64,000 nucleotides of DNA from assembly GCF_001563285.1 (NCBI RefSeq), contig NZ_CP005189.1, positions 62,001 to 126,000 of the forward strand. The letters run 5' to 3'. This document shows, piece by piece, positions 1 through 64,000 of this stretch (positions are counted from its first letter, which is position 1; the number at the start of each line of letters is the position of its first letter). The position numbers were made by a program, and so were the translations under genes. Below the pieces are notes generated by a model, which ran no database searches, had not been told where the DNA came from, and was given only the letters and a program-made list of their open reading frames with translations. Source of the DNA: Sphingobium sp. MI1205 (lineage in GTDB: Bacteria > Pseudomonadota > Alphaproteobacteria > Sphingomonadales > Sphingomonadaceae).

Positions 1-11
1 GGAGTGTTTCC

Positions 12-2111
12 ATGCCCGACATGATCGAAAAATCCGGCCTGAAGGTCGCCGCGCCGCTGGCGGGCTTCATTGATGAGCAGGTTTTGCCGGGGACCGGCAT
101 TGACGCCGCGTCCTTCTGGAGCGGGGTGGCAGGGATTTTCGCGCAGTTCGCGCCGCGCAATGCCGCTCTGCTGGCAAAGCGGGACGCGATCCAGGCACAG
201 ATTGATGCATGGCATGCCGCGCGGACCGGGCAGAAGCTGGATAACGGAGCCTATCAGGCGTTCCTGACGGAGATCGGTTATCTCACGCCGGAGCCTGCGC
301 CTTTCGCCATCGGATCGACGCGGGTCGATGATGAACTGGCGACGCTGGCCGGTCCGCAGCTGGTCGTGCCGATCCTCAACGCGCGGTTCCTGCTGAACGC
401 CGCCAATGCGCGCTGGGGCAGCCTGTATGACGCGCTGTACGGCTCCGATGCGATCACCGACACGCCTGCTGGCAAGGGCTATGACGCGGCGCGCGGCGCG
501 CAGGTCATCGCTTGGGCCAAGGCGTTTCTGGATCGGGCGGTTCCGCTGGCCGAAGGAAGCTGGACCGACTGGACGGGCGGCGCGCCTGTGCTGCGTGATC
601 CAACGCAACTGGCGGGCCGCGCTGGCGACAATATCCTGCTGCGCAACAACGGCCTGCATATCGAGCTGGTGATCGACGCCGTACATCCCATCGGGCGGGA
701 TGATCCGGCGCATCTGGCCGACATTGTTCTGGAATCGGCGCTGTCGACGATCTGCGACCTGGAGGATTCGGTCGCGGCGGTGGACGCTGTCGACAAGGTT
801 GCGGCCTATGCCAATTGGCTGGGGCTGATGAAGGGCGAACTGGAAGAGACGTTCGACAAGAATGGCGCGATGATGACGCGGCGGTTAAATGGCGATCGCA
901 GCTATGTCGCGCCGGACGGAAGCAGCTTCACGCTGCCGGGACGGTCGCTGCTGTTCGTGCGCAATGTCGGCCATCTGATGACGACGCCCGCCGTGCGGCT
1001 GGCCGATGGGACGGAGGCGCCGGAGGGGATATTGGATGGCATCGTCACCACCCTGATCGCCTTGCATGACCTTCGCCGGAAGGGGCGTTTCGTCAACAGC
1101 CGCGCGGGCAGCATCTATATCGTCAAGCCCAAGATGCACGGGCCGGAAGAGGTCGCCTTCACCAACGACCTGTTCGATGCGATCGAGGATTTGCTGGGCC
1201 TGGACCGGCATCAGCTGAAGGTCGGGGTGATGGATGAAGAGCGGCGGACGTCCGCCAACCTTGCCGCCTGCATCCATGCGGTGCGCGACCGGATCGTGTT
1301 CATCAACACCGGCTTCCTCGATCGCACGGGCGATGAAATCCACACGTCGATGCGCGCGGGCCCGATGATCCGCAAGGGCGACATGAAGGGCGCGGCGTGG
1401 ATCAAGGCCTATGAAGATCGCAATGTGCAGATCGGCCTTGCCTGCGGGCTGTCCGGCAAGGCGCAGATCGGCAAGGGCATGTGGGCCGCGCCAGACCGGA
1501 TGGCGGACATGCTGGACCAGAAGATCGGACATCCCATGACGGGCGCGAATACGGCCTGGGTGCCATCGCCTACTGCCGCGACGCTGCACGCCACGCATTA
1601 TCAATCGGTCGATGTGTTCGCGCGGCAGGAAGAGCGGAAGGCTGAGCCGGTGGCGGGGCTGGATGCCTTGCTCACGATCCCGCTGGCGGCGGGGCAGAAC
1701 TGGTCTCCGCAGGATATACGCGACGAGCTGGATAATAATGCGCAGGGCATATTGGGCTATGTCGTGCGCTGGGTGGACCAGGGCGTCGGCTGTTCCAAGG
1801 TGCCGGACATTCATGACATCGGCTTGATGGAGGACCGCGCGACGTTGCGCATTTCCTCGCAACATATCGCCAACTGGTTGCTGCATGGCGTGTGTTCAGC
1901 CGATGAGGTCGAGGCGGCGCTGCGGCGGATGGCGGCAAAGGTCGATGCGCAGAATGCGGGCGATCCGCTCTACCAGCCGATGAGCGGGCGGGAAGAGAGC
2001 AGCCTGGCGTTCCAGGCGGCGCGGGCGCTGGTTTTCGAAGGCGTGGCGCAGCCCAATGGCTATACCGAGCCGTTGCTGCATGCCTATCGCGCGCGGGTGA
2101 AGGCGGCCTAG
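12..2111 (+). CDS. glcB: Malate synthase G
   Basis: Condenses glyoxylate with acetyl-CoA to give malate in the cytoplasm, the second step of the glyoxylate bypass and of glycolate use. The 699 residues fit the single-chain G isoform (about 720). Motifs seen are [39 protein letters not shown] and, near residue 607, [17 protein letters not shown], whose Asp is the catalytic base in the family. A GGAG ribosome binding site lies at the very left edge, seven bases before the ATG, so the gene is complete. No isocitrate lyase is visible in the window. Confidence 0.97.
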
Positions 2112-2203
2112 ATCAGCAGGGCATAGGCCGCGCATGTCACGGCGGAGCAGAGCAGCACCGGCAGGACGCCGGCCTTGAACTGCTGCATGCCGCTGCTGCT
2201 CAT
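2108..2203 (-). CDS. Possible 31-residue single-span membrane peptide
   Basis: A short minus-strand ORF, convergent with glcB and overlapping its stop codon. The product begins [12 protein letters not shown] and continues as one hydrophobic stretch ([19 protein letters not shown]), so it would be a small inner-membrane peptide. Upstream there is only a weak purine-rich site (GAAGG). I do not recognise a family. Its reality rests only on the amphipathic-start plus membrane-segment pattern. Confidence 0.3.
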
Positions 2204-2294
2204 CGGTCGTGCCTTCGACGGGAGCCTTTGATTTTTCGCGCAAGGCGCAGAGTTCGCAAAGGTTTTGAAGGCACTTCTGGATGAGAGGCTTTGG

Positions 2295-2762
2295 TCAGCC
2301 GACGCCCCGTAGCAGTTCTATCAGCGCCATTGCCGCGCGGGTTACGTCTTCCCAAGTCTCGTCGAAGCCCGCATCCTCGCCGAAATAGGGGTCGGCGACG
2401 CTGGTGCCTTCGCGGCCGGGGACGATGTCCATGAGGAGGCGGAGGTGGGCGGTGCCGTCTGAGGGGCGGATGCGGCGAAGGTTTTTCAGGTTTTCCGCGT
2501 CCAGGGCGAAAATATGTTCAAAGCGGTGAAAATCCTGGGGCGTTACCTGCCGGCCGCGATAGGTGGATATGTCGATGCCGTTACGCAGCGCGACCGCCTG
2601 CGCGCGGCTGTCCGGCGGGCAATCGACATGCCAGTCGCCGGTGCCAGCGGAATCCACCTGGATGGAAAGTCCTGCGCGTTCGGCTTCGGCGCGCAGCGCG
2701 GCTTCCGCCAGTGGCGAGCGGCAGATATTGCCGAGGCAGACGAAGAGGACGGAGACGCTCAT
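2295..2762 (-). CDS. Low-molecular-weight protein tyrosine phosphatase
   Basis: A 155-residue cytosolic phosphatase of the arsenate reductase/LMW-PTP fold. The N-terminal P-loop VCLGNICRSPLAE carries the CX5R catalytic signature (Cys9, Arg15), and the general-acid loop is VADPYFGED near residue 124. Full length for the family. The ATG overlaps the stop codon of the upstream ATPase (ATGA), so the two are translationally coupled. The P-loop also occurs in arsenate reductases, but the DPYF loop and length favour a tyrosine phosphatase. The substrate is unknown. Confidence 0.93.
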   Translation of the reverse strand: MSVSVLFVCLGNICRSPLAEAALRAEAERAGLSIQVDSAGTGDWHVDCPPDSRAQAVALRNGIDISTYRGRQVTPQDFHRFEHIFALDAENLKNLRRIRPSDGTAHLRLLMDIVPGREGTSVADPYFGEDAGFDETWEDVTRAAMALIELLRGVG

Positions 2763-4213
2763 CCTTCGGCCGCTGCGGTGGAGAGGCCGAGTTGGGGCAC
2801 GCCGATCGAGCGCCGGCCGCCAAAGTCGGTGCGCGCGACGATGACGCCGATCTTTTCCATATAGTCGATGAGGCGGCGGACCCGGCCCGGCGAACTGGTG
2901 CCATAGGCGCGCGCGAGGGCGGCATCGTCGGGGCAGGGCAGGCCCTGCATCGCGGCGCGGGCGATGAGGAGGAAGGGGGCCAGCATGTCTTCGGGCAGGG
3001 GCTGGGCCGCCTTCATCGCATCGTCCCAGCGCGGGTCGGCGGCGTCGAACATGCCCGCCTGCGCCATGGCGAACCGCTTGCGGAAGGCGGAAAGGTCGAG
3101 CGGAGGCGTGCGCAGCCCCTTCATCCGGCAACGGACGCCGAAATCCTGATAGAGAGTCGAGACGCTGGGCTGCGCGTCGCCAAGGTCGGCGACGATCTCT
3201 TCAAGGACAGCGATGACCACCGGCTCGTTCTGGCCGAAGTCGAGTTCGGGCGCGGCTGGCTTTGCCGAGGGCGTGTTGGCGAGCGCGCGCATCAGCTCTT
3301 CCGCAGGTAGGGGCGGTGGTGCGGCGCGGGGCGGCGGAGGCGGGAGCGCGTCATCCTCGCCCGCGCTGGCGAAGAGCAGTTCCTGCATATTTTCGGTCGC
3401 GGCGGCCGGGGGCGGCATCAGCTTGTGCGTGCCGCCGCGCGTGCTGGTTTTCACCGCGCCGATTTTCACGGCGACCGGGCGGCGGCAGATGGCGGGGCCA
3501 AGCGCGAGGAAGCGGCCGCGTTCCAGATCGCGTATCTGTTCGGCCTGACGGCGCTCCATGCCCAGCAGGTCGGCGGCGCGGGCCATGTCGATGTCGAGGA
3601 AGGTGCGGCCCATCAGGAAGTTGGACGCTTCCGCAGCAACATTCTTGGCAAGCTTGGCAAGCCGCTGGGTGGCGATGACGCCTGCCAGGCCGCGCTTGCG
3701 GCCCCGGCACATGAGGTTGGTCATGGCGGCGAGCGACAGGCGGCGGGCTTCGTCGGAGACGTCTCCGGCGGCGACAGGCGCGAACATCTGCGCTTCATCG
3801 ACCACGACAAGGGCGGGATACCAATGGTCGCGCGGCGCGTCGAACAGGGTGGACAGGAAAGTGGCGGCGCATTTCATCTGCGCTTCCAGTTCCAGGCTTT
3901 CGAGGCTGAGGACCACCGAGGCGCGATGTTCGCGGATGCGCATCGCCATCTTGACGATTTCCCGCTCATTATAATCGCCCGCGTCGATGACGACATGGCC
4001 ATATTCATCGGCCAGCGTGACGAAGTCGCCTTCGGGGTCGATGACCACCTGCTGCACCAGCGTCGCGCTTTCTTCCAGCAAACGGCGCAGGAGGTGCGAC
4101 TTGCCCGAGCCCGAATTGCCCTGAACGAGCAGGCGGGTGGCGAGCAGTTCCTCTACGTCGATCGGAACGGGATTGCCGTTGCCGTCGGTTCCTATGCTGA
4201 TGGTGGCGGTCAC
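2759..4213 (-). CDS. HerA/FtsK-superfamily ATP-binding protein
   Basis: A 484-residue P-loop ATPase. Walker A is GNSGSGKSHLLRRLL near residues 33-47, Walker B is ALVVVDEAQMF near 133-143, and a sensor-like region GVIATQRLAKL follows, as in bacterial HerA-like (DUF87) translocases. A proline/alanine-rich linker (around 280-310) joins the ATPase to a C-terminal region ending in a possible winged-helix-like part. Probably a cytoplasmic DNA- or protein-remodelling ATPase; the role is not established. It is the first gene of a two-gene unit with the phosphatase, whose start overlaps its stop. Confidence 0.85.
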   Translation of the reverse strand: MTATISIGTDGNGNPVPIDVEELLATRLLVQGNSGSGKSHLLRRLLEESATLVQQVVIDPEGDFVTLADEYGHVVIDAGDYNEREIVKMAMRIREHRASVVLSLESLELEAQMKCAATFLSTLFDAPRDHWYPALVVVDEAQMFAPVAAGDVSDEARRLSLAAMTNLMCRGRKRGLAGVIATQRLAKLAKNVAAEASNFLMGRTFLDIDMARAADLLGMERRQAEQIRDLERGRFLALGPAICRRPVAVKIGAVKTSTRGGTHKLMPPPAAATENMQELLFASAGEDDALPPPPPRAAPPPLPAEELMRALANTPSAKPAAPELDFGQNEPVVIAVLEEIVADLGDAQPSVSTLYQDFGVRCRMKGLRTPPLDLSAFRKRFAMAQAGMFDAADPRWDDAMKAAQPLPEDMLAPFLLIARAAMQGLPCPDDAALARAYGTSSPGRVRRLIDYMEKIGVIVARTDFGGRRSIGVPQLGLSTAAAEG

Positions 4214-4264
4214 AGCAGCGTCTTTGGCCCATAGGATGGCATTCGCGCAAGGGCGGCGTGCGGG

Positions 4265-4291
4265 CTTCGACCAGCTCAGCCCGAACGGGGG
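4265..4291. repeat. Dispersed 27-bp repeat, copy 1
   Basis: The segment CTTCGACCAGCTCAGCCCGA followed by ACGGGGG closely matches 11135-11161 in the same orientation (differences at three or four positions). Such CTTCGACAxGCTCAGxxCGAACGG elements are common interspersed repeats in sphingomonad intergenic regions. Here it lies between the HerA-like ATPase and ppc, which are transcribed divergently. Confidence 0.6.
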
Positions 4292-4351
4292 AGGCGTATG
4301 TCGGGTGGGTTCCCCTTGACCCCATCATTGGTGCAGTGCAGCATCCACATT

Positions 4352-7048
4352 ATGGCGACTCCTGTATCCTCTACTCCGCCCGTCACGCAAAATCCTGACA
4401 TCCGTTATCTCGGACGCCTGTTGGGCGATGTGATCCGGGCCTATGGCGGGGACAGGCTGTACCGGCAGACGGAATATATCCGGTCGGCATCGGTCGATCG
4501 GGCGCGCGGCATCCACGGGGTGGATGTGGTCGATACCGGGCTGGAGGCGTTGAGCCTGGACGATACGCTATCCTTCGTACGCGGCTTCATGCTGTTTTCG
4601 ATGCTGGCCAATCTGGCCGAGGATCGGCAGGGCGTGGCGGCAGATCCTGACGCCGATGTCGAATCCGCCATAGAGCGGCTGGCGTCGCACGGGATCGATC
4701 GGGATGCGGTGCTCGCGCTGCTCAACAATGCGCTGATCGTGCCAGTGCTGACCGCCCACCCGACCGAGGTGCGGCGCAAGAGCATGATCGACCACAAGAA
4801 TCGCATCGCCGACCTGATGCTGTTGAAGGATGCGGGGCGCAGCGAGACCGATGAGGGCGAGGATCTGGACGAGGCGATTGCCCGGCAGATCGCGCTGCTG
4901 TGGCAAACCCGGCCTTTGCGGCGGCAAAAGCTGTTCGTGCAGGACGAGATCGACAATGTCCTGACCTATTTCCGGGACGTTTTCCTGCCGGTCCTGCCTG
5001 CGCTCTACGCCCGGTGGGAGCGCGTGTTGGGCGTGCGGCCGCCCAGTTTCCTGCGCGTGGGCAACTGGATCGGTGGGGACCGGGACGGCAATCCCTTTGT
5101 CCAGGCCCCGCAATTGCGGTCTGCATTGGCGCGCGGATGCGAGGCGGCGGTCGGCTATTATCTCGACGCGCTGCACGCATTGGGTGCGGAATTGTCGCTT
5201 TCGACCGAACTGGCGCATGTGCCGGACGGCGTTCTGGCGTTGGCTGAGGCGAGCGGCGACACATCGCCCAGCCGACAGGATGAACCCTATCGCCGCGCGA
5301 TTTCCGGCATCTATGCCCGGCTGGCGGCGACATATCGCACGATGGTCGGGCATGAACCGCCACGGCCTTCCCGGTTGACGGGCGAACCCTATGCGCAGCC
5401 GGGCGACCTGCGGCGGGATCTGGTCACCGTGGCGCAGGGGCTGGCGGGCGAGGGGGACGGCGCGCTGGCGACCGGCGGGGCGCTGGGGCGCTTGATCCGG
5501 GCGGTGGAGACGTTCGGCTTTCATCTCGCGACGCTGGACATGCGGCAGAATAGCGATGTGCATGAGCGGGTCGTTACCGAACTGCTGAAGGTCGCAGGAG
5601 TGCAGGACGATTATGCGGCGTTGGACGAATATGCGCGCATCGCCCTGCTGCGGCGGGAACTGGCGAGCAATCGTCCGCTGGGTACGCGCTTTTCGGAATA
5701 TTCGGAGGAGACGGCGTCGGAGCTGGCGATCGTGCAGGCGGCGGCGGACGCGCACCGCATCTACGGCCCGGCGTGCATCAGCCACTATATCATTTCAAAG
5801 GCGGAAAGCGTTTCGGACCTGCTGGAGGTCAACCTGCTGCTGAAGGAAGCGGGCCTGTGGCGCACGGGCAAGGACAATGCGCCCGCGCAGGCGGCGATCA
5901 TGGCCGTGCCGCTGTTCGAGACCATCGCCGACCTTGAGGCCGCGCCCAGCATCATGGCCGCCTATTTCGGACTGCCGGAAATAGCCGGTGTCGTCCGGGA
6001 ACGCGGTCATCAGGAAGTGATGATCGGCTATTCCGATAGCAACAAGGATGGCGGCTACATGACATCGACCTGGTCGCTATACCAGGCGAGCAAGGCGCTG
6101 GCGCCGGTGTTCGAAAGGGCGGGGACGGCGATGCAGCTGTTCCATGGCCGTGGCGGTGCGGTCGGGCGCGGCGGCGGGTCATCCTTTGCCGCGATCCAGG
6201 CGCAGCCCAAGGGCACGGTGCAGGGACGCATCCGCATCACCGAACAGGGCGAGGTGATCGCCGCCAAGTTCGGCACGCGCGATGTGGCGATGACCAATCT
6301 GGAGGCGATGACGAGCGCCACGCTGCTCGCCAGCCTGGAGCCACAGGGTATTTCGGACCGGGATGCGGCGCGCTTCACCGCGGCGATGGACGAGTTGTCG
6401 AAAAGCGCCTTTTCCGCCTATCGCGACCTTGTCTACGGCACGGAAGGGTTCAAGGAATTTTTCCGCCAGCTGACGCCGATACAGGAGATTTCAGGCCTGA
6501 AGATCGGGTCGCGGCCCGCAAGCCGGACCAAGAGCACGCGGATCGAGGATTTGCGCGCGATTCCCTGGGTGTTCAGCTGGTCGCAGGCGCGCGTGATGTT
6601 GCCGGGCTGGTACGGCATGGGACAGGCGTTCGAGGCGTTCGGTGACAAGGCGCTGCTGGCCGACATGGCGCAATGCTGGTCCTTCCTTCAGTCGGCGCTG
6701 GCCAATCTGGAGATGGTGTTGGCGAAGTCGGACCTGGGGATTGCCGCCCATTATCTGCCGCTGGTCGAGGATCAGGCGGTCGGTGGGGCGATATTCGACC
6801 GGATCCGGCAAGGTTGGGAACTGACCCATGACGGGCTGCTGGCGGCGACCGGGCAATCGCGGCTGCTGGAAAAGAATCCCAAGCTGGACGAATCGATCCG
6901 GCTGCGCCTGCCTTATATCGAGCCGCTGAACCTGCTGCAGGTAGAATTGATGAAGCGGCATCGCGGCGGCGAGGATGACCCGCGCGTCAAGGAAGGGATC
7001 GAGCTGTCCATCAACGCGATCGCGACGGCATTGCGTAATAGCGGATAG
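4352..7048 (+). CDS. ppc: Phosphoenolpyruvate carboxylase
   Basis: Carboxylates PEP with bicarbonate to oxaloacetate, the anaplerotic route into the TCA cycle. The 898 residues match the family (E. coli about 883). Catalytic motifs seen are VLTAHPTEVRRKSM (His and Arg), GGDRDGNPFV, MIGYSDSNKDGG, and the glycine-rich loop FHGRGGAVGRGGG. The chain ends with the family's C-terminal Gly (ALRNSG). I chose the ATG at MATPVSSTPP rather than the upstream in-frame ATG at 4298, because the upstream part has no family similarity and overlaps a dispersed repeat region. Confidence 0.97.
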   Translation: MATPVSSTPPVTQNPDIRYLGRLLGDVIRAYGGDRLYRQTEYIRSASVDRARGIHGVDVVDTGLEALSLDDTLSFVRGFMLFSMLANLAEDRQGVAADPDADVESAIERLASHGIDRDAVLALLNNALIVPVLTAHPTEVRRKSMIDHKNRIADLMLLKDAGRSETDEGEDLDEAIARQIALLWQTRPLRRQKLFVQDEIDNVLTYFRDVFLPVLPALYARWERVLGVRPPSFLRVGNWIGGDRDGNPFVQAPQLRSALARGCEAAVGYYLDALHALGAELSLSTELAHVPDGVLALAEASGDTSPSRQDEPYRRAISGIYARLAATYRTMVGHEPPRPSRLTGEPYAQPGDLRRDLVTVAQGLAGEGDGALATGGALGRLIRAVETFGFHLATLDMRQNSDVHERVVTELLKVAGVQDDYAALDEYARIALLRRELASNRPLGTRFSEYSEETASELAIVQAAADAHRIYGPACISHYIISKAESVSDLLEVNLLLKEAGLWRTGKDNAPAQAAIMAVPLFETIADLEAAPSIMAAYFGLPEIAGVVRERGHQEVMIGYSDSNKDGGYMTSTWSLYQASKALAPVFERAGTAMQLFHGRGGAVGRGGGSSFAAIQAQPKGTVQGRIRITEQGEVIAAKFGTRDVAMTNLEAMTSATLLASLEPQGISDRDAARFTAAMDELSKSAFSAYRDLVYGTEGFKEFFRQLTPIQEISGLKIGSRPASRTKSTRIEDLRAIPWVFSWSQARVMLPGWYGMGQAFEAFGDKALLADMAQCWSFLQSALANLEMVLAKSDLGIAAHYLPLVEDQAVGGAIFDRIRQGWELTHDGLLAATGQSRLLEKNPKLDESIRLRLPYIEPLNLLQVELMKRHRGGEDDPRVKEGIELSINAIATALRNSG

Positions 7049-7330
7049 GGGAATCCGGGACGGCGGCAGTCCACGCCGCCCCGAACCCCTGGCCTTCTGG
7101 AAGGAAGGCGCAAGGCGTCAGACAGGCCGACACGCGACCTTTCCAATAATGATCCTTAGGCAAATCGCTTTGTTCAGATGAAGGCTGGATGAACGATGTT
7201 GTCGTGTGGGCGCAAAGAAGTCGAAGTGCGACTGCAAAGCGCTGGACAGCAGAAGCTGTCTGGTTTTCATTCACAACCAATTCAACCGGCGAACGTTATC
7301 CTGCCATTATTGGAGAGAAGGAGAGAGGCA
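7049..7330. other. Intergenic region after ppc with a weak hairpin
   Basis: A 282-base stretch without a convincing gene. Just after ppc is a dyad GGCGGC-AGTCCAC-GCCGCC (7062-7080), which could help termination but lacks a T-run. The 3' end carries the GAGAGGAGAGAGG-type ribosome binding site of the next gene. Nothing else is recognised. Confidence 0.4.
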
Positions 7331-7873
7331 ATGACGTGGTCCGGACAGAAGCTTCTGGCTGCGATTGGCCTTGCTGGTACGGTCGCTTTGGGCGGCTGCG
7401 GCTATGACAATGGCTATTATGGCGGCGTCAGTGTCGGGTCCGGCTATTATGCTGGCGGCTATTACGATGATTATTGGGGTCCGGGCTATTACCAGCCGGG
7501 CTATTATGGCGGTTGGTATAACGGCTTCTATTATCCCGGCAGTGGTTATTACGTCTATGATCGCGGTGGCCGCCGTCATCGCTGGAACGATGGTCAGCGG
7601 CGCTATTGGGAAGGCCGGCGTGGCCAGCAGGCCCAGCGCGGCGAGCATTGGCGCGGCAGTCTGGCGCGGCCCGAACAGGGCGAGCGGCGGAACTGGCGCG
7701 GTGGCCGTGGGCGCGACCGTGGCGATGCTGTCGCTCCGCCCGTAGCGCGCAGCGAGCCGCGGGGCGGCAGCCCGCGCGGAAGCTGGAGCGGTGGCCGGTC
7801 TGGCCGGTCGGGCGACTCCGGCGGCTCACGATCCGACGGCGACAACAATTGGCGCGGGACTTTGCGGCGCTGA
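7331..7873 (+). CDS. Gly/Tyr-rich lipoprotein with basic C-terminal half
   Basis: 180 residues. The N-terminus is a lipoprotein signal peptide with lipobox ALGGC at about residues 19-23. The mature protein starts with repeated GYY/GGYY units (residues about 24-75) and then turns into an Arg/Gly-rich tail (RRGQQAQRGEHWRG, GGRGRDRG, GGRSGRSG). The composition suggests an envelope-anchored, low-complexity protein. No enzymatic family is recognised. The start has a GAGAGAGGC ribosome binding site. It overlaps the next lipoprotein gene by one base (TGATG), so the pair is one operon. Confidence 0.75.
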   Translation: MTWSGQKLLAAIGLAGTVALGGCGYDNGYYGGVSVGSGYYAGGYYDDYWGPGYYQPGYYGGWYNGFYYPGSGYYVYDRGGRRHRWNDGQRRYWEGRRGQQAQRGEHWRGSLARPEQGERRNWRGGRGRDRGDAVAPPVARSEPRGGSPRGSWSGGRSGRSGDSGGSRSDGDNNWRGTLRR

Positions 7874-8517
7874 TGCGGGCCAAGGGGGCAGCCGCCGCGC
7901 TTGTCGCATGTCTTTCGCTCGCCGCCTGTGACGGGCGGGAGGAAAGCGCGATCGACAATCTCGCCAACGGCGCCAACGCGGCGCAGGTGCAAAACAACCT
8001 GCAGGCGGAGGCGCGTACGCTGTTGGAACCGCTAAAGCCGCCTGAGCCCGGAACGCCGGGCGGGTTGCCCGACGACGGGACGCCGTTGGAAGAGGGTGCG
8101 ATCGATCCCGATGGGCCGCAAGGCGCTGCGCAACTCGTGCAGGGCTATTATGGCCTGTTGGAGGAGCGCCGGTTCGATGAGGCGCAGGACCTGTGGAACG
8201 ATCAGAGCGCCGTGGGTGCCGAGGATGCCGAAGCTTTCGCGCGGCGATTCCGCAGTTTCAGCGAGATCCACGCCAATATCGGTGCGCCGGGGCAGATTGA
8301 GGGCGCGGCGGGATCGCTGTATGTGACGGTGCCCGTGCAGGTTTACGGGCGGCTCGCGGCGAACGGCAAGCCTTGGTACAGGCTGCGGCAGGTGACGCTG
8401 CGGCGGGCCAATGATGTGCCGGGATCGAGCGATGCGGACCGGCGCTGGCATATCGAGGCGATTGGGCCTTACGTTCCGCCTGAAAATCAAGACGCGGCGA
8501 GCAACGTTGCGGAGTGA
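7873..8517 (+). CDS. Hypothetical lipoprotein
   Basis: 214 residues. Signal peptide VACLSLAAC with a lipobox Cys near residue 17, then a disordered Pro/Gly linker (PPEPGTPGGLPDDG), then a C-terminal alpha/beta region (GAAQLVQGYYGLLEERRFDEA onward) that resembles NTF2/DUF4878-like envelope domains. The ATG shares one base with the preceding stop codon, so translation is coupled to the Gly/Tyr-rich lipoprotein. I do not know its function; an envelope role with its partner is an inference from co-localisation and shared lipidation. Confidence 0.75.
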   Translation: MRAKGAAAALVACLSLAACDGREESAIDNLANGANAAQVQNNLQAEARTLLEPLKPPEPGTPGGLPDDGTPLEEGAIDPDGPQGAAQLVQGYYGLLEERRFDEAQDLWNDQSAVGAEDAEAFARRFRSFSEIHANIGAPGQIEGAAGSLYVTVPVQVYGRLAANGKPWYRLRQVTLRRANDVPGSSDADRRWHIEAIGPYVPPENQDAASNVAE

Positions 8518-8537
8518 CGCTTGACTGACCGTTCCTG

Positions 8538-8587
8538 TCGAGCGAAGCCGGGACACTGCATGCGCGATGTTCTTCGGCTTCGCTCGA
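8538..8587. terminator. 13-bp perfect inverted repeat between convergent genes
   Basis: Arms TCGAGCGAAGCCG (8538-8550) and CGGCTTCGCTCGA (8575-8587) are exact reverse complements with a 24-base loop. It sits between the plus-strand lipoprotein gene and the minus-strand cyclophilin gene, as expected of a bidirectional stop signal or a REP-type element. There is no T-run, so intrinsic termination is uncertain. Confidence 0.5.
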
Positions 8588-8608
8588 CGCGGATTGAGCG
8601 GTCAGCTT

Positions 8609-9061
8609 TTAGGAAATGCTGGCCTTAACGATCTTGCCCGGCGTACGCGGCGGCTCACCCTTGGGCAGGGCATCGACATGTTCCATGCCGGAGGTGACTT
8701 CGCCCCATACGGTATACTGACCGTCAAGGAAGGTTGCGTCGTCGAAGCAGATGAAGAACTGGCTGTTCGCGCTGTTCGGGTTCGACGAGCGGGCCATCGA
8801 ACAGACGCCACGGACATGCGGTTCGCGGCTGAATTCAGCCTTCAGGTCAGGCAGCTTCGACCCGCCCATGCCCGTGCCGGTCGGATCGCCGCCCTGCGCC
8901 ATGAAACCGGGGATGACGCGGTGGAAGACGACGCCATCGTAAAAGCCGTCTTTCGCCAGTTCAGCGATGCGTTCGACATGGCCGGGCGCCAGATCGGGAC
9001 GCAGCTTGATGACGACATCGCCGCCGCTGTCGAGGGTGAGGGTGAGCGTTTCGTCGGCCAT
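8609..9061 (-). CDS. ppiB: Cyclophilin-type peptidyl-prolyl cis-trans isomerase
   Basis: A 150-residue cyclophilin that catalyses cis-trans isomerisation of Xaa-Pro bonds. The core motif FHRVIPGFMAQGGDPTGTG holds the catalytic Arg, and SQFFICFDDATFLDGQYTVWG is the usual second half of the site (Phe, Trp). No signal peptide, so cytosolic. The start MADETLTLTL was chosen over MNPHFHTPP at 9103 because it follows a purine-rich AGGAG site and matches the usual cytosolic cyclophilin N-terminus. Confidence 0.93.
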   Translation of the reverse strand: MADETLTLTLDSGGDVVIKLRPDLAPGHVERIAELAKDGFYDGVVFHRVIPGFMAQGGDPTGTGMGGSKLPDLKAEFSREPHVRGVCSMARSSNPNSANSQFFICFDDATFLDGQYTVWGEVTSGMEHVDALPKGEPPRTPGKIVKASIS

Positions 9062-9218
9062 GAAATTCTCCTCTTTCGGGGGAGTGTGGAAATGTGGGTT
9101 CATATAGAGCGTTAGGGCGTGGATGGAAGCGCCTCAATCAACCTTTGAGGCATTGCATTTATCCCGTTCATCGGCAAAAGCAGCGAAATGCTACAGGAAC
9201 CGGACAGTAGGGGACGCG

Positions 9219-10652
9219 ATGAGCGAACGAGCCGACATGGCCGAACCCCGGCCGGACGAACTGCCTATTGATGGCAAGGCCGCCGATCAGGCGGAATCAC
9301 GCCATGACGAGGACGACCGGCTAAGGCCGGATTTCGTGTCCGCCGTGCTGGACGCGGTGGAGGATGGCGACCGCGACCTGGCGCGGGATCTGGTGTCGCC
9401 GCTGCATCCGGCGGACATTGCCGACCTTCTGGAACTGACGCCATCGGACCGCCGTGGTCAGGTCGCGGCGGCGTTGGGCGACCTCGTCGGCGCGGAAGTG
9501 CTGTCCGAGCTGAACGACTATGTCCGCGACGACCTGCTCGACGCGCTGGAGCCGCAACAGGTGGCGGAGTTCGCCGCCGAACTGGATACCGACGACGCCG
9601 TCGCGATGATCGAGGACATGGAGGCGGCCGACCAGCAGGCCGTCCTCGATGCGCTGGACCCGGAAGACCGCGCCGCGATTGAAAGCGCGCTGTCCTATCC
9701 CGAGGAATCCGCCGGCCGTTTGATGCAGCGCGATCTGGTTGCGGTGCCCGAACATATGACCGTCGGGCAGGTGATCGACTATCTGCGCGACAATCGCGAC
9801 CTGACCACCGATTTCTGGGAAATCTTCGTGGTGGACGAAGCGCACAAGCCGATCGGCACGTGCCAGTTGAGCTGGATACTGACCTGCCCCCGCTCCGTCG
9901 CGATGGCGGACGTCATGAAGCGCGAGCAGACGCTGATCCCGGTCGACATGGACCAGGAAGAAGTGGCGCTGCGTTTCCAGAAATATGCGCTTATCTCCGC
10001 CGCCGTGGTAGATGGCAGCGGTCGGCTGGTCGGCATGATCACGGTGGACGACATCGTTCACATCATCGCCGAAGAAGCGGGCGAGGACATATTGCGCCTG
10101 TCCGGTGCGGGCGAGGGCGACATCAACCAGCCCATATTGGAAGCGGTGCGCACGCGCCTGTCCTGGCTGGTCGTCAATCTGGGCACGGCGGTCCTGGCCG
10201 CCTCGGTCGTCGGCTTCTTTCAGGAGACGATCTCCAAATATGTCGTGCTGGCGGTGCTGATGCCTATCGTGTCTGGCATGGGCGGCAATGCGGGAACGCA
10301 GACCATGGCGGTCGCGGTGCGGGCGCTGGCAACCAACCAGTTGACCAGTTCCAACACTCTCCGCCAGATAGTGCGCGAATTCCGCATCGCCAGCGCGAAT
10401 GGAACGGCGCTGGGGATTTTGGTCGGGATCGCGGTCGGGCTGATCTATGGCAACCCTGATCTGGGGTTGGTGATCGCGATGGCGATGCTGATCAACAATC
10501 TGGTCGCGGGGCTGGCGGGCATATTGGTTCCCGTGACGCTGGATCGGTTCAACATCGACCCGGCCGTGTCATCCGCCGTGTTCGTGACGACATTGACCGA
10601 TGTCATGGGGTTCTTTTCCTTCCTGGGGCTTGCGACCGTCTGGGGCCTGTAG
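9219..10652 (+). CDS. mgtE: Magnesium transporter MgtE
   Basis: A 477-residue Mg2+ channel. An acidic N-terminal helical superhelix (about residues 30-150, rich in LHPADIADLLE-type repeats) is followed by two CBS domains (about 150-290, with VVDGSGRLVGMITVDDIV) and five predicted membrane helices at the C-terminus. The pore signature GMGGNAGTQTMAVAVRAL is intact. In the family the cytoplasmic domains close the pore when Mg2+ is high. The chosen ATG follows GTAGGGGACGCG; an upstream start at 9123 would add residues without family similarity. Confidence 0.95.
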   Translation: MSERADMAEPRPDELPIDGKAADQAESRHDEDDRLRPDFVSAVLDAVEDGDRDLARDLVSPLHPADIADLLELTPSDRRGQVAAALGDLVGAEVLSELNDYVRDDLLDALEPQQVAEFAAELDTDDAVAMIEDMEAADQQAVLDALDPEDRAAIESALSYPEESAGRLMQRDLVAVPEHMTVGQVIDYLRDNRDLTTDFWEIFVVDEAHKPIGTCQLSWILTCPRSVAMADVMKREQTLIPVDMDQEEVALRFQKYALISAAVVDGSGRLVGMITVDDIVHIIAEEAGEDILRLSGAGEGDINQPILEAVRTRLSWLVVNLGTAVLAASVVGFFQETISKYVVLAVLMPIVSGMGGNAGTQTMAVAVRALATNQLTSSNTLRQIVREFRIASANGTALGILVGIAVGLIYGNPDLGLVIAMAMLINNLVAGLAGILVPVTLDRFNIDPAVSSAVFVTTLTDVMGFFSFLGLATVWGL

Positions 10653-10700
10653 GCCGCCGGGATGCCTTGACCGCGATCATCCAGCGCCCATCTTGCGATC

Positions 10701-11099
10701 ATGCCGCTACACATCACCAAGATCGCCTTTGGCAGCGAAAGTCCCGCGACGCTGAAGGCGTGGCTGGAAAGCCAGCACCCGGAGGCGCGGCTGACCACGC
10801 GCTACCTGCCCAAGCGGGTGGCGGAGATGGCGGGCGGGTCGCTTTATTGGGTGCACCAGCACCGGCTGGTGGGGCGCAGCCCGCTGATCGGTTTTCAGGA
10901 AACGGGTCAGGGGCGGTTCTGGATCAGGCTGGAACCACGGCTGATCCCGGTGCGTGGAACGCCCAAGCGCGCGCATCAGGGGTGGCGCTATCTGGAGGAT
11001 AAGGACGCGCCGCCGGACCTTGGATCGGGCGAGGCCGATGATCTGGATGCGATGCCGCCTGCAATGCTGGGCGAATTGACGCGATTGGGACTGGTTTAG
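10701..11099 (+). CDS. DUF1489 family protein
   Basis: A 132-residue protein, beginning MPLHITKIAFGSESP, of a family conserved in Alphaproteobacteria with no known function. The central block RYLPKRVAEMAGGSLYWVHQ and the later IRLEPRLIPVRG are recognisable. Basic and soluble, no signal peptide. It sits alone between mgtE and rpoN, 48 bases after mgtE, so it may be read through from mgtE. Confidence 0.85.
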   Translation: MPLHITKIAFGSESPATLKAWLESQHPEARLTTRYLPKRVAEMAGGSLYWVHQHRLVGRSPLIGFQETGQGRFWIRLEPRLIPVRGTPKRAHQGWRYLEDKDAPPDLGSGEADDLDAMPPAMLGELTRLGLV

Positions 11100-11134
11100 G
11101 GGCGGGGCCTTTGGGACTGGTCTGGGTGTGCGCC

Positions 11135-11161
11135 CTTCGACAGGCTCAGGGCGAACGGGGG
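11135..11161. repeat. Dispersed 27-bp repeat, copy 2
   Basis: CTTCGACAGGCTCAGGGCGA followed by ACGGGGG, the same orientation as the copy at 4265-4291. Lies in the gap between the DUF1489 gene and rpoN, which converge. Confidence 0.6.
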
Positions 11162-11202
11162 TGGGGACTGGTCCCTTGGTGAGCGCTGGGAGTGAGCAGG
11201 CC

Positions 11203-12711
11203 TCAGGCGGCTTTGCCCCTCAACGCCTTTTGCCGTCGCCGCTGGACGGAGGAGCCGATGCCCAGCGCCTCGCGATATTTGGCGACGGTGCGGCGGGCGA
11301 TGTCCATCCCCTTGGCGCGGAGCAGATCGACCAGTGTGTCGTCCGACAGGATCGCGTCGGGCGCTTCGCTGGCGATCAGCGCCTTTATGTGACTCTTGAC
11401 CGCCTCGGCCGAGACCGATCCTTCGCCGCCCGATGCGGCCACGCCGCTGGTGAAGAAATATTTGAGTTCGTAAACGCCGCGCGGGCAGGCGAGATATTTG
11501 TTGGACGTCACGCGGCTGACGGTGGATTCGTGCATGCCGATCGCTTCGGCGACCATGCGCAGCGTCAGCGGTTTCAGGTGCGCGACGCCCTTGCGGAAAA
11601 ACTCTTCCTGGCAACGGACGATCTCGGTCGCGACCTTGATGATGGTCTTTTGCCGCTGGTCGAGCGCCTTTACCAGCCAGTTGGCGCTGGCGAGGCAGTC
11701 GGCCAGCCATGCCTTTGACGCGCGGTCCTGCGGGCCAGAGGCAAGCTCGACATAATAGCTGCGATTGATGAGCAGGCGAGGCAGCGTGGCGCTGTTTATC
11801 TCTATCGACCAGCCATCCGCCGTGGGATTGACGAACAGGTCGGGCGTGACCGGCGGCGTACGGTCGGTGGAATAGCGCAGGCCGGGTTTCGGATCATAAC
11901 CGCGCAGTTCGCGGATCATGTCGGCCATATCCTCCTCATCCACGCCGCAGATGCGGCGCAGTTGGGGCAGCGCGCCCCGCGCGAGGAGGTCGAGATTGGC
12001 GAGCAGCTTTGCCATGCAAGGATCGTAGCGGTCGGCCTCCTTCGCCTGAAGCATCAGGCATTCGGACAGCGAGCGGGCGCCCACGCCAGTGGGATCAAAG
12101 CCATGGATGACGCCCAGCACCCGCTCCGCCTGCGCCAGCGGGACGCCAAGGCCGTGGGCGGTTTCAAGGAGGTTCGCCTCCAGATAGCCTGCTTCGCTGA
12201 TCTGGCCGACAAGCTGGGTGGCGATGAGCAGGTCGATGCCGTCTAGCGCGCCGCGCGCCTGATCCATCAGATGTTCCTGCAAACCCTGTTCGGGATTGGC
12301 GACACTGTCGAAGTCGAACGCCTCGCCGCTGCCGGACAGCATATCGGGGCCGCCCGAACCGACAGACGGGCCGACGCGGTCGCCCGGGCCATCGTCGATG
12401 AAGGTTTCCGCGCCATAATCGACGTCCAGCGGCGCATCGGATTCGCCCAGTCCCTGACCGATCAGGTCGTCAGCGCCGCCGGTTTCGGAAGCCAGCGCAG
12501 GACGTTCGACCTGCGCATCGACGCCATCGGGCGGCGGGGCCAGGTTCAGCGGCGCCCCCGGTTCCAGCAGCGGGTTTTTTTCCAGTTCGCTGGCGACGAA
12601 CGCCTCAATCTCCAGATTGGACAGCGCCAGCAGCTTGATCGCCTGCTGAAGCTGCGGCGTCATCACCAACGACTGGCTTTGCCGAATGTCGAGGCGAGGT
12701 GCGAGCGACAT
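11203..12711 (-). CDS. rpoN: RNA polymerase sigma-54 factor
   Basis: 502 residues, full length. The N-terminal activator-interacting region begins MSLAPRLDIRQSQSLVMTPQ, with the glutamine/leucine-rich region I. An acidic region II (DDGPGDRVGPS) follows, then the core-binding domain. The C-terminal RpoN box ARRTVAKYRE, which reads the -24 element, is intact near residue 480. Directs transcription from -24/-12 promoters with enhancer-binding proteins. Downstream of lptB on the same strand, 49 bases apart, the conserved alphaproteobacterial order, but lptC/lptA and the usual hpf/ptsN are absent here. Confidence 0.96.
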   Translation of the reverse strand: MSLAPRLDIRQSQSLVMTPQLQQAIKLLALSNLEIEAFVASELEKNPLLEPGAPLNLAPPPDGVDAQVERPALASETGGADDLIGQGLGESDAPLDVDYGAETFIDDGPGDRVGPSVGSGGPDMLSGSGEAFDFDSVANPEQGLQEHLMDQARGALDGIDLLIATQLVGQISEAGYLEANLLETAHGLGVPLAQAERVLGVIHGFDPTGVGARSLSECLMLQAKEADRYDPCMAKLLANLDLLARGALPQLRRICGVDEEDMADMIRELRGYDPKPGLRYSTDRTPPVTPDLFVNPTADGWSIEINSATLPRLLINRSYYVELASGPQDRASKAWLADCLASANWLVKALDQRQKTIIKVATEIVRCQEEFFRKGVAHLKPLTLRMVAEAIGMHESTVSRVTSNKYLACPRGVYELKYFFTSGVAASGGEGSVSAEAVKSHIKALIASEAPDAILSDDTLVDLLRAKGMDIARRTVAKYREALGIGSSVQRRRQKALRGKAA

Positions 12712-12760
12712 CAGCCGGTGGCCGTGCCGTCAATAGGGGGGGAGGCGCGCAGTCCGCTCA

Positions 12761-13546
12761 TCAGAGCGAGAAATTCTCGCCCAGATAGAGGCGGCGAACC
12801 TCGGCATTGGCGACCAGTTCCGTCGGGCTGCCCGCGAAGAGAACCTGACCGCCATAGATGATGCAGGCGCGATCGACGATTTCCAGCGTTTCGCGGACAT
12901 TATGATCGGTGATGAGCACGCCGATTCCGCGCGTCTTCAATTGCTTCACCAGGTCGCGAATGTCGGCGATGGACAGCGGATCGATGCCCGCAAAGGGTTC
13001 GTCGAGCAGGACGATGGACGGGTTGGCCGCCAGCGCGCGGGCGATTTCGCAGCGGCGGCGTTCACCGCCCGACAATGCCATGGCGGACGAGTTGGCGAGG
13101 CGGGTAAGGCCGAATTCCTCCAGCAACTGGGCAAGGCGGGCTTCCCGCGCGCTCTTGTCAGGCTCGGCCAGTTCCAGCACGGCGCTGATATTCTGCGCGA
13201 CGGTCAGGCCCCGGAAAATCGAAGTTTCCTGCGGCAGATAGCCAAGGCCAAGGATAGCGCGGCGATACATGGGCAGGCCGGTAATATCCTGCCCATCCAG
13301 CATGATCCGGCCATGATCGGGGCGGACCAGGCCCATGACGGAATAGAAGCATGTCGTCTTGCCTGCACCATTGGGACCGAGCAGGCCGACAACCTCGCCC
13401 TTGCCGACGGTCAGTGACACGTCGGCCAGGACCGTGCGCTTGTCATAGCTTTTCGCGATCGAGATGACGGACAGTCCATCCCCCAATTCCTGCGGTGAAA
13501 GGGGCGTTGACGCGCCCTGCCGGTCCTGGGTCATGAGGTCGTCCAT
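12761..13546 (-). CDS. lptB: LPS export ABC transporter ATP-binding protein
   Basis: A 261-residue cytoplasmic ATPase that powers lipopolysaccharide extraction by LptFG. Walker A GPNGAGKTT, signature LSGGERRRCEIARAL, Walker B IVLLDEPFAGID and the H-loop LITDHNVRET are all present. The start MDDLMTQDRQ gives a normal N-terminus; the longer reading frame upstream to 13759 is untypical and lacks family similarity. Transcribed just ahead of rpoN. The neighbour upstream is the divergent FO synthase rather than the usual lptA. Confidence 0.94.
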   Translation of the reverse strand: MDDLMTQDRQGASTPLSPQELGDGLSVISIAKSYDKRTVLADVSLTVGKGEVVGLLGPNGAGKTTCFYSVMGLVRPDHGRIMLDGQDITGLPMYRRAILGLGYLPQETSIFRGLTVAQNISAVLELAEPDKSAREARLAQLLEEFGLTRLANSSAMALSGGERRRCEIARALAANPSIVLLDEPFAGIDPLSIADIRDLVKQLKTRGIGVLITDHNVRETLEIVDRACIIYGGQVLFAGSPTELVANAEVRRLYLGENFSL

Positions 13547-13764
13547 CGCTTGTCCTTGCTGCCACATGGTTAAGTGGCGATAAAACACCAGATCGGCCAT
13601 GGCAATTGGCAAGCTTTGTGCATGCGAATGCGGCCGGGGCAAAGTGGAAAAAGGACGCCGCGCTCTTCCAGCCGCCAAAAGCTTGATTTGATACCGCCGA
13701 ACGGCCAGTGCTTTCACCTGCCGCGCATCGGCGTGGTTTGAGACGGACTGAATGCACAAAAAAC

Positions 13765-13785
13765 GCTGTCGTGAGATCCGACAGC
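13765..13785. promoter_or_regulatory. 7-bp dyad before the FO synthase gene
   Basis: GCTGTCG (13765-13771) and CGACAGC (13779-13785) are perfect inverted arms around seven bases, 17 bases before the ATG and just before its GAGGCGAGG ribosome binding site. It could be an operator for a dimeric regulator or a short mRNA hairpin near the start site. The protein that might bind it is not known. Confidence 0.35.
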
Positions 13786-13802
13786 ATGACTAGAGGCGAG
13801 GA

Positions 13803-16112
13803 ATGAGGACGGAAAACCGCGATTCGGCAGCTTTGTGGATGCAAATGCTCGGCGGCATGCCGATCGACGCGTTGCTGGATCAGGCCGAAGCGATGACGCT
13901 GGCATCATTTGGCGCGACAGTCACCTATTCGCGCAAGGTCTTCATTCCGCTGACCCACCTTTGCCGCGACGTTTGTCATTATTGCACTTTTGCCAAGGCC
14001 CCGCGCAATGCCGGCGCGCCGTATCTGACGATCGATCAGGTGCTGGAGATTGCGCGCGCGGGGGAAAAAGCGGGGTGCCGTGAGGCGCTGTTCACGCTGG
14101 GTGACCGGCCGGAGGATCGCTATGCCGTGGCGCGCGAAGCGCTTGCCCATATGGGCAAGCCATCGACCCTGAGCTATCTGCGGGAGGCGGCTGCCGCCGT
14201 GCTGGCGGAAACCAGCCTGCTGCCGCATTTAAACCCCGGCATCATGATGGACGACGATCTGGCGATGTTGCGGCCGGTGGCGGCGTCGATGGGGCTGATG
14301 CTGGAAAGCACGTCAGAGCGGCTGTGCGCCAAGGGTGGGCCGCACCATGGATCGCCGGACAAGGTACCGGCGGTGCGGTTGGCGGCGATCGAGGCGGCTG
14401 GCCGCGCGCGGGTGCCGTTCACCACGGGCCTGCTGATCGGCATAGGCGAAAGCCGGATGGAGCGGATCGAGGCGCTGTTGGCGATCCGTGACGCACATGC
14501 CCGCCACGGGCATGTGCAGGAAGTCATTATCCAGAATTTTCGCGCCAAGCCCGCGACCCGGATGGCCGATCATGCCGAACCGCCGTTGGAGGAGCATCTG
14601 TGGACGGTCGCGGCGGCGCGCCTGATCCTTGGCCCCGCCATGACCATCCAGGCGCCGCCCAATTTGCAGCCGGACGGCCTGGCCGCGTTGATGCGGGCCG
14701 GGGTAAATGACTGGGGCGGGGTGTCGCCGGTGACGCCCGACCATGTGAACCCGGAAGCGCCTTGGCCGCACCTGATGGCGCTGGCCGCTGCGACGGCGGC
14801 GGCCGGGCGGGTGTTGACCGAACGGCTGGCGGTCGGGCCTGCCTATGCGAAGGAACCGGAACGCTGGCTGGAACCTGCGATTGCCCTGCAGGTGCGGCGG
14901 GCCGTGGATGCGCGCGGATTGCCGATCGTCGAACGCTGGCGTGCGGGAGCGAGCGAAGCGCCGCCGCTGCTGCCACGGGCGGGGCGCACGCTGTCGGCCG
15001 GGCGGATCGACGCGATCCTTGACAAGGCTGCGGATCGGCGGGGGCTGGGGGAAGGCGAGATCGTCACCTTGTTCCAGGCGGCCGGACCTGACGCCGGTCG
15101 GGTGATGGAGGCGGCCGACGCCTTGCGGCAAGAGGTGGTGGGCGACGTCGTCACTTATGTCGTTAACCGCAACATCAACTATACCAATATCTGTACCTAT
15201 AAGTGCGGCTTTTGCGCATTTTCCAAAGGGACGGCCAAGGCGCTGCGCGGCCCTGCCTATCGCCTTGACCTGGAGGAAGTGGCGCGCCGGGGGGCGGAAG
15301 CGCAGGCGCGCGGAGCGACCGAGCTGTGCCTGCAAGGCGGCATTCACCCGGACTATGATGGCGAAACTTACCTGTCGATCATAAGGGCAGTGCGCGATGC
15401 TGCGCCGGGGATCCATGTCCACGCATTTTCACCGCTGGAAATTGCGCATGGCGCATCGACCATGGGGATGGGGCTGGAACCTTATCTGGCGATGTTGAAG
15501 GAGGAAGGGCTATCGACCCTGCCCGGCACCGCTGCCGAGGTGCTGCATGAAGAGGTGCGGGCGATCCTGTGCCCGGACAAGGTGTCGGCCAATGAGTGGG
15601 TCGCGGTCATGCGGGCGGCGCACCGCGTCGGCTTGAAGAGCACCGCGACGATCATGTTCGGTCATGTCGATGATTATCATCATTGGGCGCGGCACCTGCG
15701 GATCGTGCGCGATGTGCAGGAGGAGACGGGCGGCTTTACCGAGTTCGTGCCCCTGCCCTTCGTCCATATGGAAGCGCCGATGTGGCGCAAGGGCAAGGCG
15801 CGATCCGGCCCCAGCTTTCGCGAGGCGATATTGATGCAGGCGGTGGCGCGGATCGCCCTGCATGGCGCGATCCCGAATATTCAGGCGAGCTGGGTGAAGC
15901 TGGGCGAGCAGGGCGTGATCGCGGCGCTGCGTGCGGGGGTCAATGATCTTGGCGGCGTGCTGATGGACGAATCCATCACCCGCGCAGCTGGCGGCGCGCA
16001 CGGCCAATGTTTCGATGTCGCGCAGATGCACCGCACGGCGCAGGCGGCGGGCCGGCATGCGCGGCAACGGACAACGCTTTACGGGACCGTCGAGCGGGAA
16101 TTTGCGGCCTGA
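13803..16112 (+). CDS. fbiC: Fused FO synthase (CofG-CofH, FbiC type)
   Basis: 769 residues with two radical-SAM halves that make 7,8-didemethyl-8-hydroxy-5-deazariboflavin (FO) from tyrosine and the flavin precursor 5-amino-6-ribitylamino-uracil. The CofG half has the [4Fe-4S] cluster Cys54-x3-Cys58-x2-Cys61 in LCRDVCHYCTF. The CofH half has Cys464-x3-Cys468-x2-Cys471 in ICTYKCGFCAF. FO is the chromophore precursor of coenzyme F420 and an antenna of some photolyases. The fused form is typical of actinobacteria and some proteobacteria. No other F420 gene (cofC, cofD, cofE) or photolyase is in the window, so the end product is open. Its GAGGCGAGG site supports the start. Confidence 0.93.
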   Translation: MRTENRDSAALWMQMLGGMPIDALLDQAEAMTLASFGATVTYSRKVFIPLTHLCRDVCHYCTFAKAPRNAGAPYLTIDQVLEIARAGEKAGCREALFTLGDRPEDRYAVAREALAHMGKPSTLSYLREAAAAVLAETSLLPHLNPGIMMDDDLAMLRPVAASMGLMLESTSERLCAKGGPHHGSPDKVPAVRLAAIEAAGRARVPFTTGLLIGIGESRMERIEALLAIRDAHARHGHVQEVIIQNFRAKPATRMADHAEPPLEEHLWTVAAARLILGPAMTIQAPPNLQPDGLAALMRAGVNDWGGVSPVTPDHVNPEAPWPHLMALAAATAAAGRVLTERLAVGPAYAKEPERWLEPAIALQVRRAVDARGLPIVERWRAGASEAPPLLPRAGRTLSAGRIDAILDKAADRRGLGEGEIVTLFQAAGPDAGRVMEAADALRQEVVGDVVTYVVNRNINYTNICTYKCGFCAFSKGTAKALRGPAYRLDLEEVARRGAEAQARGATELCLQGGIHPDYDGETYLSIIRAVRDAAPGIHVHAFSPLEIAHGASTMGMGLEPYLAMLKEEGLSTLPGTAAEVLHEEVRAILCPDKVSANEWVAVMRAAHRVGLKSTATIMFGHVDDYHHWARHLRIVRDVQEETGGFTEFVPLPFVHMEAPMWRKGKARSGPSFREAILMQAVARIALHGAIPNIQASWVKLGEQGVIAALRAGVNDLGGVLMDESITRAAGGAHGQCFDVAQMHRTAQAAGRHARQRTTLYGTVEREFAA

Positions 16113-16236
16113 TGGTTTCAGGCGCGTGGTGGATGCCCTTGCCGCCAATCCGGGCGCGGGCGTCCTGGTGCTCGATGGCAAGATGATCGACCGGCCGCAT
16201 CGGAAAAAATGCCCGGCCCTGCTGACGCGCCGATGA
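16108..16236 (+). pseudogene. C-terminal remnant of a CitE/HpcH-type lyase
   Basis: Directly after fbiC, and out of its frame, the translation reads FRRVVDALAANPGAGVLVLD then GKMIDRPHRKK before a stop. This is the usual C-terminal end of citrate lyase beta/malyl-CoA lyase proteins (pattern VVxAFxxNPGAGVxxxDGKMIDxPH). No N-terminal or catalytic part exists upstream; fbiC occupies that place. I read it as the scar of a gene replaced or cut by the insertion of fbiC. Confidence 0.6.
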
Positions 16237-16278
16237 CTGTGGCTTGACCGGAAACCTCCCATATGGGAGTGATGGGGC

Positions 16279-17391
16279 ATGCCATCTTTTTGGGCCGATC
16301 AGAACGAACTGTTCCTCCCGCTGGTGGAAGGCATCCATGAAAGCCCCCCCTTCAGCGCGTTCATCCGCAATTTGGTGGGGCGCACCTATGCACGGCGCGC
16401 TTTCCTGATCATTTCGCTGGCCAATGCCATGGCCGACCAGGAACCGACCGTCATCCATATCGCGGCGCCGCGCGCGTCACAGGAGCCGCCTCTGGATTTC
16501 CGGCGGTTGGATGCTCTGCGGCTGCACCCCTATGGGTCGCTGCGCGCCGGACGCGTCTATGCGCTGGACGAGATGCTGAATTACGACAATGCCGATGAGC
16601 TGGCGCGCCAGCGCGAGGCGTTGAGCGAAATGAACATTCGCTACGGCCGCTGGCTGCGCGTTGCCGCAGGCGGCGTGGCGGACGCACATTTCCTGCTGGT
16701 GCGGGAGCGGGAGGATTTTTCGGCTTCGGCGGTCTCCGTGCTATCGAGCATCGCGCCTCATTTCGGGGCGGCGCTGCGCGCGCTGGTCGCTTTGATCGAG
16801 GCGCGATTGCAGGTGGCGATGGCTCAGGGCGCGCTTGCCCGGCTAGGCGTGGCGCAACTGGCGTTCGACCGGGGCGGGCGCGTGATGGCAGCCGACCCGG
16901 TCGCAGAGGCGATGCTGGCCTTCACCGTCAGGCCCGGCCCCAGTCCCGAACGGCGCTTGCAGTTGCTTCCGGATGTGGCGCACGCACTGAATATCGCCTG
17001 TGCGGACATGGCCGCCGCGCCGCCGGGCGCGACCCGGGTCATTCGGATCGATGAAGCAAGGGGGATCGACCTGCTGTTGCGCAAATCGGATCTGGCGCTG
17101 AGCCAACCTTGCGCCTTGCCTGCGGTGATCGGCATATTGCGCATGCCGCGGCGTGAATCGGCCACTGCTGCGACCGGGACACTGGCGGCATTGCATGGCC
17201 TGTCGCACAGCGAGGCGGCGCTGGCCCATGCGCTGAGCATGGGAGAGAGCATTGTCAGCGCGGGCGAACGGCTGCGCCTGACAAGTGAAACCGCGCGCAA
17301 TTATTCGAAGCGTATTTATGAAAAGACGGGGACAAAGGGTCAGGCGGATCTTGTACGGATGATCCTGACCGGACTGTCGCCCTTTGCCTGA
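16279..17391 (+). CDS. LuxR-family transcriptional regulator
   Basis: 370 residues. The C-terminal 65 residues form a LuxR/FixJ-type helix-turn-helix: LSHSEAALAHALSMG, then SAGERLRLTSETARNYSKRIYEKTGTKGQADLVRMIL with the recognition helix in SETARNYSKRIY. The long N-terminal part (about 1-290) has no phosphoacceptor receiver and is a probable sensory region of unknown ligand. The chosen ATG at 16279 leaves a short gap after the lyase remnant. What it controls is not evident; fbiC is one candidate because it is the nearest intact gene. Confidence 0.75.
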   Translation: MPSFWADQNELFLPLVEGIHESPPFSAFIRNLVGRTYARRAFLIISLANAMADQEPTVIHIAAPRASQEPPLDFRRLDALRLHPYGSLRAGRVYALDEMLNYDNADELARQREALSEMNIRYGRWLRVAAGGVADAHFLLVREREDFSASAVSVLSSIAPHFGAALRALVALIEARLQVAMAQGALARLGVAQLAFDRGGRVMAADPVAEAMLAFTVRPGPSPERRLQLLPDVAHALNIACADMAAAPPGATRVIRIDEARGIDLLLRKSDLALSQPCALPAVIGILRMPRRESATAATGTLAALHGLSHSEAALAHALSMGESIVSAGERLRLTSETARNYSKRIYEKTGTKGQADLVRMILTGLSPFA

Positions 17392-17425
17392 TGAGCGAGC
17401 CCGTCCAAGGTGCCGCTTGACTGAA

Positions 17426-17540
17426 ATGAGCCGACATCGGCTCGATCCGCTGGACCAAGATCGTCGAGAAGCTGTCGCGCGATGCGCCAATCTCCAACCG
17501 GGCGATCGCAGCGGAACTGGGCGTGGCGAAGATCCTCTAG
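17426..17540 (+). pseudogene. Frameshifted Lrp/AsnC regulator N-terminus
   Basis: Translation gives LDPLDQ in one frame and, after a one-base shift, KIVEKLSRDAPISNRAIAAE then LGVA in another, ending in a stop at 17538-17540. This is the hallmark of the Lrp/AsnC N-terminal winged helix (pattern LDxxDxxILexLxxDaRISNxxLAxxvGL). The effector domain is missing. It lies beside the first valine-catabolism operon, a usual target of such regulators, so it may be the dead regulator of that operon. Confidence 0.5.
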
Positions 17541-17557
17541 TCTATCCGGCGAATGGC

Positions 17558-18442
17558 CTATTTCCCTTCCAGCAACTCGATCATCAGGGAAAAGTCGCGG
17601 GCGGCTTCCCCCCGGTTGGCGAGCAATTGGTAAAGCGCTTCGGCGGCGTTGCCCATGGGAACGCTGGCGTTGACAGACGCGGCGGCTTGCGTCGCGAGCT
17701 TCAAATCCTTGAGCATCAGGCCGACGGCAAAGCCGCCCTGATAGCCGTTGTCGGACGGGCTTTGCGGGCCGACGCCGGAGACAGGGCAATAGCTGGTCAT
17801 CGACCAACTCTGGCCCGACGATACGCTGGAAATGTCGTAGAAGGTCTGCGGGTCAAGGCCCAGCTTCTTCGCCATGGCGAAGCTCTCGCACGTGGCCACC
17901 ATGGTGGCGCCCAGCAGCATGTTGTTGCAGATCTTGGCCGCCTGGCCATTGCCCGCACCACCGGCATGGATCACGGCCTTGCCCATGGCGGAGAGGATGG
18001 GCTTTGCGCGGCTGAAAGCGGCGTCGCTGCCGCCGACCATGAAGGTGAGCGTGCCGCCAGCAGCAGCCGCGATACCGCCCGAAACCGGGGCATCGACCAT
18101 CTCAAAGCCCCTGGCCTGCGCTGCTTCCTCGACCCGGCGGGCGGTGGCAACGTCAATGGTGGAGCAATCGAGAAACAGCGCGCCGGGCTGCGCAGCATCG
18201 AAGATTTCGCCGGTATAGACGCTTTCCACATGGCTCCCGGCGGGAAGCATGGAGATTATGGCGTCGGCCTGCGAGGCGGCTTCCGCGGCGCTGGCGCAAC
18301 GGATCGCACCGAGGGCCTGCGCCTTTGCAAGCGCGTCTTCGGACAGGTCGAAGGCGCGCACGGTAAAGCCATGCTTCAGCAAGTTGGCGGCCATGCCGCC
18401 GCCCATATTGCCGAGGCCGATGAAGGCGACGGTCTGGCTCAT
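17558..18442 (-). CDS. mmsB: 3-hydroxyisobutyrate dehydrogenase (copy 1)
   Basis: A 294-residue NAD-dependent beta-hydroxyacid dehydrogenase that oxidises 3-hydroxyisobutyrate to methylmalonate semialdehyde in valine breakdown. N-terminal Rossmann motif FIGLGNMGGGMAANLL, substrate loop DAPVSGGIAAAAGGTLTFMVGG, and the catalytic Lys in AGNGQAAKICNNM. The ATG of MSQTVAFIG is preceded by GGAG at good spacing. Last gene of the minus-strand operon, 22 bases after the hydrolase gene. Close paralogue of the copy at 56777-57655. Confidence 0.94.
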   Translation of the reverse strand: MSQTVAFIGLGNMGGGMAANLLKHGFTVRAFDLSEDALAKAQALGAIRCASAAEAASQADAIISMLPAGSHVESVYTGEIFDAAQPGALFLDCSTIDVATARRVEEAAQARGFEMVDAPVSGGIAAAAGGTLTFMVGGSDAAFSRAKPILSAMGKAVIHAGGAGNGQAAKICNNMLLGATMVATCESFAMAKKLGLDPQTFYDISSVSSGQSWSMTSYCPVSGVGPQSPSDNGYQGGFAVGLMLKDLKLATQAAASVNASVPMGNAAEALYQLLANRGEAARDFSLMIELLEGK

Positions 18443-18464
18443 GTCAGGCACTCCTCATTATGTG

Positions 18465-19547
18465 TCAGCCGCGCAGTTCGGGTAGCGGCGTCCATTCTTT
18501 TTCGGGCGGCAGCGGTGCGAACAGGCTGTCGATCAGATCGTCCGTCACCTCTTCTGGCGTCGCCGGATTCCAGCGCGGCGCATTATCCTTGTCGATGATC
18601 ACCGCGCGCACGCCTTCGATAAAGTCGGGACGCCGGATGACATGGCAACCGATGCGATATTCGTTGCGCATATTGTCGGCAAAGTCCGCGAAGGCCGCGC
18701 CTTCCGCCATCTGCCGCAGGGCGACCTTGATCGTCTGGGGCGATTTGGTGGAAAGGATCGCAAGCTGCGCCCGTGCCCATTCCGATGCATCCGCCCGGAG
18801 AGCAGCGAGAATGTCCTCGTAGCGGTCTGAGGCGAAGAGGCGATCGATGTCGGCCCGCTGGGCGTCCCAATTGGAAGGCGGCGGCGTGTCGCTCATTTCA
18901 TCGAGGATTTCGCTAAGGCCGTCAGGATCGGCGATGATGCGGGCTTTGACCGCATCCAGCTTGTCCGACGCAATATAATGAGTCGCGATGCCGATCGCCA
19001 AGCAATCCGCCCCGTTGATACGCGCGCCAGTGGTCGCGAGCCAGGTGCCCGTGCGGCCCGGCATGCGGGGCAGAAACCAACCGCCGCCGACGTCCGGGAA
19101 CAGGCCGATGCCGGTTTCGGGCATGGCGTAGATGGTCCGTTCGGTCGCTATGCGGTAGCGGGCAGGATCGGAAATGCCGACGCCGCCGCCCATGACAATG
19201 CCGTCAATGAAGGCGATGACCGGCTTTTCATAAACAAAGAGCAGATGGTTCAGGCGATATTCGGTGTGAAAGAAGCGCTCGGCCTCGACGCAGTCGCCCT
19301 TTGCGCTGCTGGCCAACGTGGCGATATCGCCACCGGCGCAGAAACCACGCGACAATTTGGGATCGCCATCCGGCGACACGGCATGGTCCAGCATCACCGC
19401 GACGACCCGATCGTCCCGGCGCCAGGCGAGCAGCGTATCGATCATCGCGGCGCACATTTCGGTAGTCAGTGCATGGATCGCCCTGGGCCGGTTCAGCCGG
19501 ATGCGGCCGACGCCATTGTCGATCGAAATCAGAAGCTGGTCTGTCAT
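18465..19547 (-). CDS. 3-hydroxyisobutyryl-CoA hydrolase (copy 1)
   Basis: A 360-residue crotonase-fold enzyme of the HIBYL-CoA hydrolase family, which frees 3-hydroxyisobutyrate from its CoA ester. Oxyanion-hole segments [13 protein letters not shown] and [13 protein letters not shown], and the acidic site [19 protein letters not shown], fit the family; the length of about 360 separates it from plain enoyl-CoA hydratases (about 260). Either of two adjacent ATGs could start; I chose the second (19547) because the close paralogue begins MTDQ. Sits 10 bases downstream of the dehydrogenase gene. Confidence 0.9.
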   Translation of the reverse strand: MTDQLLISIDNGVGRIRLNRPRAIHALTTEMCAAMIDTLLAWRRDDRVVAVMLDHAVSPDGDPKLSRGFCAGGDIATLASSAKGDCVEAERFFHTEYRLNHLLFVYEKPVIAFIDGIVMGGGVGISDPARYRIATERTIYAMPETGIGLFPDVGGGWFLPRMPGRTGTWLATTGARINGADCLAIGIATHYIASDKLDAVKARIIADPDGLSEILDEMSDTPPPSNWDAQRADIDRLFASDRYEDILAALRADASEWARAQLAILSTKSPQTIKVALRQMAEGAAFADFADNMRNEYRIGCHVIRRPDFIEGVRAVIIDKDNAPRWNPATPEEVTDDLIDSLFAPLPPEKEWTPLPELRG

Positions 19548-19557
19548 CATCCCTCCA

Positions 19558-20700
19558 TTATTGCCGCAGCATGTCGCGTGCGACGATCATCCGCATCACC
19601 TGATTGGTGCCCTCCAGGATTGAATGGACGCGCAGGTCACGCCAGACGCGTTCGATTGGATAGTCCATGAGGTAGCCATAGCCGCCGTGCAACTGGAGCG
19701 CGCGGTCAGCAACGCTGGAGCCGGTATCGGTCGCGATGCGCTTGGCCATGGCGGCGAAGCAGGTCTTGTCAGGGGTGTTTTCGGTGACCTTGACGGCAGC
19801 CATGTAAAGCAACGCGCGGGCGGCCTGAACTTCTGTTTCCATGTCGGCAAGCGTGAACTGCGTGTTCTGGAAATCGGCGATCGGCTGACCGAACTGCGTG
19901 CGGTCCTTCGTAAAGGCGACGGCTTCGTCGATGCAGCGCTGCGCGCCGCCCAGCGAGCAGGCGCCGATGTTGAGGCGACCGCCGTCAAGGCCCATCATCG
20001 CAATGCGAAAGCCTTCACCTTCCGCACCGACCAGATTATCCACCGGCACGCGCACGGCGTCGAAATTGACCTGGGCGGTGGGTTGCGAATGCCACCCGAG
20101 CTTGCGTTCCTGCGCGCCGAAGCTGACGCCCGGCATGTCCTTTTCGACGACAAGGCAACTAATGCCCCTTGGGCCTTCCTCGCCAGTGCGGACCATGACG
20201 ACATAGATGTCATTTTCGCCGCCGCCCGATATGAACTGCTTGGAACCGGTGACGACATAATGATCGCCGTCCTTCACTGCGCGTGTCTTGAGCGCGGCGG
20301 CGTCGGAGCCTGCACCCGCTTCCGTCAGGCAATAGCTGCCCATTCGGTCCATCGGCACCATTGAGGGCAGATATTTGTCCTTCACCACCTGGCTACCAAA
20401 TCGGTCGATCATCCAGGCAGCCATATTGTGGATGGAAATGAAGGCGCTGGTGGATGGGCAGCCATAGGCCATCGCCTCCATTATCAGCGCCGATTCCAGG
20501 CGCCCAAGGCCGATGCCCCCGGAAGATTCCGATACATAGATGCCACCAAAACCGAGCTGCGCGGCGGCACGGATCGTGTCACGCGGGAAGATGTGCTTTT
20601 CATCCCATTCGGCTGCCTGGGGGGTAATCGCATCAGAGGTAAAGCGCCTCGCCACCTCCTGAATGGCGATCTGCTCTTCGGTTAGAGCGAATTGGGTCAT
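19558..20700 (-). CDS. Isobutyryl-CoA/acyl-CoA dehydrogenase (copy 1)
   Basis: A 380-residue flavoprotein of the acyl-CoA dehydrogenase family; with the next genes, it most likely forms methacrylyl-CoA from isobutyryl-CoA. Family signatures seen are YCLTEAGAGSDAAALKT and the C-terminal LQLHGGYGYLMDYPIERVWRD, where the catalytic Glu region lies. First gene of the operon acd-hydrolase-mmsB. By eye it shares about 85-90% of positions, ungapped, with the copy at 53679-54821. The substrate is inferred from operon context. Confidence 0.93.
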   Translation of the reverse strand: MTQFALTEEQIAIQEVARRFTSDAITPQAAEWDEKHIFPRDTIRAAAQLGFGGIYVSESSGGIGLGRLESALIMEAMAYGCPSTSAFISIHNMAAWMIDRFGSQVVKDKYLPSMVPMDRMGSYCLTEAGAGSDAAALKTRAVKDGDHYVVTGSKQFISGGGENDIYVVMVRTGEEGPRGISCLVVEKDMPGVSFGAQERKLGWHSQPTAQVNFDAVRVPVDNLVGAEGEGFRIAMMGLDGGRLNIGACSLGGAQRCIDEAVAFTKDRTQFGQPIADFQNTQFTLADMETEVQAARALLYMAAVKVTENTPDKTCFAAMAKRIATDTGSSVADRALQLHGGYGYLMDYPIERVWRDLRVHSILEGTNQVMRMIVARDMLRQ

Positions 20701-20822
20701 GTCGGCCTTTTCCATTTCGTTCAAGCCAGCGCTCGCTGTTAACCGCATTCGAGTGTGACGGGAAGTCCCGCCAAAGGAACAGCTCTCACGATCGCTTCGT
20801 TACGCGCGTCAGGGAGGATGTG

Positions 20823-21365
20823 ATGAGTAGCGATGACGTCACTGATGGTGGACCTGCCCAAACGCTTTCCGGCGTTCTTCCCGACGACACAGAAGCGGCG
20901 GCCGAAGCCCTGCTGCGACTATGTTGCGAAGCGGATCTGAAAATCAGCACGGCGGAAAGCTGTACCGGTGGATTGCTGGCGTCGCTGCTGACCGACGTGG
21001 AGGGCGCGAGCCACGCTTTCGAGCGCGGATTCGTGGTCTATAGCGAGGATGCGAAATGCGACCTGCTGGGGATCGCGCGCGAGCAGATCGACGCATGCGG
21101 CGCGGTCAGCCGCGATGTGGCGATCGCCATGGCGGAAGGCGCGATAAACAAATCCAATGCCGATATCGCGCTGGCGGTGACCGGCTATGCAGGCTCCGCA
21201 CCGCCGGGGGATGAGCCGGGCCTCGTTCATTTCGGCTGCGCCCGCCGTGGGGCCAAGACCCGGCATCGCGAAGAACATTTTGGCGACATTGGGCGCGGGC
21301 CGATCCGGTTGGAAGCGATCGCGGTGGCGCTGGAAATGATGAGGGAGGCTGTTGATGCCCGTTGA
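20823..21365 (+). CDS. pncC: Nicotinamide-nucleotide amidohydrolase (CinA C-terminal family)
   Basis: 180 residues, beginning MSSDDVTDGG. The signature TAESCTGGLLASLLTDVEG and the later GYAGSAPPGDEPGLVHFGCA match PncC, which deamidates NMN to nicotinate mononucleotide and so recycles pyridine nucleotides. The ATG (20823) is preceded by GGAGG; the stop is 11 bases inside the start of nadE, so the two are one unit. The molybdopterin-binding CinA N-terminal domain is absent, as in stand-alone PncC enzymes. Confidence 0.92.
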   Translation: MSSDDVTDGGPAQTLSGVLPDDTEAAAEALLRLCCEADLKISTAESCTGGLLASLLTDVEGASHAFERGFVVYSEDAKCDLLGIAREQIDACGAVSRDVAIAMAEGAINKSNADIALAVTGYAGSAPPGDEPGLVHFGCARRGAKTRHREEHFGDIGRGPIRLEAIAVALEMMREAVDAR

Positions 21366-23418
21366 TCGCTTCGAGGCCATCGAGACGCATGGGCTGGTAA
21401 GGCTGGCCGCCGCGACACCCGAAGCGAGCGTGGCCGATGTGGGCGCCAATGCAAAGGCGATCCTGCAACTCGCGCGGCAGGCTGCCGAAAAGGGGGCAGA
21501 CATCATCCTTTTCCCCGAACTTTGCCTGTCCTCCTACGCGATCGACGACCTGCATCTTCAGGATGCGCTGCTGGATAGGGTGGAAGCGGAGATAGGGCGG
21601 CTTGTCCACGCCAGCGCGGACTTGCCCGTGCTGCTGGTCGGCGCTCCGGTGCGGCGGAACGGGCGGCTGTATAATGCCGCGCTCGTGATCGCGGGCGGCA
21701 GGCTGCTGGGCGTGGTGCCGAAAAGCTATCTGCCCAATTATCGGGAATATTATGAAAAGCGCTGGTTTGCGCCGGGCGCTGGCCTGACCGGACTGGACAT
21801 CGACCTGGCTGGCTATCGCGCGCCCTTTGGCCCTGATTTGATCTTTGAGGCCGGGAATCGTGCGGACTTCATCTTTCATGTCGAAATTTGCGAGGATTAT
21901 TGGGCGCCGCTGCCCCCATCAACATTCGGTGCGCTGGCGGGGGCCTTGATCCTGTGCAATCTCTCGGCCTCCAACATTATCGTCGGAAAGGCGCGGGACC
22001 GGGATTTGCTGTCCGCCGCGCAATCGATGCGATGTATCGCTGCCTATGCCTATTCGGCGGCAGGGTACGGCGAAAGCACCACTGACATGGCCTGGGACGG
22101 GCAGGCGATGGTGCATGAGATGGGCGACATGCTGGCGCAATCGGCGCGCTTTGGCGATGCGCCGGAGATCATCTATGCCGATATCGATGCCCAGCGGCTG
22201 CGGTTGGAAAGGATGCGCAACGGCACCTTCAACGATACGGCCGAAGCGATGGGCCATCCAGAGCTGCGGTTTCGCCGCGTGACGTTCGAGGCGGCGGCCG
22301 TTGGGGACCGCGAAGGGCTTCATCGCCCGGTGCGCCGCTTCCCCTTTGTCCCGGCCGACCCCTTGCAGCTGGACGCGGACTGCTATGAAGCATTCAATAT
22401 CCAGGTGGAGGGGCAGGTCACCCGATTCCGCGCCACGGCGGGCAAGCATTTTGTCATTGGCGTGTCGGGCGGGCTCGATTCTACCCATGCGCTTATCGTC
22501 GCGGCCAAGGCGTGCGACCGGCTGGGCCTGCCGCGATCGGCGATCCTTGGCTATACGATGCCGGGCTTTGCCACGGGCGAACATACCAAAGCCAACGCCT
22601 GGCGCCTGATGAACGCCTTGGGGGTGAAGGGGGCGGAAATTGACATTCGGCCAGCCGCGCGGCAGATGCTTGCCGACATGGACCATCCCTTCGCCAAAGG
22701 GGAGGCGGTCTACGACGTCACCTTTGAAAATGTGCAGGCGGGACTGCGGACCGATTATCTGTTTCGCCTCGCTAATCGCAATGGCGGTTTTGTCGTCGGG
22801 ACGGGCGACCTTTCCGAACTGGCGCTAGGGTGGTGCACCTATGGCGTCGGCGATCATATGAGCCATTATGCCGTCAACAGTGGCGTACCCAAGACGCTGA
22901 TCCAATATCTGATCCGCTGGTGCATCGCGACGGACCAGTTCGATGCGGAGACGGACGCGATATTGCAGGCGATCGTGGATCAGGAAATATCGCCGGAATT
23001 GGTGCCTGCTGACGCCACCGGCGCGATGCAGAGTACGGAAAGCCGGGTCGGCCCGTACGCGCTGAACGACTTTTTCCTGCACCATATCGTCCGCTGGGGA
23101 CAGCCGCCGTCCAAGGTCGCATTCCTGGCCTGGCACGCCTGGCGCGATGTGGAGGCGGGAAGCTGGCCACCCGGCTATCCCGAGGGCGCAAAGCTGGCCT
23201 ACGACCTGCCCACCATCCGCCATTGGCTGGACAATTTCCTGTACCGCTTCTTCACCATCAGCCAGTTCAAGCGGTCGGCCATACCAAATGGGCCGAAGGT
23301 GTCGGGCGGCGGCGCGCTGTCGCCACGGGGAGACTGGCGTGCGCCTTCGGACGGGGGAGCGTCGGTCTGGCTGGACGAATTGTCCGACCGTTTGGGGTCC
23401 GTCGCAAAGAGTGAGTGA
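21355..23418 (+). CDS. nadE: Glutamine-dependent NAD+ synthase
   Basis: 687 residues with an N-terminal nitrilase-type glutaminase (about 20-300: catalytic Glu in ILFPELCLSSYAIDD, Lys in VPKSYLPNYREYYEKRWF, Cys in VEICEDYW) and a C-terminal ATP-pyrophosphatase synthetase domain with the P-loop VIGVSGGLDSTHALI. Ammonia released from glutamine amidates NaAD to NAD+. Overlaps pncC by 11 bases and has its own GGGAGG site. The pair closes the NMN -> NaMN -> NaAD -> NAD salvage route except for the adenylyltransferase, which is not in the window. Confidence 0.96.
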   Translation: MPVDRFEAIETHGLVRLAAATPEASVADVGANAKAILQLARQAAEKGADIILFPELCLSSYAIDDLHLQDALLDRVEAEIGRLVHASADLPVLLVGAPVRRNGRLYNAALVIAGGRLLGVVPKSYLPNYREYYEKRWFAPGAGLTGLDIDLAGYRAPFGPDLIFEAGNRADFIFHVEICEDYWAPLPPSTFGALAGALILCNLSASNIIVGKARDRDLLSAAQSMRCIAAYAYSAAGYGESTTDMAWDGQAMVHEMGDMLAQSARFGDAPEIIYADIDAQRLRLERMRNGTFNDTAEAMGHPELRFRRVTFEAAAVGDREGLHRPVRRFPFVPADPLQLDADCYEAFNIQVEGQVTRFRATAGKHFVIGVSGGLDSTHALIVAAKACDRLGLPRSAILGYTMPGFATGEHTKANAWRLMNALGVKGAEIDIRPAARQMLADMDHPFAKGEAVYDVTFENVQAGLRTDYLFRLANRNGGFVVGTGDLSELALGWCTYGVGDHMSHYAVNSGVPKTLIQYLIRWCIATDQFDAETDAILQAIVDQEISPELVPADATGAMQSTESRVGPYALNDFFLHHIVRWGQPPSKVAFLAWHAWRDVEAGSWPPGYPEGAKLAYDLPTIRHWLDNFLYRFFTISQFKRSAIPNGPKVSGGGALSPRGDWRAPSDGGASVWLDELSDRLGSVAKSE

Positions 23419-23475
23419 CTATAAGCTGGTCGCGGCCATGGTTACCAAATATGGACACATTATGCCCACAAATGA

Positions 23476-23504
23476 TTGACATGACGCAATAATCCGGTTA
23501 AACG
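23476..23504 (+). promoter_or_regulatory. Candidate promoter of the riboswitch transcript
   Basis: A consensus -35 hexamer TTGACA (23476-23481) is followed by 17 bases and a weak -10, TAAACG (23499-23504). A start near 23511 would give about 27 bases before the first riboswitch stem. Suggestive only, as the -10 is poor. Confidence 0.4.
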
Positions 23505-23537
23505 AGCGGTAAGGCAAAGAAGCGCGCCGCAGCGAGC

Positions 23538-23627
23538 TTCCTGGCCGAAAGGGCAAACTGTCGGTGACGGCAGGACGCAAAGCTTCCGGTCTCTTAGGTG
23601 GAGATAGCGGGGTTACCGAAGCAGGAA
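23538..23627 (+). ncRNA. Cyclic di-GMP-I (GEMM-I) riboswitch aptamer
   Basis: All the conserved GEMM-I parts occur in order: GGGCAAAC (23551-23558); the first hairpin CTGTCG-GTGA-CGGCAG (23558-23573) with a GNRA tetraloop; GACGCAAAGC (23574-23583); a second hairpin TCTC/GAGA (23590-23604); and TAGCGGGGTTACCG (23605-23618). A closing stem TTCCTG (23538-23543) with CAGGAA (23622-23627) buries an AGGA Shine-Dalgarno-like site, so ligand binding would be expected to block translation of the ATG at 23636. The downstream region holds no ordinary gene. Confidence 0.85.
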
Positions 23628-23635
23628 CATATGCG

Positions 23636-23710
23636 ATGAAAGCGCTTGGCCTTTTCTCTTCAGATATGGATTTTGGACCATCGGGTTGCGCAGGTCGCTC
23701 CCCGGGTTAA
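23636..23710 (+). CDS. Possible 24-residue ORF under the riboswitch
   Basis: The ATG lies nine bases after the AGGA that closes the riboswitch, good spacing for translation. Product MKALGLFSSDMDFGPSGCAG then RSPG, stop TAA. Three later dyads suggest that the RNA beyond is structured rather than coding: ATGCCG/CGGCAT near 23712, CGGCCA/TGGCCG near 23799, and CTCCC/GGGAG near 23826. The peptide may be a leader or the true target; I recognise no homologue. Confidence 0.3.
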   Translation: MKALGLFSSDMDFGPSGCAGRSPG

Positions 23711-23848
23711 TGCCGTTTTGGCTTTAGGCGGCATGGTGAGGCGGGGCCTGGACGAAGCCCTTACCCATGTTCGCAGGACATCGAATGTCAGCGTCGGCCA
23801 CATCGTTGGCCGCAACCTCTTTGCTCCCTCGGGTCGCACTCTGGGAGA

Positions 23849-23909
23849 GAAGCACAGCGTCCCAAAGACCTATCTCCCCACCACGGGGCGCTGTGCTTCA
23901 TTCTTTTTC
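23849..23909 (+). terminator. Intrinsic terminator of the riboswitch RNA
   Basis: GAAGCACAGCGTCCC (23849-23863) pairs with GGGGCGCTGTGCTTC (23885-23899) over 15 base pairs with one G-U, followed by ATTCTTTTTC. It ends a plus-strand transcript of about 390 bases that starts before the riboswitch. The 3' arm overlaps the stop codon of convergent glpD. Confidence 0.85.
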
Positions 23910-25469
23910 CTGTAACGACGTCGGCCGTGCTTCTGACGGATCGCGGATTGCGCCATCGAGATAGGCGGACAGCCGGTCAACCGCCTCAGGCGGGAGGTGG
24001 AGGCCCAGCTTGCTGCGGCGGAAGAGAATATCCTCCGCCGTGCGTGCCCATTCCTTGCTGACGAGATAATCGACCTCCGCCCGCGTCAGGTCGCCGCCGA
24101 ATGTCTCGCCCAGATCGTCGAGACCCTGCGCCCTGCCAAGCAGCTGTGGCGCCCGCGAGCCATAAGCGTGGGCGAGGCGGCGCAGCAAAGCGCCGGGCAG
24201 GGCGGGATATTGATCCCCCAGCCTGCTGACCAGCGCATCGATGTCGCCTTGCGGCATGTCTCCGCCGGGCAACTTTGATTCTCCTGTCCACGCGCCGCAG
24301 GTTTCGATGCCTTGCGAGGCGAGGAGATTGAGGGCCTGCTCGGCAAGCCTGCGGTAAGTGGTGATCTTGCCGCCGAATATGCTGAGCAGCGGGGGGCCGT
24401 CGCTATCCAGATCGAGGACGTAATCCCGTGTGACGGCAGAAGCCCGCCCGGCCTTGTCATCATGGAGCGGACGGATGCCCGCATAGGACCAGCGAATATC
24501 CTCCCGTGTAGGTGTACGCGCGAAATAGCGGCCCGCTGTGTCGAGCAGATAGCGGATCTCTGCATCGTCGATCTGCGCCTTTCCGGGCGGGCCGGTCCAG
24601 TCCTCCTCCGTCGTGCCGATCAGGGTGAAGCGCCCTTCATAGGGGATGGCAAAGACGATCCGGCGATCGGCATTTTGCAGCGTGAAGGCGTGATCGCCTT
24701 CATAGAGGCGCGGCACGACGATATGACTGCCTTTGACCAGGCGAACGGCCCGCTCGCTGTGAAGGCCCGCTCTGCCGATGACATCGCTTACCCACGGTCC
24801 GGCTGCGTTGACGAGTATGCGGGCGCGGACTTCCTGCTCGCCCCTGGCATCGGCGATCCTGGCGCGCCAGAACGCGCCCTCGCGACGCGCGTGCAACAGA
24901 CGGGTGCGGGTACGGACGAGCGCGCCACGTTCGGCAGCGTCGAGCGCGTTCAGGACGACCAGCCGACTGTCATCCACCCAGCAATCCGAATAGAGGAATG
25001 CGCGGCCCCGGCGGTCGGCCAGCCCGTCGCCGAAGGGAGAGCGATCCAGCGCCACTGTCCGGGTGGCGGGCAGCGCCTTGCGTCCGCCCAGATGATCGTA
25101 AAGGAAAAGGCCGAGCCGAACCATCCATGCGGGGCGCGGAGAGAGGGTCTGAGGCAACAGGAAACTGAGCGGCCAGATGATGTGCGGCGCCATGCGCCAC
25201 AGCCGTTCCCGTTCGATCAGGGACTCGCGCACCAGGCTGAACTCGCCATACTCAAGATAACGCAGTCCGCCATGGATCAGCTTGGTCGATGCGGACGATG
25301 TGTGGCCGGCAAGGTCATCCTGCTCGACGAGCAATAGTCTGTAACCCCGTCCGGCGGCGTCGCGGGCGATGCCGGCGCCATTGACGCCCCCGCCCACGAC
25401 CAGCATGTCCAAGTCAGCCGGGGGGCCTTCATCCTTTTCATCAAGCCTCGGCCCCGACAGGTTTTTCAT
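23898..25469 (-). CDS. glpD: Glycerol-3-phosphate dehydrogenase (FAD)
   Basis: 523 residues. Peripheral inner-membrane flavoprotein that oxidises sn-glycerol-3-phosphate to dihydroxyacetone phosphate and passes electrons to ubiquinone. N-terminal FAD-binding DMLVVGGGVNGAGIARDAAG, then STKLIHGGLRYLEYGEF and the C-terminal VDYLVSKEWARTAEDILFRR-type lid. The start MKNLSGPRLDEK precedes the Rossmann fold by 20 residues; the longer frame to 25679 would add unrelated sequence. glpF and glpK are not near. Confidence 0.95.
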   Translation of the reverse strand: MKNLSGPRLDEKDEGPPADLDMLVVGGGVNGAGIARDAAGRGYRLLLVEQDDLAGHTSSASTKLIHGGLRYLEYGEFSLVRESLIERERLWRMAPHIIWPLSFLLPQTLSPRPAWMVRLGLFLYDHLGGRKALPATRTVALDRSPFGDGLADRRGRAFLYSDCWVDDSRLVVLNALDAAERGALVRTRTRLLHARREGAFWRARIADARGEQEVRARILVNAAGPWVSDVIGRAGLHSERAVRLVKGSHIVVPRLYEGDHAFTLQNADRRIVFAIPYEGRFTLIGTTEEDWTGPPGKAQIDDAEIRYLLDTAGRYFARTPTREDIRWSYAGIRPLHDDKAGRASAVTRDYVLDLDSDGPPLLSIFGGKITTYRRLAEQALNLLASQGIETCGAWTGESKLPGGDMPQGDIDALVSRLGDQYPALPGALLRRLAHAYGSRAPQLLGRAQGLDDLGETFGGDLTRAEVDYLVSKEWARTAEDILFRRSKLGLHLPPEAVDRLSAYLDGAIRDPSEARPTSLQEKE

Positions 25470-25572
25470 GACAAACCATATTATCGCATAATTGGCCGAG
25501 CGATATAGCGGCCACCATATCCGGATCGGTCTTGGCTCTCGGATGTTAGCTCTCATGCAGAAGGGAGTGAGC

Positions 25573-26532
25573 ATGGCAGCACAGGACACCGATAGGGGCC
25601 GATCAGCGCAACGGCCGCGGGATATGCCGAAGGCGGCGTGGCGCGACATATTGCTACGGACCTGGAATGAAAGCAGCACCGATAATGTCGGCCTGGTTTC
25701 CGCCGGAGTTGCCTTTTATGGTTTCCTCGCCTTCGTGCCGACATTGGCTGCGCTCGTCCTCTGTTATGGGCTGCTGGCCGATCCATCGACGATCGCCGAT
25801 CATCTGCGGTCGTTGTTCCAACTGCTGCCGGAAGAAGCCGCCCGGCTTATCGGTGAACAGTTGCTGTCCGTCATCAACACAAGCGCCGACAAGAAGGGCT
25901 TTGGCCTGCTCGTGTCCCTCACCCTGTCCATCTATGGGGCGATGAACGGCGCCAGCGCGATCGTGAAGGCGGTAAACATCGCCTATGACGAAGAAGAAAG
26001 CCGCAGCTTCATCAGGCTGACGGCGCTGGCCTGTCTGATCACCATTGGCCTGTTGGTCACGGCTGTTATCGCGATTTTCGCCATTGCAGCGCTCGCATTT
26101 ATGGAACAGCTGATGCCGGGCGCGCCGGGCATCGTGACGACGGCAATCCGCATCGGCTTCTGGCTGTTGGCCGCACTTGCCGCCAGCATGATCGTCAGCA
26201 TGGTCTACCGCTACGCTCCCGACCGGCATCGCGCGCAATGGCGATGGCTGACGCCGGGATCGGTGTTGGCGACGGTGGGCTGGCTAGCGGTGAGTCTTGG
26301 ATTTGGCGTCTATGCGTCGCATTTCGGTAACTATGGCGCGACCTATGGGGCGTTGAGCGCCGTAGTCGTCACGCTGATGTGGCTGTATCTGTCGGCCTAT
26401 ATTCTGGTTCTGGGCGCGGAACTGAACAGCGAGATCGAGCATCAAACCGCGGAGGATACAACCATCGGCCGGCCAAAGCCGATGGGCGAGCGCCGTGCCT
26501 ATGTCGCCGATACCATTGGAGCCGTGCCATAA
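25573..26532 (+). CDS. YihY/virulence factor BrkB family membrane protein
   Basis: 319 residues with about six hydrophobic segments. The family core SAGVAFYGFLAFVPTLAALV, with the following INIAYDEEE loop, and the later GSVLATVGWLAVSLGFGVYA and YNYGATYGALSAV-like stretch are typical. Located in the inner membrane; the function of the family is not settled. The start at MAAQDTD follows AGAAGGGAGTGAGC and is preferred to the upstream ATG. The gene is divergent from glpD. Confidence 0.88.
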   Translation: MAAQDTDRGRSAQRPRDMPKAAWRDILLRTWNESSTDNVGLVSAGVAFYGFLAFVPTLAALVLCYGLLADPSTIADHLRSLFQLLPEEAARLIGEQLLSVINTSADKKGFGLLVSLTLSIYGAMNGASAIVKAVNIAYDEEESRSFIRLTALACLITIGLLVTAVIAIFAIAALAFMEQLMPGAPGIVTTAIRIGFWLLAALAASMIVSMVYRYAPDRHRAQWRWLTPGSVLATVGWLAVSLGFGVYASHFGNYGATYGALSAVVVTLMWLYLSAYILVLGAELNSEIEHQTAEDTTIGRPKPMGERRAYVADTIGAVP

Positions 26533-26584
26533 TGATTTGTCGGTGGGCTTTAGACGTTAAATCCCGGCCTGAACGATGCGACAG

Positions 26585-26977
26585 TCAGCGGCGGATCATG
26601 GCGGACGCCATAGCCTTGAAGGCTGTCTCCATCTGGCCTGCTATCGGCTGATCCACTGCGACGTCCCGCATCGCGTCGCTCATCGCGCTGATCCACTGCT
26701 CTGCGGTGATCGCATCGATTGCAATGGGCGCATGGGCGGACATCATGCATTTGCCGGGATGAGCATCGAACCAATCGCGTGGTCCGCCCAGCCAGCCGGT
26801 CAGAAATCCGGCAAGCGATTCCCGCAGGGGCCGAAGATTGTCGGCATGCAACGCCCGCAGTTCACGATAGGCGGGCACGCTATCCATCAGGTCATAGAAA
26901 CGATCGACGATGCGCCGTACGCCTTCTGCTCCCCCGACCGCTTCGAAGGGGACGACGCGCGCCTCAGCCTGCGTCAT
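26585..26977 (-). CDS. Group II truncated haemoglobin
   Basis: 130 residues, a 2-over-2 globin that binds O2/NO through haem. The proximal His is His82 in MMSAHAPIAID, and the group II Trp (G8) appears in QWISAM. The N-terminal GGAEGVRRIVDRFYDLM gives the B helix Tyr/Phe region. Possible roles are NO detoxification or O2 handling. The ATG overlaps the stop of the small upstream gene (ATGA), so the two are cotranscribed, and an FNR-type box lies before the operon, which fits microaerobic induction. Confidence 0.9.
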   Translation of the reverse strand: MTQAEARVVPFEAVGGAEGVRRIVDRFYDLMDSVPAYRELRALHADNLRPLRESLAGFLTGWLGGPRDWFDAHPGKCMMSAHAPIAIDAITAEQWISAMSDAMRDVAVDQPIAGQMETAFKAMASAMIRR

Positions 26978-27090
26978 CCACGGCGCCCTTTCAACGCGTC
27001 TTCGATCGACACGCCCGCAAGCACTGCCATGAAGGTGAGCAGGGCGACGACAACAAGCAGATCATAATGGGTGCTGATAAGGTCGGTCAT
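26974..27090 (-). CDS. 38-residue single-span membrane protein
   Basis: A short gene missed by length cut-offs. The product is MTDLISTHYDLLVVVALLTF then MAVLAGVSIEDALKGRRG: one membrane helix with a basic C-terminus predicted inside. It is translationally coupled to the haemoglobin gene (ATGA overlap), has an AGGAGACC-like ribosome site (GAAAGGAGACC in the minus strand), and lies 49 bases from an FNR-type box. Its function is unknown; a haemoglobin-linked membrane anchor or signal is conjecture. Confidence 0.65.
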   Translation of the reverse strand: MTDLISTHYDLLVVVALLTFMAVLAGVSIEDALKGRRG

Positions 27091-27138
27091 TAAAGGTCTC
27101 CTTTCTACCCAGACTATCGCGATCCTGCCGCTGCGGAT

Positions 27139-27152
27139 TTGATGGCCGTCAA
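27139..27152. promoter_or_regulatory. FNR/FixK-type box before the haemoglobin operon
   Basis: TTGATGGCCGTCAA is a full match to the TTGA-N6-TCAA consensus. Its centre is about 55 bases upstream of the 38-residue gene's ATG on the minus strand, so a start site 41.5 bases away would fall near 27104 and leave a 14-base leader. This is the usual class II FNR activator spacing. Confidence 0.75.
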
Positions 27153-27189
27153 AATGGGGAACCATGTTTTGATAAATGCCCGACCTCGT

Positions 27190-27426
27190 TCAGGCATCGG
27201 GATTGGCGCTCGGACTGCGACCCCGCATCTTGCGTCTCTCGCAAAGGACAAGGTGGCACAGCCCATCCTTGTCGGGCGCCCTGACCGGCTTGCGCTGCCA
27301 GGGCGGATTCCAGTTGAGTGGAATGGAGCCGCAGAAGCTTGCGGGCGAAGGCGTGCGCTGCGGCGTTTGCCCGGCCGAAAGCCCCGCAGCGGCAGAGGCG
27401 GCCAGCATCCAGCCGCTATATCGCAC
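27190..27426 (-). CDS. Possible 78-residue secreted protein after hemN
   Basis: A GTG-started ORF (VRYSGWMLAASAAAGLSAGQ, then TPQRTPSPASFCGSIPLNW) overlaps the hemN stop codon, preceded by GAGGGG. The N-terminus looks like a signal peptide with a small-residue cleavage site. The remainder has a Cys near CGSIPLNWNPPW and a C-terminal LCHLVLCERRKMRGR with two Cys. The coupled start and clean signal support a real gene, but no family is recognised; it could also be a chance frame. Confidence 0.4.
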   Translation of the reverse strand: MRYSGWMLAASAAAGLSAGQTPQRTPSPASFCGSIPLNWNPPWQRKPVRAPDKDGLCHLVLCERRKMRGRSPSANPDA

Positions 27427-28723
27427 GGCTGAATCGCCCCTCTGCGGGGACGAGATAGGTGTCGAAACAAGCCGCGACGCTGCGGGCATAGGGCAGCCCT
27501 TCCGCTGTCAGCAGAATGCGGTCCCCGGCCATGCGCGCCAGACCAAGATCAATGAAGGGCGACAGGTCGACTACGGGCTGGGTGACGCCGATGTTAGCCT
27601 CGCCCTGACAGAGAAGATTTTCGATGATGCGGCCCCGGCGGCGGTCTTCAGGCGTCCGGTGCGTTCCGCGCGTGGCCGAAAGCTGGCCCTGCTCGACCAA
27701 GTTGCGCCACGGCCCCGCCTGCTTTTCATTCTGAACGATCAGGTCGGGAAACTGACTGATCGCGCTCGCGCCAAGGCCCAGCAGGATTTCGGCCGGATCA
27801 TCGGTGAAGCCTTGGAAATTGCGGTGAAGCCTTCCCTCACGCGCGGCGCGGGCAAGGCCGTCCTCTGGCAATGCGAAGTGATCGAAGCCGATCGCCTGAT
27901 AGCCCGCCGCGACCAGCATGTCATGGCCCTGCGCCGCCATATCGAAGCGGGTGGAAAGGTCCGGCAGAGCGGCGGCGTCGATCCGGCGCTGGCGCGGTAG
28001 CATCCGCGGCATATGGGCATAGCCGAACAGAGCGATCCGCGCAGGCTTCATGCCGATGCTCGCCTCTATCGTGGAGGTGAGATCCTCGATCCGTTGGCCG
28101 GGCAAGCCGTACATCAGGTCGAACCCGACTGCGATGCCAGCTTTCGCCAGCTGATCGACGGCGCGTTCGACCAAGTCGAGCGGCTGGATGCGGCCGATGC
28201 GGGTCTGGACATGCGGCGTAAAGGTCTGGACCCCCAGATTGACCCGATCAATGCCCGTCGCCGCCAGGGTTGCGACCCATTGCGCATCGAGCCGACGCGG
28301 GTCGAGTTCGACGGAAATCTCTGCACCGCCAGCATCGAAGCACAGAAATAGCTGCTGTAGCAGGCGCACAAAATCGACGCGCGGCAGCGAATTGGGACTG
28401 CCACCGCCAAAGGCGATCCTGACGACATGACCCCGCTGGTCCAGATGCCGGGCGACCAGCGCGATTTCCCGCTCCAGCGCTTCGACATAGGCTGTCAGGC
28501 GTTGGGCGCGATTGGCGGCGCCTGTATTGCACCCGCAATACCAGCAGATGTCATGACAGTAGGGAATGTGGAGATAGAGGGAAATGTCGGTGCCGCGCTG
28601 CACCGCGTCGAGCCGCGCACCCAGATCGGCCGCGCCCACTTCGCTGCTGAATTGGGCGGCAGTGGGATAGCTGGTGTAGCGCGGCACTGACCGGGCGAGC
28701 AGATCGGGATGATATGTCCACAT
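27416..28723 (-). CDS. hemN: Oxygen-independent coproporphyrinogen III oxidase
   Basis: 435 residues. A radical-SAM enzyme that decarboxylates coproporphyrinogen III to protoporphyrinogen IX without O2, so haem can be made in low oxygen. The cluster triad is Cys56-x3-Cys60-x2-Cys63 in PYCHDICWYCGCN; the N-terminus MWTYHPDLLARSVPRYTSYP is typical of HemN rather than HemW. An alternative ATG lies two codons upstream (28729). Divergent from ompW, with two FNR-type boxes between them. Confidence 0.95.
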   Translation of the reverse strand: MWTYHPDLLARSVPRYTSYPTAAQFSSEVGAADLGARLDAVQRGTDISLYLHIPYCHDICWYCGCNTGAANRAQRLTAYVEALEREIALVARHLDQRGHVVRIAFGGGSPNSLPRVDFVRLLQQLFLCFDAGGAEISVELDPRRLDAQWVATLAATGIDRVNLGVQTFTPHVQTRIGRIQPLDLVERAVDQLAKAGIAVGFDLMYGLPGQRIEDLTSTIEASIGMKPARIALFGYAHMPRMLPRQRRIDAAALPDLSTRFDMAAQGHDMLVAAGYQAIGFDHFALPEDGLARAAREGRLHRNFQGFTDDPAEILLGLGASAISQFPDLIVQNEKQAGPWRNLVEQGQLSATRGTHRTPEDRRRGRIIENLLCQGEANIGVTQPVVDLSPFIDLGLARMAGDRILLTAEGLPYARSVAACFDTYLVPAEGRFSRAI

Positions 28724-28758
28724 GACCATCCCGATCCCATGACGGGCGGCGCAGCACA

Positions 28759-28772
28759 TTGAGCAAGGTCAA
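28759..28772. promoter_or_regulatory. FNR/FixK-type box in the hemN-ompW gap, box 1
   Basis: TTGAGCAAGGTCAA matches TTGA-N6-TCAA exactly. It is closer to hemN and its centre lies about 42 bases from the hemN ATG, so it would suit hemN only if the mRNA is nearly leaderless, or act with the second box. Confidence 0.7.
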
Positions 28773-28780
28773 ATCTCCAA

Positions 28781-28794
28781 TTGTGCAGGATCAA
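28781..28794. promoter_or_regulatory. FNR/FixK-type box in the hemN-ompW gap, box 2
   Basis: TTGTGCAGGATCAA fits the consensus with one mismatch in the first half-site. A plus-strand start 41.5 bases on (about 28829) would leave a 26-base leader before ompW; a minus-strand start the same distance away (about 28746) would leave 23 bases before hemN. It could serve both divergent promoters. Confidence 0.6.
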
Positions 28795-28854
28795 AGCGGC
28801 GCGTGCAGCGCTCGGGCAAAGGGGGGTCTCCAACAACAGGGTGGAGATATGCCT

Positions 28855-29517
28855 ATGACATTCAGGAAAATTCTGCTCGGTGCGGTCGCCATGGGCGCGC
28901 TGGCGACGGGTCCGGCGCAGGCGGCGCAGGGCGATGTGCTGGTCCGGCTGCGCGGTATCATGGTCGCGCCCAATGAAAAGAGCGGCAGCGTGCTTCCCGG
29001 CTTTCCTGGTGAAAAGGTGAAGGTGGATGACAGCGTGATGCCGGAAATCGACATCAGCTACATGGCCACCGACCATATCGGGTTCGAGCTGATCGCCGCG
29101 ACCACCAAACATGGCGCCAGCGGGCGTACCGGCACGACCGGATCAATCGGCAAGCTCGCCTCTACCTGGGTTCTGCCGCCGACGCTGACGGCGCAATATC
29201 ATTTCCTGCCGGACGCAAAAATCCGCCCCTATGTCGGCGCGGGGATCAACTATACGCTTTTCTATAATGAAAAGGCGTCGAACGCACTGGAAAGCGCAGT
29301 AGGCGCCACCCGCGTCCATATGTCCGACAGCGTCGGCTGGGCAGGTCAGGCTGGCGTCGATATCGACCTGAACGACCGGCTGTTCCTTAATCTGGACGTC
29401 AAATATATCGACATCGACACCAAGGTACGGCTGACCACCGGTGCCGCTGGCGTGCAGCGCGTCAAGGTAAGCCTTGATCCCTTCGTCTTTGGCGTCGGCA
29501 TCGGCATGAAGCTGTAA
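28855..29517 (+). CDS. ompW: OmpW family outer-membrane protein
   Basis: A 220-residue 8-strand barrel protein with a clear Sec signal peptide ending AQA before AQGDVLVRLRG. The opening QGDVLVRLRGIMVAPN and the closing LDPFVFGVGIGMKL (C-terminal Leu) fit the OmpW family; members are proposed to pass small hydrophobic molecules and are often FNR-regulated. The second ATG (28855) is preferred to 28849 because the GGAG spacing is better. A 13-bp hairpin follows the gene. Confidence 0.92.
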   Translation: MTFRKILLGAVAMGALATGPAQAAQGDVLVRLRGIMVAPNEKSGSVLPGFPGEKVKVDDSVMPEIDISYMATDHIGFELIAATTKHGASGRTGTTGSIGKLASTWVLPPTLTAQYHFLPDAKIRPYVGAGINYTLFYNEKASNALESAVGATRVHMSDSVGWAGQAGVDIDLNDRLFLNLDVKYIDIDTKVRLTTGAAGVQRVKVSLDPFVFGVGIGMKL

Positions 29518-29526
29518 TGATCGATG

Positions 29527-29557
29527 GCGGCGGGGCGTGGTTGCACGCCCCGCCGCT
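29527..29557. terminator. Hairpin between convergent ompW and the hypothetical gene
   Basis: GGCGGGGCGTG (29529-29539) and CACGCCCCGCC (29544-29554) are perfect arms around a GTTG loop, with two or three further outer pairs. Lies just after ompW and just after the end of the minus-strand gene, so it can act on both, though no T-run follows. Confidence 0.65.
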
Positions 29558-29920
29558 TCATGCTGACGCCAACGCCTTCACCACGAAGGGCAGGCGCTCG
29601 CCATCCGGTCCTGTCAGGGTGAGATAGCTGCCGGGCATGATCGCGTGCGTGTTCAGCCGGAAAATCCTTTCGTCATCCTCATCGCCCTTTTCATAGGACA
29701 GCGTCCAGCCCGCGGCGGTATGGAGCAGACAACCATGATGATCTGGCTCATTCGGCCAGAAGCGGCGAACCGTCGCCAGTTCGGGATGACGCCGATACTC
29801 ATGTTCGTCGATCAGGCCATCTGGCCCCAGCGGCAGCCGCAGCACATAGCTGCGCGCGGCCGAACCGTTGGGAAAGGCATGCGTGCGTGCGAGTTCAAGG
29901 CGTATCGTCGTCCATGTCAT
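29558..29920 (-). CDS. Hypothetical protein, 120 residues
   Basis: A soluble acidic protein (MTWTTIRLELARTHAFPNGS then AARSYVLRLPLGPDGLIDEH) with many aromatic residues (GWTLSYEKGDEDDE, RLNTHAIMPGSYL). I do not recognise a named family, but the conserved-looking N-terminus and its place in the low-oxygen block support a real gene. Divergent from usp, and a possible palindrome at 29952-29968 lies in the gap. Confidence 0.65.
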   Translation of the reverse strand: MTWTTIRLELARTHAFPNGSAARSYVLRLPLGPDGLIDEHEYRRHPELATVRRFWPNEPDHHGCLLHTAAGWTLSYEKGDEDDERIFRLNTHAIMPGSYLTLTGPDGERLPFVVKALASA

Positions 29921-29951
29921 ATCCTACTCAATCCGATTCCCAGGTGGGAAA

Positions 29952-29968
29952 GGATATACGGACTATCC
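29952..29968. promoter_or_regulatory. GGATA-N7-TATCC dyad before usp
   Basis: GGATATACGGACTATCC has inverted 5-base arms and the core TACGGAxTA. A similar string (GGATAATTACGGATAGG, 32639-32655) precedes the fnr/fixK gene. A FixJ or other LuxR-type site is possible; I have no consensus to prove it. Confidence 0.35.
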
Positions 29969-30034
29969 CGGATGGCGGTGATGTATCCGCCCGTCATAAC
30001 CGTGGGGACAGTTATGCCTGCCGGGAGACGTAGG

Positions 30035-30850
30035 ATGAAATCGGTTCTGCTGCATATTCGTGACGATCTGGGCGCGGAAAGCCGTCTGCAGGCGGCATGC
30101 GACATCGTACGCGCAACGAACGGGCGCATTCACTGCGTTCAGGTGACCGCGATGCCCGACTTCATCGGCGCCGACATGTATGGCGGCGCCGCAATCGCCC
30201 CGGAAGTCATGGCCGAATTGCGCGAAGAAGACGAAAGGACGCGGGGGCAGGTCGAGGATCGGTTGCGCCGCGAAGGCGTGAACTGGGAATGGACACATAT
30301 GGATGGCGACGTCATCCATGGGCTGCTTTCCGCCGCTACACTGGCCGATGTCATCATCGTCACTCTACCCGAACGCAGGAGCAACCATGTCAAGGATCCG
30401 CTGAACCTCGCCGGTGCGCTGGCACTTGGCGGGCGGACGCCTGTTCTGGCGATGCCGCAGACGGCGAAATCCTTGCCCCTTTCCGGGGTCGCCGCGATCG
30501 CCTGGGACGGATCGCAGGAAGCATCGGCCGCGTTGCGGCTTGCATCGCCGCTTCTGAAGCTGGCCGAGCAGGTGCATATAGTGTCCGTCGAAGAAGCGGG
30601 GAAATATCCATTCCCGGCGACGCAGGCATGCGAATATCTGGCGCTGCATGGTATCCGCTCGGAACTGCACAGCGTCTCGCCGGACGGGCGGACGGTCCCG
30701 CAGGCGCTTGAAGCCAAGATAGCAGGGCTGAAGCCTGATTGGATCGCGATGGGTGCATTCGGCCACAGCCGCATGCGGGAATTCGTCTTTGGCGGCGTAA
30801 CGCGCACCATGCTCGACGCGGCTCGGCTGCCGCTCTTGCTGGCCCACTGA
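30035..30850 (+). CDS. Universal stress protein, two-domain
   Basis: 271 residues, two tandem UspA folds: residues about 1-140 with the degenerate first domain, and about 150-271 with the more typical nucleotide-binding end WIAMGAFGHSRMREFVFGG. Cytoplasmic, probably ATP-binding. Such proteins are common beside fixLJ-fnr-cco genes and are usually induced in low oxygen. The ATG follows GGGAGACGTAGG. The gene for FixL begins 20 bases later on the same strand. Confidence 0.88.
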   Translation: MKSVLLHIRDDLGAESRLQAACDIVRATNGRIHCVQVTAMPDFIGADMYGGAAIAPEVMAELREEDERTRGQVEDRLRREGVNWEWTHMDGDVIHGLLSAATLADVIIVTLPERRSNHVKDPLNLAGALALGGRTPVLAMPQTAKSLPLSGVAAIAWDGSQEASAALRLASPLLKLAEQVHIVSVEEAGKYPFPATQACEYLALHGIRSELHSVSPDGRTVPQALEAKIAGLKPDWIAMGAFGHSRMREFVFGGVTRTMLDAARLPLLLAH

Positions 30851-30870
30851 AGAATCGGCATTGTGCGGGA

Positions 30871-32022
30871 ATGGGCGTTTCGGATGATGAAATTGATGGC
30901 TTGAGCGCACGCGAACACAGCTTGGAACAGGCGTTGCTGGGATCCATCCTGGCGACCGTTCCCGACGCGCTGATCGTCATCGACATGAGGGGGCAGATCA
31001 TTTCGTTCAGCGCCGCAGCGCAGCTCATGTTCCAATATGCCGAAAGCGATGTGCTGGGCGAGAATATCTCCATGCTGATGCCGTCCCCAGACCGGGAGCG
31101 GCATGACGGCTATATCAACCATTATCTCGGCACCGGCGAAAAACGGATCATCGGCATCGGGCGTCTTACCAGCGCGCGGCGGCGGGATGGGTCCGTTTTC
31201 CCCATCGAGCTGTCCGTTGGCGAGGTGCATGATCAGGGTAAGCGACTGTTCACGGGCTTCATCCGCGACCTGACCGAACGGCAACAGGCCGAAACGCGCG
31301 TCGCCGACCTGCAGGCCGAACTGGCCCATGCGAGCCGTGTGACCGCCATGGGCACGCTGGCATCGGCGCTGGCTCACGAACTGAATCAGCCTTTGACCGC
31401 GATCGCCAACTATCTGGAGGCGGGGCGCGACATGCTGGACAGCGACCAGCCCATCGACCGCGAGCTGCTGCGCGAGGCAATGGCGGAGAGCGCGGCCCAG
31501 GCTCTTCGCGCTGGCGAGATCATCCGTTCGCTGCGCGAGTTCATCAAGCGCGGGGAAACCATGCGCCAGCCTGAACCGTTGCGCGGCCTGCTGGCGGAAG
31601 GTACGGCCTTGGCCTTCATTGGCGCTGACAGCCGGGGCATCGACATGGACATCAGCGTCGACCGGCGAGTGGACGAGGTTTTCGTCAATCGCGTCCAGCT
31701 GCAACAGGTAATCATCAATCTGGTCAGAAACGCTGTTGACGCAATGGCGGACAGCCCCGCCCGGATCCTGCGCCTGTCCGCCGCTCCCGCAGAGGATGGC
31801 CGCGTGGAAGTTGTGGTATCCGACAGCGGTCCGGGCCTTGATCCCGACATGTCGCGAACGCTGTTCACCCCCTTCACCACCACCAAGGCGTCGGGTATGG
31901 GTGTCGGACTGTCCATATGCCAGACCATTGTGGAAGGGCATGGCGGGCGTATCTGGGCCGAACCGTCCCAATGGGGCGGAGCGGCCTTTCATTTCACATT
32001 GGACATAGCGGACGGAGCATGA
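30871..32022 (+). CDS. fixL: Oxygen-sensing histidine kinase FixL
   Basis: A 383-residue soluble kinase with no membrane helix. The PAS domain (about 20-138) has the haem-binding pattern of FixL: His78 in DRERHDGYINHY aligns with the proximal His (His200 of Bradyrhizobium japonicum FixL), and Arg98 in RIIGIGRL aligns with its distal Arg220. The kinase half has the phosphoacceptor His169 in ALAHELNQPL and the ATP-binding GMGVGLSICQTIVEGHGG. In low oxygen the unliganded haem releases autophosphorylation, and the signal passes to FixJ, whose ATG overlaps this stop. Confidence 0.94.
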   Translation: MGVSDDEIDGLSAREHSLEQALLGSILATVPDALIVIDMRGQIISFSAAAQLMFQYAESDVLGENISMLMPSPDRERHDGYINHYLGTGEKRIIGIGRLTSARRRDGSVFPIELSVGEVHDQGKRLFTGFIRDLTERQQAETRVADLQAELAHASRVTAMGTLASALAHELNQPLTAIANYLEAGRDMLDSDQPIDRELLREAMAESAAQALRAGEIIRSLREFIKRGETMRQPEPLRGLLAEGTALAFIGADSRGIDMDISVDRRVDEVFVNRVQLQQVIINLVRNAVDAMADSPARILRLSAAPAEDGRVEVVVSDSGPGLDPDMSRTLFTPFTTTKASGMGVGLSICQTIVEGHGGRIWAEPSQWGGAAFHFTLDIADGA

Positions 32023-32630
32023 GCGAACCCTATCCCATCTATGTCGTGGATGATGATGACGCGATCCGTCGGTCGCTGTCCTTCATGCTCAAGACCAGCG
32101 GCTATGCGGTGCAACTGTTCGCGGGCGGCGTCGAGTTTCTTCGCGACGCAGCCGATCTGGCCTCCGGCTGCGTGCTGCTGGACGTAAGGATGCCGGAAAT
32201 CGACGGGCTGGAGGTGCAGCGCGAATTGCGCGCGCGCGGTATCATGCTGCCGGTTGTGATCATGACCGGTCATGGCGACGTCGACATGGCCGTGAGCGCG
32301 ATGAAAACCGGGGCAAGCGACTTCATTGAAAAGCCGTTTGAAAAGGCGGCGTTGCTGGGATGCGTGGAGGCGGCGCGGAAACTGTCGCTCGCGGATCGGG
32401 GCGCCAGCGCCCGCGCGCAGGATGCCCGCGCTCGCCTTAACATCCTCACCGAACGAGAGCGTGAGGTGTTGGACGGGCTGGTCGAGGGGCTGCCGAACAA
32501 GACAATCGCCTATGATCTGGGCATCAGCCCGCGCACGGTGGAAATCCATCGCGCCAACCTGATGCACAAGCTGGAGGTAAAAAGCCTCGCTGAAGCGCTG
32601 CGCATCGCCTTTCATGCGTCGCAGGATTAG
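32019..32630 (+). CDS. fixJ: Response regulator FixJ
   Basis: 203 residues: an N-terminal receiver (about 5-120) with the acidic pocket VVDDDDA and phosphoacceptor Asp55 in LLDVRMPEIDG, the Lys in FIEKPF, and a C-terminal LuxR-type helix-turn-helix with EREVLDGLVEGLPNKTIAYD and PRTVEIHRANLMHKL. Partner of FixL by overlap (ATGA). The next gene, 56 bases on, is the Fnr/FixK regulator, its usual target. Confidence 0.94.
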   Translation: MSEPYPIYVVDDDDAIRRSLSFMLKTSGYAVQLFAGGVEFLRDAADLASGCVLLDVRMPEIDGLEVQRELRARGIMLPVVIMTGHGDVDMAVSAMKTGASDFIEKPFEKAALLGCVEAARKLSLADRGASARAQDARARLNILTEREREVLDGLVEGLPNKTIAYDLGISPRTVEIHRANLMHKLEVKSLAEALRIAFHASQD

Positions 32631-32638
32631 CGACCTAG

Positions 32639-32655
32639 GGATAATTACGGATAGG
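32639..32655. promoter_or_regulatory. Candidate FixJ-type element before the fnr gene
   Basis: GGATAATTACGGATAGG resembles the dyad before usp (29952-29968) in the core TACGGA with flanking GGATA. Lies 32 bases before the ATG of the regulator gene. The match with usp and the adjacency to fixJ are the only evidence. Confidence 0.35.
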
Positions 32656-32686
32656 TCTGCGCCGCAGGCAAGGGCAGGCAAGGCCT

Positions 32687-33433
32687 ATGAACATGCAATT
32701 TGATCTGGCGCAAATCGCGCCCGTTAAAACAGCACCCGACGCAGGTTGCGGCGCTCAATATTGCGACCGCTGCGAAGTGCGCGACCGGGCGATCTGCGCG
32801 GACCTTGGAGCGACGGACCGGACTACGCTCAACCGTATCGGTCGGCGTGTCGCCCTGAAGACTGGGCAGACCGTCATGTGGGAAGGCGACAGTTCGACGC
32901 TGGTGGCCAATGTGATTGAAGGCACGCTGAAACTGTCCACATCGACCGCCGACGGCCGCGAACAGATTGTTGGCGTCGTCTATGCCTCCGACTTCATCGG
33001 GCGTCCATTTGGATCTTACACACCGCATAGCGTGACGGCGCTGACCGATGCGCGGCTATGCCTTTATCCACGAGGCGCTTTCGACGGCTTCGCGCGGGAA
33101 CATCCGGCGCTGGAGCATCGGCTGTTGCAACGGACGCTGGACGATCTGGACCGGACACGCGCCTGGATGCTGCTGCTCGGCAGGAAGAATGCGCGGGAAA
33201 AGGTCGCCACTCTACTGCTCGACATGCGCAATCGTGTGCAGGCGGACGCGCAGGGAACGATCGAATTGCCCCTGTCCCGGCAGCAGATCGCGGACGTTCT
33301 GGGGCTGACGATAGAGACCGTGTCCCGACAGGTTACAGAGTTGAAACGCGAAGGCGTGATCTCGCTTTTGGGCCGCCGGGGCGTGCGAATCTGCGATGTC
33401 GAGCAGTTGGAAAGCATCGCAGAGGGCGAGTGA
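32687..33433 (+). CDS. fnrL: Fnr/FixK-type Fe-S transcriptional regulator
   Basis: 248 residues, cytoplasmic. The N-terminal Cys21, Cys26, Cys29 and Cys37 (YCDRCEVRDRAICADL) and a central Cys in ARLCLYPRG can hold an oxygen-labile [4Fe-4S] cluster as in FnrL. A cyclic-nucleotide-type fold (about 50-150) and a winged helix with LTIETVSRQVTELKREGVI follow; the E..SR recognition residues are those that read TTGA half-sites. It probably activates the nearby cco, hemN/ompW and haemoglobin genes, which have such boxes. The symbol fnrL is by analogy with Rhodobacter. Confidence 0.9.
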   Translation: MNMQFDLAQIAPVKTAPDAGCGAQYCDRCEVRDRAICADLGATDRTTLNRIGRRVALKTGQTVMWEGDSSTLVANVIEGTLKLSTSTADGREQIVGVVYASDFIGRPFGSYTPHSVTALTDARLCLYPRGAFDGFAREHPALEHRLLQRTLDDLDRTRAWMLLLGRKNAREKVATLLLDMRNRVQADAQGTIELPLSRQQIADVLGLTIETVSRQVTELKREGVISLLGRRGVRICDVEQLESIAEGE

Positions 33434-33511
33434 CGGCACATCTGCTGGCATGATGCGGCCACGACGTCCCACCGAATAAGGACATTCCCCTACATACTGC
33501 CCGCGTCCGCT

Positions 33512-33525
33512 TTGACAGGGATCAA
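33512..33525. promoter_or_regulatory. FNR/FixK-type box before ccoN
   Basis: TTGACAGGGATCAA is a near-perfect 5-4-5 FNR/Anr site. Its centre at 33518.5 would put the start of transcription near 33560, which leaves a 23-base leader before the ATG at 33583. It lies before the earlier in-frame ATG at 33532, which would be too close for a promoter and supports the later start. Confidence 0.85.
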
Positions 33526-33582
33526 TGCGTAATGCGGGCTTCGCGAGCATCGGAAGCCGCAAGCCTTTGGTGGGGAAATCCG

Positions 33583-35241
33583 ATGGATCAATTGCTGTTG
33601 AAGACGGGCAGCTGGTTTGTGTTGGCGTTGCTGGCATTTCTTGCGGCCCTGGGGGCGGTGGACTCCGGTTTTGCGGTGCATATGGGCATCATCTGCGCGG
33701 CGGCTCTGACTGCTGCGGTGCTGACCATGCGGCATGCCGATTATGAAGCGATCGCGCGCGGGTTGCTGAAGATGCCTGCTGATCCGGGGAAATATGACGA
33801 TGATCCGATCCGCTGGGGCGTGATCGCGACTGTATTCTGGGGCTTGGCGGGCTTTCTCGCCGGGCTCTACATTGCCTTGCAACTCGCCTTTCCGGCTCTC
33901 AACCTTGGGCTGGAATATACCAGTTTTGGCCGATTGCGTCCGCTGCACACATCGGCGGTGATCTTCGCCTTTGGCGGCAATGCGCTTATCGCGACCAGCT
34001 TTTACGTGGTGCAGCGTACATGCCGGGCGCGGCTGGCCTTCCCGGCGCTCGCGCGCTTCGTCTTCTGGGGTTATCAGCTGTTCATCGTGCTGGCGGCGAC
34101 CGGCTATGTGCTGGGCATCACTGAAGGCCGCGAATATGCCGAGCCCGAATGGTATGTGGACCTGTGGCTGACGATCGTCTGGGTCGCCTATCTCGTCGTG
34201 TTCGGCGGCACCATCCTGCGCCGCAGCGAACCGCATATCTATGTGGCGAACTGGTTCTATCTCAGCTTCATCCTGACGATTGCGATGCTGCACATCGTCA
34301 ACAATCTTTCCATGCCTGTCAGCCTGTTGGGATCCAAGAGCTACAGCGCATTCGCGGGCGTGCAGGATGCGCTGACCCAGTGGTGGTACGGGCATAATGC
34401 CGTCGGTTTTTTCCTGACGGCCGGCTTTTTGGCCATGATGTATTATTTCGTGCCCAAGCAGGCGGAGCGGCCAGTCTACAGCTACCGCCTGTCGATCATT
34501 CACTTCTGGTCGCTGATCTTCCTTTATATTTGGGCGGGCCCACATCACCTGCATTACACCGCGCTGCCCGACTGGGCGCAGACGCTGGGCATGGTCTTTT
34601 CGGTCATGCTGTGGATGCCCAGCTGGGGCGGCATGATCAACGGCCTCATGACGCTGAACGGCGCATGGGACCGCATCCGCACCGATCCGATCATCCGCAT
34701 GATGGTGATGGCATTGGCTTTTTACGGCATGTCGACCTTTGAAGGGCCGATGATGTCGGTGAAGGCGGTGAACAGCCTGTCGCACTATACCGAATGGACC
34801 ATCGGCCATGTGCATAGCGGCGCGTTGGGATGGAACGGGCTCATCACCTTTGCCTGCCTTTATTATCTGACGCCTCGGTTGTGGAAGCGGGAACGGCTTT
34901 ATTCGCTGCGTCTGGTGAACTGGCACTTCTGGCTCGCGACGCTGGGTATCGTCCTCTACGCCGCGTCGATGTGGGTCGCGGGCATCATGCAGGGGCTGAT
35001 GTGGCGCGAATATGGGGCTGATGGTTACCTTGTCTACGCCTTCTCCGAAGTCGTGAGCGCCATGTTCCCCATGTACGTCATTCGGGCTGCGGGTGGTCTG
35101 ATGTACCTCACTGGCGCGATCATCATGGCCTGGAACATAGGCAAGACCATCGCGGGCAGTCCCCTGCGGGAAGAAAAGCCGATGAACGACGCTGCCTATG
35201 ACGCCGCCGCAGACCGGCCGCTCGTCACCCAACCTGCCTGA
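33583..35241 (+). CDS. ccoN: cbb3 cytochrome c oxidase subunit I
   Basis: 552 residues with about 12 membrane helices. Holds haem b and the high-spin haem b3/CuB centre; the CuB motif [11 protein letters not shown] and the later [11 protein letters not shown] are present, and the His ligands are in [14 protein letters not shown]. This is the catalytic subunit of the high-affinity terminal oxidase in the inner membrane. I chose the ATG of MDQLLLKTG because of the FNR-box position and the GGGGAA site. Confidence 0.96.
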
Positions 35242-35255
35242 GGGAGTAACCGAAA

Positions 35256-35990
35256 ATGGCAACCAAATTCTTCGACCATGGCAGGCTGGAACGGAATGTC
35301 TCTCTTCTGGGCATAGCTGCCCTCATCGTAGTCGCCATCGGCGGTATCGTAGAGATCGCGCCGCTGTTCTGGATCGACAATACGATCGAGAAAGTGGAAG
35401 GCATGCGCCCTTACACGCCGCTGGAGCTGGCGGGCCGCAACATCTACATCCGCGAGGGATGTTATAATTGTCATAGCCAGATGATCCGGCCATTTCGCGA
35501 CGAAACGGAACGCTATGGCCATTACAGCCTCGCCGCCGAAAGCATGTATGACCATCCCTTCCAATGGGGGTCGAAGCGCACGGGGCCGGACCTTGCCCGC
35601 GTGGGTGGACGATATTCGGACGAATGGCATGTCCAGCATCTGAAAGACCCGCGCGCGGTCGTGCCGGAATCGATCATGCCCGGCTATGCCTTCCTCGCAG
35701 AGCGCAGGTTGAAGCTGCCCGACATGCGCAAGGATCTGGCCGCGCTCAACAATGTCGGCGTGCCCTATACTGAAGATGACATCGCCAAGGCCAATGACGA
35801 CCTGAAGGCGCAGGCCGATCCCGATGCGGATGCGGGCGACCTCATCAAACGCTATCCCAAGGCGCAGGCGCGGGATTTCGACGGCAATCCCGGCCAGTTG
35901 ACCGAAATGGATGCGTTGGTCGCCTACCTCCAGATGCTGGGCACGCTGGTCGATGTGGACAGCGCCAGGCCGCAGGAGGTCGAACGATGA
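35256..35990 (+). CDS. ccoO: cbb3 oxidase subunit II (mono-haem cytochrome c)
   Basis: 244 residues. An N-terminal membrane anchor ([21 protein letters not shown] region) is followed by the periplasmic haem c site [14 protein letters not shown]. Passes electrons from CcoP to CcoN. It has its own GAGGGAGTAA site, 14 bases after ccoN, and overlaps ccoQ (ATGA). Confidence 0.95.
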
Positions 35991-36154
35991 GCTATGACGC
36001 CCTGCGCCATTTCGCCGACAGCTGGGGGCTGGTCTTCATGGCCTTGCTCTACCTCGTCCTGATCGGCTGGCTCTTCCTGCCTCATGGGCGACAGCGCAGC
36101 GGCGAAGCCGCACGCGCCATCTTCGAAGATCAGACGGAGGCCGACAATGGCTGA
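35987..36154 (+). CDS. ccoQ: cbb3 oxidase subunit CcoQ
   Basis: 55 residues: [20 protein letters not shown], then a single membrane span ([11 protein letters not shown]) and a charged tail. Typical length of CcoQ/FixQ, which helps assembly or stability. Its start overlaps the ccoO stop, and the ccoP start overlaps its own end. Too short for ordinary ORF calling. Confidence 0.9.
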
Positions 36155-37052
36155 CGACAAGCGTATCGACGCCGCGACGGGGACCGAAATCAAGCATCAT
36201 GAGTGGGACGGCATCCAGGAACTGGACACGCCGCTGCCGCGCTGGTGGCTGTGGACCTTCTATGCGACGATCCTGTTTGCGATCGGCTATATGGTCGCTT
36301 ATCCGGCCTGGCCGATGATCGACCGGGCGACCGGCGGGCTGCTGGGCTGGTCGAGCCGAGGGGCGCTGGACAAGGAACTTGCCGCCCGCGAGCAGCAGAT
36401 GGCGCCAATCCGTCAGGCGATCGCCGACACGTCCGTCACCGTCCTGCCGCACCGCCCCCAACTGATGCAGGCGGCAATCGAGGGTGGACGCGCGGCTTTT
36501 CGCGTGCACTGCGTGCAGTGCCATGGATCGGGCGCGGCGGGATCAAAGGGCTACCCCAATCTCAATGACGACGATTGGCTGTGGGGCGGTGATCTTGCCG
36601 CCATTGAAAAGACGATCGCCGATGGCGTGCGCAACCCGGATCATCAGGCGACGCGGCAATCGCTGATGCCTGCTTTCGGCAAGGATCAGCTGCTGACGGC
36701 TGCGCAAGTGGATGACGTCGTGGCGCATGTCCGGGCGATCAGCGGGCAGGACAGGGCGAACGCCGCATCGCGGCGTGGGGCAAAGCTGTTCGCCGACAAT
36801 TGTGCCGTCTGCCATGGCCCGAAGGGCGCGGGCGACCGGACGGTCGGCGCGCCGAACCTGGCCGACGCCATCTGGCTCTATGGCGGGGATACGGACTCGA
36901 TCCACGATACGGTGTGGAACAGCCGTCATGGCGTGATGCCGCGATGGGACGATAAGCTGGACAAGGTGACCGTCCGAATGCTGGCGGCCTATGTCCACAG
37001 CCTGGGCGGGGGCGAGACCAGGCCGGAAACCCTGACAAAGCCGGGCGGCTGA
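36147..37052 (+). CDS. ccoP: cbb3 oxidase subunit III (di-haem cytochrome c)
   Basis: 301 residues: an N-terminal cytoplasmic piece and one membrane span (WWLWTFYATILFAIGYMV), then two periplasmic cytochrome c domains with HCVQCHGSGA and NCAVCHGPKG. Collects electrons from soluble cytochrome c or the bc1 complex. The ATG lies inside the end of ccoQ. Confidence 0.95.
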   Translation: MADDKRIDAATGTEIKHHEWDGIQELDTPLPRWWLWTFYATILFAIGYMVAYPAWPMIDRATGGLLGWSSRGALDKELAAREQQMAPIRQAIADTSVTVLPHRPQLMQAAIEGGRAAFRVHCVQCHGSGAAGSKGYPNLNDDDWLWGGDLAAIEKTIADGVRNPDHQATRQSLMPAFGKDQLLTAAQVDDVVAHVRAISGQDRANAASRRGAKLFADNCAVCHGPKGAGDRTVGAPNLADAIWLYGGDTDSIHDTVWNSRHGVMPRWDDKLDKVTVRMLAAYVHSLGGGETRPETLTKPGG

Positions 37053-37055
37053 GCC

Positions 37056-38486
37056 ATGTTGATGACAGGATCGCCATCGCTCTACGAAAAGCGCAAGGGT
37101 GTTTATCCCAAAGCGGTCGATGGCTTCTATCGCCGTCTCAAATGGGCGGTTATGGTTGTGACGCTGGCCATATATTGGGGCACGCCATGGCTGCGGTGGG
37201 ATCGTGGCCCTTACGCACCCGATCAGGCGGTGCTGGTCGATCTGGCGAACCGCCGATTTTACATGTTCTCCATCGAAATCTGGCCGCATGAATTTTACTA
37301 TGTGGCTGGCTTGCTCATCATGGCAGGCGTCGGCCTGTTCCTGGTGACGTCGGCGGTCGGCCGCGCCTGGTGCGGCTATGCCTGCCCGCAGACGGTATGG
37401 ACCGATCTCTATCAGCATGTGGAACGCTTTATCGACGGCGACCGCAATGCGCAGGTTCGGCTGGCCAACGCGCCATGGAGCCTCCCGAAGATCGTCCGGC
37501 GGCTGGCGAAATGGGCGGTGTGGCTGGTCATCGCCTTCCTGACCGGGGGCGCGTGGATTTTCTACTTTGCCGATGCGTCGACATTGCAGCAGCAATTCTG
37601 GACCGGCACGGCCGCACCCGTTGCCTATGGCGCCGTCGCCGTGCTGACGGCCACCACCTTCATCCTTGGCGGCTTCATGCGCGAGCAGGTGTGCATCTAC
37701 ATGTGCCCCTGGCCGCGCATACAGACCGCGATGCTGGACGAAAAATCGCTGGTCGTGACCTACAAGCATTGGCGCGGCGAAAAGCGCGGGAGCCTGAAGA
37801 AAGCACAGGCCGCGCCGGACATTTATGGCGATTGTATCGACTGTAACCAGTGCGTCGCAGTCTGCCCCACCGGCGTCGATATTCGTGAAGGTCCGCAGAT
37901 CGGTTGCATCACCTGCGCGCTATGCGTGGATGCGTGCGATGCCGTGATGGCGCAAATCGGAAAGCCGCGCGGCCTGATCGACTATTGCACGGAAGATGAT
38001 GCGCTGGCCGAGCAGAAAGGCGGCGCCCCTCGTGCCGTGCTCAACACGCTGCTGCGGCTGCGGACCCTTGCCTACTTCGCCCTGTGGATCGGCGTCGGCG
38101 CGGCGATGCTCTTTGCGCTGGGCGTTCGCACACGGCTCGACATCAGCGTGCAGCAGGATCGCAACCCGATTTTCGTGCGTCTGTCGGACGGGACGATCCG
38201 CAACGCCTATACGATAAAGCTGCGTAACATGGAGGCGCGACCGCGCCGGATGCAGGTCAGCGTAACCGGTTTGGCCAATGCGAAGATGTGGACCGATGCC
38301 GGTTCGCGCGAGCAGGCGAGCAGCGCCCTGACCACGATGGTCGCCGCCGACAGCGTGGAAAAGCTGCGCGTCTTCCTGCTGCTGCCCTCGGCAGGCCCAG
38401 TGCGGGAAGATTTCGCCTTCACCGTGCGCGCCACGGACCGCGAAGGCGGCGGCGACAGCGAACCCGCCCGATTTGAAAGGCCCTGA
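37056..38486 (+). CDS. ccoG: cbb3 oxidase accessory protein CcoG/RdxA
   Basis: 476 residues with about five membrane helices and ferredoxin-type clusters: CIDCNQCVAVCPTG and CITCALCVDACDAV, together eight Cys for two [4Fe-4S] centres. In the family it reduces copper for CuB assembly of the oxidase. Starts four bases after ccoP, so part of the same operon. Confidence 0.93.
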   Translation: MLMTGSPSLYEKRKGVYPKAVDGFYRRLKWAVMVVTLAIYWGTPWLRWDRGPYAPDQAVLVDLANRRFYMFSIEIWPHEFYYVAGLLIMAGVGLFLVTSAVGRAWCGYACPQTVWTDLYQHVERFIDGDRNAQVRLANAPWSLPKIVRRLAKWAVWLVIAFLTGGAWIFYFADASTLQQQFWTGTAAPVAYGAVAVLTATTFILGGFMREQVCIYMCPWPRIQTAMLDEKSLVVTYKHWRGEKRGSLKKAQAAPDIYGDCIDCNQCVAVCPTGVDIREGPQIGCITCALCVDACDAVMAQIGKPRGLIDYCTEDDALAEQKGGAPRAVLNTLLRLRTLAYFALWIGVGAAMLFALGVRTRLDISVQQDRNPIFVRLSDGTIRNAYTIKLRNMEARPRRMQVSVTGLANAKMWTDAGSREQASSALTTMVAADSVEKLRVFLLLPSAGPVREDFAFTVRATDREGGGDSEPARFERP

Positions 38487-38490
38487 ACGC

Positions 38491-38949
38491 ATGACCGACG
38501 CCCGCAAGTCCACCCGCGCCTTCACCGGCTGGCACATGACGGCGATTCTTGTTGCCTTCTTTGCCGTCATTTTGGCCGTCAACATGCTGATGGCGACCAT
38601 CGCCGTGCGGTCCTTCGGCGGCAGGGTAGTCGAAAACAGCTATGTCGCCAGCCAGAAGTTCAACGGATGGTTGGCGCAGGCGAAGGCTCAGGAAAGGCTG
38701 GGCTGGCGCGACGAGGTGACGCTGGACCCGGCGCGCCGCGTGACGATGAAGCTGAACGTCACTGGCGCAGGAGTGACGGCGTTGGCGCAGCATCCGCTGG
38801 GCCGCGCGTCGGACATGGCCCTGCATCTGCATGAGGCTGGACCCCGCGTCTACGTTAGTGACAGACCCTTGCCGGTCGGCAGATGGCAAGTGCGCTTCGA
38901 CATTCGCCATAGCGGTGGCGAGGAACATCTGCTGCGGGAGGTGAAGTGA
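38491..38949 (+). CDS. ccoH: FixH/CcoH family assembly protein
   Basis: 152 residues with a single N-terminal membrane anchor (GWHMTAILVAFFAVILAVNM) and a periplasmic domain with VVENSYVASQKFNGWL, a conserved block of FixH. It probably helps early assembly of cbb3. Its stop overlaps the ccoI start (TGATG). Confidence 0.88.
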   Translation: MTDARKSTRAFTGWHMTAILVAFFAVILAVNMLMATIAVRSFGGRVVENSYVASQKFNGWLAQAKAQERLGWRDEVTLDPARRVTMKLNVTGAGVTALAQHPLGRASDMALHLHEAGPRVYVSDRPLPVGRWQVRFDIRHSGGEEHLLREVK

Positions 38950-41081
38950 TGGCCAGCCGACCGCAGCCTTTTGCAGAAACATCTGTCGAGGCGAAGGAAA
39001 GTCTGTTCGCGGTGCCGGGAATCCACTGCGCTGGTTGCCTGTCCAAAATTGAAAATGGGCTGCTGCTGACCCCCGGCATCCTGACGGCGCGCGTCAACTT
39101 GGGGGCGAAGCGGGTCGCGATCCGCCATGATCCCGCACTGATGCCGCCCGAACTGAAGGCGGCCATCCTGGCGCTTGGCTTTGAAGCGGAACCGCTGGCG
39201 GATCCGGGCCTGGACGTTGCAGCGGCCGAAAACCGCGCGCTGGTCCGCGCGCTGGCGGTCGCAGGCTTTGCGGCGATGAACATCATGCTGCTGTCGGTGT
39301 CCATCTGGTCAGGCGCGGACGGGGCGACGCGGACGATGTTCCACTGGCTGTCCGCGATGATCGCGCTGCCCACCGTCGCCTATGCGGGCCAGCCCTTTTT
39401 CCGTTCAGCCTGGGCGGCGCTGCGGCGGAAGCGGACGAACATGGATGTGCCAATCAGCATAGGCGTGCTGCTGACAACGGCGATGAGCCTGTTCGAGACG
39501 ATTACCGGCGGGGAGCATGCCTGGTTCGACGGGGCGGTAATGCTGCTTTTCTTCCTGCTTGCCGGACGATGCCTGGACGGGATGATGCGATCGCGCGCGC
39601 GCGCCGGCGTCGCAGCCCTGCTGAAACAGACAGCGCCCGGTGCGATGGTGCTCGATGGGAAGGGCCACAGCCAATGGACCGCCGCCAGCGCCCTGCGCCC
39701 GGGCATGAGGATGCTGGTCGCGGCAGGCGAAAGGCTGGCGGCCGACGGGCGCGTGGTTGAGGGCGAAAGCGGGGTCGATCTTGCCTTCCTGACGGGCGAG
39801 AGCGCGCCCTTGCGGGTTCATGCCGGAGATATGGTGCAGGCCGGATCGATGAATGTGGAAGGTCCGCTCACGGTCGATGTGACTGCGGCTGGCGCCGACA
39901 CGGTGATCGCCGACATCGCCCGCCTGATGGAAGAGGCGGGGCAGGGCAGGTCGCGCTATGTTCGTCTCGCAGACCGGGCGGCACGCTATTATGCACCTAG
40001 CGTCCATCTGCTCGCTGCGCTGTCCTTCGCGGGATGGCTGATTGCGGGCGCGGGCGTGCATCAGGCCCTGCTGATTGCGGTTGCGGTGCTGCTCATCACC
40101 TGTCCCTGCGCGCTTGGCCTCGCCGTCCCGGCGGCACAGATCGTGGCCTGCGGCGCGCTGATGCGGCGGGGCGTGCTGGTGAAGGACGGGTCCGCGCTGG
40201 AACGGCTCGCCGAAGTCAGCGAGGCTGTGTTCGACAAGACGGGCACGCTGACGCTCGGTCGGCCGATGCCGCAGAATCTCGATCGCCTGACGGCCGAAGA
40301 TCAAGCCATCCTTCTGGCGCTGGCGCGGGGATCGCGCCATCCGCTCAGCATGGCGTTGCGACAGGCGCTGGAAACGGACGGCGTGGTTCCGGCCGCGCTT
40401 GGCCCTGTCCGCGAAGTCGCGGGACAAGGCGTTTTTGCTGAATATAGGGGCATGCCGGTAGCGCTGGCGCGGCCCGACAAGGTCGTCAGCCTGGCCGGGC
40501 TTGCCAGCGAGTACCGGCGCGGCGACCAGGCGCTGCTGTTGTCCTTCACCGACGCGCTGCGGCCCGATGCCGTCGAGACGCTGGACGCGCTGCGCGGGCT
40601 GGGCGTCAAGACGCTGATCGCCAGCGGCGACCGGCCAGAAGCGCTGGAGGACATCGCCCGCGCAACCCGGACCACCGCGATCGGCCATATGCGCCCCGCC
40701 GACAAGCTGGCCCTGATCGACCGGCTGCGGCGACAGGGTGAGAAGGTGCTGATGATTGGTGACGGGTTGAATGACGGTCCAGCGCTTGCCGCGGGGCATG
40801 CCAGCATGGCACCTGCATCCGCCAGCGACGCGAGCCAATTGACAGCGGACGCGGTATTCCTGGGCGACCGGCTGACGCCCGTGGCGCTGGCCGTGAGGAC
40901 TGCGCGCAGGACGATTGCGGTCGTGAAGCAGAATTTCGCGCTCGCCATCGGCTATAATGTGCTTGCCGTGCCGCTCGCCATCGCGGGGCAGGTTACTCCG
41001 CTGGTCGCCGCGATTGCCATGTCGACCTCCTCGCTGATCGTCATCGCCAATGCCTTGCGTCTGAAGGGAGCCGCGAAGTGA
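38949..41081 (+). CDS. ccoI: P1B copper-transporting ATPase CcoI
   Basis: 710 residues. An N-terminal heavy-metal domain with GIHCAGC, a TGES phosphatase loop (LTGESAPL), the ion site ITCPCALGL, the phosphorylation site VFDKTGTLTLG, and GDGLNDGPALAA are all present. Exports copper to the periplasm for the oxidase rather than for detoxification, judged from operon position. A GTG one codon upstream is possible; the ATG was preferred for its overlap with the ccoH stop. Confidence 0.94.
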   Translation: MASRPQPFAETSVEAKESLFAVPGIHCAGCLSKIENGLLLTPGILTARVNLGAKRVAIRHDPALMPPELKAAILALGFEAEPLADPGLDVAAAENRALVRALAVAGFAAMNIMLLSVSIWSGADGATRTMFHWLSAMIALPTVAYAGQPFFRSAWAALRRKRTNMDVPISIGVLLTTAMSLFETITGGEHAWFDGAVMLLFFLLAGRCLDGMMRSRARAGVAALLKQTAPGAMVLDGKGHSQWTAASALRPGMRMLVAAGERLAADGRVVEGESGVDLAFLTGESAPLRVHAGDMVQAGSMNVEGPLTVDVTAAGADTVIADIARLMEEAGQGRSRYVRLADRAARYYAPSVHLLAALSFAGWLIAGAGVHQALLIAVAVLLITCPCALGLAVPAAQIVACGALMRRGVLVKDGSALERLAEVSEAVFDKTGTLTLGRPMPQNLDRLTAEDQAILLALARGSRHPLSMALRQALETDGVVPAALGPVREVAGQGVFAEYRGMPVALARPDKVVSLAGLASEYRRGDQALLLSFTDALRPDAVETLDALRGLGVKTLIASGDRPEALEDIARATRTTAIGHMRPADKLALIDRLRRQGEKVLMIGDGLNDGPALAAGHASMAPASASDASQLTADAVFLGDRLTPVALAVRTARRTIAVVKQNFALAIGYNVLAVPLAIAGQVTPLVAAIAMSTSSLIVIANALRLKGAAK

Positions 41082-41218
41082 CCGGCCTTGGCCTGCTCAT
41101 CCCGATTGCTCTGGTTTTCGGCCTGCTGGGCCTTGCCGCTTTCTTCTGGGCGTTGCGCGATGGGCAGTTCGACGACACCGATGGTGCAGCGGTTCGTATA
41201 TTGATCGACGAGGACTGA
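41078..41218 (+). CDS. ccoS: cbb3 oxidase maturation protein CcoS
   Basis: A 46-residue protein starting at a GTG that overlaps the ccoI stop: MTGLGLLIPIALVFGLLGLA, then AFFWALRDGQFDDTDGAAVR. One membrane helix and the RDGQFDD motif are diagnostic of CcoS/FixS, needed for haem and copper insertion into CcoN. Short and GTG-started, so easily missed. Confidence 0.92.
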   Translation: MTGLGLLIPIALVFGLLGLAAFFWALRDGQFDDTDGAAVRILIDED

Positions 41219-41518
41219 CGGCGATCGCGAACACAATAAAGGCGCCCGGCCCAATCGGATCGGGTCTTGCTCGTCGCGGACTTCCTAGCCGTTGGCGAAA
41301 TAGCCGTCCCAATCGCCTTCAACGACGAACGACGGCGCGGCGTGGACCTATGGTCGTAACGGCGTGCAGGCCTTTTGCGAGACGGACCTGATCGTCGATG
41401 GCCCGCTGGGCGGGGGACCGGTGCTAGAATTCGATTATATCTCCGGCCATGCCGAAAATATCATGTCGATTTCCAAATATACGCGCTCAGCCCGATTGCA
41501 ATTTGCCTTCGGGGTGGA
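41219..41518. other. Low-information region after ccoS
   Basis: A 300-base stretch with no intact gene. In the plus strand, a frame (41304-41735) reads AWTYGRNGVQAFCETDLIVD then GPLGGGPVLEFDYISG, which looks protein-like but has no start before 41364, no family I recognise, and overlaps antisense small genes later. It may be a degraded gene fragment. Confidence 0.3.
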
Positions 41519-41716
41519 TCAGGCCGTTGCCGCGCAAGACGACCAGATGCGGCGCCGGGCGGCCGATTCCCGATCCTCCCGGCGAAGCGCGTCGATGATC
41601 TTGTCACATGCGCGGGCATGCGCTTCGTGGGCGCTTCGTTTTTCGGAACAGGCAGCGCGCAGCGCATTGTCCAGCGCCATCGTCCGAGTAACTTTCAAAG
41701 ATTCAATCGGGGTCAT
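41519..41716 (-). CDS. Small hypothetical protein, 65 residues
   Basis: Product MTPIESLKVTRTMALDNALR then AACSEKRSAHEAHARAC and further basic, helical sequence. Begins three bases after the stop of the preceding small gene, on the same strand, so probably the last gene of a three-gene set. The ribosome site is weak. Unknown family. Confidence 0.4.
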   Translation of the reverse strand: MTPIESLKVTRTMALDNALRAACSEKRSAHEAHARACDKIIDALRREDRESAARRRIWSSCAATA

Positions 41717-41719
41717 ATA

Positions 41720-41959
41720 TTATCTGCGCCCATAGGGAGGTGGCTGGCGCGCGAGGTGAGAGGGGGATCGTTTCACATCCCCGGAGATCAGCTTGGACTT
41801 CATCAACACGCGCAGGGTGTCGGCATCCCTCGGGTCAAGCATCACTGCCCGCGAACCACCTGAAAGAAGCGGTTCGATAGTGGATACCCGCAAAGCATGC
41901 TTTTTGCACAATTCCTCGATTGTGGCGGGCACTTCGAGAATGTGGACGGCGCGGCTCAT
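41720..41959 (-). CDS. Small hypothetical protein, 79 residues
   Basis: MSRAVHILEVPATIEELCKK, then HALRVSTIEPLLSGGSRAVM and a Pro/Arg tail. A compact alpha/beta start and regular codon use suggest a real protein. The start overlaps the stop of the upstream small gene (ATGA). A longer frame exists to 42226, but its N-terminal part would overlap the upstream gene in another frame. Confidence 0.5.
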   Translation of the reverse strand: MSRAVHILEVPATIEELCKKHALRVSTIEPLLSGGSRAVMLDPRDADTLRVLMKSKLISGDVKRSPSHLARQPPPYGRR

Positions 41960-42186
41960 GCGGATTTCTCCAATGCCACGAAGGGGGTGCAACCGAAGGG
42001 CGTGGAACCATCCGGCCGTTGCGAACGATATGGCAGCCGGTGGTCGCGAATGCGGCGGGCATAGCCTTGGGCGAGGCCGTGATGGGCCGTCCGCGCCGCT
42101 GGGCAGGAAGCAAAATCCGCACGCAAAATTTCTTCCTGCTCGCGACGCAAAAGATAGTTCAGATCTTCCAATGAAATGCTCCTCAT
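41956..42186 (-). CDS. Small hypothetical protein, about 76 residues
   Basis: MRSISLEDLNYLLRREQEEI, then LRADFASCPAARTAHHGLAQ and GYARRIRDHRLP. The N-terminus (LEDLNYLLRREQ, TAHHGLAQGYARRI) resembles a small DUF-type protein frequent in sphingomonads, but I cannot name it. A GAGGAG site supports a TTG start five codons inside (42171) at least as well as the ATG. First gene of the small operon. Confidence 0.5.
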   Translation of the reverse strand: MRSISLEDLNYLLRREQEEILRADFASCPAARTAHHGLAQGYARRIRDHRLPYRSQRPDGSTPFGCTPFVALEKSA

Positions 42187-42620
42187 ATTTCAAACGGGAG
42201 CACGATTGTCTCTCAGTTACGCGCATACTCTAGAGAGTTCGGCATAATAAATCGGACATAGCATCATGCATCTTAATTGTCGCGCCTTTAAATTATATTC
42301 ATAGTTCCCGCCTTGTTGCCAGCGAGCATGGCATTAAAAAAGGCCTCCTCCTCAATCAAGAGAAGGAGACCCTGCAATCCGATCCGACAGCCTGTTTTTC
42401 GGCCGCGTATCAACGATCCGCGGTTGACGTCGATGATCGACACATTGATCCAACGACCATCAGCAGAGAGGAGCATGGGGACACGCCGCCATGCTCCTCG
42501 GATTCACCCAACAGGGTGTGCGGAGAAATAGAAGCGCGGCGTGACCCGACGGGGAGCTTGAAGAGGCGGTCGTCATCGCCCAATTAGGACATCATCATCC
42601 CGTTCCAGCCAAGAGTTGCC
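42187..42620. other. Intergenic region before the M3 peptidase
   Basis: 434 bases without an ordinary gene. Contains the promoter zone of the small-gene operon (AT-rich, about 42190-42300), the strong minus-strand terminator at 42336-42371, and dyads that suggest a small RNA (see the separate entry). The minus-strand frame that would code here (42288-42476) runs through the terminator. Confidence 0.5.
42336..42500 (-). ncRNA. Candidate small RNA with intrinsic terminator
   Basis: In the minus strand the 3' end is a 12-bp hairpin, GGTCTCCTTCTC (42371-42360) with GAGGAGGAGGCC (42353-42342), TTGATT loop, followed by six T (42341-42336). Upstream, a perfect 11-bp dyad GAGGAGCATGG/CCATGCTCCTC (42468-42499) gives a second hairpin, and CACCC/GGGTG (42504-42517) a third. 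No gene on that strand would need this terminator. No clear promoter was seen. Confidence 0.5.
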
Positions 42621-44657
42621 ATGACCGCCGCCAATCCCCTGCTTGCCGATCACGACCTGCCTGACTTCGCCGCTATCGAAGCGGCCCATGTGGTTCCCGC
42701 CGTCGAGGAGGCGATAGAACAGCATCGCGCCGCCATTGCCCGGATCACGGCTTGCGACGCCGACGATTTCGACGCTGTCATATTGGCGGCGGAACGGGCC
42801 GATTTCCTGCTGTCGCGCACATGGTCGCCGATCGGCCATCTGGCATCGGTCGCCGACACGCCCGAATTGCGGGAAGCGCATGCCGCCGCCCAGGCGCTGA
42901 TGACCGCCTATCTGATGGAAGCCGGGCAGAATCGCGACCATCATGATGCCGTGGCGCGCGTGGCGGCTCGGCCCGATTTCGCCGATCTGCCCCCAGCGCG
43001 CCAACGGGCGGTCGAGCTCGCCCTGCGCGGTTTCCGCCTGGCCGGCGTCGCTCTGGAGGGCGAGGCGCGGCAGCGTTTCCTGGACATCGGCGTCGCGCTC
43101 AGCGACCTTAGCACCCGTTTCGGCAATGCCGTGCTGGACGCGACAGAGGCCTGGAGCGAGCATGTGACCGACGAAGCGGCGCTCGCGGGCGTGCCCGATA
43201 GCGACAAGGCGATCCTGGCGGCCTATGCGCAGGAAAAGGGGTTGCCGGGGTGGCTGGTGACGCTGCGGCAGCCGAGTGTTCTGGCGATCCTGCTGCATGC
43301 CGACGATCGTGCCCTGCGCGAACGGGTCTATCGGGCCCATAATATCCGCGCCTCCGATCAGGCGGACGATCCGACCCATGACAATAGCGAAAGGATCGAC
43401 GCGATCATGGCGCTGCGCCATGAAGCTGCGCAGATACTCGGCTTTGCCGATGCGGCTGCGCATTCGCTGGAAACCAAGATGGCGGCCGATGCCGACGAAG
43501 CGCTCGCTTTTCTTGCCGACCTTGCCCAGCGCGCGCGACCGGTCGGCGAAAAGGAGCTTGCGGAGGCCCGCGCCTTTGCCGCCGAACATTTCAACCTGTC
43601 CGAACTGCTGCCCTGGGATCTACCCTATGTGGCAGAGGCGATGCGCCGCACCCTGCATGGCGTCGATCAGGAAGCGTTGAAGGCCTATTTCCCCTTGCCC
43701 CGCGTTCTTGCCGGGACACAGGGGCTGATCGAGCAATTGTTCGGCGTTCGCCTGATCGAGCGGGCAGGTGTTTCCACATGGCATCCCGACGTTATCTTCT
43801 ACGACGTTCTGGACGCCAGCGGAGAGATCGTCGCGGGGGTCTATCTCGACCTGTTCGCGCGCGCGGGAAAGCGGGGCGGGGCATGGATGGACGTTTGCCG
43901 ATCCCGCTTTCGCGATGCCGATCGCTTTCACCGGCCGGTCGCCTATCTGACCACCAATTTCGCGCCGCCCGCTGGCGACCGTCCGTCGCTGGTCACGCAT
44001 AATGATGTGGTGACGCTGTTCCACGAATTCGGCCATGTGCTGCATCACCTGCTGACCGAGGTCGATCTGCCTTCGGTCGGCGGCATTTCCGGCGTGGAGT
44101 GGGACGCGGTCGAGCTGCCCAGCCAGTTCATGGAGAATTTCGCCTGGGAAAAGGACAAGCTGATCGGCTTGTCAGGCCATGTCGACAGCGGTGAGCCGTT
44201 GCCGGAGCCGTTGTTCGACCGACTTCTTGCCGCGCGCCAGTTTCAGGCGGGGCTGGCTTTGCTGCGCCAGATCGAGTTTGCGACCTTCGACCTGCTGCTG
44301 CACCGTGACTATGACCCGGCGCAGGGTGCGCGCGTGACGCAGATGCTGGAACAGGTGCGGGCGGCGGTGGCGGTGCTGCATCCTCCCGCATGGAATCGTT
44401 TTGCCCATGCCTTCAGCCATATCTTCGCGGGCGGCTATGCGGCGGGCTATTATTCCTATCTGTGGGCGGAGTTGCTGTCGGCGGACGCGTTCGAGATATT
44501 CTCTCATGCCGATGTGCCGGGGGCAGGGGCGACGGCGTTTCGCCGCGAGATCCTGGCGGCAGGGGCGAGCCGTCCCGCGGCGGAAAATTTCCAGGCATTC
44601 GCAGGTCGCCCGCCACAGGTCGACGCGCTGCTGCGTCTACGGGGGCTTGCGGCCTGA
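42621..44657 (+). CDS. prlC: M3 family oligopeptidase A-like metallopeptidase
   Basis: 678 residues, zinc peptidase of the thimet oligopeptidase family; the zinc site is HEFGHVLHHLL with the third ligand Glu about 25 residues later. The N-terminus NPLLADHDLPDFAAIEAAHV and length match oligopeptidase A (PrlC, about 680) better than Dcp. Cytoplasmic degradation of short peptides. The ATG is supported by family start alignment more than by the weak ribosome site. Confidence 0.92.
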   Translation: MTAANPLLADHDLPDFAAIEAAHVVPAVEEAIEQHRAAIARITACDADDFDAVILAAERADFLLSRTWSPIGHLASVADTPELREAHAAAQALMTAYLMEAGQNRDHHDAVARVAARPDFADLPPARQRAVELALRGFRLAGVALEGEARQRFLDIGVALSDLSTRFGNAVLDATEAWSEHVTDEAALAGVPDSDKAILAAYAQEKGLPGWLVTLRQPSVLAILLHADDRALRERVYRAHNIRASDQADDPTHDNSERIDAIMALRHEAAQILGFADAAAHSLETKMAADADEALAFLADLAQRARPVGEKELAEARAFAAEHFNLSELLPWDLPYVAEAMRRTLHGVDQEALKAYFPLPRVLAGTQGLIEQLFGVRLIERAGVSTWHPDVIFYDVLDASGEIVAGVYLDLFARAGKRGGAWMDVCRSRFRDADRFHRPVAYLTTNFAPPAGDRPSLVTHNDVVTLFHEFGHVLHHLLTEVDLPSVGGISGVEWDAVELPSQFMENFAWEKDKLIGLSGHVDSGEPLPEPLFDRLLAARQFQAGLALLRQIEFATFDLLLHRDYDPAQGARVTQMLEQVRAAVAVLHPPAWNRFAHAFSHIFAGGYAAGYYSYLWAELLSADAFEIFSHADVPGAGATAFRREILAAGASRPAAENFQAFAGRPPQVDALLRLRGLAA

Positions 44658-44676
44658 CAGCAGTGAAGGAGCCTTG

Positions 44677-46701
44677 TCAGGCAGGCTCCTTCACGCGCTG
44701 GACGATGCTGCTCGCCAGCTTCGGCGTTACTTCGGCAAGGTGATCGAAATGCGCATCGAAATGGGCCATGCCCTGGCTCATCGACCGGATTTCAGCTTCA
44801 AGGCCCTGTAGACCCGCCTCGGGAATCAGCGCCTCGATTATGTCCCAGCCAGACCAGCCTTCGCGGGTCGTCATCCGCAGCATCTGGCCCCGGCGGCTCG
44901 CCACTGCCGAGGTCATGCGGGAAGTAGCGCCCCCCGGCGTCACGATCGTCACATGGGCGACCGGTTCGAGCAGATAAGGCGATGCTGCGGCGAGCGCATC
45001 GGCCATTGCTATCCGCCCTGCGGTGCGGAAGGCGAGTTCGGAACTGTCCACGCTGTGAAATGACCCGTCGATCAATGTCGCCGCGATATCGACCACCGGA
45101 AAGCCCAGCGGCCCCTTTGTCAGTGCGTCATGCACGCCCTTTTCAACGGCGGGTATCCACTGTTTGGGAATCGCCCCGCCGGTTATCCGCTCCTCGAAAC
45201 GGACACCTTCGCCTCGTTCGAGCGGCCGAACCTCCAGCACGACATCGCCGAACTGGCCATGGCCGCCCGATTGCTTCTTGTGCCGCCCGCGCTGCGTCAC
45301 CGTCTTTCGGACGGATTCCTTGTAGGCGATCGACGGCGACTGCACTGACACGGCCACGCCATAGCGGCGCTTCAGACGCCCGAGCGCAACATTGAGATGT
45401 TCGTCGCTCACGCCATGGAGCAACGTCTCGCGCGAGGCTTCGTCCTGCGCCCAGTGGAGAGCGTGATCTTCCTCTGCCAGCCGGTTGAGGGCGGTGGACA
45501 GGCGGACCTCGTCCTTGTGATCCTTTGCCGCGATCGCAAGCGCGCAATTGGTCGCGGGCCTATCCACCGTCAGGCCGGGTCCGGTGGGCTTGCAGGCGAT
45601 GCCGACCAGATCGCCAGCCCGCACGCTGTCGACTTTGGCGATTCCCACGATCGCGCCGGGTTGCGCGGAGGCGATCTTGCTGGTGGCCGATCCCTGAATG
45701 GCGAATATGCCGCCAGCGCGCATGCTCTGTCCTGCGCTGTCCTGAAGCTCCGCGCCATCCGCCATTTGCCCGCCGAACAGCCGCGCTATCGCCAGCCGCC
45801 CGACTGTCGCCGCATGGGAAATCTTCAACACTTGCGCCGCCGCGCCGTCGATCCGCAGCCGCTGGGCCGTCTGCGCCGCTGACGGCGTGTCGTGCCGCAG
45901 CATCTTCAGCAGACGGCGGATGCCGAAACCGTTGGCGGCGGACCCGAACAACACCGGCACGATCAGGCCGCTCGCGGTTTCCTGCGCCAGGTCGGCGAAG
46001 ATGGTCTGCAGGCTCGGCTGCTCATCCGACAGAAGCTGTTCGAGCAGGATGTCGTCATGATCGGCCAGTTGTTCGAGCATGTGGAAGCGCGCGGCGCTTT
46101 CTTCACTCTTGATATCGTCGGCGATAGGGATTGGATGAGATGGCTTGCCCGCCTCATAATGATAGGCTCTTTCCAGCGCGAGATCGACGAAGCCGTCGAT
46201 ATGCTCGCCCGAGCGGAGGGGTATCTGCCGGGCGACCAGCGCCGCGCTGCTCATCGGGGCAAGGGCGGTCAGCAGGTCCTGGATAGTGCCGCGCGCCTGT
46301 TCGATCTTGTTCACGAACAGGGCATGGGGCACGCCCGCGCGTTCCAGCTTGCGCAAGACCGGTTCGGCCAGCACCGCGCGTGCCGGATCGGGATCGACCA
46401 CGACGATTGCGAGATCCACGGCGTTAAGAGCGATTGCCGCATCCTCGGCGAAACTCGGCGAACCCGGCGCGTCGACAAGGGAGAAGCGGTCGCCCATCCA
46501 CTCGAAATGCATGATGTTCATTTCAGTGGAACTGCCGCGTTCGCGCGCTTCCGGAGTCGCGTCGCCGCTACTGGTTCCCGCCTCTACCGAGCCCTGTCGC
46601 GGGATCGTGCCGGTTGTAAATAATATTGCTTCCGCGAGGCTGGTTTTTCCCGCTCCGGCGGGGCCGATCAGCGCAATGGAGCGCGTATCAATGCCGCTCA
46701 T
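44677..46701 (-). CDS. Elongation factor G-like GTPase
   Basis: 674 residues with the EF-G domain order: G1 LIGPAGAGKTSLAEAIL, DAPGSPSF as G3, VNKIEQ as G4, then domains II-V. The sequence is too divergent to be the main EF-G; a second class of EF-G-like proteins is known in Alphaproteobacteria, with unknown role. The start MSGIDTRSIAL gives a normal G domain; the longer frame to 46782 adds unrelated residues. Convergent with prlC, 19 bases apart. Confidence 0.85.
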   Translation of the reverse strand: MSGIDTRSIALIGPAGAGKTSLAEAILFTTGTIPRQGSVEAGTSSGDATPEARERGSSTEMNIMHFEWMGDRFSLVDAPGSPSFAEDAAIALNAVDLAIVVVDPDPARAVLAEPVLRKLERAGVPHALFVNKIEQARGTIQDLLTALAPMSSAALVARQIPLRSGEHIDGFVDLALERAYHYEAGKPSHPIPIADDIKSEESAARFHMLEQLADHDDILLEQLLSDEQPSLQTIFADLAQETASGLIVPVLFGSAANGFGIRRLLKMLRHDTPSAAQTAQRLRIDGAAAQVLKISHAATVGRLAIARLFGGQMADGAELQDSAGQSMRAGGIFAIQGSATSKIASAQPGAIVGIAKVDSVRAGDLVGIACKPTGPGLTVDRPATNCALAIAAKDHKDEVRLSTALNRLAEEDHALHWAQDEASRETLLHGVSDEHLNVALGRLKRRYGVAVSVQSPSIAYKESVRKTVTQRGRHKKQSGGHGQFGDVVLEVRPLERGEGVRFEERITGGAIPKQWIPAVEKGVHDALTKGPLGFPVVDIAATLIDGSFHSVDSSELAFRTAGRIAMADALAAASPYLLEPVAHVTIVTPGGATSRMTSAVASRRGQMLRMTTREGWSGWDIIEALIPEAGLQGLEAEIRSMSQGMAHFDAHFDHLAEVTPKLASSIVQRVKEPA

Positions 46702-46838
46702 CCTTGCTCTCCTCATCCATCTTTCTCGGCGAAGACGGTTGTCTGCGGGGGCGATGTTCTGCCTATATCGGGCTGAACGCAAGAGGGGCTGTCCTCAGCT
46801 TGCGTTAGCGGCCAGAAACGATGGCGGAGGCAGGTGTG

Positions 46839-47009
46839 ATGTCTGACGATAGGGAACCCAGGCGCCGGAGAAATGCGAAGCGGTGGCTATGGGTGATTGT
46901 TGCCGCCTGCATCGCTCTCGCCGCGCTGATCGCCTATACCAGCCTTGAGACGCCTGAACCCTATGCACCGACGGGCGACATGCCAGTCACGGCCCAACAG
47001 GCGCAATGA
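46839..47009 (+). CDS. Small membrane protein, 56 residues
   Basis: MSDDREPRRRRNAKRWLWVI, then VAACIALAALIAYTSLETPE and a short periplasmic tail. Basic cytoplasmic start and one membrane helix. GGAGG precedes the ATG with good spacing. Unknown function; divergent from the EF-G-like gene. Confidence 0.6.
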   Translation: MSDDREPRRRRNAKRWLWVIVAACIALAALIAYTSLETPEPYAPTGDMPVTAQQAQ

Positions 47010-47046
47010 TGCGAAGGGTGGGGCCTGTCGCGCGAGAGGAGTGCCC

Positions 47047-47067
47047 ATGCACATGACCGCTGCATGA
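47047..47067 (+). CDS. Possible six-codon leader ORF before the methyltransferase
   Basis: The best ribosome site here (AGGAG, 47037-47041) serves an ATG at 47047 that codes MHMTAA and stops at 47065-47067 with a TGA that overlaps the ATG of the methyltransferase (GCATGATC). Translational coupling, or a simple mis-positioned start, are both possible. Confidence 0.3.
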   Translation: MHMTAA

Positions 47068-47900
47068 TCGTGCCCGATCATCCCTCGAACGCCACCGGCG
47101 TGGCTGTCCACTATGATGAACTGGACCCGGCCTATCGCCATGTCTGGGGCGATCATGTTCACCATGGCTATTGGCGTGACGGCAACGAGACGCCGGAACA
47201 GGCGACGGCAGCGCTGGTCGGGCTGGTCGAAGAGAGGCTGGCGTTGGAGCCGGGCCACCGGGTCTGTGACATTGGCTGCGGCTATGGCGCGACGGCAGCC
47301 GACCTGTTGACGCGTCACCAGGTCTTCATCCTCGGCCTGACCTTGTCGCCCGCCCAGCACGCAATCGCAAAGGATCGTTCGCCCGGCTTTTCCTGCCTTG
47401 TGCGGGACTGGCTCGACAACGGCCTTCCGTCAGCATCGTTCGACCGTGCCTATGCGATCGAAAGTTCCGAGCATATGGTGGACAAGGCACGCTTCTTCAC
47501 CGAGGCGCGGCGCATATTGCGGCCGGGCGGTCGGCTGGTCGTGTGCGCCTGGCTGGAAGGAGAGTGGGTCCGACCGTGGGAAGTGCGGCGCCTGTTGCTT
47601 CCCATCTGCCGCGAAGGCCGATTGCCCAGCATGGGAAGCCGCGCCGACTATTCCGATCTGGCGGAGGTCGCTGGCTTCCGGCTGCTGGATTATCAGGACA
47701 TCAGCCGACAGGTCCGGCGCACATGGTCCATATGCCTGCGCCGATTGGCCGGGAGCATGATCCGCCACCGGGACATCCGGCAATTGGCGTTCAGCCATGC
47801 CACGCAGAGCCGGGACTTCATCCTCAGCCTGCCGCGCCTGATCGTCGCGCTCCGCACAGGCGCCATGCGCTATGGCATATTCCAGTGGGAAGTCGGCTAA
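47064..47900 (+). CDS. SAM-dependent methyltransferase (tocopherol-type N-terminus)
   Basis: 278 residues. Class I methyltransferase with the SAM motif VCDIGCGYGATAADLL and the family N-terminal VHYDELDPAYRHVWGDHVHHGYW, seen in tocopherol-, glycine- and polyketide-tailoring enzymes. Next to a type III polyketide synthase, it probably methylates its phenolic or quinone product. No membrane segment. Confidence 0.88.
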   Translation: MIVPDHPSNATGVAVHYDELDPAYRHVWGDHVHHGYWRDGNETPEQATAALVGLVEERLALEPGHRVCDIGCGYGATAADLLTRHQVFILGLTLSPAQHAIAKDRSPGFSCLVRDWLDNGLPSASFDRAYAIESSEHMVDKARFFTEARRILRPGGRLVVCAWLEGEWVRPWEVRRLLLPICREGRLPSMGSRADYSDLAEVAGFRLLDYQDISRQVRRTWSICLRRLAGSMIRHRDIRQLAFSHATQSRDFILSLPRLIVALRTGAMRYGIFQWEVG

Positions 47901-47987
47901 CCCCGGCGGCGAGTGGCGGGATAGCAGGGGGGCGGGGAACCGACGGAAATGGGAAAGCTGACCACAAGATCGCGGCAGGAAGAGCAG

Positions 47988-48656
47988 ATGGACGCGCCCG
48001 GTCTTGACCCGGCCGTCTACGAACGGGTGCTGCATGATCTGGCCCGCGTCAATCGCTGGACCTTCACGGCCTGGCCCAGCATCGCCTTCCTCAATCGCGC
48101 GATCGGCCCGGCCAGGCGTTTCCGGTTGCTCGACGTCGGGTTCGGCGAGGGGGATGTTCTGCGCGCCATCGCGCGTTGGGCGCGGCGGCGGGGGATAGAG
48201 GCGGAACTGGTCGGCGTCGATCTTAACGCAAAGAGCCTTCAGGCGGCGCGGCGCGCAACTCCTCCCGACCTCAAGATAGAGTATTGCGCGGGCGACTATC
48301 TGGACCAGCCCGAACCGTTCGACTTCATCATTTCCAGTCAGGTCGCGCACCATATGACGGATGCGCAACTTCTGACCTTTCTGCGCCATATGGAGGGGAA
48401 TGCCCGGTGGGGCTGGCTGGTCTGCGACCTGCACCGCCATGGCTTTGCCCATTGGGGCTATCCCATACTCGCCCGGCTGCTGCATGTGCACAGGATCGTG
48501 CGAGAGGACGGGCGATTGTCGATCGCCCGCTCATTCAGGCGGGCCGAATGGCGCGCCCTTCTGGCAGAGGCTGGCATATCGGAGGAACAGGTGCGGATTG
48601 TTCGCCGTTTCGCCTTTCGCCTATGCGTGGAGCGCGTGCGGGATCGACCGCTTTAA
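47988..48656 (+). CDS. SAM-dependent methyltransferase (type 12 family)
   Basis: 222 residues, with the SAM-binding RLLDVGFGEGDVLRAIARW and the acidic strand LVGVDLNAKSLQ. Second methyltransferase of the locus. AGGAAGAGC before the ATG (47988) favours MDAPGLDP over MGKLTTRS. Its stop overlaps the stop of the convergent FAD oxidoreductase by four bases. Confidence 0.87.
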   Translation: MDAPGLDPAVYERVLHDLARVNRWTFTAWPSIAFLNRAIGPARRFRLLDVGFGEGDVLRAIARWARRRGIEAELVGVDLNAKSLQAARRATPPDLKIEYCAGDYLDQPEPFDFIISSQVAHHMTDAQLLTFLRHMEGNARWGWLVCDLHRHGFAHWGYPILARLLHVHRIVREDGRLSIARSFRRAEWRALLAEAGISEEQVRIVRRFAFRLCVERVRDRPL

Positions 48657-49750
48657 GCCTTTCTGACGCGGGTCAAGGCGGCTGCGGCGGTGCCCAACGC
48701 AGGCGCGAAGCGGAGCAGGGCCATCATGGCGGCGCGGGTCATGGGAGCGGCTGCGGCATAACGCAGCGCCTCCGCGACGCCGACCGGCCTGCCGCATTCA
48801 CGCCGCCATTTCCGCTGCCAGGCGGGCGCCGCTTTCGGGCCGTCGGTCAGCAGTGCGTTGGCGGCGCTCGCGCCGCTGGCAAGTGCGATGGCGATGCCGT
48901 CGCCGGCTAGTGAGGCGATGACCGCACTTTGGTCGCCGATGCGAAAGACGCCTGGGTAGCTGGGTTGCGCGCGCCAACCATAGGGCACGCCAGCGACGGC
49001 ATCAAAACGGGTCGGAGGATCCGGTTTCAGCCTCTCCGCCAGCAGGGGCGCTTCCTGCGTCAGTTGCTTTAGCAGTGCCGGCACGTTTCCGGCCGCGACC
49101 AGCCGGGCGCGACTGACGGACAGGCAGAGATTGGCCGATCCATCCTCCTGCAACAGCAGTCCGGCATAGCCATCGTTGAACAGATGCATTTCGACCATAT
49201 TCAACAGTGCGTCCCGCAGCGTTGCAGAGGCGGGAAGGGTGGTTCGCAGCCCAATCGATGACACGGAAAAGTCGCGCGCCATCCCGCGCAGTTCGTGCTT
49301 GCCGACGCCCAGGAACAGCGTTTTGGCGGTGATCGGATCGCCTTCATCGAACCTGACGGATCGGCTGGCCGGGTCGATGGCGCGCGCTGTCCTGCCGCGA
49401 CTGACCACCGCTCCGGCAGTTGCGGCGGTTTCGATCAGGGCATTGTCGAGTATATGGCGGGAAAGGCCCGCCGCCAGGCCCGGCAGTGCGGACTCGACAT
49501 AGCGGTCAGCCGTCACCAGCCGGACCCGAGAGATCGGCGCCGCGCCCAGCTTCCAGGGGTCGATACCCAGCTCCGCGAGTGCCGCGATCGCGTCCCAGCC
49601 CAGAAAACCCCCGCATACGCCATTTTGCCCTGCCGTTCGCCGCTCCACCAGATGCGGGGCGGTTCCGGCCCTGGCTAGGACGATCGCAGCGGCGGAACCG
49701 GCGGGGCCTCCACCGATGATCAGCGCCTCCTGGTCAGTGGGGGGGGTCAT
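48653..49750 (-). CDS. FAD-dependent oxidoreductase (geranylgeranyl reductase type)
   Basis: 365 residues. Rossmann FAD site LIIGGGPAGSAAAIVLARAG at the N-terminus, and the second FAD motif GDQSAVIASLAGDGIAIALASG. It is of the phenolic hydroxylase/geranylgeranyl reductase group that accompanies type III polyketide synthases. The ATG shares one base with the synthase stop (TGATG), so the two are translated together. Whether it hydroxylates or reduces is not evident. Confidence 0.88.
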   Translation of the reverse strand: MTPPTDQEALIIGGGPAGSAAAIVLARAGTAPHLVERRTAGQNGVCGGFLGWDAIAALAELGIDPWKLGAAPISRVRLVTADRYVESALPGLAAGLSRHILDNALIETAATAGAVVSRGRTARAIDPASRSVRFDEGDPITAKTLFLGVGKHELRGMARDFSVSSIGLRTTLPASATLRDALLNMVEMHLFNDGYAGLLLQEDGSANLCLSVSRARLVAAGNVPALLKQLTQEAPLLAERLKPDPPTRFDAVAGVPYGWRAQPSYPGVFRIGDQSAVIASLAGDGIAIALASGASAANALLTDGPKAAPAWQRKWRRECGRPVGVAEALRYAAAAPMTRAAMMALLRFAPALGTAAAALTRVRKA

Positions 49751-50820
49751 CAGCCCGCCCGTGTAAAGCGGAAGCCTTCGACGGCGACGCCTGGTCCGAA
49801 AGCGAGCGCGACGCCCTGACCCTGCCTGTCCTGTTCCAGCAGGTCCGCCAATATAAACATCAGCGTCGCCGAGGACATGTTGCCGTTGCGCGAGAGGATG
49901 CCGCGGGAAACCGAGAGCGCATCACCCTTGAGGTCGAGGCCATTTTCCACTGCATCGAGGATGGAGCGGCCGCCCGCATGGACAGCCCAATTGTCGATCG
50001 TCGCGGGGTCGGACGCGCCACATAGGCGATCCCTGACGCCTTCGTCACGCAAGGCGGTCTGGATACGGCCGGGAACTTCGCCCGACAGGTGCATGATAAA
50101 GCCGGTGTCGCCAATTTCCCATCGGATCAGGTCGGCCGAGTTCGCCAGATTGATGGCGAAGGGCGTCTGCATCGCAAAACCACTGTCCTGTGCGCTGACC
50201 AGAGCCGCCGCCGCTCCATCGCCAAATTGCAGCATCATGAGCAGTCTTTCCAGCTGCTGGTCCGCCTGAAGATGCAGGGAGGACAGCTCGACCGTAACGA
50301 CCAGCGCCCGCGCGGCAGGTTCGGACCGGACGATATGGCGCGCCGTCCGCAGGGCCGCGACGGCCGCGTAGCAGCCCATGAAGCCCACCAAGGTACGCTC
50401 CACGCCCGAAAGGCCAAGCGCATCGGCGATGATCTGGTCGATACCCGGCGCAACGAAGCCAGTGCAGCTGGCCACCACCAGATGGGTGATCCCGTCAATG
50501 TCGGCCTTTGCCTTCAGCATGTCGATGGCGCGCAAGGCCAATGCGGGGGCAAAGCGTTGATACAGCTGCATGCGCTGGAATGTGGAAGGCGGCGCTTCGG
50601 CATAGAAGCCACCCGGATCGACCGGCGATCCGCCGCCCGGAACCGTGGGCAGGACCGACCAGCGATGATCGATGCCGCTCCGTTCGGCCATCCGGGTGAA
50701 CAGGCTCCGTGTCCGTTCATCCTTCAGCTGTTGGCTGGCCCAGCGAATGAAGGGGATATGGACGTCCTGATCAGGGATCGCGCAGCCGATCGCGTTGATG
50801 CAGGCACGTCTCTCGCTCAT
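49750..50820 (-). CDS. Type III polyketide synthase
   Basis: 356 residues of the chalcone/stilbene synthase fold. Catalytic Cys119 in VASCTGFVAPGID, His in NWAVHAGGRSILDAVE, and Asn in SRNGNMSSATLMFIL form the expected Cys-His-Asn triad; the C-terminal LAFGPGVAVEGF closes the active site. It extends an acyl starter with malonyl units, probably from fatty acyl-CoA or -ACP to an alkylresorcinol or pyrone. Cytoplasmic. The ATG at 50820 is preferred to the GTG at 50823. Confidence 0.95.
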   Translation of the reverse strand: MSERRACINAIGCAIPDQDVHIPFIRWASQQLKDERTRSLFTRMAERSGIDHRWSVLPTVPGGGSPVDPGGFYAEAPPSTFQRMQLYQRFAPALALRAIDMLKAKADIDGITHLVVASCTGFVAPGIDQIIADALGLSGVERTLVGFMGCYAAVAALRTARHIVRSEPAARALVVTVELSSLHLQADQQLERLLMMLQFGDGAAAALVSAQDSGFAMQTPFAINLANSADLIRWEIGDTGFIMHLSGEVPGRIQTALRDEGVRDRLCGASDPATIDNWAVHAGGRSILDAVENGLDLKGDALSVSRGILSRNGNMSSATLMFILADLLEQDRQGQGVALAFGPGVAVEGFRFTRAG

Positions 50821-51069
50821 CACATTAAACCCCTATAATCCTAGGATTTCGCACTTCGAAATAGAATCCACCCATTAGAATTTTAATTGTCCGATAATAG
50901 GTATTATGTTAATAGCTATGCCGCAGCTGTTCATGTAAACTGGACCAGTGCGAGAGGATGAGCTTGAGGGCGAGCGGATCTTTTAACAATATCTTCGAGA
51001 TAAGGTTCGAATAAGCGATTGTGCATAGGATCTACTTCGCCACATGCAGTAGTTCAGGCCTTTAGTAGT
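50821..51069. other. AT-rich gap upstream of the polyketide synthase
   Basis: 249 bases holding the promoter of the synthase on the minus strand. Distinctly AT-rich in a GC-rich region. Contains the dyad TTTCG-CACTT-CGAAA (50847-50861), about 30 bases upstream of the ATG, a possible operator, and runs such as CTATAATCC. No gene is visible. Confidence 0.45.
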
Positions 51070-51079
51070 TCAGGCCTTT
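51048..51079. repeat. 16-bp tandem duplication over the LysR stop codon
   Basis: AGTAGTTCAGGCCTTT occurs twice in direct succession (51048-51063 and 51064-51079). The second copy contains the stop codon of the lysR gene; the first repeats it downstream. Probably a recent slippage event with no effect on the protein. Confidence 0.75.
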
Positions 51080-51957
51080 AAACGTCGGGATATTTCCACT
51101 CTTTGCTGAAGCCACTGAGCGACAGCCTCGATACGCCCCAGCCGCCGCATATCGTCATGGGTGACCAGCCAGAAGCTCCGTGTGATCTCCACATGATTGG
51201 TCATCAAGGGAACCAAGCTCTGATCGCAGCGGGCGATGAAATCGGGAAGCACGCCTACGCCTGCTCCAGCGGCGATCATCCGGTGCTGAAGATTGATGCT
51301 GGTCGAACGTAAATTCGCCTCAAGGCCCGCCTCCACTTCGTCCAGATAATCCAGTTCGGGCGAGAATATGAACTCCGGGACGTAGCCAATCAGGGTGCAT
51401 TCGTGAAGGTCTGACGGCGTTCCGGGCCGGCCCACCCGTTCCAAATAGGCGGGCGCTGCGTAAAGATGCAGCCGATAGTCGCCCAAGCGGCGTACAGTTA
51501 ATCTTCCGCGTTGCGGACGTGTCAGCATCACAGCCATATCAGCCTCTCGCTTTGAGGGGTTGAGGAAGCCAGATGAGGTTATGAGGTCGAGCCGGATGCC
51601 GGGGTGTAGCTGATTGAAATCGGCCATTCCCGGTGCAAGCACCCAAGTGCCAAACCCTTCGGCGACCGAAAGTCGGACTTGGCCGGTAAGCCTGCGCTCC
51701 AATCCGCCTTCGGGTTCGACGGCCGCTAGTGCCGCGCTTTCCACCGCCTCGGCATGACCCAGCATTTCTTGGCCGCGCGTCGTCAAAACGCGATCTCCGG
51801 CCCTGACTTCGAACAGCTCCGCGCCTAGCGCAAGCTCAAGGCGAGAGAGGCGCCTCATGACCGTCGTCGCATCGACGCCGAGATTGCGAGCGGCGGCCGC
51901 GACCTTGCGTGCTCGCGCCACGGCCAAAAATACCTTAAGATCGTCCCAGTCGAACAT
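51070..51957 (-). CDS. LysR-family transcriptional regulator
   Basis: 295 residues. N-terminal winged helix with FLAVARARKVAAAARNLGVD and TTVMRRLSRLELALG, followed by the effector domain (about 90-290). Divergent from mmsA with 108 bases between; a perfect palindrome there is a likely binding site. By position it controls the valine operon. The start MFDWDDLK is the normal LysR beginning; the frame to 51975 is longer. Confidence 0.9.
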   Translation of the reverse strand: MFDWDDLKVFLAVARARKVAAAARNLGVDATTVMRRLSRLELALGAELFEVRAGDRVLTTRGQEMLGHAEAVESAALAAVEPEGGLERRLTGQVRLSVAEGFGTWVLAPGMADFNQLHPGIRLDLITSSGFLNPSKREADMAVMLTRPQRGRLTVRRLGDYRLHLYAAPAYLERVGRPGTPSDLHECTLIGYVPEFIFSPELDYLDEVEAGLEANLRSTSINLQHRMIAAGAGVGVLPDFIARCDQSLVPLMTNHVEITRSFWLVTHDDMRRLGRIEAVAQWLQQRVEISRRLKA

Positions 51958-51966
51958 TGGCCCCAC

Positions 51967-51986
51967 ATGCTGCAAATTTGCAGCAT
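51967..51986. promoter_or_regulatory. 20-bp perfect palindrome between lysR and mmsA
   Basis: ATGCTGCAAATTTGCAGCAT is identical to its reverse complement. A further half-site ATGCAGC follows at 51990-51996. It lies next to the LysR start and 80 bases before mmsA, where a LysR dimer would repress itself and activate the operon. Confidence 0.7.
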
Positions 51987-52065
51987 ATACATGCAGCGAT
52001 CCGGGATTGCTTACAAGAAGGCCTCTCCGTTACAGCAGCAATAGAGATTAGAGAGGAATAGTTGA

Positions 52066-53562
52066 ATGCGTGACATCTCCCATAAGCTCGCCTTCGCGCA
52101 TGACATCGCACCCACGCGCTACAGCGACATTTTTGATCCTAATAATGGCGGCGTTCAGGCCCGCGTGGCTTTGGGCGATGCCGCTCTGCTCGACAAGGCG
52201 GTGGAAGCCGCGAAGAAGGCGCAACCCGCTTGGGCGGCCGTCAATCCGCAGCGCCGCGCGCGGGTCATGTTTAACTTCAAGACCCTGGTCGAGAAGCATA
52301 TGGACGAGCTGGCGCATCTGCTCAGCTCCGAACATGGCAAGGTGATCGCGGATTCGAAGGGGGACATTCAGCGCGGCCTGGAGGTCATAGAATTCTGCTG
52401 CGGCATCCCGCACGTGCTGAAGGGTGAATTTACCCAAGGTGCGGGCCCTGGCATTGATGTCTACAGCTTCCGCCAGCCGATCGGCATCGGCGCGGGCATT
52501 ACGCCCTTCAACTTTCCGGGCATGATCCCGCTCTGGATGTCGGGCGTCGCCATTGCGACCGGCAACGCCTTCATCCTGAAGCCTTCGGAGCGCGACCCAT
52601 CGGTGCCCGTCCGTCTGGCGGAGCTTTTCCTGGAAGCGGGCCTGCCGGAAGGCATATTGCAGGTGGTTCACGGCGACAAGGAAATGGTCGACGCCATTCT
52701 CGACCATCCCGACATCGGCGCGATCAGCTTTGTCGGTTCGTCTGACATCGCCCATTATGTCTACAAGCGCGGCGTCGACAACGGCAAGCGCGTGCAGGCA
52801 ATGGGTGGGGCCAAGAACCACGGCATCGTCATGCCCGACGCTGATCTCGATCAGGTGGTGAACGATCTTTCGGGCGCGGCTTTCGGTTCGGCCGGCGAAC
52901 GCTGCATGGCGCTCCCCGTCGTCACCCCGGTGGGTGAGAAGACGGCGATGGCGCTGCGCGAGAAGCTGATCCCCGCGATCGAGGCGCTGCGCGTTGGCGT
53001 TTCCACCGATCCCGACGCCCATTATGGTCCGGTCGTCACCGCCGCGCACAAGGCGAAGATCGAAAGCTATATCCAGATGGGCGTCGATGAAGGCGCGGAA
53101 CTGGTCGTCGATGGACGCGGCTTTACGCTTCAGGGGCATGAGGAGGGCTTTTTCGTCGGCCCGACGCTGTTCGACCATGTGAAGCCGTCTATGCGCTCCT
53201 ACAAGGAGGAGATTTTCGGCCCCGTGCTACAGATGGTGCGCGCGGAGAGCTTCGAGGAGGCACTCGCCCTCCCCAGCCAGCATCAATATGGCAATGGCGT
53301 CGCGATCTTCACCCGCAACGGCCACGCCGCCCGCGAATTTGCAGCGCGCGTCAATGTCGGCATGGTCGGCATCAACGTGCCGATCCCGGTGCCGGTCGCC
53401 TATCACACCTTCGGCGGATGGAAGCGGTCGGCCTTTGGCGACACCAACCAGCATGGCATGGAAGGCGTGAAGTTCTGGACCAAGGTCAAGACCATCACCC
53501 AGCGCTGGCCCGATGGCGGCGCCACCAGTGACAGCGCCTTCGTCATCCCGACAATGGGGTGA
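52066..53562 (+). CDS. mmsA: CoA-acylating methylmalonate-semialdehyde dehydrogenase
   Basis: 498 residues. Converts methylmalonate semialdehyde to propionyl-CoA with NAD+ and CoA, the last step of valine breakdown. Catalytic Cys280 in GSAGERCMALPV and the Gly-rich SFVGSSDIAHYVYKR are typical of the MmsA class of aldehyde dehydrogenases. First gene of the second valine operon; GAGAGGAATAG precedes the ATG. Confidence 0.96.
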   Translation: MRDISHKLAFAHDIAPTRYSDIFDPNNGGVQARVALGDAALLDKAVEAAKKAQPAWAAVNPQRRARVMFNFKTLVEKHMDELAHLLSSEHGKVIADSKGDIQRGLEVIEFCCGIPHVLKGEFTQGAGPGIDVYSFRQPIGIGAGITPFNFPGMIPLWMSGVAIATGNAFILKPSERDPSVPVRLAELFLEAGLPEGILQVVHGDKEMVDAILDHPDIGAISFVGSSDIAHYVYKRGVDNGKRVQAMGGAKNHGIVMPDADLDQVVNDLSGAAFGSAGERCMALPVVTPVGEKTAMALREKLIPAIEALRVGVSTDPDAHYGPVVTAAHKAKIESYIQMGVDEGAELVVDGRGFTLQGHEEGFFVGPTLFDHVKPSMRSYKEEIFGPVLQMVRAESFEEALALPSQHQYGNGVAIFTRNGHAAREFAARVNVGMVGINVPIPVPVAYHTFGGWKRSAFGDTNQHGMEGVKFWTKVKTITQRWPDGGATSDSAFVIPTMG

Positions 53563-53568
53563 GGTCAG

Positions 53569-53597
53569 GGAGGGGGCGGCATCTTGCCGCCCCCTCC
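53569..53597. terminator. 12-bp hairpin after mmsA
   Basis: GGAGGGGGCGGC (53569-53580) and GCCGCCCCCTCC (53586-53597) are perfect arms around ATCTT. No T-run follows, so it may attenuate read-through into the acyl-CoA dehydrogenase gene or stabilise the mmsA end. Confidence 0.55.
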
Positions 53598-53678
53598 TCC
53601 GCCGTATCGGCAGGGCAAGCCTGATGCCGATGGATGCTGATCTCCGCCAGCGTGCGGGATGTGTTTGGACAATAGGCC

Positions 53679-54821
53679 ATGACCCAGTTCGATCTGACCG
53701 ACGACCAACGTACAATCCATGAGATGGCGCAGCGCTTCACGGCCGACGCGATCACCCCGCATGCTGCCGAGTGGGACGAAAAACATATCTTCCCGCGCGA
53801 TACGATCCGCGCGGCGGCGGAGCTGGGCTTCGGCAGCATCTATGTGTCGGAACAGTCGGGCGGCATCGGCCTTGGACGGCTCGAAGCGGCGTTGATCATG
53901 GAAGCGATGGCTTATGGCTGTCCTTCGACCAGCGCCTTCATCTCGATCCATAATATGGGGGCGTGGATGATCGACCGTTTCGGCAGCCAAGCGTTGAAGG
54001 ATAGATATCTGCCCGATCTGGTCCCGATGAGGCGGATGGCGAGCTATTGCCTGACCGAGGCCGGTGCGGGATCAGACGCCGCCGCTCTCAAGACCAAGGC
54101 GGTGCGGGATGGCGATCATTATGTCGTCACCGGATCGAAGCAGTTCATTTCCGGCGGCGGCGAGAATGACGTCTATGTTGTCATGGTCCGCACCGGAGAG
54201 GACGGACCGAAGGGCATTAGTTGCCTTGTCGTCGAAAAGGACATGCCCGGCGTCAGCTTCGGCGCGCAGGAACGCAAGCTGGGCTGGCACAGCCAGCCGA
54301 CCGCGCAGGTCAATTTCGACGGTGTGCGCGTGCCGGTGGATAATCTGGTCGGTGCGGAAGGCGAAGGCTTCCGCATTGCGATGATGGGTCTGGACGGCGG
54401 CCGGCTCAACATCGGCGCCTGTTCGCTCGGCGGCGCTCAGCGCGCCATCGATGAGGCGGTACGTTACACTAAGGATCGCAAGCAGTTCGGCCAGTCGATC
54501 GCCGATTTCCAGAATACACAATTCATGCTGGCGGACATGCAGACGGAATTGGAAGCCGCGCGTACCCTGCTCTACGCCGCTGCCGTCAAGGTGACGGAGA
54601 ATGCTCCCGACAAGACCCGCTTCGCCGCCATGGCGAAGCGCTTTGCCACCGATACCGGTTCGTCCGTGGTCGATCGCGCGCTGCAATTGCATGGCGGCTA
54701 CGGCTATCTGATGGATTATCCGATCGAGCGCATCTGGCGCGACCTGCGCGTCCATTCGATCCTGGAAGGCACCAACCAGGTCATGCGCATGATCATTGCG
54801 CGTGACATGTTGCGCGACTGA
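53679..54821 (+). CDS. Isobutyryl-CoA/acyl-CoA dehydrogenase (copy 2)
   Basis: A 380-residue flavoprotein, ungapped paralogue of the 19558-20700 gene. Same signatures YCLTEAGAGSDAAALKT and LQLHGGYGYLMDYPIERIWRD. By place it feeds methacrylyl-CoA to the enoyl-CoA hydratase of this operon. It begins 116 bases after mmsA, beyond a hairpin. Confidence 0.93.
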   Translation: MTQFDLTDDQRTIHEMAQRFTADAITPHAAEWDEKHIFPRDTIRAAAELGFGSIYVSEQSGGIGLGRLEAALIMEAMAYGCPSTSAFISIHNMGAWMIDRFGSQALKDRYLPDLVPMRRMASYCLTEAGAGSDAAALKTKAVRDGDHYVVTGSKQFISGGGENDVYVVMVRTGEDGPKGISCLVVEKDMPGVSFGAQERKLGWHSQPTAQVNFDGVRVPVDNLVGAEGEGFRIAMMGLDGGRLNIGACSLGGAQRAIDEAVRYTKDRKQFGQSIADFQNTQFMLADMQTELEAARTLLYAAAVKVTENAPDKTRFAAMAKRFATDTGSSVVDRALQLHGGYGYLMDYPIERIWRDLRVHSILEGTNQVMRMIIARDMLRD

Positions 54822-54832
54822 AGAAGAAGACC

Positions 54833-55921
54833 ATGACCGATCAAGTTCTGACCGTTATCGACCATGGGGTCGGTCGTATCCGGCTGAACCGCCCCAAGGC
54901 GATCCACGCCCTAACCCCCGACATGTGCGAGGCGATCAATCAGGCGCTGCTGACATGGCGCGATGATCCTGCGGTGGTCGCGGTCATGATCGACCATCTG
55001 CCCGCGCCCGATGGCGATCCCAAATTGTCGCGCGGCTTCTGCGCGGGCGGCGACATCGCGCTGATCGCGAACAGCGCCAAGATGGACTGCGTGGAGGCCG
55101 AGCGCTTCTTCCACGTCGAATATCGGATGAACCATCTTCTGTTCGTCTATGACAAGCCGATCGTCGCCTTCATCGATGGCATCGTCATGGGCGGCGGCGT
55201 GGGCCTGTCCCTGCCCTGCCGCTATCGCGTTGCGACCGAGCGGACGACCTTCGCCATGCCGGAAACCGGCATAGGGCTGTTCCCGGACGTGGGCGGCGGC
55301 TGGTTCCTGCCGCGCCTTCCTGGCCGGATCGGCGCCTGGCTGGCCGTTACGGGATCGCGGATCGACGGGGCGGATTGCGTGGCTATCGGCATCGCGACCC
55401 ACTATGTCGGATCGGAGAAGCTCAATGCCTTGAAGGCCGCCATATTGGCCGATCCGGGCGCCTTACCGGCCCTTCTCAACCAAGCGAACGAACCCGCCCC
55501 CGACTCCCGCCTGATGGCGCAGCGCGACAGGATAGACCAACTGTTCGCGTTGGACCGGTATGAGGACATATTGGCCGCCCTGAAGACCGATGGATCGGAA
55601 TGGTCGGAGAAACAGCTGGCCATACTCGCCACAAAATCCCCGCAAACGGTCAAAGTCGCGCTGCGCCAGCTCGTCGAAGGTGCTGCCATCACCGACTTCG
55701 CCGAAAATATGCGAAATGAATATCGCCTTGCCTGCCACATCATCCGCCGGCCCGACTTTATGGAGGGCGTGCGTGCGGTGATCTTCGACAAGGACAATGC
55801 CGCGCGCTGGACCCCCGCAACGCCGGAAGCGGTCGACGACGCCCTGATCGATAGTCTTTTCGCGCCGCTGGCGCCGGAAAAGGAATGGACGCCCCTGCCT
55901 CAAACAGAAAATCAGCCATGA
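54833..55921 (+). CDS. 3-hydroxyisobutyryl-CoA hydrolase (copy 2)
   Basis: 362 residues, crotonase fold. Oxyanion segments [13 protein letters not shown] and [14 protein letters not shown], and [19 protein letters not shown] as in copy 1. Starts 11 bases after the dehydrogenase and overlaps the hydratase start (ATGA). Confidence 0.9.
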
Positions 55922-56697
55922 CCTATGAAACCATTCTCGCCGATCAGCGCGACGCCGTCACGCTGATCACGCTCAACCGGCCGCAGGCGCTGAACGCGCT
56001 CAACAGCCAGGTCTTGAAGGATCTGAGCGCTGCCTTCGCTGCCTATGATGCCGATCCGACCCAACGCTGCGCGGTGCTGACCGGCAGCGGTGAAAAGGCC
56101 TTCGCGGCGGGCGCCGACATCAAGGAAATGGTGGAAAAGCAGGCGGCGGACTTCTTCCTGGAGGACTTCTTCGCCGGTTGGCAGACCGGGGTGGTCGCCA
56201 CTCGCAAGCCATGGATCGCGGCGGTGCAGGGGTTTGCGCTGGGCGGCGGATGTGAACTTGCGATGATGGCCGATTTCATCATTGCGGGCGACACGGCCAA
56301 GTTCGGCCAGCCCGAGATCAAGCTGGGCGTGGCGCCGGGCATGGGCGGGTCGCAGCGCCTGACCCGCGCCGTGGGCAAGGCCAAGGCGATGGAGATGTGC
56401 CTGACCGGCCGGATGATGGATGCCGCCGAAGCTGAGCGGTCGGGCTTGGTGAGCCGCATCGTGCCGGCCGCAGACCTGTTGGAGGAAGCGCTCAAGACCG
56501 CCGCGACGATCGCCGCGCTGCCGCCCATGGCCGCGATGGTGAACAAGGAAATGATCAACATCGCTTTTGAAATAGGCCTGGCCCAAGGATTGCTGACGGA
56601 GCGCCGCTTGTTCCAGATCCTCACGGCCACCGAGGATAAGAAGGAAGGCATGACCGCCTTCGTGGAAAAGCGCGCCGGCGTCTGGAAGGGCCGCTGA
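55918..56697 (+). CDS. Enoyl-CoA hydratase
   Basis: 259 residues, crotonase family. [14 protein letters not shown] and [17 protein letters not shown] form the oxyanion hole, and [19 protein letters not shown] holds the catalytic Glu region. Hydrates methacrylyl-CoA in this context. The first valine operon has no such gene, so this one may serve both. Confidence 0.92.
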
Positions 56698-56776
56698 CGA
56701 GACGAGCCGCCGCAAGCCGGCATGGCAAAGGATGGGCACCCTACTGCCCAAGGACGATCGCTGTAAGGAGCAGGAT

Positions 56777-57655
56777 GTGACTAAGACAATCGCCTTCATC
56801 GGCTTGGGTAATATGGGCGGTGGCATGGCCGCCAATCTGGTCAAGAACGGCTTTTCCGTACGCGCCTTCGACCTGTCGGAGGATGCACTGGTCAAGGCGG
56901 AGGCGGCTGGAGCCATTCGCGCCGCCAGCGCCGCCGATGCGGTCTCCGGCGCCGATGCGGTGGTCACTATGCTACCGGCCGGCAAGCATGTCGAAGCCGT
57001 CTATAATAACGAGGTGTTCGGCGCGGCCAAGGCCGGCGCGCTGTTCCTCGATTGTTCGACCATCGACGTCGCGACTGCCCGCCGGGTCATGGCGGCAGCT
57101 CTGGCCAAGGGGTTCGAAATGGTCGATGCGCCGGTTTCCGGGGGCATTGCCGCGGCCAATGGTGGCACCCTGACCTTCATGGTCGGCGGAGAGGATGACG
57201 CCTTCGCTAAGGCGAAGCCGATACTGTCCGCCATGGGCAAGGCGGTGATCCACGCCGGTGGCGCGGGCAACGGCCAAGCGGCCAAGATCTGCAACAACAT
57301 GCTGCTGGGGGCGACGATGGTCGCCACCTGCGAAGCCTTTGCCATGGCGCAGAAGATCGGCCTCGATCCCCAGACCTTCTATGACATCTCCAGTGTGTCT
57401 TCGGGACAAAGCTGGTCAATGACCAGTTATTGCCCGCTGCCCGGCGTCGGACCCCAGACGCCAGCTGATGCCGATTATCAGGGCGGGTTCGCCGTGGCGC
57501 TGATGCTCAAAGATCTCAAGCTCGCGTTGGAGGCGGCCGCCTCCGTCAATGCCAGCGTGCCCATGGGGGCTCAAGCAGAAAGCCTCTACCAACTGTTGGC
57601 GAACAAGGGCGAAGGAGGCCGCGACTTTTCGTCCATAATCCAGCTGCTCGGCTGA
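56777..57655 (+). CDS. mmsB: 3-hydroxyisobutyrate dehydrogenase (copy 2)
   Basis: 292 residues, paralogue of 17558-18442. Starts at GTG in good distance from AAGGAG (56765-56770); an ATG two bases before is immediately followed by a stop. FIGLGNMGGGMAANLV, DAPVSGGIAAANGGTLTFMVGG and GNGQAAKICNNMLLG are present. Last gene of the operon. Confidence 0.94.
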   Translation: MTKTIAFIGLGNMGGGMAANLVKNGFSVRAFDLSEDALVKAEAAGAIRAASAADAVSGADAVVTMLPAGKHVEAVYNNEVFGAAKAGALFLDCSTIDVATARRVMAAALAKGFEMVDAPVSGGIAAANGGTLTFMVGGEDDAFAKAKPILSAMGKAVIHAGGAGNGQAAKICNNMLLGATMVATCEAFAMAQKIGLDPQTFYDISSVSSGQSWSMTSYCPLPGVGPQTPADADYQGGFAVALMLKDLKLALEAAASVNASVPMGAQAESLYQLLANKGEGGRDFSSIIQLLG

Positions 57656-58166
57656 ACCGTGCGATCAGTAAACGCAAAGCGGCTACGGAATTGATTAGCT
57701 TCCGGAGCTTAAAATTGTAGGCAGATGCGACCAACGCCACGCAATTATACATGACCAGATCCGGAATGGTCGCGAGGGGGATGCCAGACAATCTAGCGAG
57801 CATTTTCGAGCAGATGGCATTATCTGCTGGCCCGGGAAATACGGAAAACAAAGGAAAATGGAGCATGATCCGATCCAATCTGACCGGATCATGCTCTGGG
57901 GCAGGCCCAGCCTCATTCCGGCACAAGCGACGGAATTCTAAATCCAGCTCGGCATCGAAACATAATTGGGTAGCTCGCCGCGCCACCGACAGCCCCGTCA
58001 TCGGACGGGCCGCTTAACGCCTGCCAATGGGGGAGCTATAGCGCTTGCTATGGTTCTATCGATTTGCTGCTAATAGTGCTCGATTACCTGCCGGTGTTTT
58101 CATTGCCTTCGCGCTGATATCCCGGGATCATTTTAGCACATATGGTCGGCCCTTAACGAACCGCGC
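57656..58166. other. Intergenic region after the second valine operon
   Basis: 511 bases without a supported gene. It holds the 12-bp dyad at 57861-57896 (listed apart). A minus-strand frame here (57546-58001) is not credible as a protein because it covers the end of mmsB and the repeat. Nothing else was recognised. Confidence 0.4.
57861..57896. repeat. GAGCATGATCCG inverted repeat
   Basis: GAGCATGATCCG (57861-57872) and CGGATCATGCTC (57885-57896) are perfect arms around 12 bases. Elements with GAGCATGATC ends are frequent dispersed repeats in alphaproteobacterial intergenic DNA. Not next to a T-run. Confidence 0.55.
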
Positions 58167-58616
58167 TCATTCGGACCTGAGCAGACTGACGGCCATATTG
58201 CCGGCGTCGCGCAGTTTTACCATTTTCATGCTGTCGATCACCCACCCGTCATCGCCCTGGCGACACAATCCATAGGTAATGCGCGCCCATAATTCATAAA
58301 GGGGCGGGTCGAAATCAGCACAAAGGTTCCAGCCATAGCGGTTGGCATTGAACTCCGCGCGATCGCCTTGGATTGACACAAGGGGATTGGTGAAGCTGTG
58401 GCAGGCGAGTTTGGCCGGGAGATTGAAGGCTGCGACCTCGGCCATGAACGCCTCCGCTGCCATTTCGACTATGCTATGCCCGGCGACCACGCCGACGTCC
58501 ACCGATATAGTGTTCGCGAAGAACTGTCGGAAGCGAGCCCAGTCCTTCCGGTCAACCGCATCGTCCAATTGGGTCGCGAGCCGAATGATGGCTGCTTCGT
58601 CAACGACAATGCTCAT
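58167..58616 (-). CDS. NTF2-like (SnoaL-type) protein
   Basis: 149 residues with a cone-shaped alpha+beta fold pattern: AIIRLATQLDDAVDRKDWAR, then FANTISVDVGVVAG and a C-terminal beta sheet ending YGLCRQGDDGWVIDSMKMV. Such domains are small-molecule enzymes or binding proteins; function unknown. The start MSIVVDEAA fits the fold better than the upstream frame to 58646. Confidence 0.75.
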   Translation of the reverse strand: MSIVVDEAAIIRLATQLDDAVDRKDWARFRQFFANTISVDVGVVAGHSIVEMAAEAFMAEVAAFNLPAKLACHSFTNPLVSIQGDRAEFNANRYGWNLCADFDPPLYELWARITYGLCRQGDDGWVIDSMKMVKLRDAGNMAVSLLRSE

Positions 58617-58835
58617 CACCTCAATATCTCGGCCAAGAGACCGCAATATGCGGGACCACCTGTCTTTCCCGATGCACCATCCTTCTCCTGCGCGAACCGC
58701 CAGCCGATGGCGAATTGCCTTTGTTTAAGCAAGGGCGCTATTGACGTCACCTCTTTTCATGGCACCAGGCGGAAAAGAATCCGTCTTGGCTGACGAAGTG
58801 CGAATTCCGCATCGTGCGACCGCGCGATCGGTTCT

Positions 58836-58863
58836 TTGACAAAGCCATCCACCGGCGTATCAC
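58836..58863 (+). promoter_or_regulatory. Candidate promoter of the aldo/keto reductase gene
   Basis: TTGACA (58836-58841), 16 bases, then TATCAC (58858-58863), 45 bases before the ATG. The -35 is consensus and the -10 is half matching. The rest of the 290-base gap between the two genes shows nothing else. Confidence 0.35.
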
Positions 58864-58907
58864 CCCTCCGGAAGCACGACAGGTGAAGCATAACGGGAGA
58901 GTGCCTC

Positions 58908-59939
58908 ATGCAATATTCAACCTTGGGCAATTCGGGTCTTCTGGTGTCTCGCCTCGCATTCGGCGCGATGACTTTCACGCAGGGCAACAGCGACTTGGCG
59001 CAGGTCTACAAGGTCGGCGCCGAACTCGCCGATCAACTGGTCGGCCGGTCGCTTGATGCCGGGGTCAATTTCTTCGACACAGCCGATGTTTACGCTCGCG
59101 GTGAATCGGAAACATTGTTGGGACAGGCGTTGCGGTCGCGGCGCAAGGACGTGGTCATCGCCACCAAGGTCGGTGGCCGGACCGGCGATCCGCTCACACA
59201 ATCTGGCCTGTCGCGCCGCCATATACTGGCGTCGGTGGATGACAGTCTGCGGCGGCTCGGCACGGACTGGATCGACGTCTACATCGTCCATCGCGAAGAT
59301 CCGCTGACCCCGCTGGAAGAAACGCTGGAGGCGCTGGACAGCATCGTACGTGCGGGCAAGGTGCGTTATCTCGGCTTTTCCAACTGGTCGGCATGGCGGG
59401 TGGCCGCCGCGATGGAGATTCAACGCACCAATGGCCTCGCGCGCTTCTGCCATGGGCAGGTCTATTATTCACTGCTCGGCCGCGACGTGGAGCGCGACAT
59501 GGTGCCGATGGCGCAACGCTATGGCCTGGGCCTCACCCTGTGGAGCCCCCTCGCCTTCGGCTTTCTCAGCGGTAAATATACGCCCGAGATGCTGGCCGAT
59601 CCGCAAACCCGCATCGGCAGCTTCAACCTGTTGCCATTCGATCGGCAAGCCGGTTTTGCGGTGCTGGAACGGCTGCGCGACATCGCCTCTGCCCATGGCG
59701 CCAGCGTGGCGCAGGTGGCGCTTGCCTGGCTGCTTGCCCGCCCGGCCGTGACCAGCGTGCTGATGGGGGCGAGCAAGGTCGAGCAGCTCGATGACAATCT
59801 GGGCGCCGCATCGCTGTCTCTGTCCGATCAGGAGATCGCCGCGTTGGACGCCGCCACGCCGCTGCCGCCGGTGTATCCCCACTGGTATATTGATCGGTTC
59901 GTCGACGAACCGGCGCTCAAGGCCCTCGGTCGCCTCTAA
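58908..59939 (+). CDS. Aldo/keto reductase
   Basis: 343 residues, NADPH-dependent TIM-barrel oxidoreductase. The tetrad Asp-Tyr-Lys-His is seen in FFDTADVYARGESE, VIATKVGG and VYIVHREDPL. N-terminus MQYSTLGNSGLLVSRLAFGA is typical of the YajO/Tas-like group. A GGGAGAGTGCCTC site precedes the ATG. Substrate not evident. Confidence 0.92.
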   Translation: MQYSTLGNSGLLVSRLAFGAMTFTQGNSDLAQVYKVGAELADQLVGRSLDAGVNFFDTADVYARGESETLLGQALRSRRKDVVIATKVGGRTGDPLTQSGLSRRHILASVDDSLRRLGTDWIDVYIVHREDPLTPLEETLEALDSIVRAGKVRYLGFSNWSAWRVAAAMEIQRTNGLARFCHGQVYYSLLGRDVERDMVPMAQRYGLGLTLWSPLAFGFLSGKYTPEMLADPQTRIGSFNLLPFDRQAGFAVLERLRDIASAHGASVAQVALAWLLARPAVTSVLMGASKVEQLDDNLGAASLSLSDQEIAALDAATPLPPVYPHWYIDRFVDEPALKALGRL

Positions 59940-59987
59940 GCCACGAAGGGAGGGGCGCGCGCTCCTCCCCCACCGTTGCAGCCGCTG

Positions 59988-62264
59988 CTATGCCGGCTCC
60001 GTCAGCAGAACCGGCTGGCGCACCGCTTCGACCACGACCGGCACACCATTGAGGACAGTCGTCGCGGAGGGCACGTCCAGATCGCTCTCATCGATGATCG
60101 CGTTGGCGTTGACGCCAATCGTACGGTTGGCGACGCGCTGGCGGGTGTCGCGCATCGTGTGGCCCCAGCCATGCGGCAGGCTGACGACGCCCGGCATGAT
60201 TTCGTCACTCACCACCACCGGCGCGATCACCTCCCCGATATGCGTCGTAACCCGAGCCTGATCGCCCGTCTCCAGGCCCAGCCGTTCGGCATCCTGGGGA
60301 TGGACCAGCAACGTGCAGCGGTTCTTGCCCTTCACCAGCAGTTCGACATTGTGCATCCAGGCATTTTTCGACCGTATGTCGCGCCGCCCGATCATCAGCA
60401 TCGTGTCGGGTCTTTCCATTTCCGCCATGAAGGCCTCGAGCCGTGGCAGATCATCGAGCAACTGCGGCGGCGCGAGATCGATCCTGGCATCCGGCGTCTT
60501 GAGCACCGCCGGGATCATGCCCGCATCGAGCGGCCCGAAGTCCACCCCATGGGGATAGGAGCGGACCTTATCCAGAGTGAGGCCGTCGGGCACCCGCCCA
60601 AAGGCGTCACCCATCGGGCCACCCCGGATCAGAATGTCGAACAGCCGGTCCTGCCCCGGCTCTTCGCCGATGATCGCGCGCGCATCGTCGATCGGCACAT
60701 CGCGGCATTCGGGACGCCCGTTCGCGATCGCGGTGGCGAGCATCTCGCGGACATATTCCTCCTCGATCTCGGCCGTGCTGATGCCACGGAGACGCGCGGC
60801 GATGCCCGCGAAAATCTGCCAGTCGTGCGGCGTGTCACCTTCCGGCGGGAAGATCGGCGGCGCCCATTTGATGAACTTGTGGATCGTCTCATAAGCCGTC
60901 ACCGCCGCGAAATCGCTATGTTCGGCATAGGAAGGACCGGGAATGATGATGTCGGCGTGACGGGTCGTCTCATTCACATAGATGTCGAGCGAGAGCATGA
61001 AATCCAGCCCGTCAAAGGCGCGTTGTAGCTTCGCCGCATTGGGATTGGACAGGATGACATTGCCCGCCTGCGTCACCAAACCGCGCACCTGCCCGTCGCC
61101 CGGCACCAGCATTTCGTCCGCCAGCGCGGCGCAGGGCAGCATCCCGATCGCCTCGGGCAGCTTCTTCACCCGCGAACGCCAGCGGCCGATGGGGAACACG
61201 CCTTCGGGCGTGCAATTATCCTCCCACAGCGTGCCCATGGGGATGCCGCCGCCCGAAAACAGGTTGCCGCCCTCGCGGTCCATATTGCCGCTGATGGTGT
61301 TGAGCGCATCGATCAACCAGGAAGTGAGCGTGCCGAAACGCTGCGTGCAGGTGCCCGTGCGGCCATAGATCGCTGCGCCATCGGCGGTGGCGAATTCGCG
61401 CGCAATGCGGCGGATGGTATCGGCGGGGACCGAAGTGATCTGTTCCACACGCTCGGCCGGATAGCGACCCGCGGCTTCCACAAGGGCATCGAGATTCTTC
61501 ACATGCGCCGCCACGGAGCCAAGATCGATCAACCCCTCCCGCGCCAGCACATCGACCATGGCGAACAGCAGATAGGCATCCGTGCCGGGGCGTACCGCGA
61601 CATATTCGTCGGCGATCTGCGCCGTTTCGGTGCGGCGCGGGTCGATAACCACCACGCGGCCTCCCCGCTTGCGAATATCCTCCAGCCGCCGCTTCATGCC
61701 CGGCGCGACCATCATGCTGCCCTGGCTGACGACCGGATTGTTGCCGATGACGATCAGATAATTGGTGCGGTCAAGATCCGCGAGCGGCTGGAGCGTCGGC
61801 CCGCCGAACATGTAGGAGGCGCTGACATATTTAGGGATCTGGTCGAGCGTGCCCGGCGTATAGAATTGGTTGGTCTGCAACGCGCGGATCAGCAACGGGC
61901 CGTAAAGCAGGAAGGGCGCCTTGTGGCCCGACGGGTTGCCCAGATAATAGGCGATGCTGTTCGGCCCATGCGTCTTGAGCAGCGCGCCGAGCCGGTCGGC
62001 GGCCTCGTCCATCGCCTCGTCCCAGCCGATCTCCTCCCAATCCTTGCCCCGGCGGCGGACCGGACGGCGCAGCCTGTCTGGGTCGGAATGAAGCTGCGTG
62101 AGGCCATAGGATTTGGGGCAGATGAAGCCCTGGCTGAAAGGATCTTCCGGATCGCCACGGACATCCAGGATCGTGCGGTTGCCATGGTCGGCCTGTACAC
62201 GGATGCCACACGCCGCTTCGCAAAAGGGGCATGAACGGTGATGCAGGCGCACGTCTTCTGTCAT
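59988..62264 (-). CDS. Molybdopterin-dependent oxidoreductase
   Basis: 758 residues, DMSO-reductase superfamily. The N-terminal [4Fe-4S] site is Cys12-x2-Cys15-x3-Cys19 and Cys49 in RSCPFCEAACG and GFICPKSYG. MGD-binding parts IVIGNNPVVSQGSMM, VIDPRRTETAQIADEY and the C-terminal VSLPHGWGHTMRDTRQRVAN are present. No signal peptide, so cytoplasmic. Where the Mo-ligand Ser/Cys/SeCys would be, the segment reads YTPGTLDQIPKYV, so the ligand is unclear. Substrate unknown; annotation as formate dehydrogenase would be a guess. Confidence 0.85.
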   Translation of the reverse strand: MTEDVRLHHRSCPFCEAACGIRVQADHGNRTILDVRGDPEDPFSQGFICPKSYGLTQLHSDPDRLRRPVRRRGKDWEEIGWDEAMDEAADRLGALLKTHGPNSIAYYLGNPSGHKAPFLLYGPLLIRALQTNQFYTPGTLDQIPKYVSASYMFGGPTLQPLADLDRTNYLIVIGNNPVVSQGSMMVAPGMKRRLEDIRKRGGRVVVIDPRRTETAQIADEYVAVRPGTDAYLLFAMVDVLAREGLIDLGSVAAHVKNLDALVEAAGRYPAERVEQITSVPADTIRRIAREFATADGAAIYGRTGTCTQRFGTLTSWLIDALNTISGNMDREGGNLFSGGGIPMGTLWEDNCTPEGVFPIGRWRSRVKKLPEAIGMLPCAALADEMLVPGDGQVRGLVTQAGNVILSNPNAAKLQRAFDGLDFMLSLDIYVNETTRHADIIIPGPSYAEHSDFAAVTAYETIHKFIKWAPPIFPPEGDTPHDWQIFAGIAARLRGISTAEIEEEYVREMLATAIANGRPECRDVPIDDARAIIGEEPGQDRLFDILIRGGPMGDAFGRVPDGLTLDKVRSYPHGVDFGPLDAGMIPAVLKTPDARIDLAPPQLLDDLPRLEAFMAEMERPDTMLMIGRRDIRSKNAWMHNVELLVKGKNRCTLLVHPQDAERLGLETGDQARVTTHIGEVIAPVVVSDEIMPGVVSLPHGWGHTMRDTRQRVANRTIGVNANAIIDESDLDVPSATTVLNGVPVVVEAVRQPVLLTEPA

Positions 62265-62654
62265 TCCTCATCCTCATGGCATGGCGCGCTTTCGCGGCTC
62301 GTCGGCTCCTTATGCCTCATAGTATGGCGGCGCACCATATCTCGCGGGCCGACCCATGCAGGCCGACAAGAAATCTGCATTTTTCAGCTCTTCCCATAGC
62401 ATATGCGCAGCCGCGGGGCGCCGGGCCTTATGGAGATGGCGGCCCTTACCGAACAGCGCCTTGTTGAAGAACTGGGGGCCGATCGCGCCAGGAATTCGCA
62501 TCGCAGATGTATGACGTGGATGAAAGCTATCTGCTGGCCGGGTTCGACGCGATGGAGGCGGAATGCGGTTCCATCGACGGCTATCTCGCATCTCTGGTCT
62601 GGACGAGGATCGCGGGGAGAGCTTTGCGGATGCGACTGCTCGTCTAACGGCCAT
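62265..62654. other. Gap between the Mo-enzyme and D-lactate dehydrogenase genes
   Basis: 390 bases. The first part (62265-62430) is featureless. The second part holds the decayed phosphatase entry. The genes on both sides are on the minus strand, so it also holds the Mo-enzyme promoter near 62270-62330. Confidence 0.4.
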
Positions 62655-62660
62655 TCAGTT
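62430..62660 (+). pseudogene. Frameshifted tyrosine/serine phosphatase C-terminus
   Basis: In three plus-strand frames in turn one reads ALTEQRLVEELGAD, then QEFASQMYDVDESYLLAGFD with AMEAECGSIDGYLAS, then GLDEDRGESFADATARLTA. Joined, these give the usual C-terminus of the PF13350-type tyrosine phosphatases (pattern YLxAxFxxxxxxYGSxDxYLxxxLGLD). At least two frameshifts and the lack of the catalytic CX5R part show that it is dead. The stop regions overlap the end of the D-lactate dehydrogenase gene on the other strand. Confidence 0.5.
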
Positions 62661-64000
62661 CCAGCGCGCCTTCTTGGACGTCTGGCCGACGCCGGGATTG
62701 AAGCTGTTGCACGGATCCAGCGAGCGGTAAAAGTCGGCAAGCGCCGGTTTCGCCGGGTAGAGGTGGCCGACATTATGCTCGGCCGGATATTCCGCGCGCC
62801 GAGCATCCAGAAGCGCCCACATGCGATGCTCCAGTTCCAGCGGATCGCAGCCTTTGCGCACTACATAATCCTGGTGGAAAACATGGCAAAAGAAATGGCC
62901 ATAATAGAGTTTCCGCACGATCTGCGCGTCGATCTCCGGCGGCAATATTTCCATCCAGTCGGTGGCGTTCCGTGGCAGGGCAATATCGAGCGCCACGATA
63001 TCCTCCACCGTCTCGGGATGGACCGTCCGATATCGCACCGCCGCCCCTGCCGCGACGAAGCGATGCAGGAACGCTTTCTCCGCCTCCTGCGCCGTGCAGA
63101 CGAACATGTCGCCGGCCGCGGAAGGAAAGATGGATGAAAGATAGGCAGCCGTGGCCTTCGCTTCATCCTTCGCCACTTTGAGCAGCAGATGATGTTCATA
63201 GCGCGCACGCCATTCGCGCATCCGGGCAGGCAGATGCAATGGCAGCCAGCCTGCAATCCGCTGCAGCAGCCGATCGGAAAAGCCAGGCTTCATACCCATC
63301 CGCGCCGCCATGCGGTTGACGCGCGTCTGAAGCCGGGCGAGTTGCGGCAAGCGGCTGGTGCCCAGCAGCCGGATCGCCACGAAACTGTCCTTTCCATATT
63401 CCGCCGCCAGATCGAAAACGTCGCGATGCAAATATTCGGCCGAAATCGGCAATGTCGGGAAGGTAGTCAACATGTGACGGCGGATGGCCGTCAGTTCGGC
63501 CGGATCGTTCGTGCCGATGTAGAAGGTCCGTGCTTCGCTTTCGATCGGGAACGTGTCCAGCCTGACCGCGAATATGATCACATGCCCCGCGCTGCCCGCC
63601 GCTTCCTTCAACCTTCGCGGATCGGCGTTGAAGCGGGCGGGCCTGTCGCTGTGGATGTCGCGAACGTGCCGATCATAATCAGGGTCCGACGCGTGGCCGA
63701 CGTCGAGCGCCACATCAGACGGCGCGAAATGCCCGGCTTCGATCTGCCGCAGCATGTCTTCGGGCTTACCCTCCAGCCGAATGCCCAGATGATTGACAAG
63801 GCGCAGTACGCCATCCTCGCCGCGCTGGGCGTAGAGCGCGAGTTGGGTAAATGCAGGCCCGCGACGGATCAGCGCGCCACCGCTGTTGTTGCAGACGCCG
63901 CCGACCACCGACGCGCCGAAGCAGGACGACCCGATCACCGAATGCGGCTCACGGCCAAGCGGTCGCAGCTTGGCTTCCAGAGCGTGCAAGGTCGCGCCGG
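62655..64000 (-). CDS. dld: Quinone-dependent D-lactate dehydrogenase (partial)
   Basis: C-terminal 448 or so residues; the N-terminal end lies beyond the right edge (frame open to 64000). FAD-binding SSCFGASVVGGVCNNSGGAL, the membrane-binding middle (GMKPGFSDRLLQRIAG), and the C-terminal HNVGHLYPAKPALADFYRSLD, which is diagnostic of Dld rather than other lactate dehydrogenases. Oxidises D-lactate and reduces the quinone pool at the inner membrane. Confidence 0.93.
   Translation of the reverse strand, partial: GATLHALEAKLRPLGREPHSVIGSSCFGASVVGGVCNNSGGALIRRGPAFTQLALYAQRGEDGVLRLVNHLGIRLEGKPEDMLRQIEAGHFAPSDVALDVGHASDPDYDRHVRDIHSDRPARFNADPRRLKEAAGSAGHVIIFAVRLDTFPIESEARTFYIGTNDPAELTAIRRHMLTTFPTLPISAEYLHRDVFDLAAEYGKDSFVAIRLLGTSRLPQLARLQTRVNRMAARMGMKPGFSDRLLQRIAGWLPLHLPARMREWRARYEHHLLLKVAKDEAKATAAYLSSIFPSAAGDMFVCTAQEAEKAFLHRFVAAGAAVRYRTVHPETVEDIVALDIALPRNATDWMEILPPEIDAQIVRKLYYGHFFCHVFHQDYVVRKGCDPLELEHRMWALLDARRAEYPAEHNVGHLYPAKPALADFYRSLDPCNSFNPGVGQTSKKARWN

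What the first reader, a model, noticed from the sequence alone, without database searches (positions are those of the whole stretch)
23476..23909. Orphan c-di-GMP-I riboswitch controlling an unassigned 390-base transcript
A near-textbook GEMM-I aptamer (23538-23627) lies after nadE, is preceded by TTGACA, and is followed by a 15-bp intrinsic terminator (23849-23909). There is no ordinary gene between them, only a 24-codon ORF at 23636 whose ribosome site AGGA is built into the closing stem (TTCCTG with CAGGAA). The rest of the transcript has three or more dyads. This is a candidate c-di-GMP-regulated micropeptide or a c-di-GMP-gated small RNA.
Basis: partly seen in the sequence, partly recalled or inferred. 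Interest (0 to 1): 0.82.

Follow-up and report, generated by a model that had tools for sequence, protein, structure and literature searches.

The report
Free-standing c-di-GMP riboswitch small RNA
Between two ordinary genes this Sphingobium genome carries what looks like a small RNA gene of about 400 bases that begins with a sensor for the signal molecule c-di-GMP, contains a very short reading frame and ends in a very well conserved pair of hairpins; related species keep it beside different neighbours, so it looks like a working RNA of its own and not a switch that has lost its gene.

Summary
Rfam finds a c-di-GMP-I aptamer at 23543-23621 (RF03167, 60.4 bits; RF01051, 64.4 bits), the only match found in this genome. 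The 24-codon ORF, its ribosome site inside the closing stem, and the 15-pair terminal stem are there. The whole unit (promoter, aptamer, short ORF, spacer, two-hairpin 3' module) recurs in 7 of 94 genomes of the genus and in 12 Sphingobium plasmid records, beside different neighbours; in 16 loci compared I found no ordinary gene between aptamer and terminal hairpin. The 40-base core of the 3' module is 96-97% identical between groups whose spacers are 27-37% identical. So it is very probably a selected, free-standing RNA gene. The ORF has 24 codons in 13 of 16 loci, with three different stop codons, but evidence for selection on the peptide is weak. Hairpins with the same loop and different, complementary stems also lie before terminator-like hairpins at other sphingomonad genes. 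Best reading: a c-di-GMP-gated small RNA whose ligand hides the ribosome site; how the 3' module acts is unknown. Transcription and ligand binding are untested.

The parts
23476..23503 (+). Putative promoter: -35 TTGACA 23476-23481, -10 region GGTTAAAC 23496-23503
   Evidence: TTGAC and a [TC]TAA core at constant spacing in 14 of 14 distinct copies. The E. coli-type consensus scan found no promoter; the fit to an alphaproteobacterial housekeeping consensus is recalled, not tested.
23509..23537 (+). 5' leader (transcript start inferred)
   Evidence: 81% identity between the nadE and glpD groups, 61% to the two distant copies (region 23507-23537); no function shown
23538..23543 (+). 5' strand of lower P1 stem (TTCCTG)
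   Evidence: Pairs with 23622-23627; 84.6% of cells paired over 13 copies, two pairs with changes on both sides, one of which is unpaired in 9 of 13
23543..23621 (+). c-di-GMP-I aptamer (RF03167 / RF01051)
   Evidence: whole structure with P1 95.3% of 338 cells paired over 13 copies
23622..23627 (+). 3' strand of lower P1 = CAGGAA, holding the putative ribosome site AGGA
23631..23639 (+). Two-codon ATG CGA TGA overlapping the start of the short ORF (ATGA overlap)
   Evidence: sequence; present in 4 of 14 distinct copies
23636..23710 (+). 24-codon ORF MKALGLFSSDMDFGPSGCAGRSPG*
   Evidence: 24 codons in 13 of 16 loci with TAA, TAG or TGA as stop; weak codon-level signal
23711..23823 (+). Unconserved spacer
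   Evidence: 37% identity nadE vs glpD group, 27% to the distant copies
23824..23847 (+). Hairpin A: CTCCC - 14-base loop TCGGGTCGCACTNT - GGGAG
   Evidence: One variable loop base in 14 distinct copies; stem changes on both sides among unlinked copies
23849..23899 (+). Hairpin B: terminal 15-pair stem; its 3' end overlaps the stop end of the convergent glpD ORF (23898-25679 -)
   Evidence: 99% of cells paired over 7 copies
23900..23908 (+). T-rich tail, present here and in 2 of 13 other distinct copies

Best explanation
It is a free-standing RNA gene of about 400 bases, conserved in part of the genus Sphingobium, that reads c-di-GMP and is not the leader of an ordinary protein gene. Proposed working: transcription starts near 23510; c-di-GMP binding closes P1, which hides the ribosome site AGGA and shuts off translation of the 24-codon ORF; with or without ribosomes on its 5' half the RNA is made or survives at different levels; its 3' module (constant-loop hairpin A plus stem B) is the effector end or a 3'-end handle, recognised by an unknown protein or RNA. 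Shown: the anatomy, its conservation, its independence of any fixed neighbour. Supported by sequence: ribosome site inside P1. Inferred: transcription, ligand binding, direction of control, effect on RNA level, any trans role.
For: Aptamer above cut-off in the window and in 12 of 12 further copies scanned. Whole unit in 7 of 94 genus genomes (each of the 7 strong 3'-module matches lies behind an aptamer) and in 12 of 72,556 plasmid records, all Sphingobium (9 of the 12 fetched and checked). Different neighbours (nadE, enoyl-CoA hydratase, an RND-like protein or a Tad-like region on one side; glpD, LysR, adhC or an isomerase-like gene on the other) with the same unit between. Identity by region, main copies vs the two most distant: aptamer 82%, 3' core 96%, spacer 27%. 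Aptamer plus P1: cells paired above all but 3 of 500 shuffles, cells changed on both sides above all but 2 of 500. Predicted fold of the window: ribosome-site bases unpaired 0.41 free, 0.01 with the aptamer pairs enforced. Hairpin A: 3 cells changed on both sides across unlinked copies.
Against: No transcript, binding or expression data. The number of P1/aptamer pairs with both-side changes is no more than shuffles give (130 of 500 reach it). The ribosome-site switch is clear by folding in 3 of 14 copies (L007, L013, L112), small in most others, and reversed in L170 and L172. Folding gives no consistent link from aptamer to 3' module: stem B is at 0.92 or more in both states in 14 of 14, and hairpin A changes only in L113 (0.71 to 0.37) and L109 (0.56 to 0.98); in the window hairpin A itself is only at about 0.5. 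No terminator-like site lies between aptamer and 3' module in the window. No base-pairing target was found: the exact 11-base complement of the loop is at control frequency. L116 has an open frame of 182 codons starting in the spacer and running through the 3' module; the related record L167 annotates nothing there. The 3' module or its hairpin also sits at the ends of protein genes, so it may be a general 3'-end device and not an effector.
Confidence: 0.45

Rival explanations
1. It is a c-di-GMP-controlled micropeptide gene: the product is the 24-residue peptide, and the 3' module only ends and protects the mRNA.
For: Ribosome site, ATG and a stop after 24 codons kept in 13 of 16 loci with three different stop codons (in L170 the stop comes from an insertion); an amino-acid score reached by only 36 of 2000 column shuffles in the nadE group.
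Against: L171 and L109 are frameshifted and L013 has 27 codons. No clear signal in the glpD group (185 of 2000; no third-position excess) and 121 of 2000 over all ten ORFs tested. The 3' core, far from the ORF, is much better conserved than codons 11-24 (96% vs 32%, main vs distant copies).
Confidence: 0.2
2. Leader-peptide variant: only the act of translating the short ORF matters, because it decides whether RNA polymerase (through Rho) or RNase reaches the 3' module; the peptide itself is irrelevant.
For: Start signals kept while the peptide drifts. A start codon right behind the aptamer is common in other sphingomonad c-di-GMP-I loci: ATG 8-16 bases behind it in 15 of 33 non-element loci with a recognisable core, GTG in 9, none in 9.
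Against: In 2 of the 15 (L004, L014) that ATG starts a 186-codon CAP-type gene and not a short leader. Many of the 33 loci are related, so they are not independent. Rho sites and RNA decay were not tested.
Confidence: 0.15
3. c-di-GMP sponge or reservoir, as proposed for merRNA of Bdellovibrio: the aptamer soaks up the ligand.
For: A 445-base c-di-GMP-riboswitch RNA without a conserved ORF is described there (PMC3627812, passages); size and lack of an ordinary gene are similar.
Against: Does not explain the highly conserved 3' core or the kept ribosome site and ORF. Needs very high expression, untested.
Confidence: 0.08
4. Antisense-acting riboswitch on the convergent gene (glpD here).
For: Element and glpD converge and overlap by a few bases; antisense-acting c-di-GMP-I riboswitches have been proposed (PMC9943018, passages).
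Against: The convergent gene is LysR in L116 and L167, and in L112, L013 and L109 the gene that I could name behind the unit lies on the same strand, while the unit stays the same.
Confidence: 0.05
5. Remnant: a surface-gene riboswitch leader that lost its gene.
For: Other c-di-GMP-I loci of the family precede an annotated autotransporter, DUF4402 or CAP-domain genes.
Against: Promoter core, aptamer and 3' core are held while the spacer has lost similarity, in 14 distinct copies beside several kinds of neighbour; no ordinary downstream gene found in 16 loci.
Confidence: 0.03

Closest known systems
c-di-GMP-I riboswitch (GEMM-I; RF01051, variant model RF03167)
   Same: Aptamer sequence and structure, above both cut-offs; ribosome site in the closing stem.
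   Different: No ordinary gene found between aptamer and terminal hairpin in 16 loci; ends in a conserved two-hairpin module instead.
merRNA of Bdellovibrio bacteriovorus (PMC3627812, passages seen)
   Same: Free-standing RNA of about 400-450 bases with a c-di-GMP riboswitch and no ordinary gene.
   Different: Here there is a short ORF with kept start signals and a highly conserved 3' core; the paper reports no conserved ORF. Sequences were not compared.
EutX / Rli55 (PMC7602753, passages seen)
   Same: A riboswitch in front of a small RNA body that carries a recognition structure also found in mRNAs.
   Different: There the ligand is vitamin B12 and causes premature termination before the RNA body, and the titrated regulator is known; here the scan shows no such terminator and the partner is unknown.
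Dual-function small RNAs such as SgrS (recalled)
   Same: A short ORF and a separate conserved non-coding part on one RNA.
   Different: No base-pairing target shown; peptide selection weak; headed by an aptamer.

Membership tests
c-di-GMP-I riboswitch | Covariance score above the curated cut-off | tested here: met
   60.4 bits vs 59 (RF03167), 64.4 vs 35 (RF01051)
c-di-GMP-I riboswitch | P1, P2, P3 helices kept across relatives | tested here: met
   95.3% of 338 cells paired over 13 copies
c-di-GMP-I riboswitch | Binds c-di-GMP (and not cGAMP) | not testable with these tools
   Core bases look like those of the Vibrio Vc2 aptamer, but that comparison is recalled
c-di-GMP-I riboswitch | Controls an adjacent ordinary protein gene in cis | tested here: not met
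   None found between aptamer and terminal hairpin in 16 loci; the unannotated 182-codon frame of L116 is the one doubtful case
merRNA-type riboswitch RNA | c-di-GMP aptamer in an RNA with no conserved ORF | tested here: inconclusive
   No ordinary gene, but a short ORF kept at 24 codons in 13 of 16 loci
merRNA-type riboswitch RNA | Massive expression | not testable with these tools
   no expression data
EutX/Rli55-type riboswitch-gated small RNA | Ligand-controlled terminator before the RNA body | tested here: inconclusive
   Consensus scan of window 23300-24300 finds terminator-like sites only at the terminal stem; other copies and Rho-dependent sites were not tested
EutX/Rli55-type riboswitch-gated small RNA | Recognition structure shared with mRNAs | tested here: inconclusive
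   Constant-loop hairpin at several 3' ends, but no binding partner known
Dual-function sRNA | Translated short ORF under selection | tested here: inconclusive
Dual-function sRNA | Conserved base-pairing target | tested here: inconclusive
   Exact 11-base complement of the loop at control frequency in 7 genomes; shorter, interrupted or G-U pairing was not tried

The most novel reading that the evidence does not exclude
The RNA is a c-di-GMP-gated decoy: its constant-loop hairpin competes for a still unknown RNA-binding factor that also recognises the same hairpin at the 3' ends of mRNAs such as those of a cell-wall hydrolase (PF07486) and an OmpA-domain (Pal-type) protein, so that c-di-GMP tunes envelope genes in trans. 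It would be a trans-acting output for c-di-GMP riboswitches together with a new 3'-end RNA motif of sphingomonads.
Probability: 0.1. Interest if true: 0.85.

Novelty: new variant of a known kind. Interest (0 to 1): 0.6.

Why it matters
c-di-GMP riboswitches are usually read as local switches for the next gene. A small, conserved RNA gene that carries the sensor on its own would give the signal a trans-acting or peptide output, and this can be tested in one strain. The constant-loop hairpin next to terminator-like stems, for which no Rfam match was found in the loci scanned, is a separate lead to an RNA-binding factor in sphingomonads.

Tried and rejected
Lost-gene remnant: rejected as main reading by the pattern of conservation and by the lack of an ordinary gene in 16 loci. 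Phage element: no match in 50,697 phage records and none to one exact 31-base pattern in the viral contigs. It does sit on large plasmids: of the 12 records 11 are typed non-mobilizable and 1 conjugative. Scattered repeat: in the own genome CGGGTCGCACY occurs 13 times against 27 for the reversed control, most of them inside open frames by a crude test, so the hairpin is rare. Base-pairing target: the exact 11-base complement of the loop gave 37 hits in 7 genomes, 7 of them the element itself, against 29 for the control; 30 of the 37 were fetched and 29 read; hits shared between genomes were the element, two further hairpins of the same kind, or stretches that look coding. Leader pairing with the ORF (AAGCG with CGCTT): seen by eye, not kept in the two distant copies, dropped. 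A coding reading of the 40-base core (its one variable base is a third codon position in ORF 23767-23964): not pursued, because the upstream part of that frame is spacer. The aptamer-like match in L240 from a loose text search was not confirmed by Rfam. The peptide was not searched in the protein database; 24 residues lie below usual gene-calling limits (recalled).

First covariance model R1 had a mis-registered structure and was not used; R2 replaced it. The first pair count used a wrong register and alignments A1 and A2 had wrong or uneven ends; they were repeated. Model R3 found only the unit and two doubtful places in the own genome and missed the hydrolase copy. The covariation count leans towards the structure, because four of its nine rows (L125, L126, L137, L138) had been found with R2, which contains that stem. 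A scan of the genome collection with a 21-base aptamer piece gave 69 stretches, none of whose titles names a sphingomonad; they were not used.

Not found in print: searches for c-di-GMP riboswitch with Sphingomonas and small RNA, with Sphingobium, for Sphingobium with sRNA and riboswitch, and for the loop letters listed no paper on this RNA; the library holds open-licence papers only. PMC11218506 (abstract and outline) is about a c-di-GMP riboswitch with a long expression platform before genes, not a free-standing RNA.

Full report
CHECK OF THE OBSERVATION. Rfam places a c-di-GMP-I aptamer at 23543-23621 on the + strand: RF03167 with 60.4 bits against a cut-off of 59, E 9e-12 for the whole window. 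The parent model RF01051 gives 64.4 bits against 35. Which of the two models wins changes from copy to copy, so I do not read meaning into the variant name. In the own genome it is the only match found with RF03167 and with RF01051 (stricter filters). The RNA 23510-23915 does not fold better than shuffles (z -0.72), so the 'further dyads' carry no weight by themselves.

THE UNIT IS CONSERVED. A search of 94 genomes of the genus with 23780-23915 gives 11 matches in 10 genomes: seven strong (E 1.9e-11 or better) and four weak, in G351, G299, G302 and G350. The seven strong ones all lie behind an RF01051 match, with 246-260 bases between aptamer core and hairpin loop. A covariance model of the 3' end finds the same seven at 87 bits or more. 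RF01051 itself matches in 23 of 94 genomes at 30 places, so most aptamers in the genus are not part of this unit. Plasmid records name the genus: 12 Sphingobium records hold the unit, among them S. herbicidovorans MH pMSHV, and a 13th holds only an aptamer, before an autotransporter gene. The PLSDB gene table, which is incomplete, lists no feature for the unit in the 12 records; where a feature overlaps, it is the end of glpD.

NEIGHBOURS CHANGE, THE UNIT STAYS. Seen so far: nadE and glpD (window, L111/L166), nadE and LysR (L116, L167), nadE and adhC (L112), enoyl-CoA hydratase and glpD (L113, L168-L172, L174, L175), an RND-type protein and an isomerase-like gene (L013), a Tad-like pilus region and the same isomerase-like gene (L109) (names of the unannotated ones are my reading of the translations). 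In 16 loci I found no ordinary gene between aptamer and terminal hairpin; the doubtful case is L116, where an open frame of 182 codons starts in the spacer and runs through the 3' module, without annotation in its relative L167. Mean identity between the nadE and glpD groups is 88% in the aptamer, 37% in the spacer and 97% in the 40 bases CTCCC...TCCC; between these and the two distant copies it is 82%, 27% and 96%. A drifting remnant would not look like this.

THE SHORT ORF. It has 24 codons in 13 of 16 loci, with TAA, TAG or TGA at the end; L013 has 27 codons; L171 and L109 are frameshifted. Shuffling alignment columns gives an amino-acid score as high as observed in 36 of 2000 cases for the five nadE-type ORFs, 121 of 2000 for all ten distinct intact ORFs and 185 of 2000 for the five glpD-type ORFs; differences at codon positions 1 to 3 are 325, 262 and 343 over all pairs. 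So translation is plausible, selection on the peptide is uncertain. The ribosome site lies in the lower P1 stem: of its six pairs three never vary, one varies on one side, two have changes on both sides, and one of these two is unpaired in 9 of 13 copies. Enforcing the aptamer fold takes the ribosome-site bases from 0.41 to 0.01 unpaired in the window, from 0.56 to 0.13 in L013 and from 0.57 to 0.24 in L112; in the other 11 copies the change is small, and in L170 and L172 it goes the other way.

A COMMON PLATFORM. In 33 other sphingomonad c-di-GMP-I loci with a recognisable core (of 41 loci looked at, 7 are the unit and 1 had no core), an ATG follows 8-16 bases behind the aptamer in 15, a GTG in 9, neither in 9; simple arithmetic gives about one in five for ATG by chance, and the loci are partly related. 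In L004 and L014 that ATG starts the main gene. The gene behind the aptamer is an annotated autotransporter in L173, 230 bases on, a DUF4402 protein in L117 and L098 and a CAP-domain protein in L004; six of ten proteins tested matched no Pfam family and L006 matched an autotransporter repeat below its cut-off. The unit described here may be this kind of leader with its gene replaced by the 3' module; that is inference.

THE 3' MODULE. Hairpin A (23824-23847) has a 14-base loop in which one base varies over 14 distinct copies; stem B (23849-23899) is 99% paired over seven copies. Stem B is followed by a T-rich tail in only 3 of 14 distinct copies, so calling it a canonical intrinsic terminator holds for the window but not for most relatives. 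The model finds weaker relatives in which no aptamer was found: L137 and L138 in the genus (48 and 46 bits), L125 and L139 (45 and 37 bits), L126 behind a sigma-70-type factor that I read as RpoH, and others. Loop matches found without any stem requirement add the 3' ends of a cell-wall hydrolase gene in five genomes and of an OmpA-domain gene in three (Pfam on one member each); in two of the five hydrolase copies (L187, L190) the predicted fold does not show the hairpin. The stems differ and stay complementary: CTCCC/GGGAG, TTCCC/GGGAA, TTCC/GGAA, CGGCC/GGCCG, CCCC/GGGG, AAGCC/GGCTT, GCCC/GGGC. On nine copies of one geometry three cells have both sides changed, a value that 2 of 500 shuffles reach; the number of such pairs (2) is reached by 32 of 500, and four of the nine rows were found with a model that contains the stem. 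A strict pattern search of 298 family genomes finds 7 matches, two of them the unit itself and one (L160) inside a coding frame, against 1 for the reversed pattern. None of 15 loci with such hairpins has an Rfam match. A constant loop on changing stems speaks for recognition by a trans factor; which one is unknown.

MECHANISM. Shown: anatomy, conservation, independence of a fixed neighbour. Supported: ribosome site in P1. Inferred: c-di-GMP binding, less translation when bound, and an effect on RNA level. In these predictions stem B forms in both states in all 14 copies, and hairpin A changes with the aptamer in only two (L113, L109, in opposite directions), so a direct structural switch of the 3' module is not supported; control of amount or pure co-carriage remain. 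The known things nearest to it are merRNA, a free-standing c-di-GMP riboswitch RNA proposed as a reservoir (PMC3627812, passages; also named in one passage of PMC11323537), and EutX/Rli55, riboswitch-gated RNAs that titrate a regulator (PMC7602753, passages). The unit shares traits with each and is shown to be a member of neither.

VERDICT. A conserved, free-standing c-di-GMP-I RNA gene by all sequence evidence here: a new variant of a known kind. Its output is open; a gated small RNA with a probably translated but loosely constrained short ORF is the best single reading.

Noticed in passing
L179, L195, L182, L194, L200, L137, L138, L125, L126, L128, L142, L143, L239, L240, L241 (near the middle of each locus): Hairpin with the constant loop core GGGTCGCAC and different complementary stems just before a terminator-like hairpin, in several cases shortly behind stop codons (cell-wall hydrolase, OmpA-domain protein, sigma-70-type factor, glycine-zipper protein); no Rfam match in the loci scanned.
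   Followed up: partly
L002-L015, L096-L121, L173: Sphingomonad c-di-GMP-I riboswitches often have a start codon directly behind the aptamer (ATG in 15 of 33), with an autotransporter, DUF4402 or CAP-type gene behind it where a family could be named.
   Followed up: partly
L170, within the unit, at the stop of the short ORF: Sphingobium sp. TomTYG46 carries an insertion of about 103 bases at the stop codon of the short ORF, which still leaves the ORF at 24 codons.
   Followed up: no
window 23631-23639: A two-codon ATG CGA TGA overlaps the start of the 24-codon ORF (ATGA overlap); present in 4 of 14 distinct copies.
   Followed up: no
window 23824-23863: The one variable base in hairpin A's loop is a third (fourfold) codon position in the frame of ORF 23767-23964; probably coincidence, since the upstream part of that frame is unconserved spacer.
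   Followed up: no
L137 and L138, about 780-2160: An intergenic region of about 1.4 kb holding the 3' module but no Rfam aptamer, in two genomes that have separate c-di-GMP-I loci: a candidate second small RNA.
   Followed up: no
L116 1694-2242: An unannotated open frame of 182 codons starts in the spacer of the unit and runs through the 3' module; not checked in the other copies.
   Followed up: no
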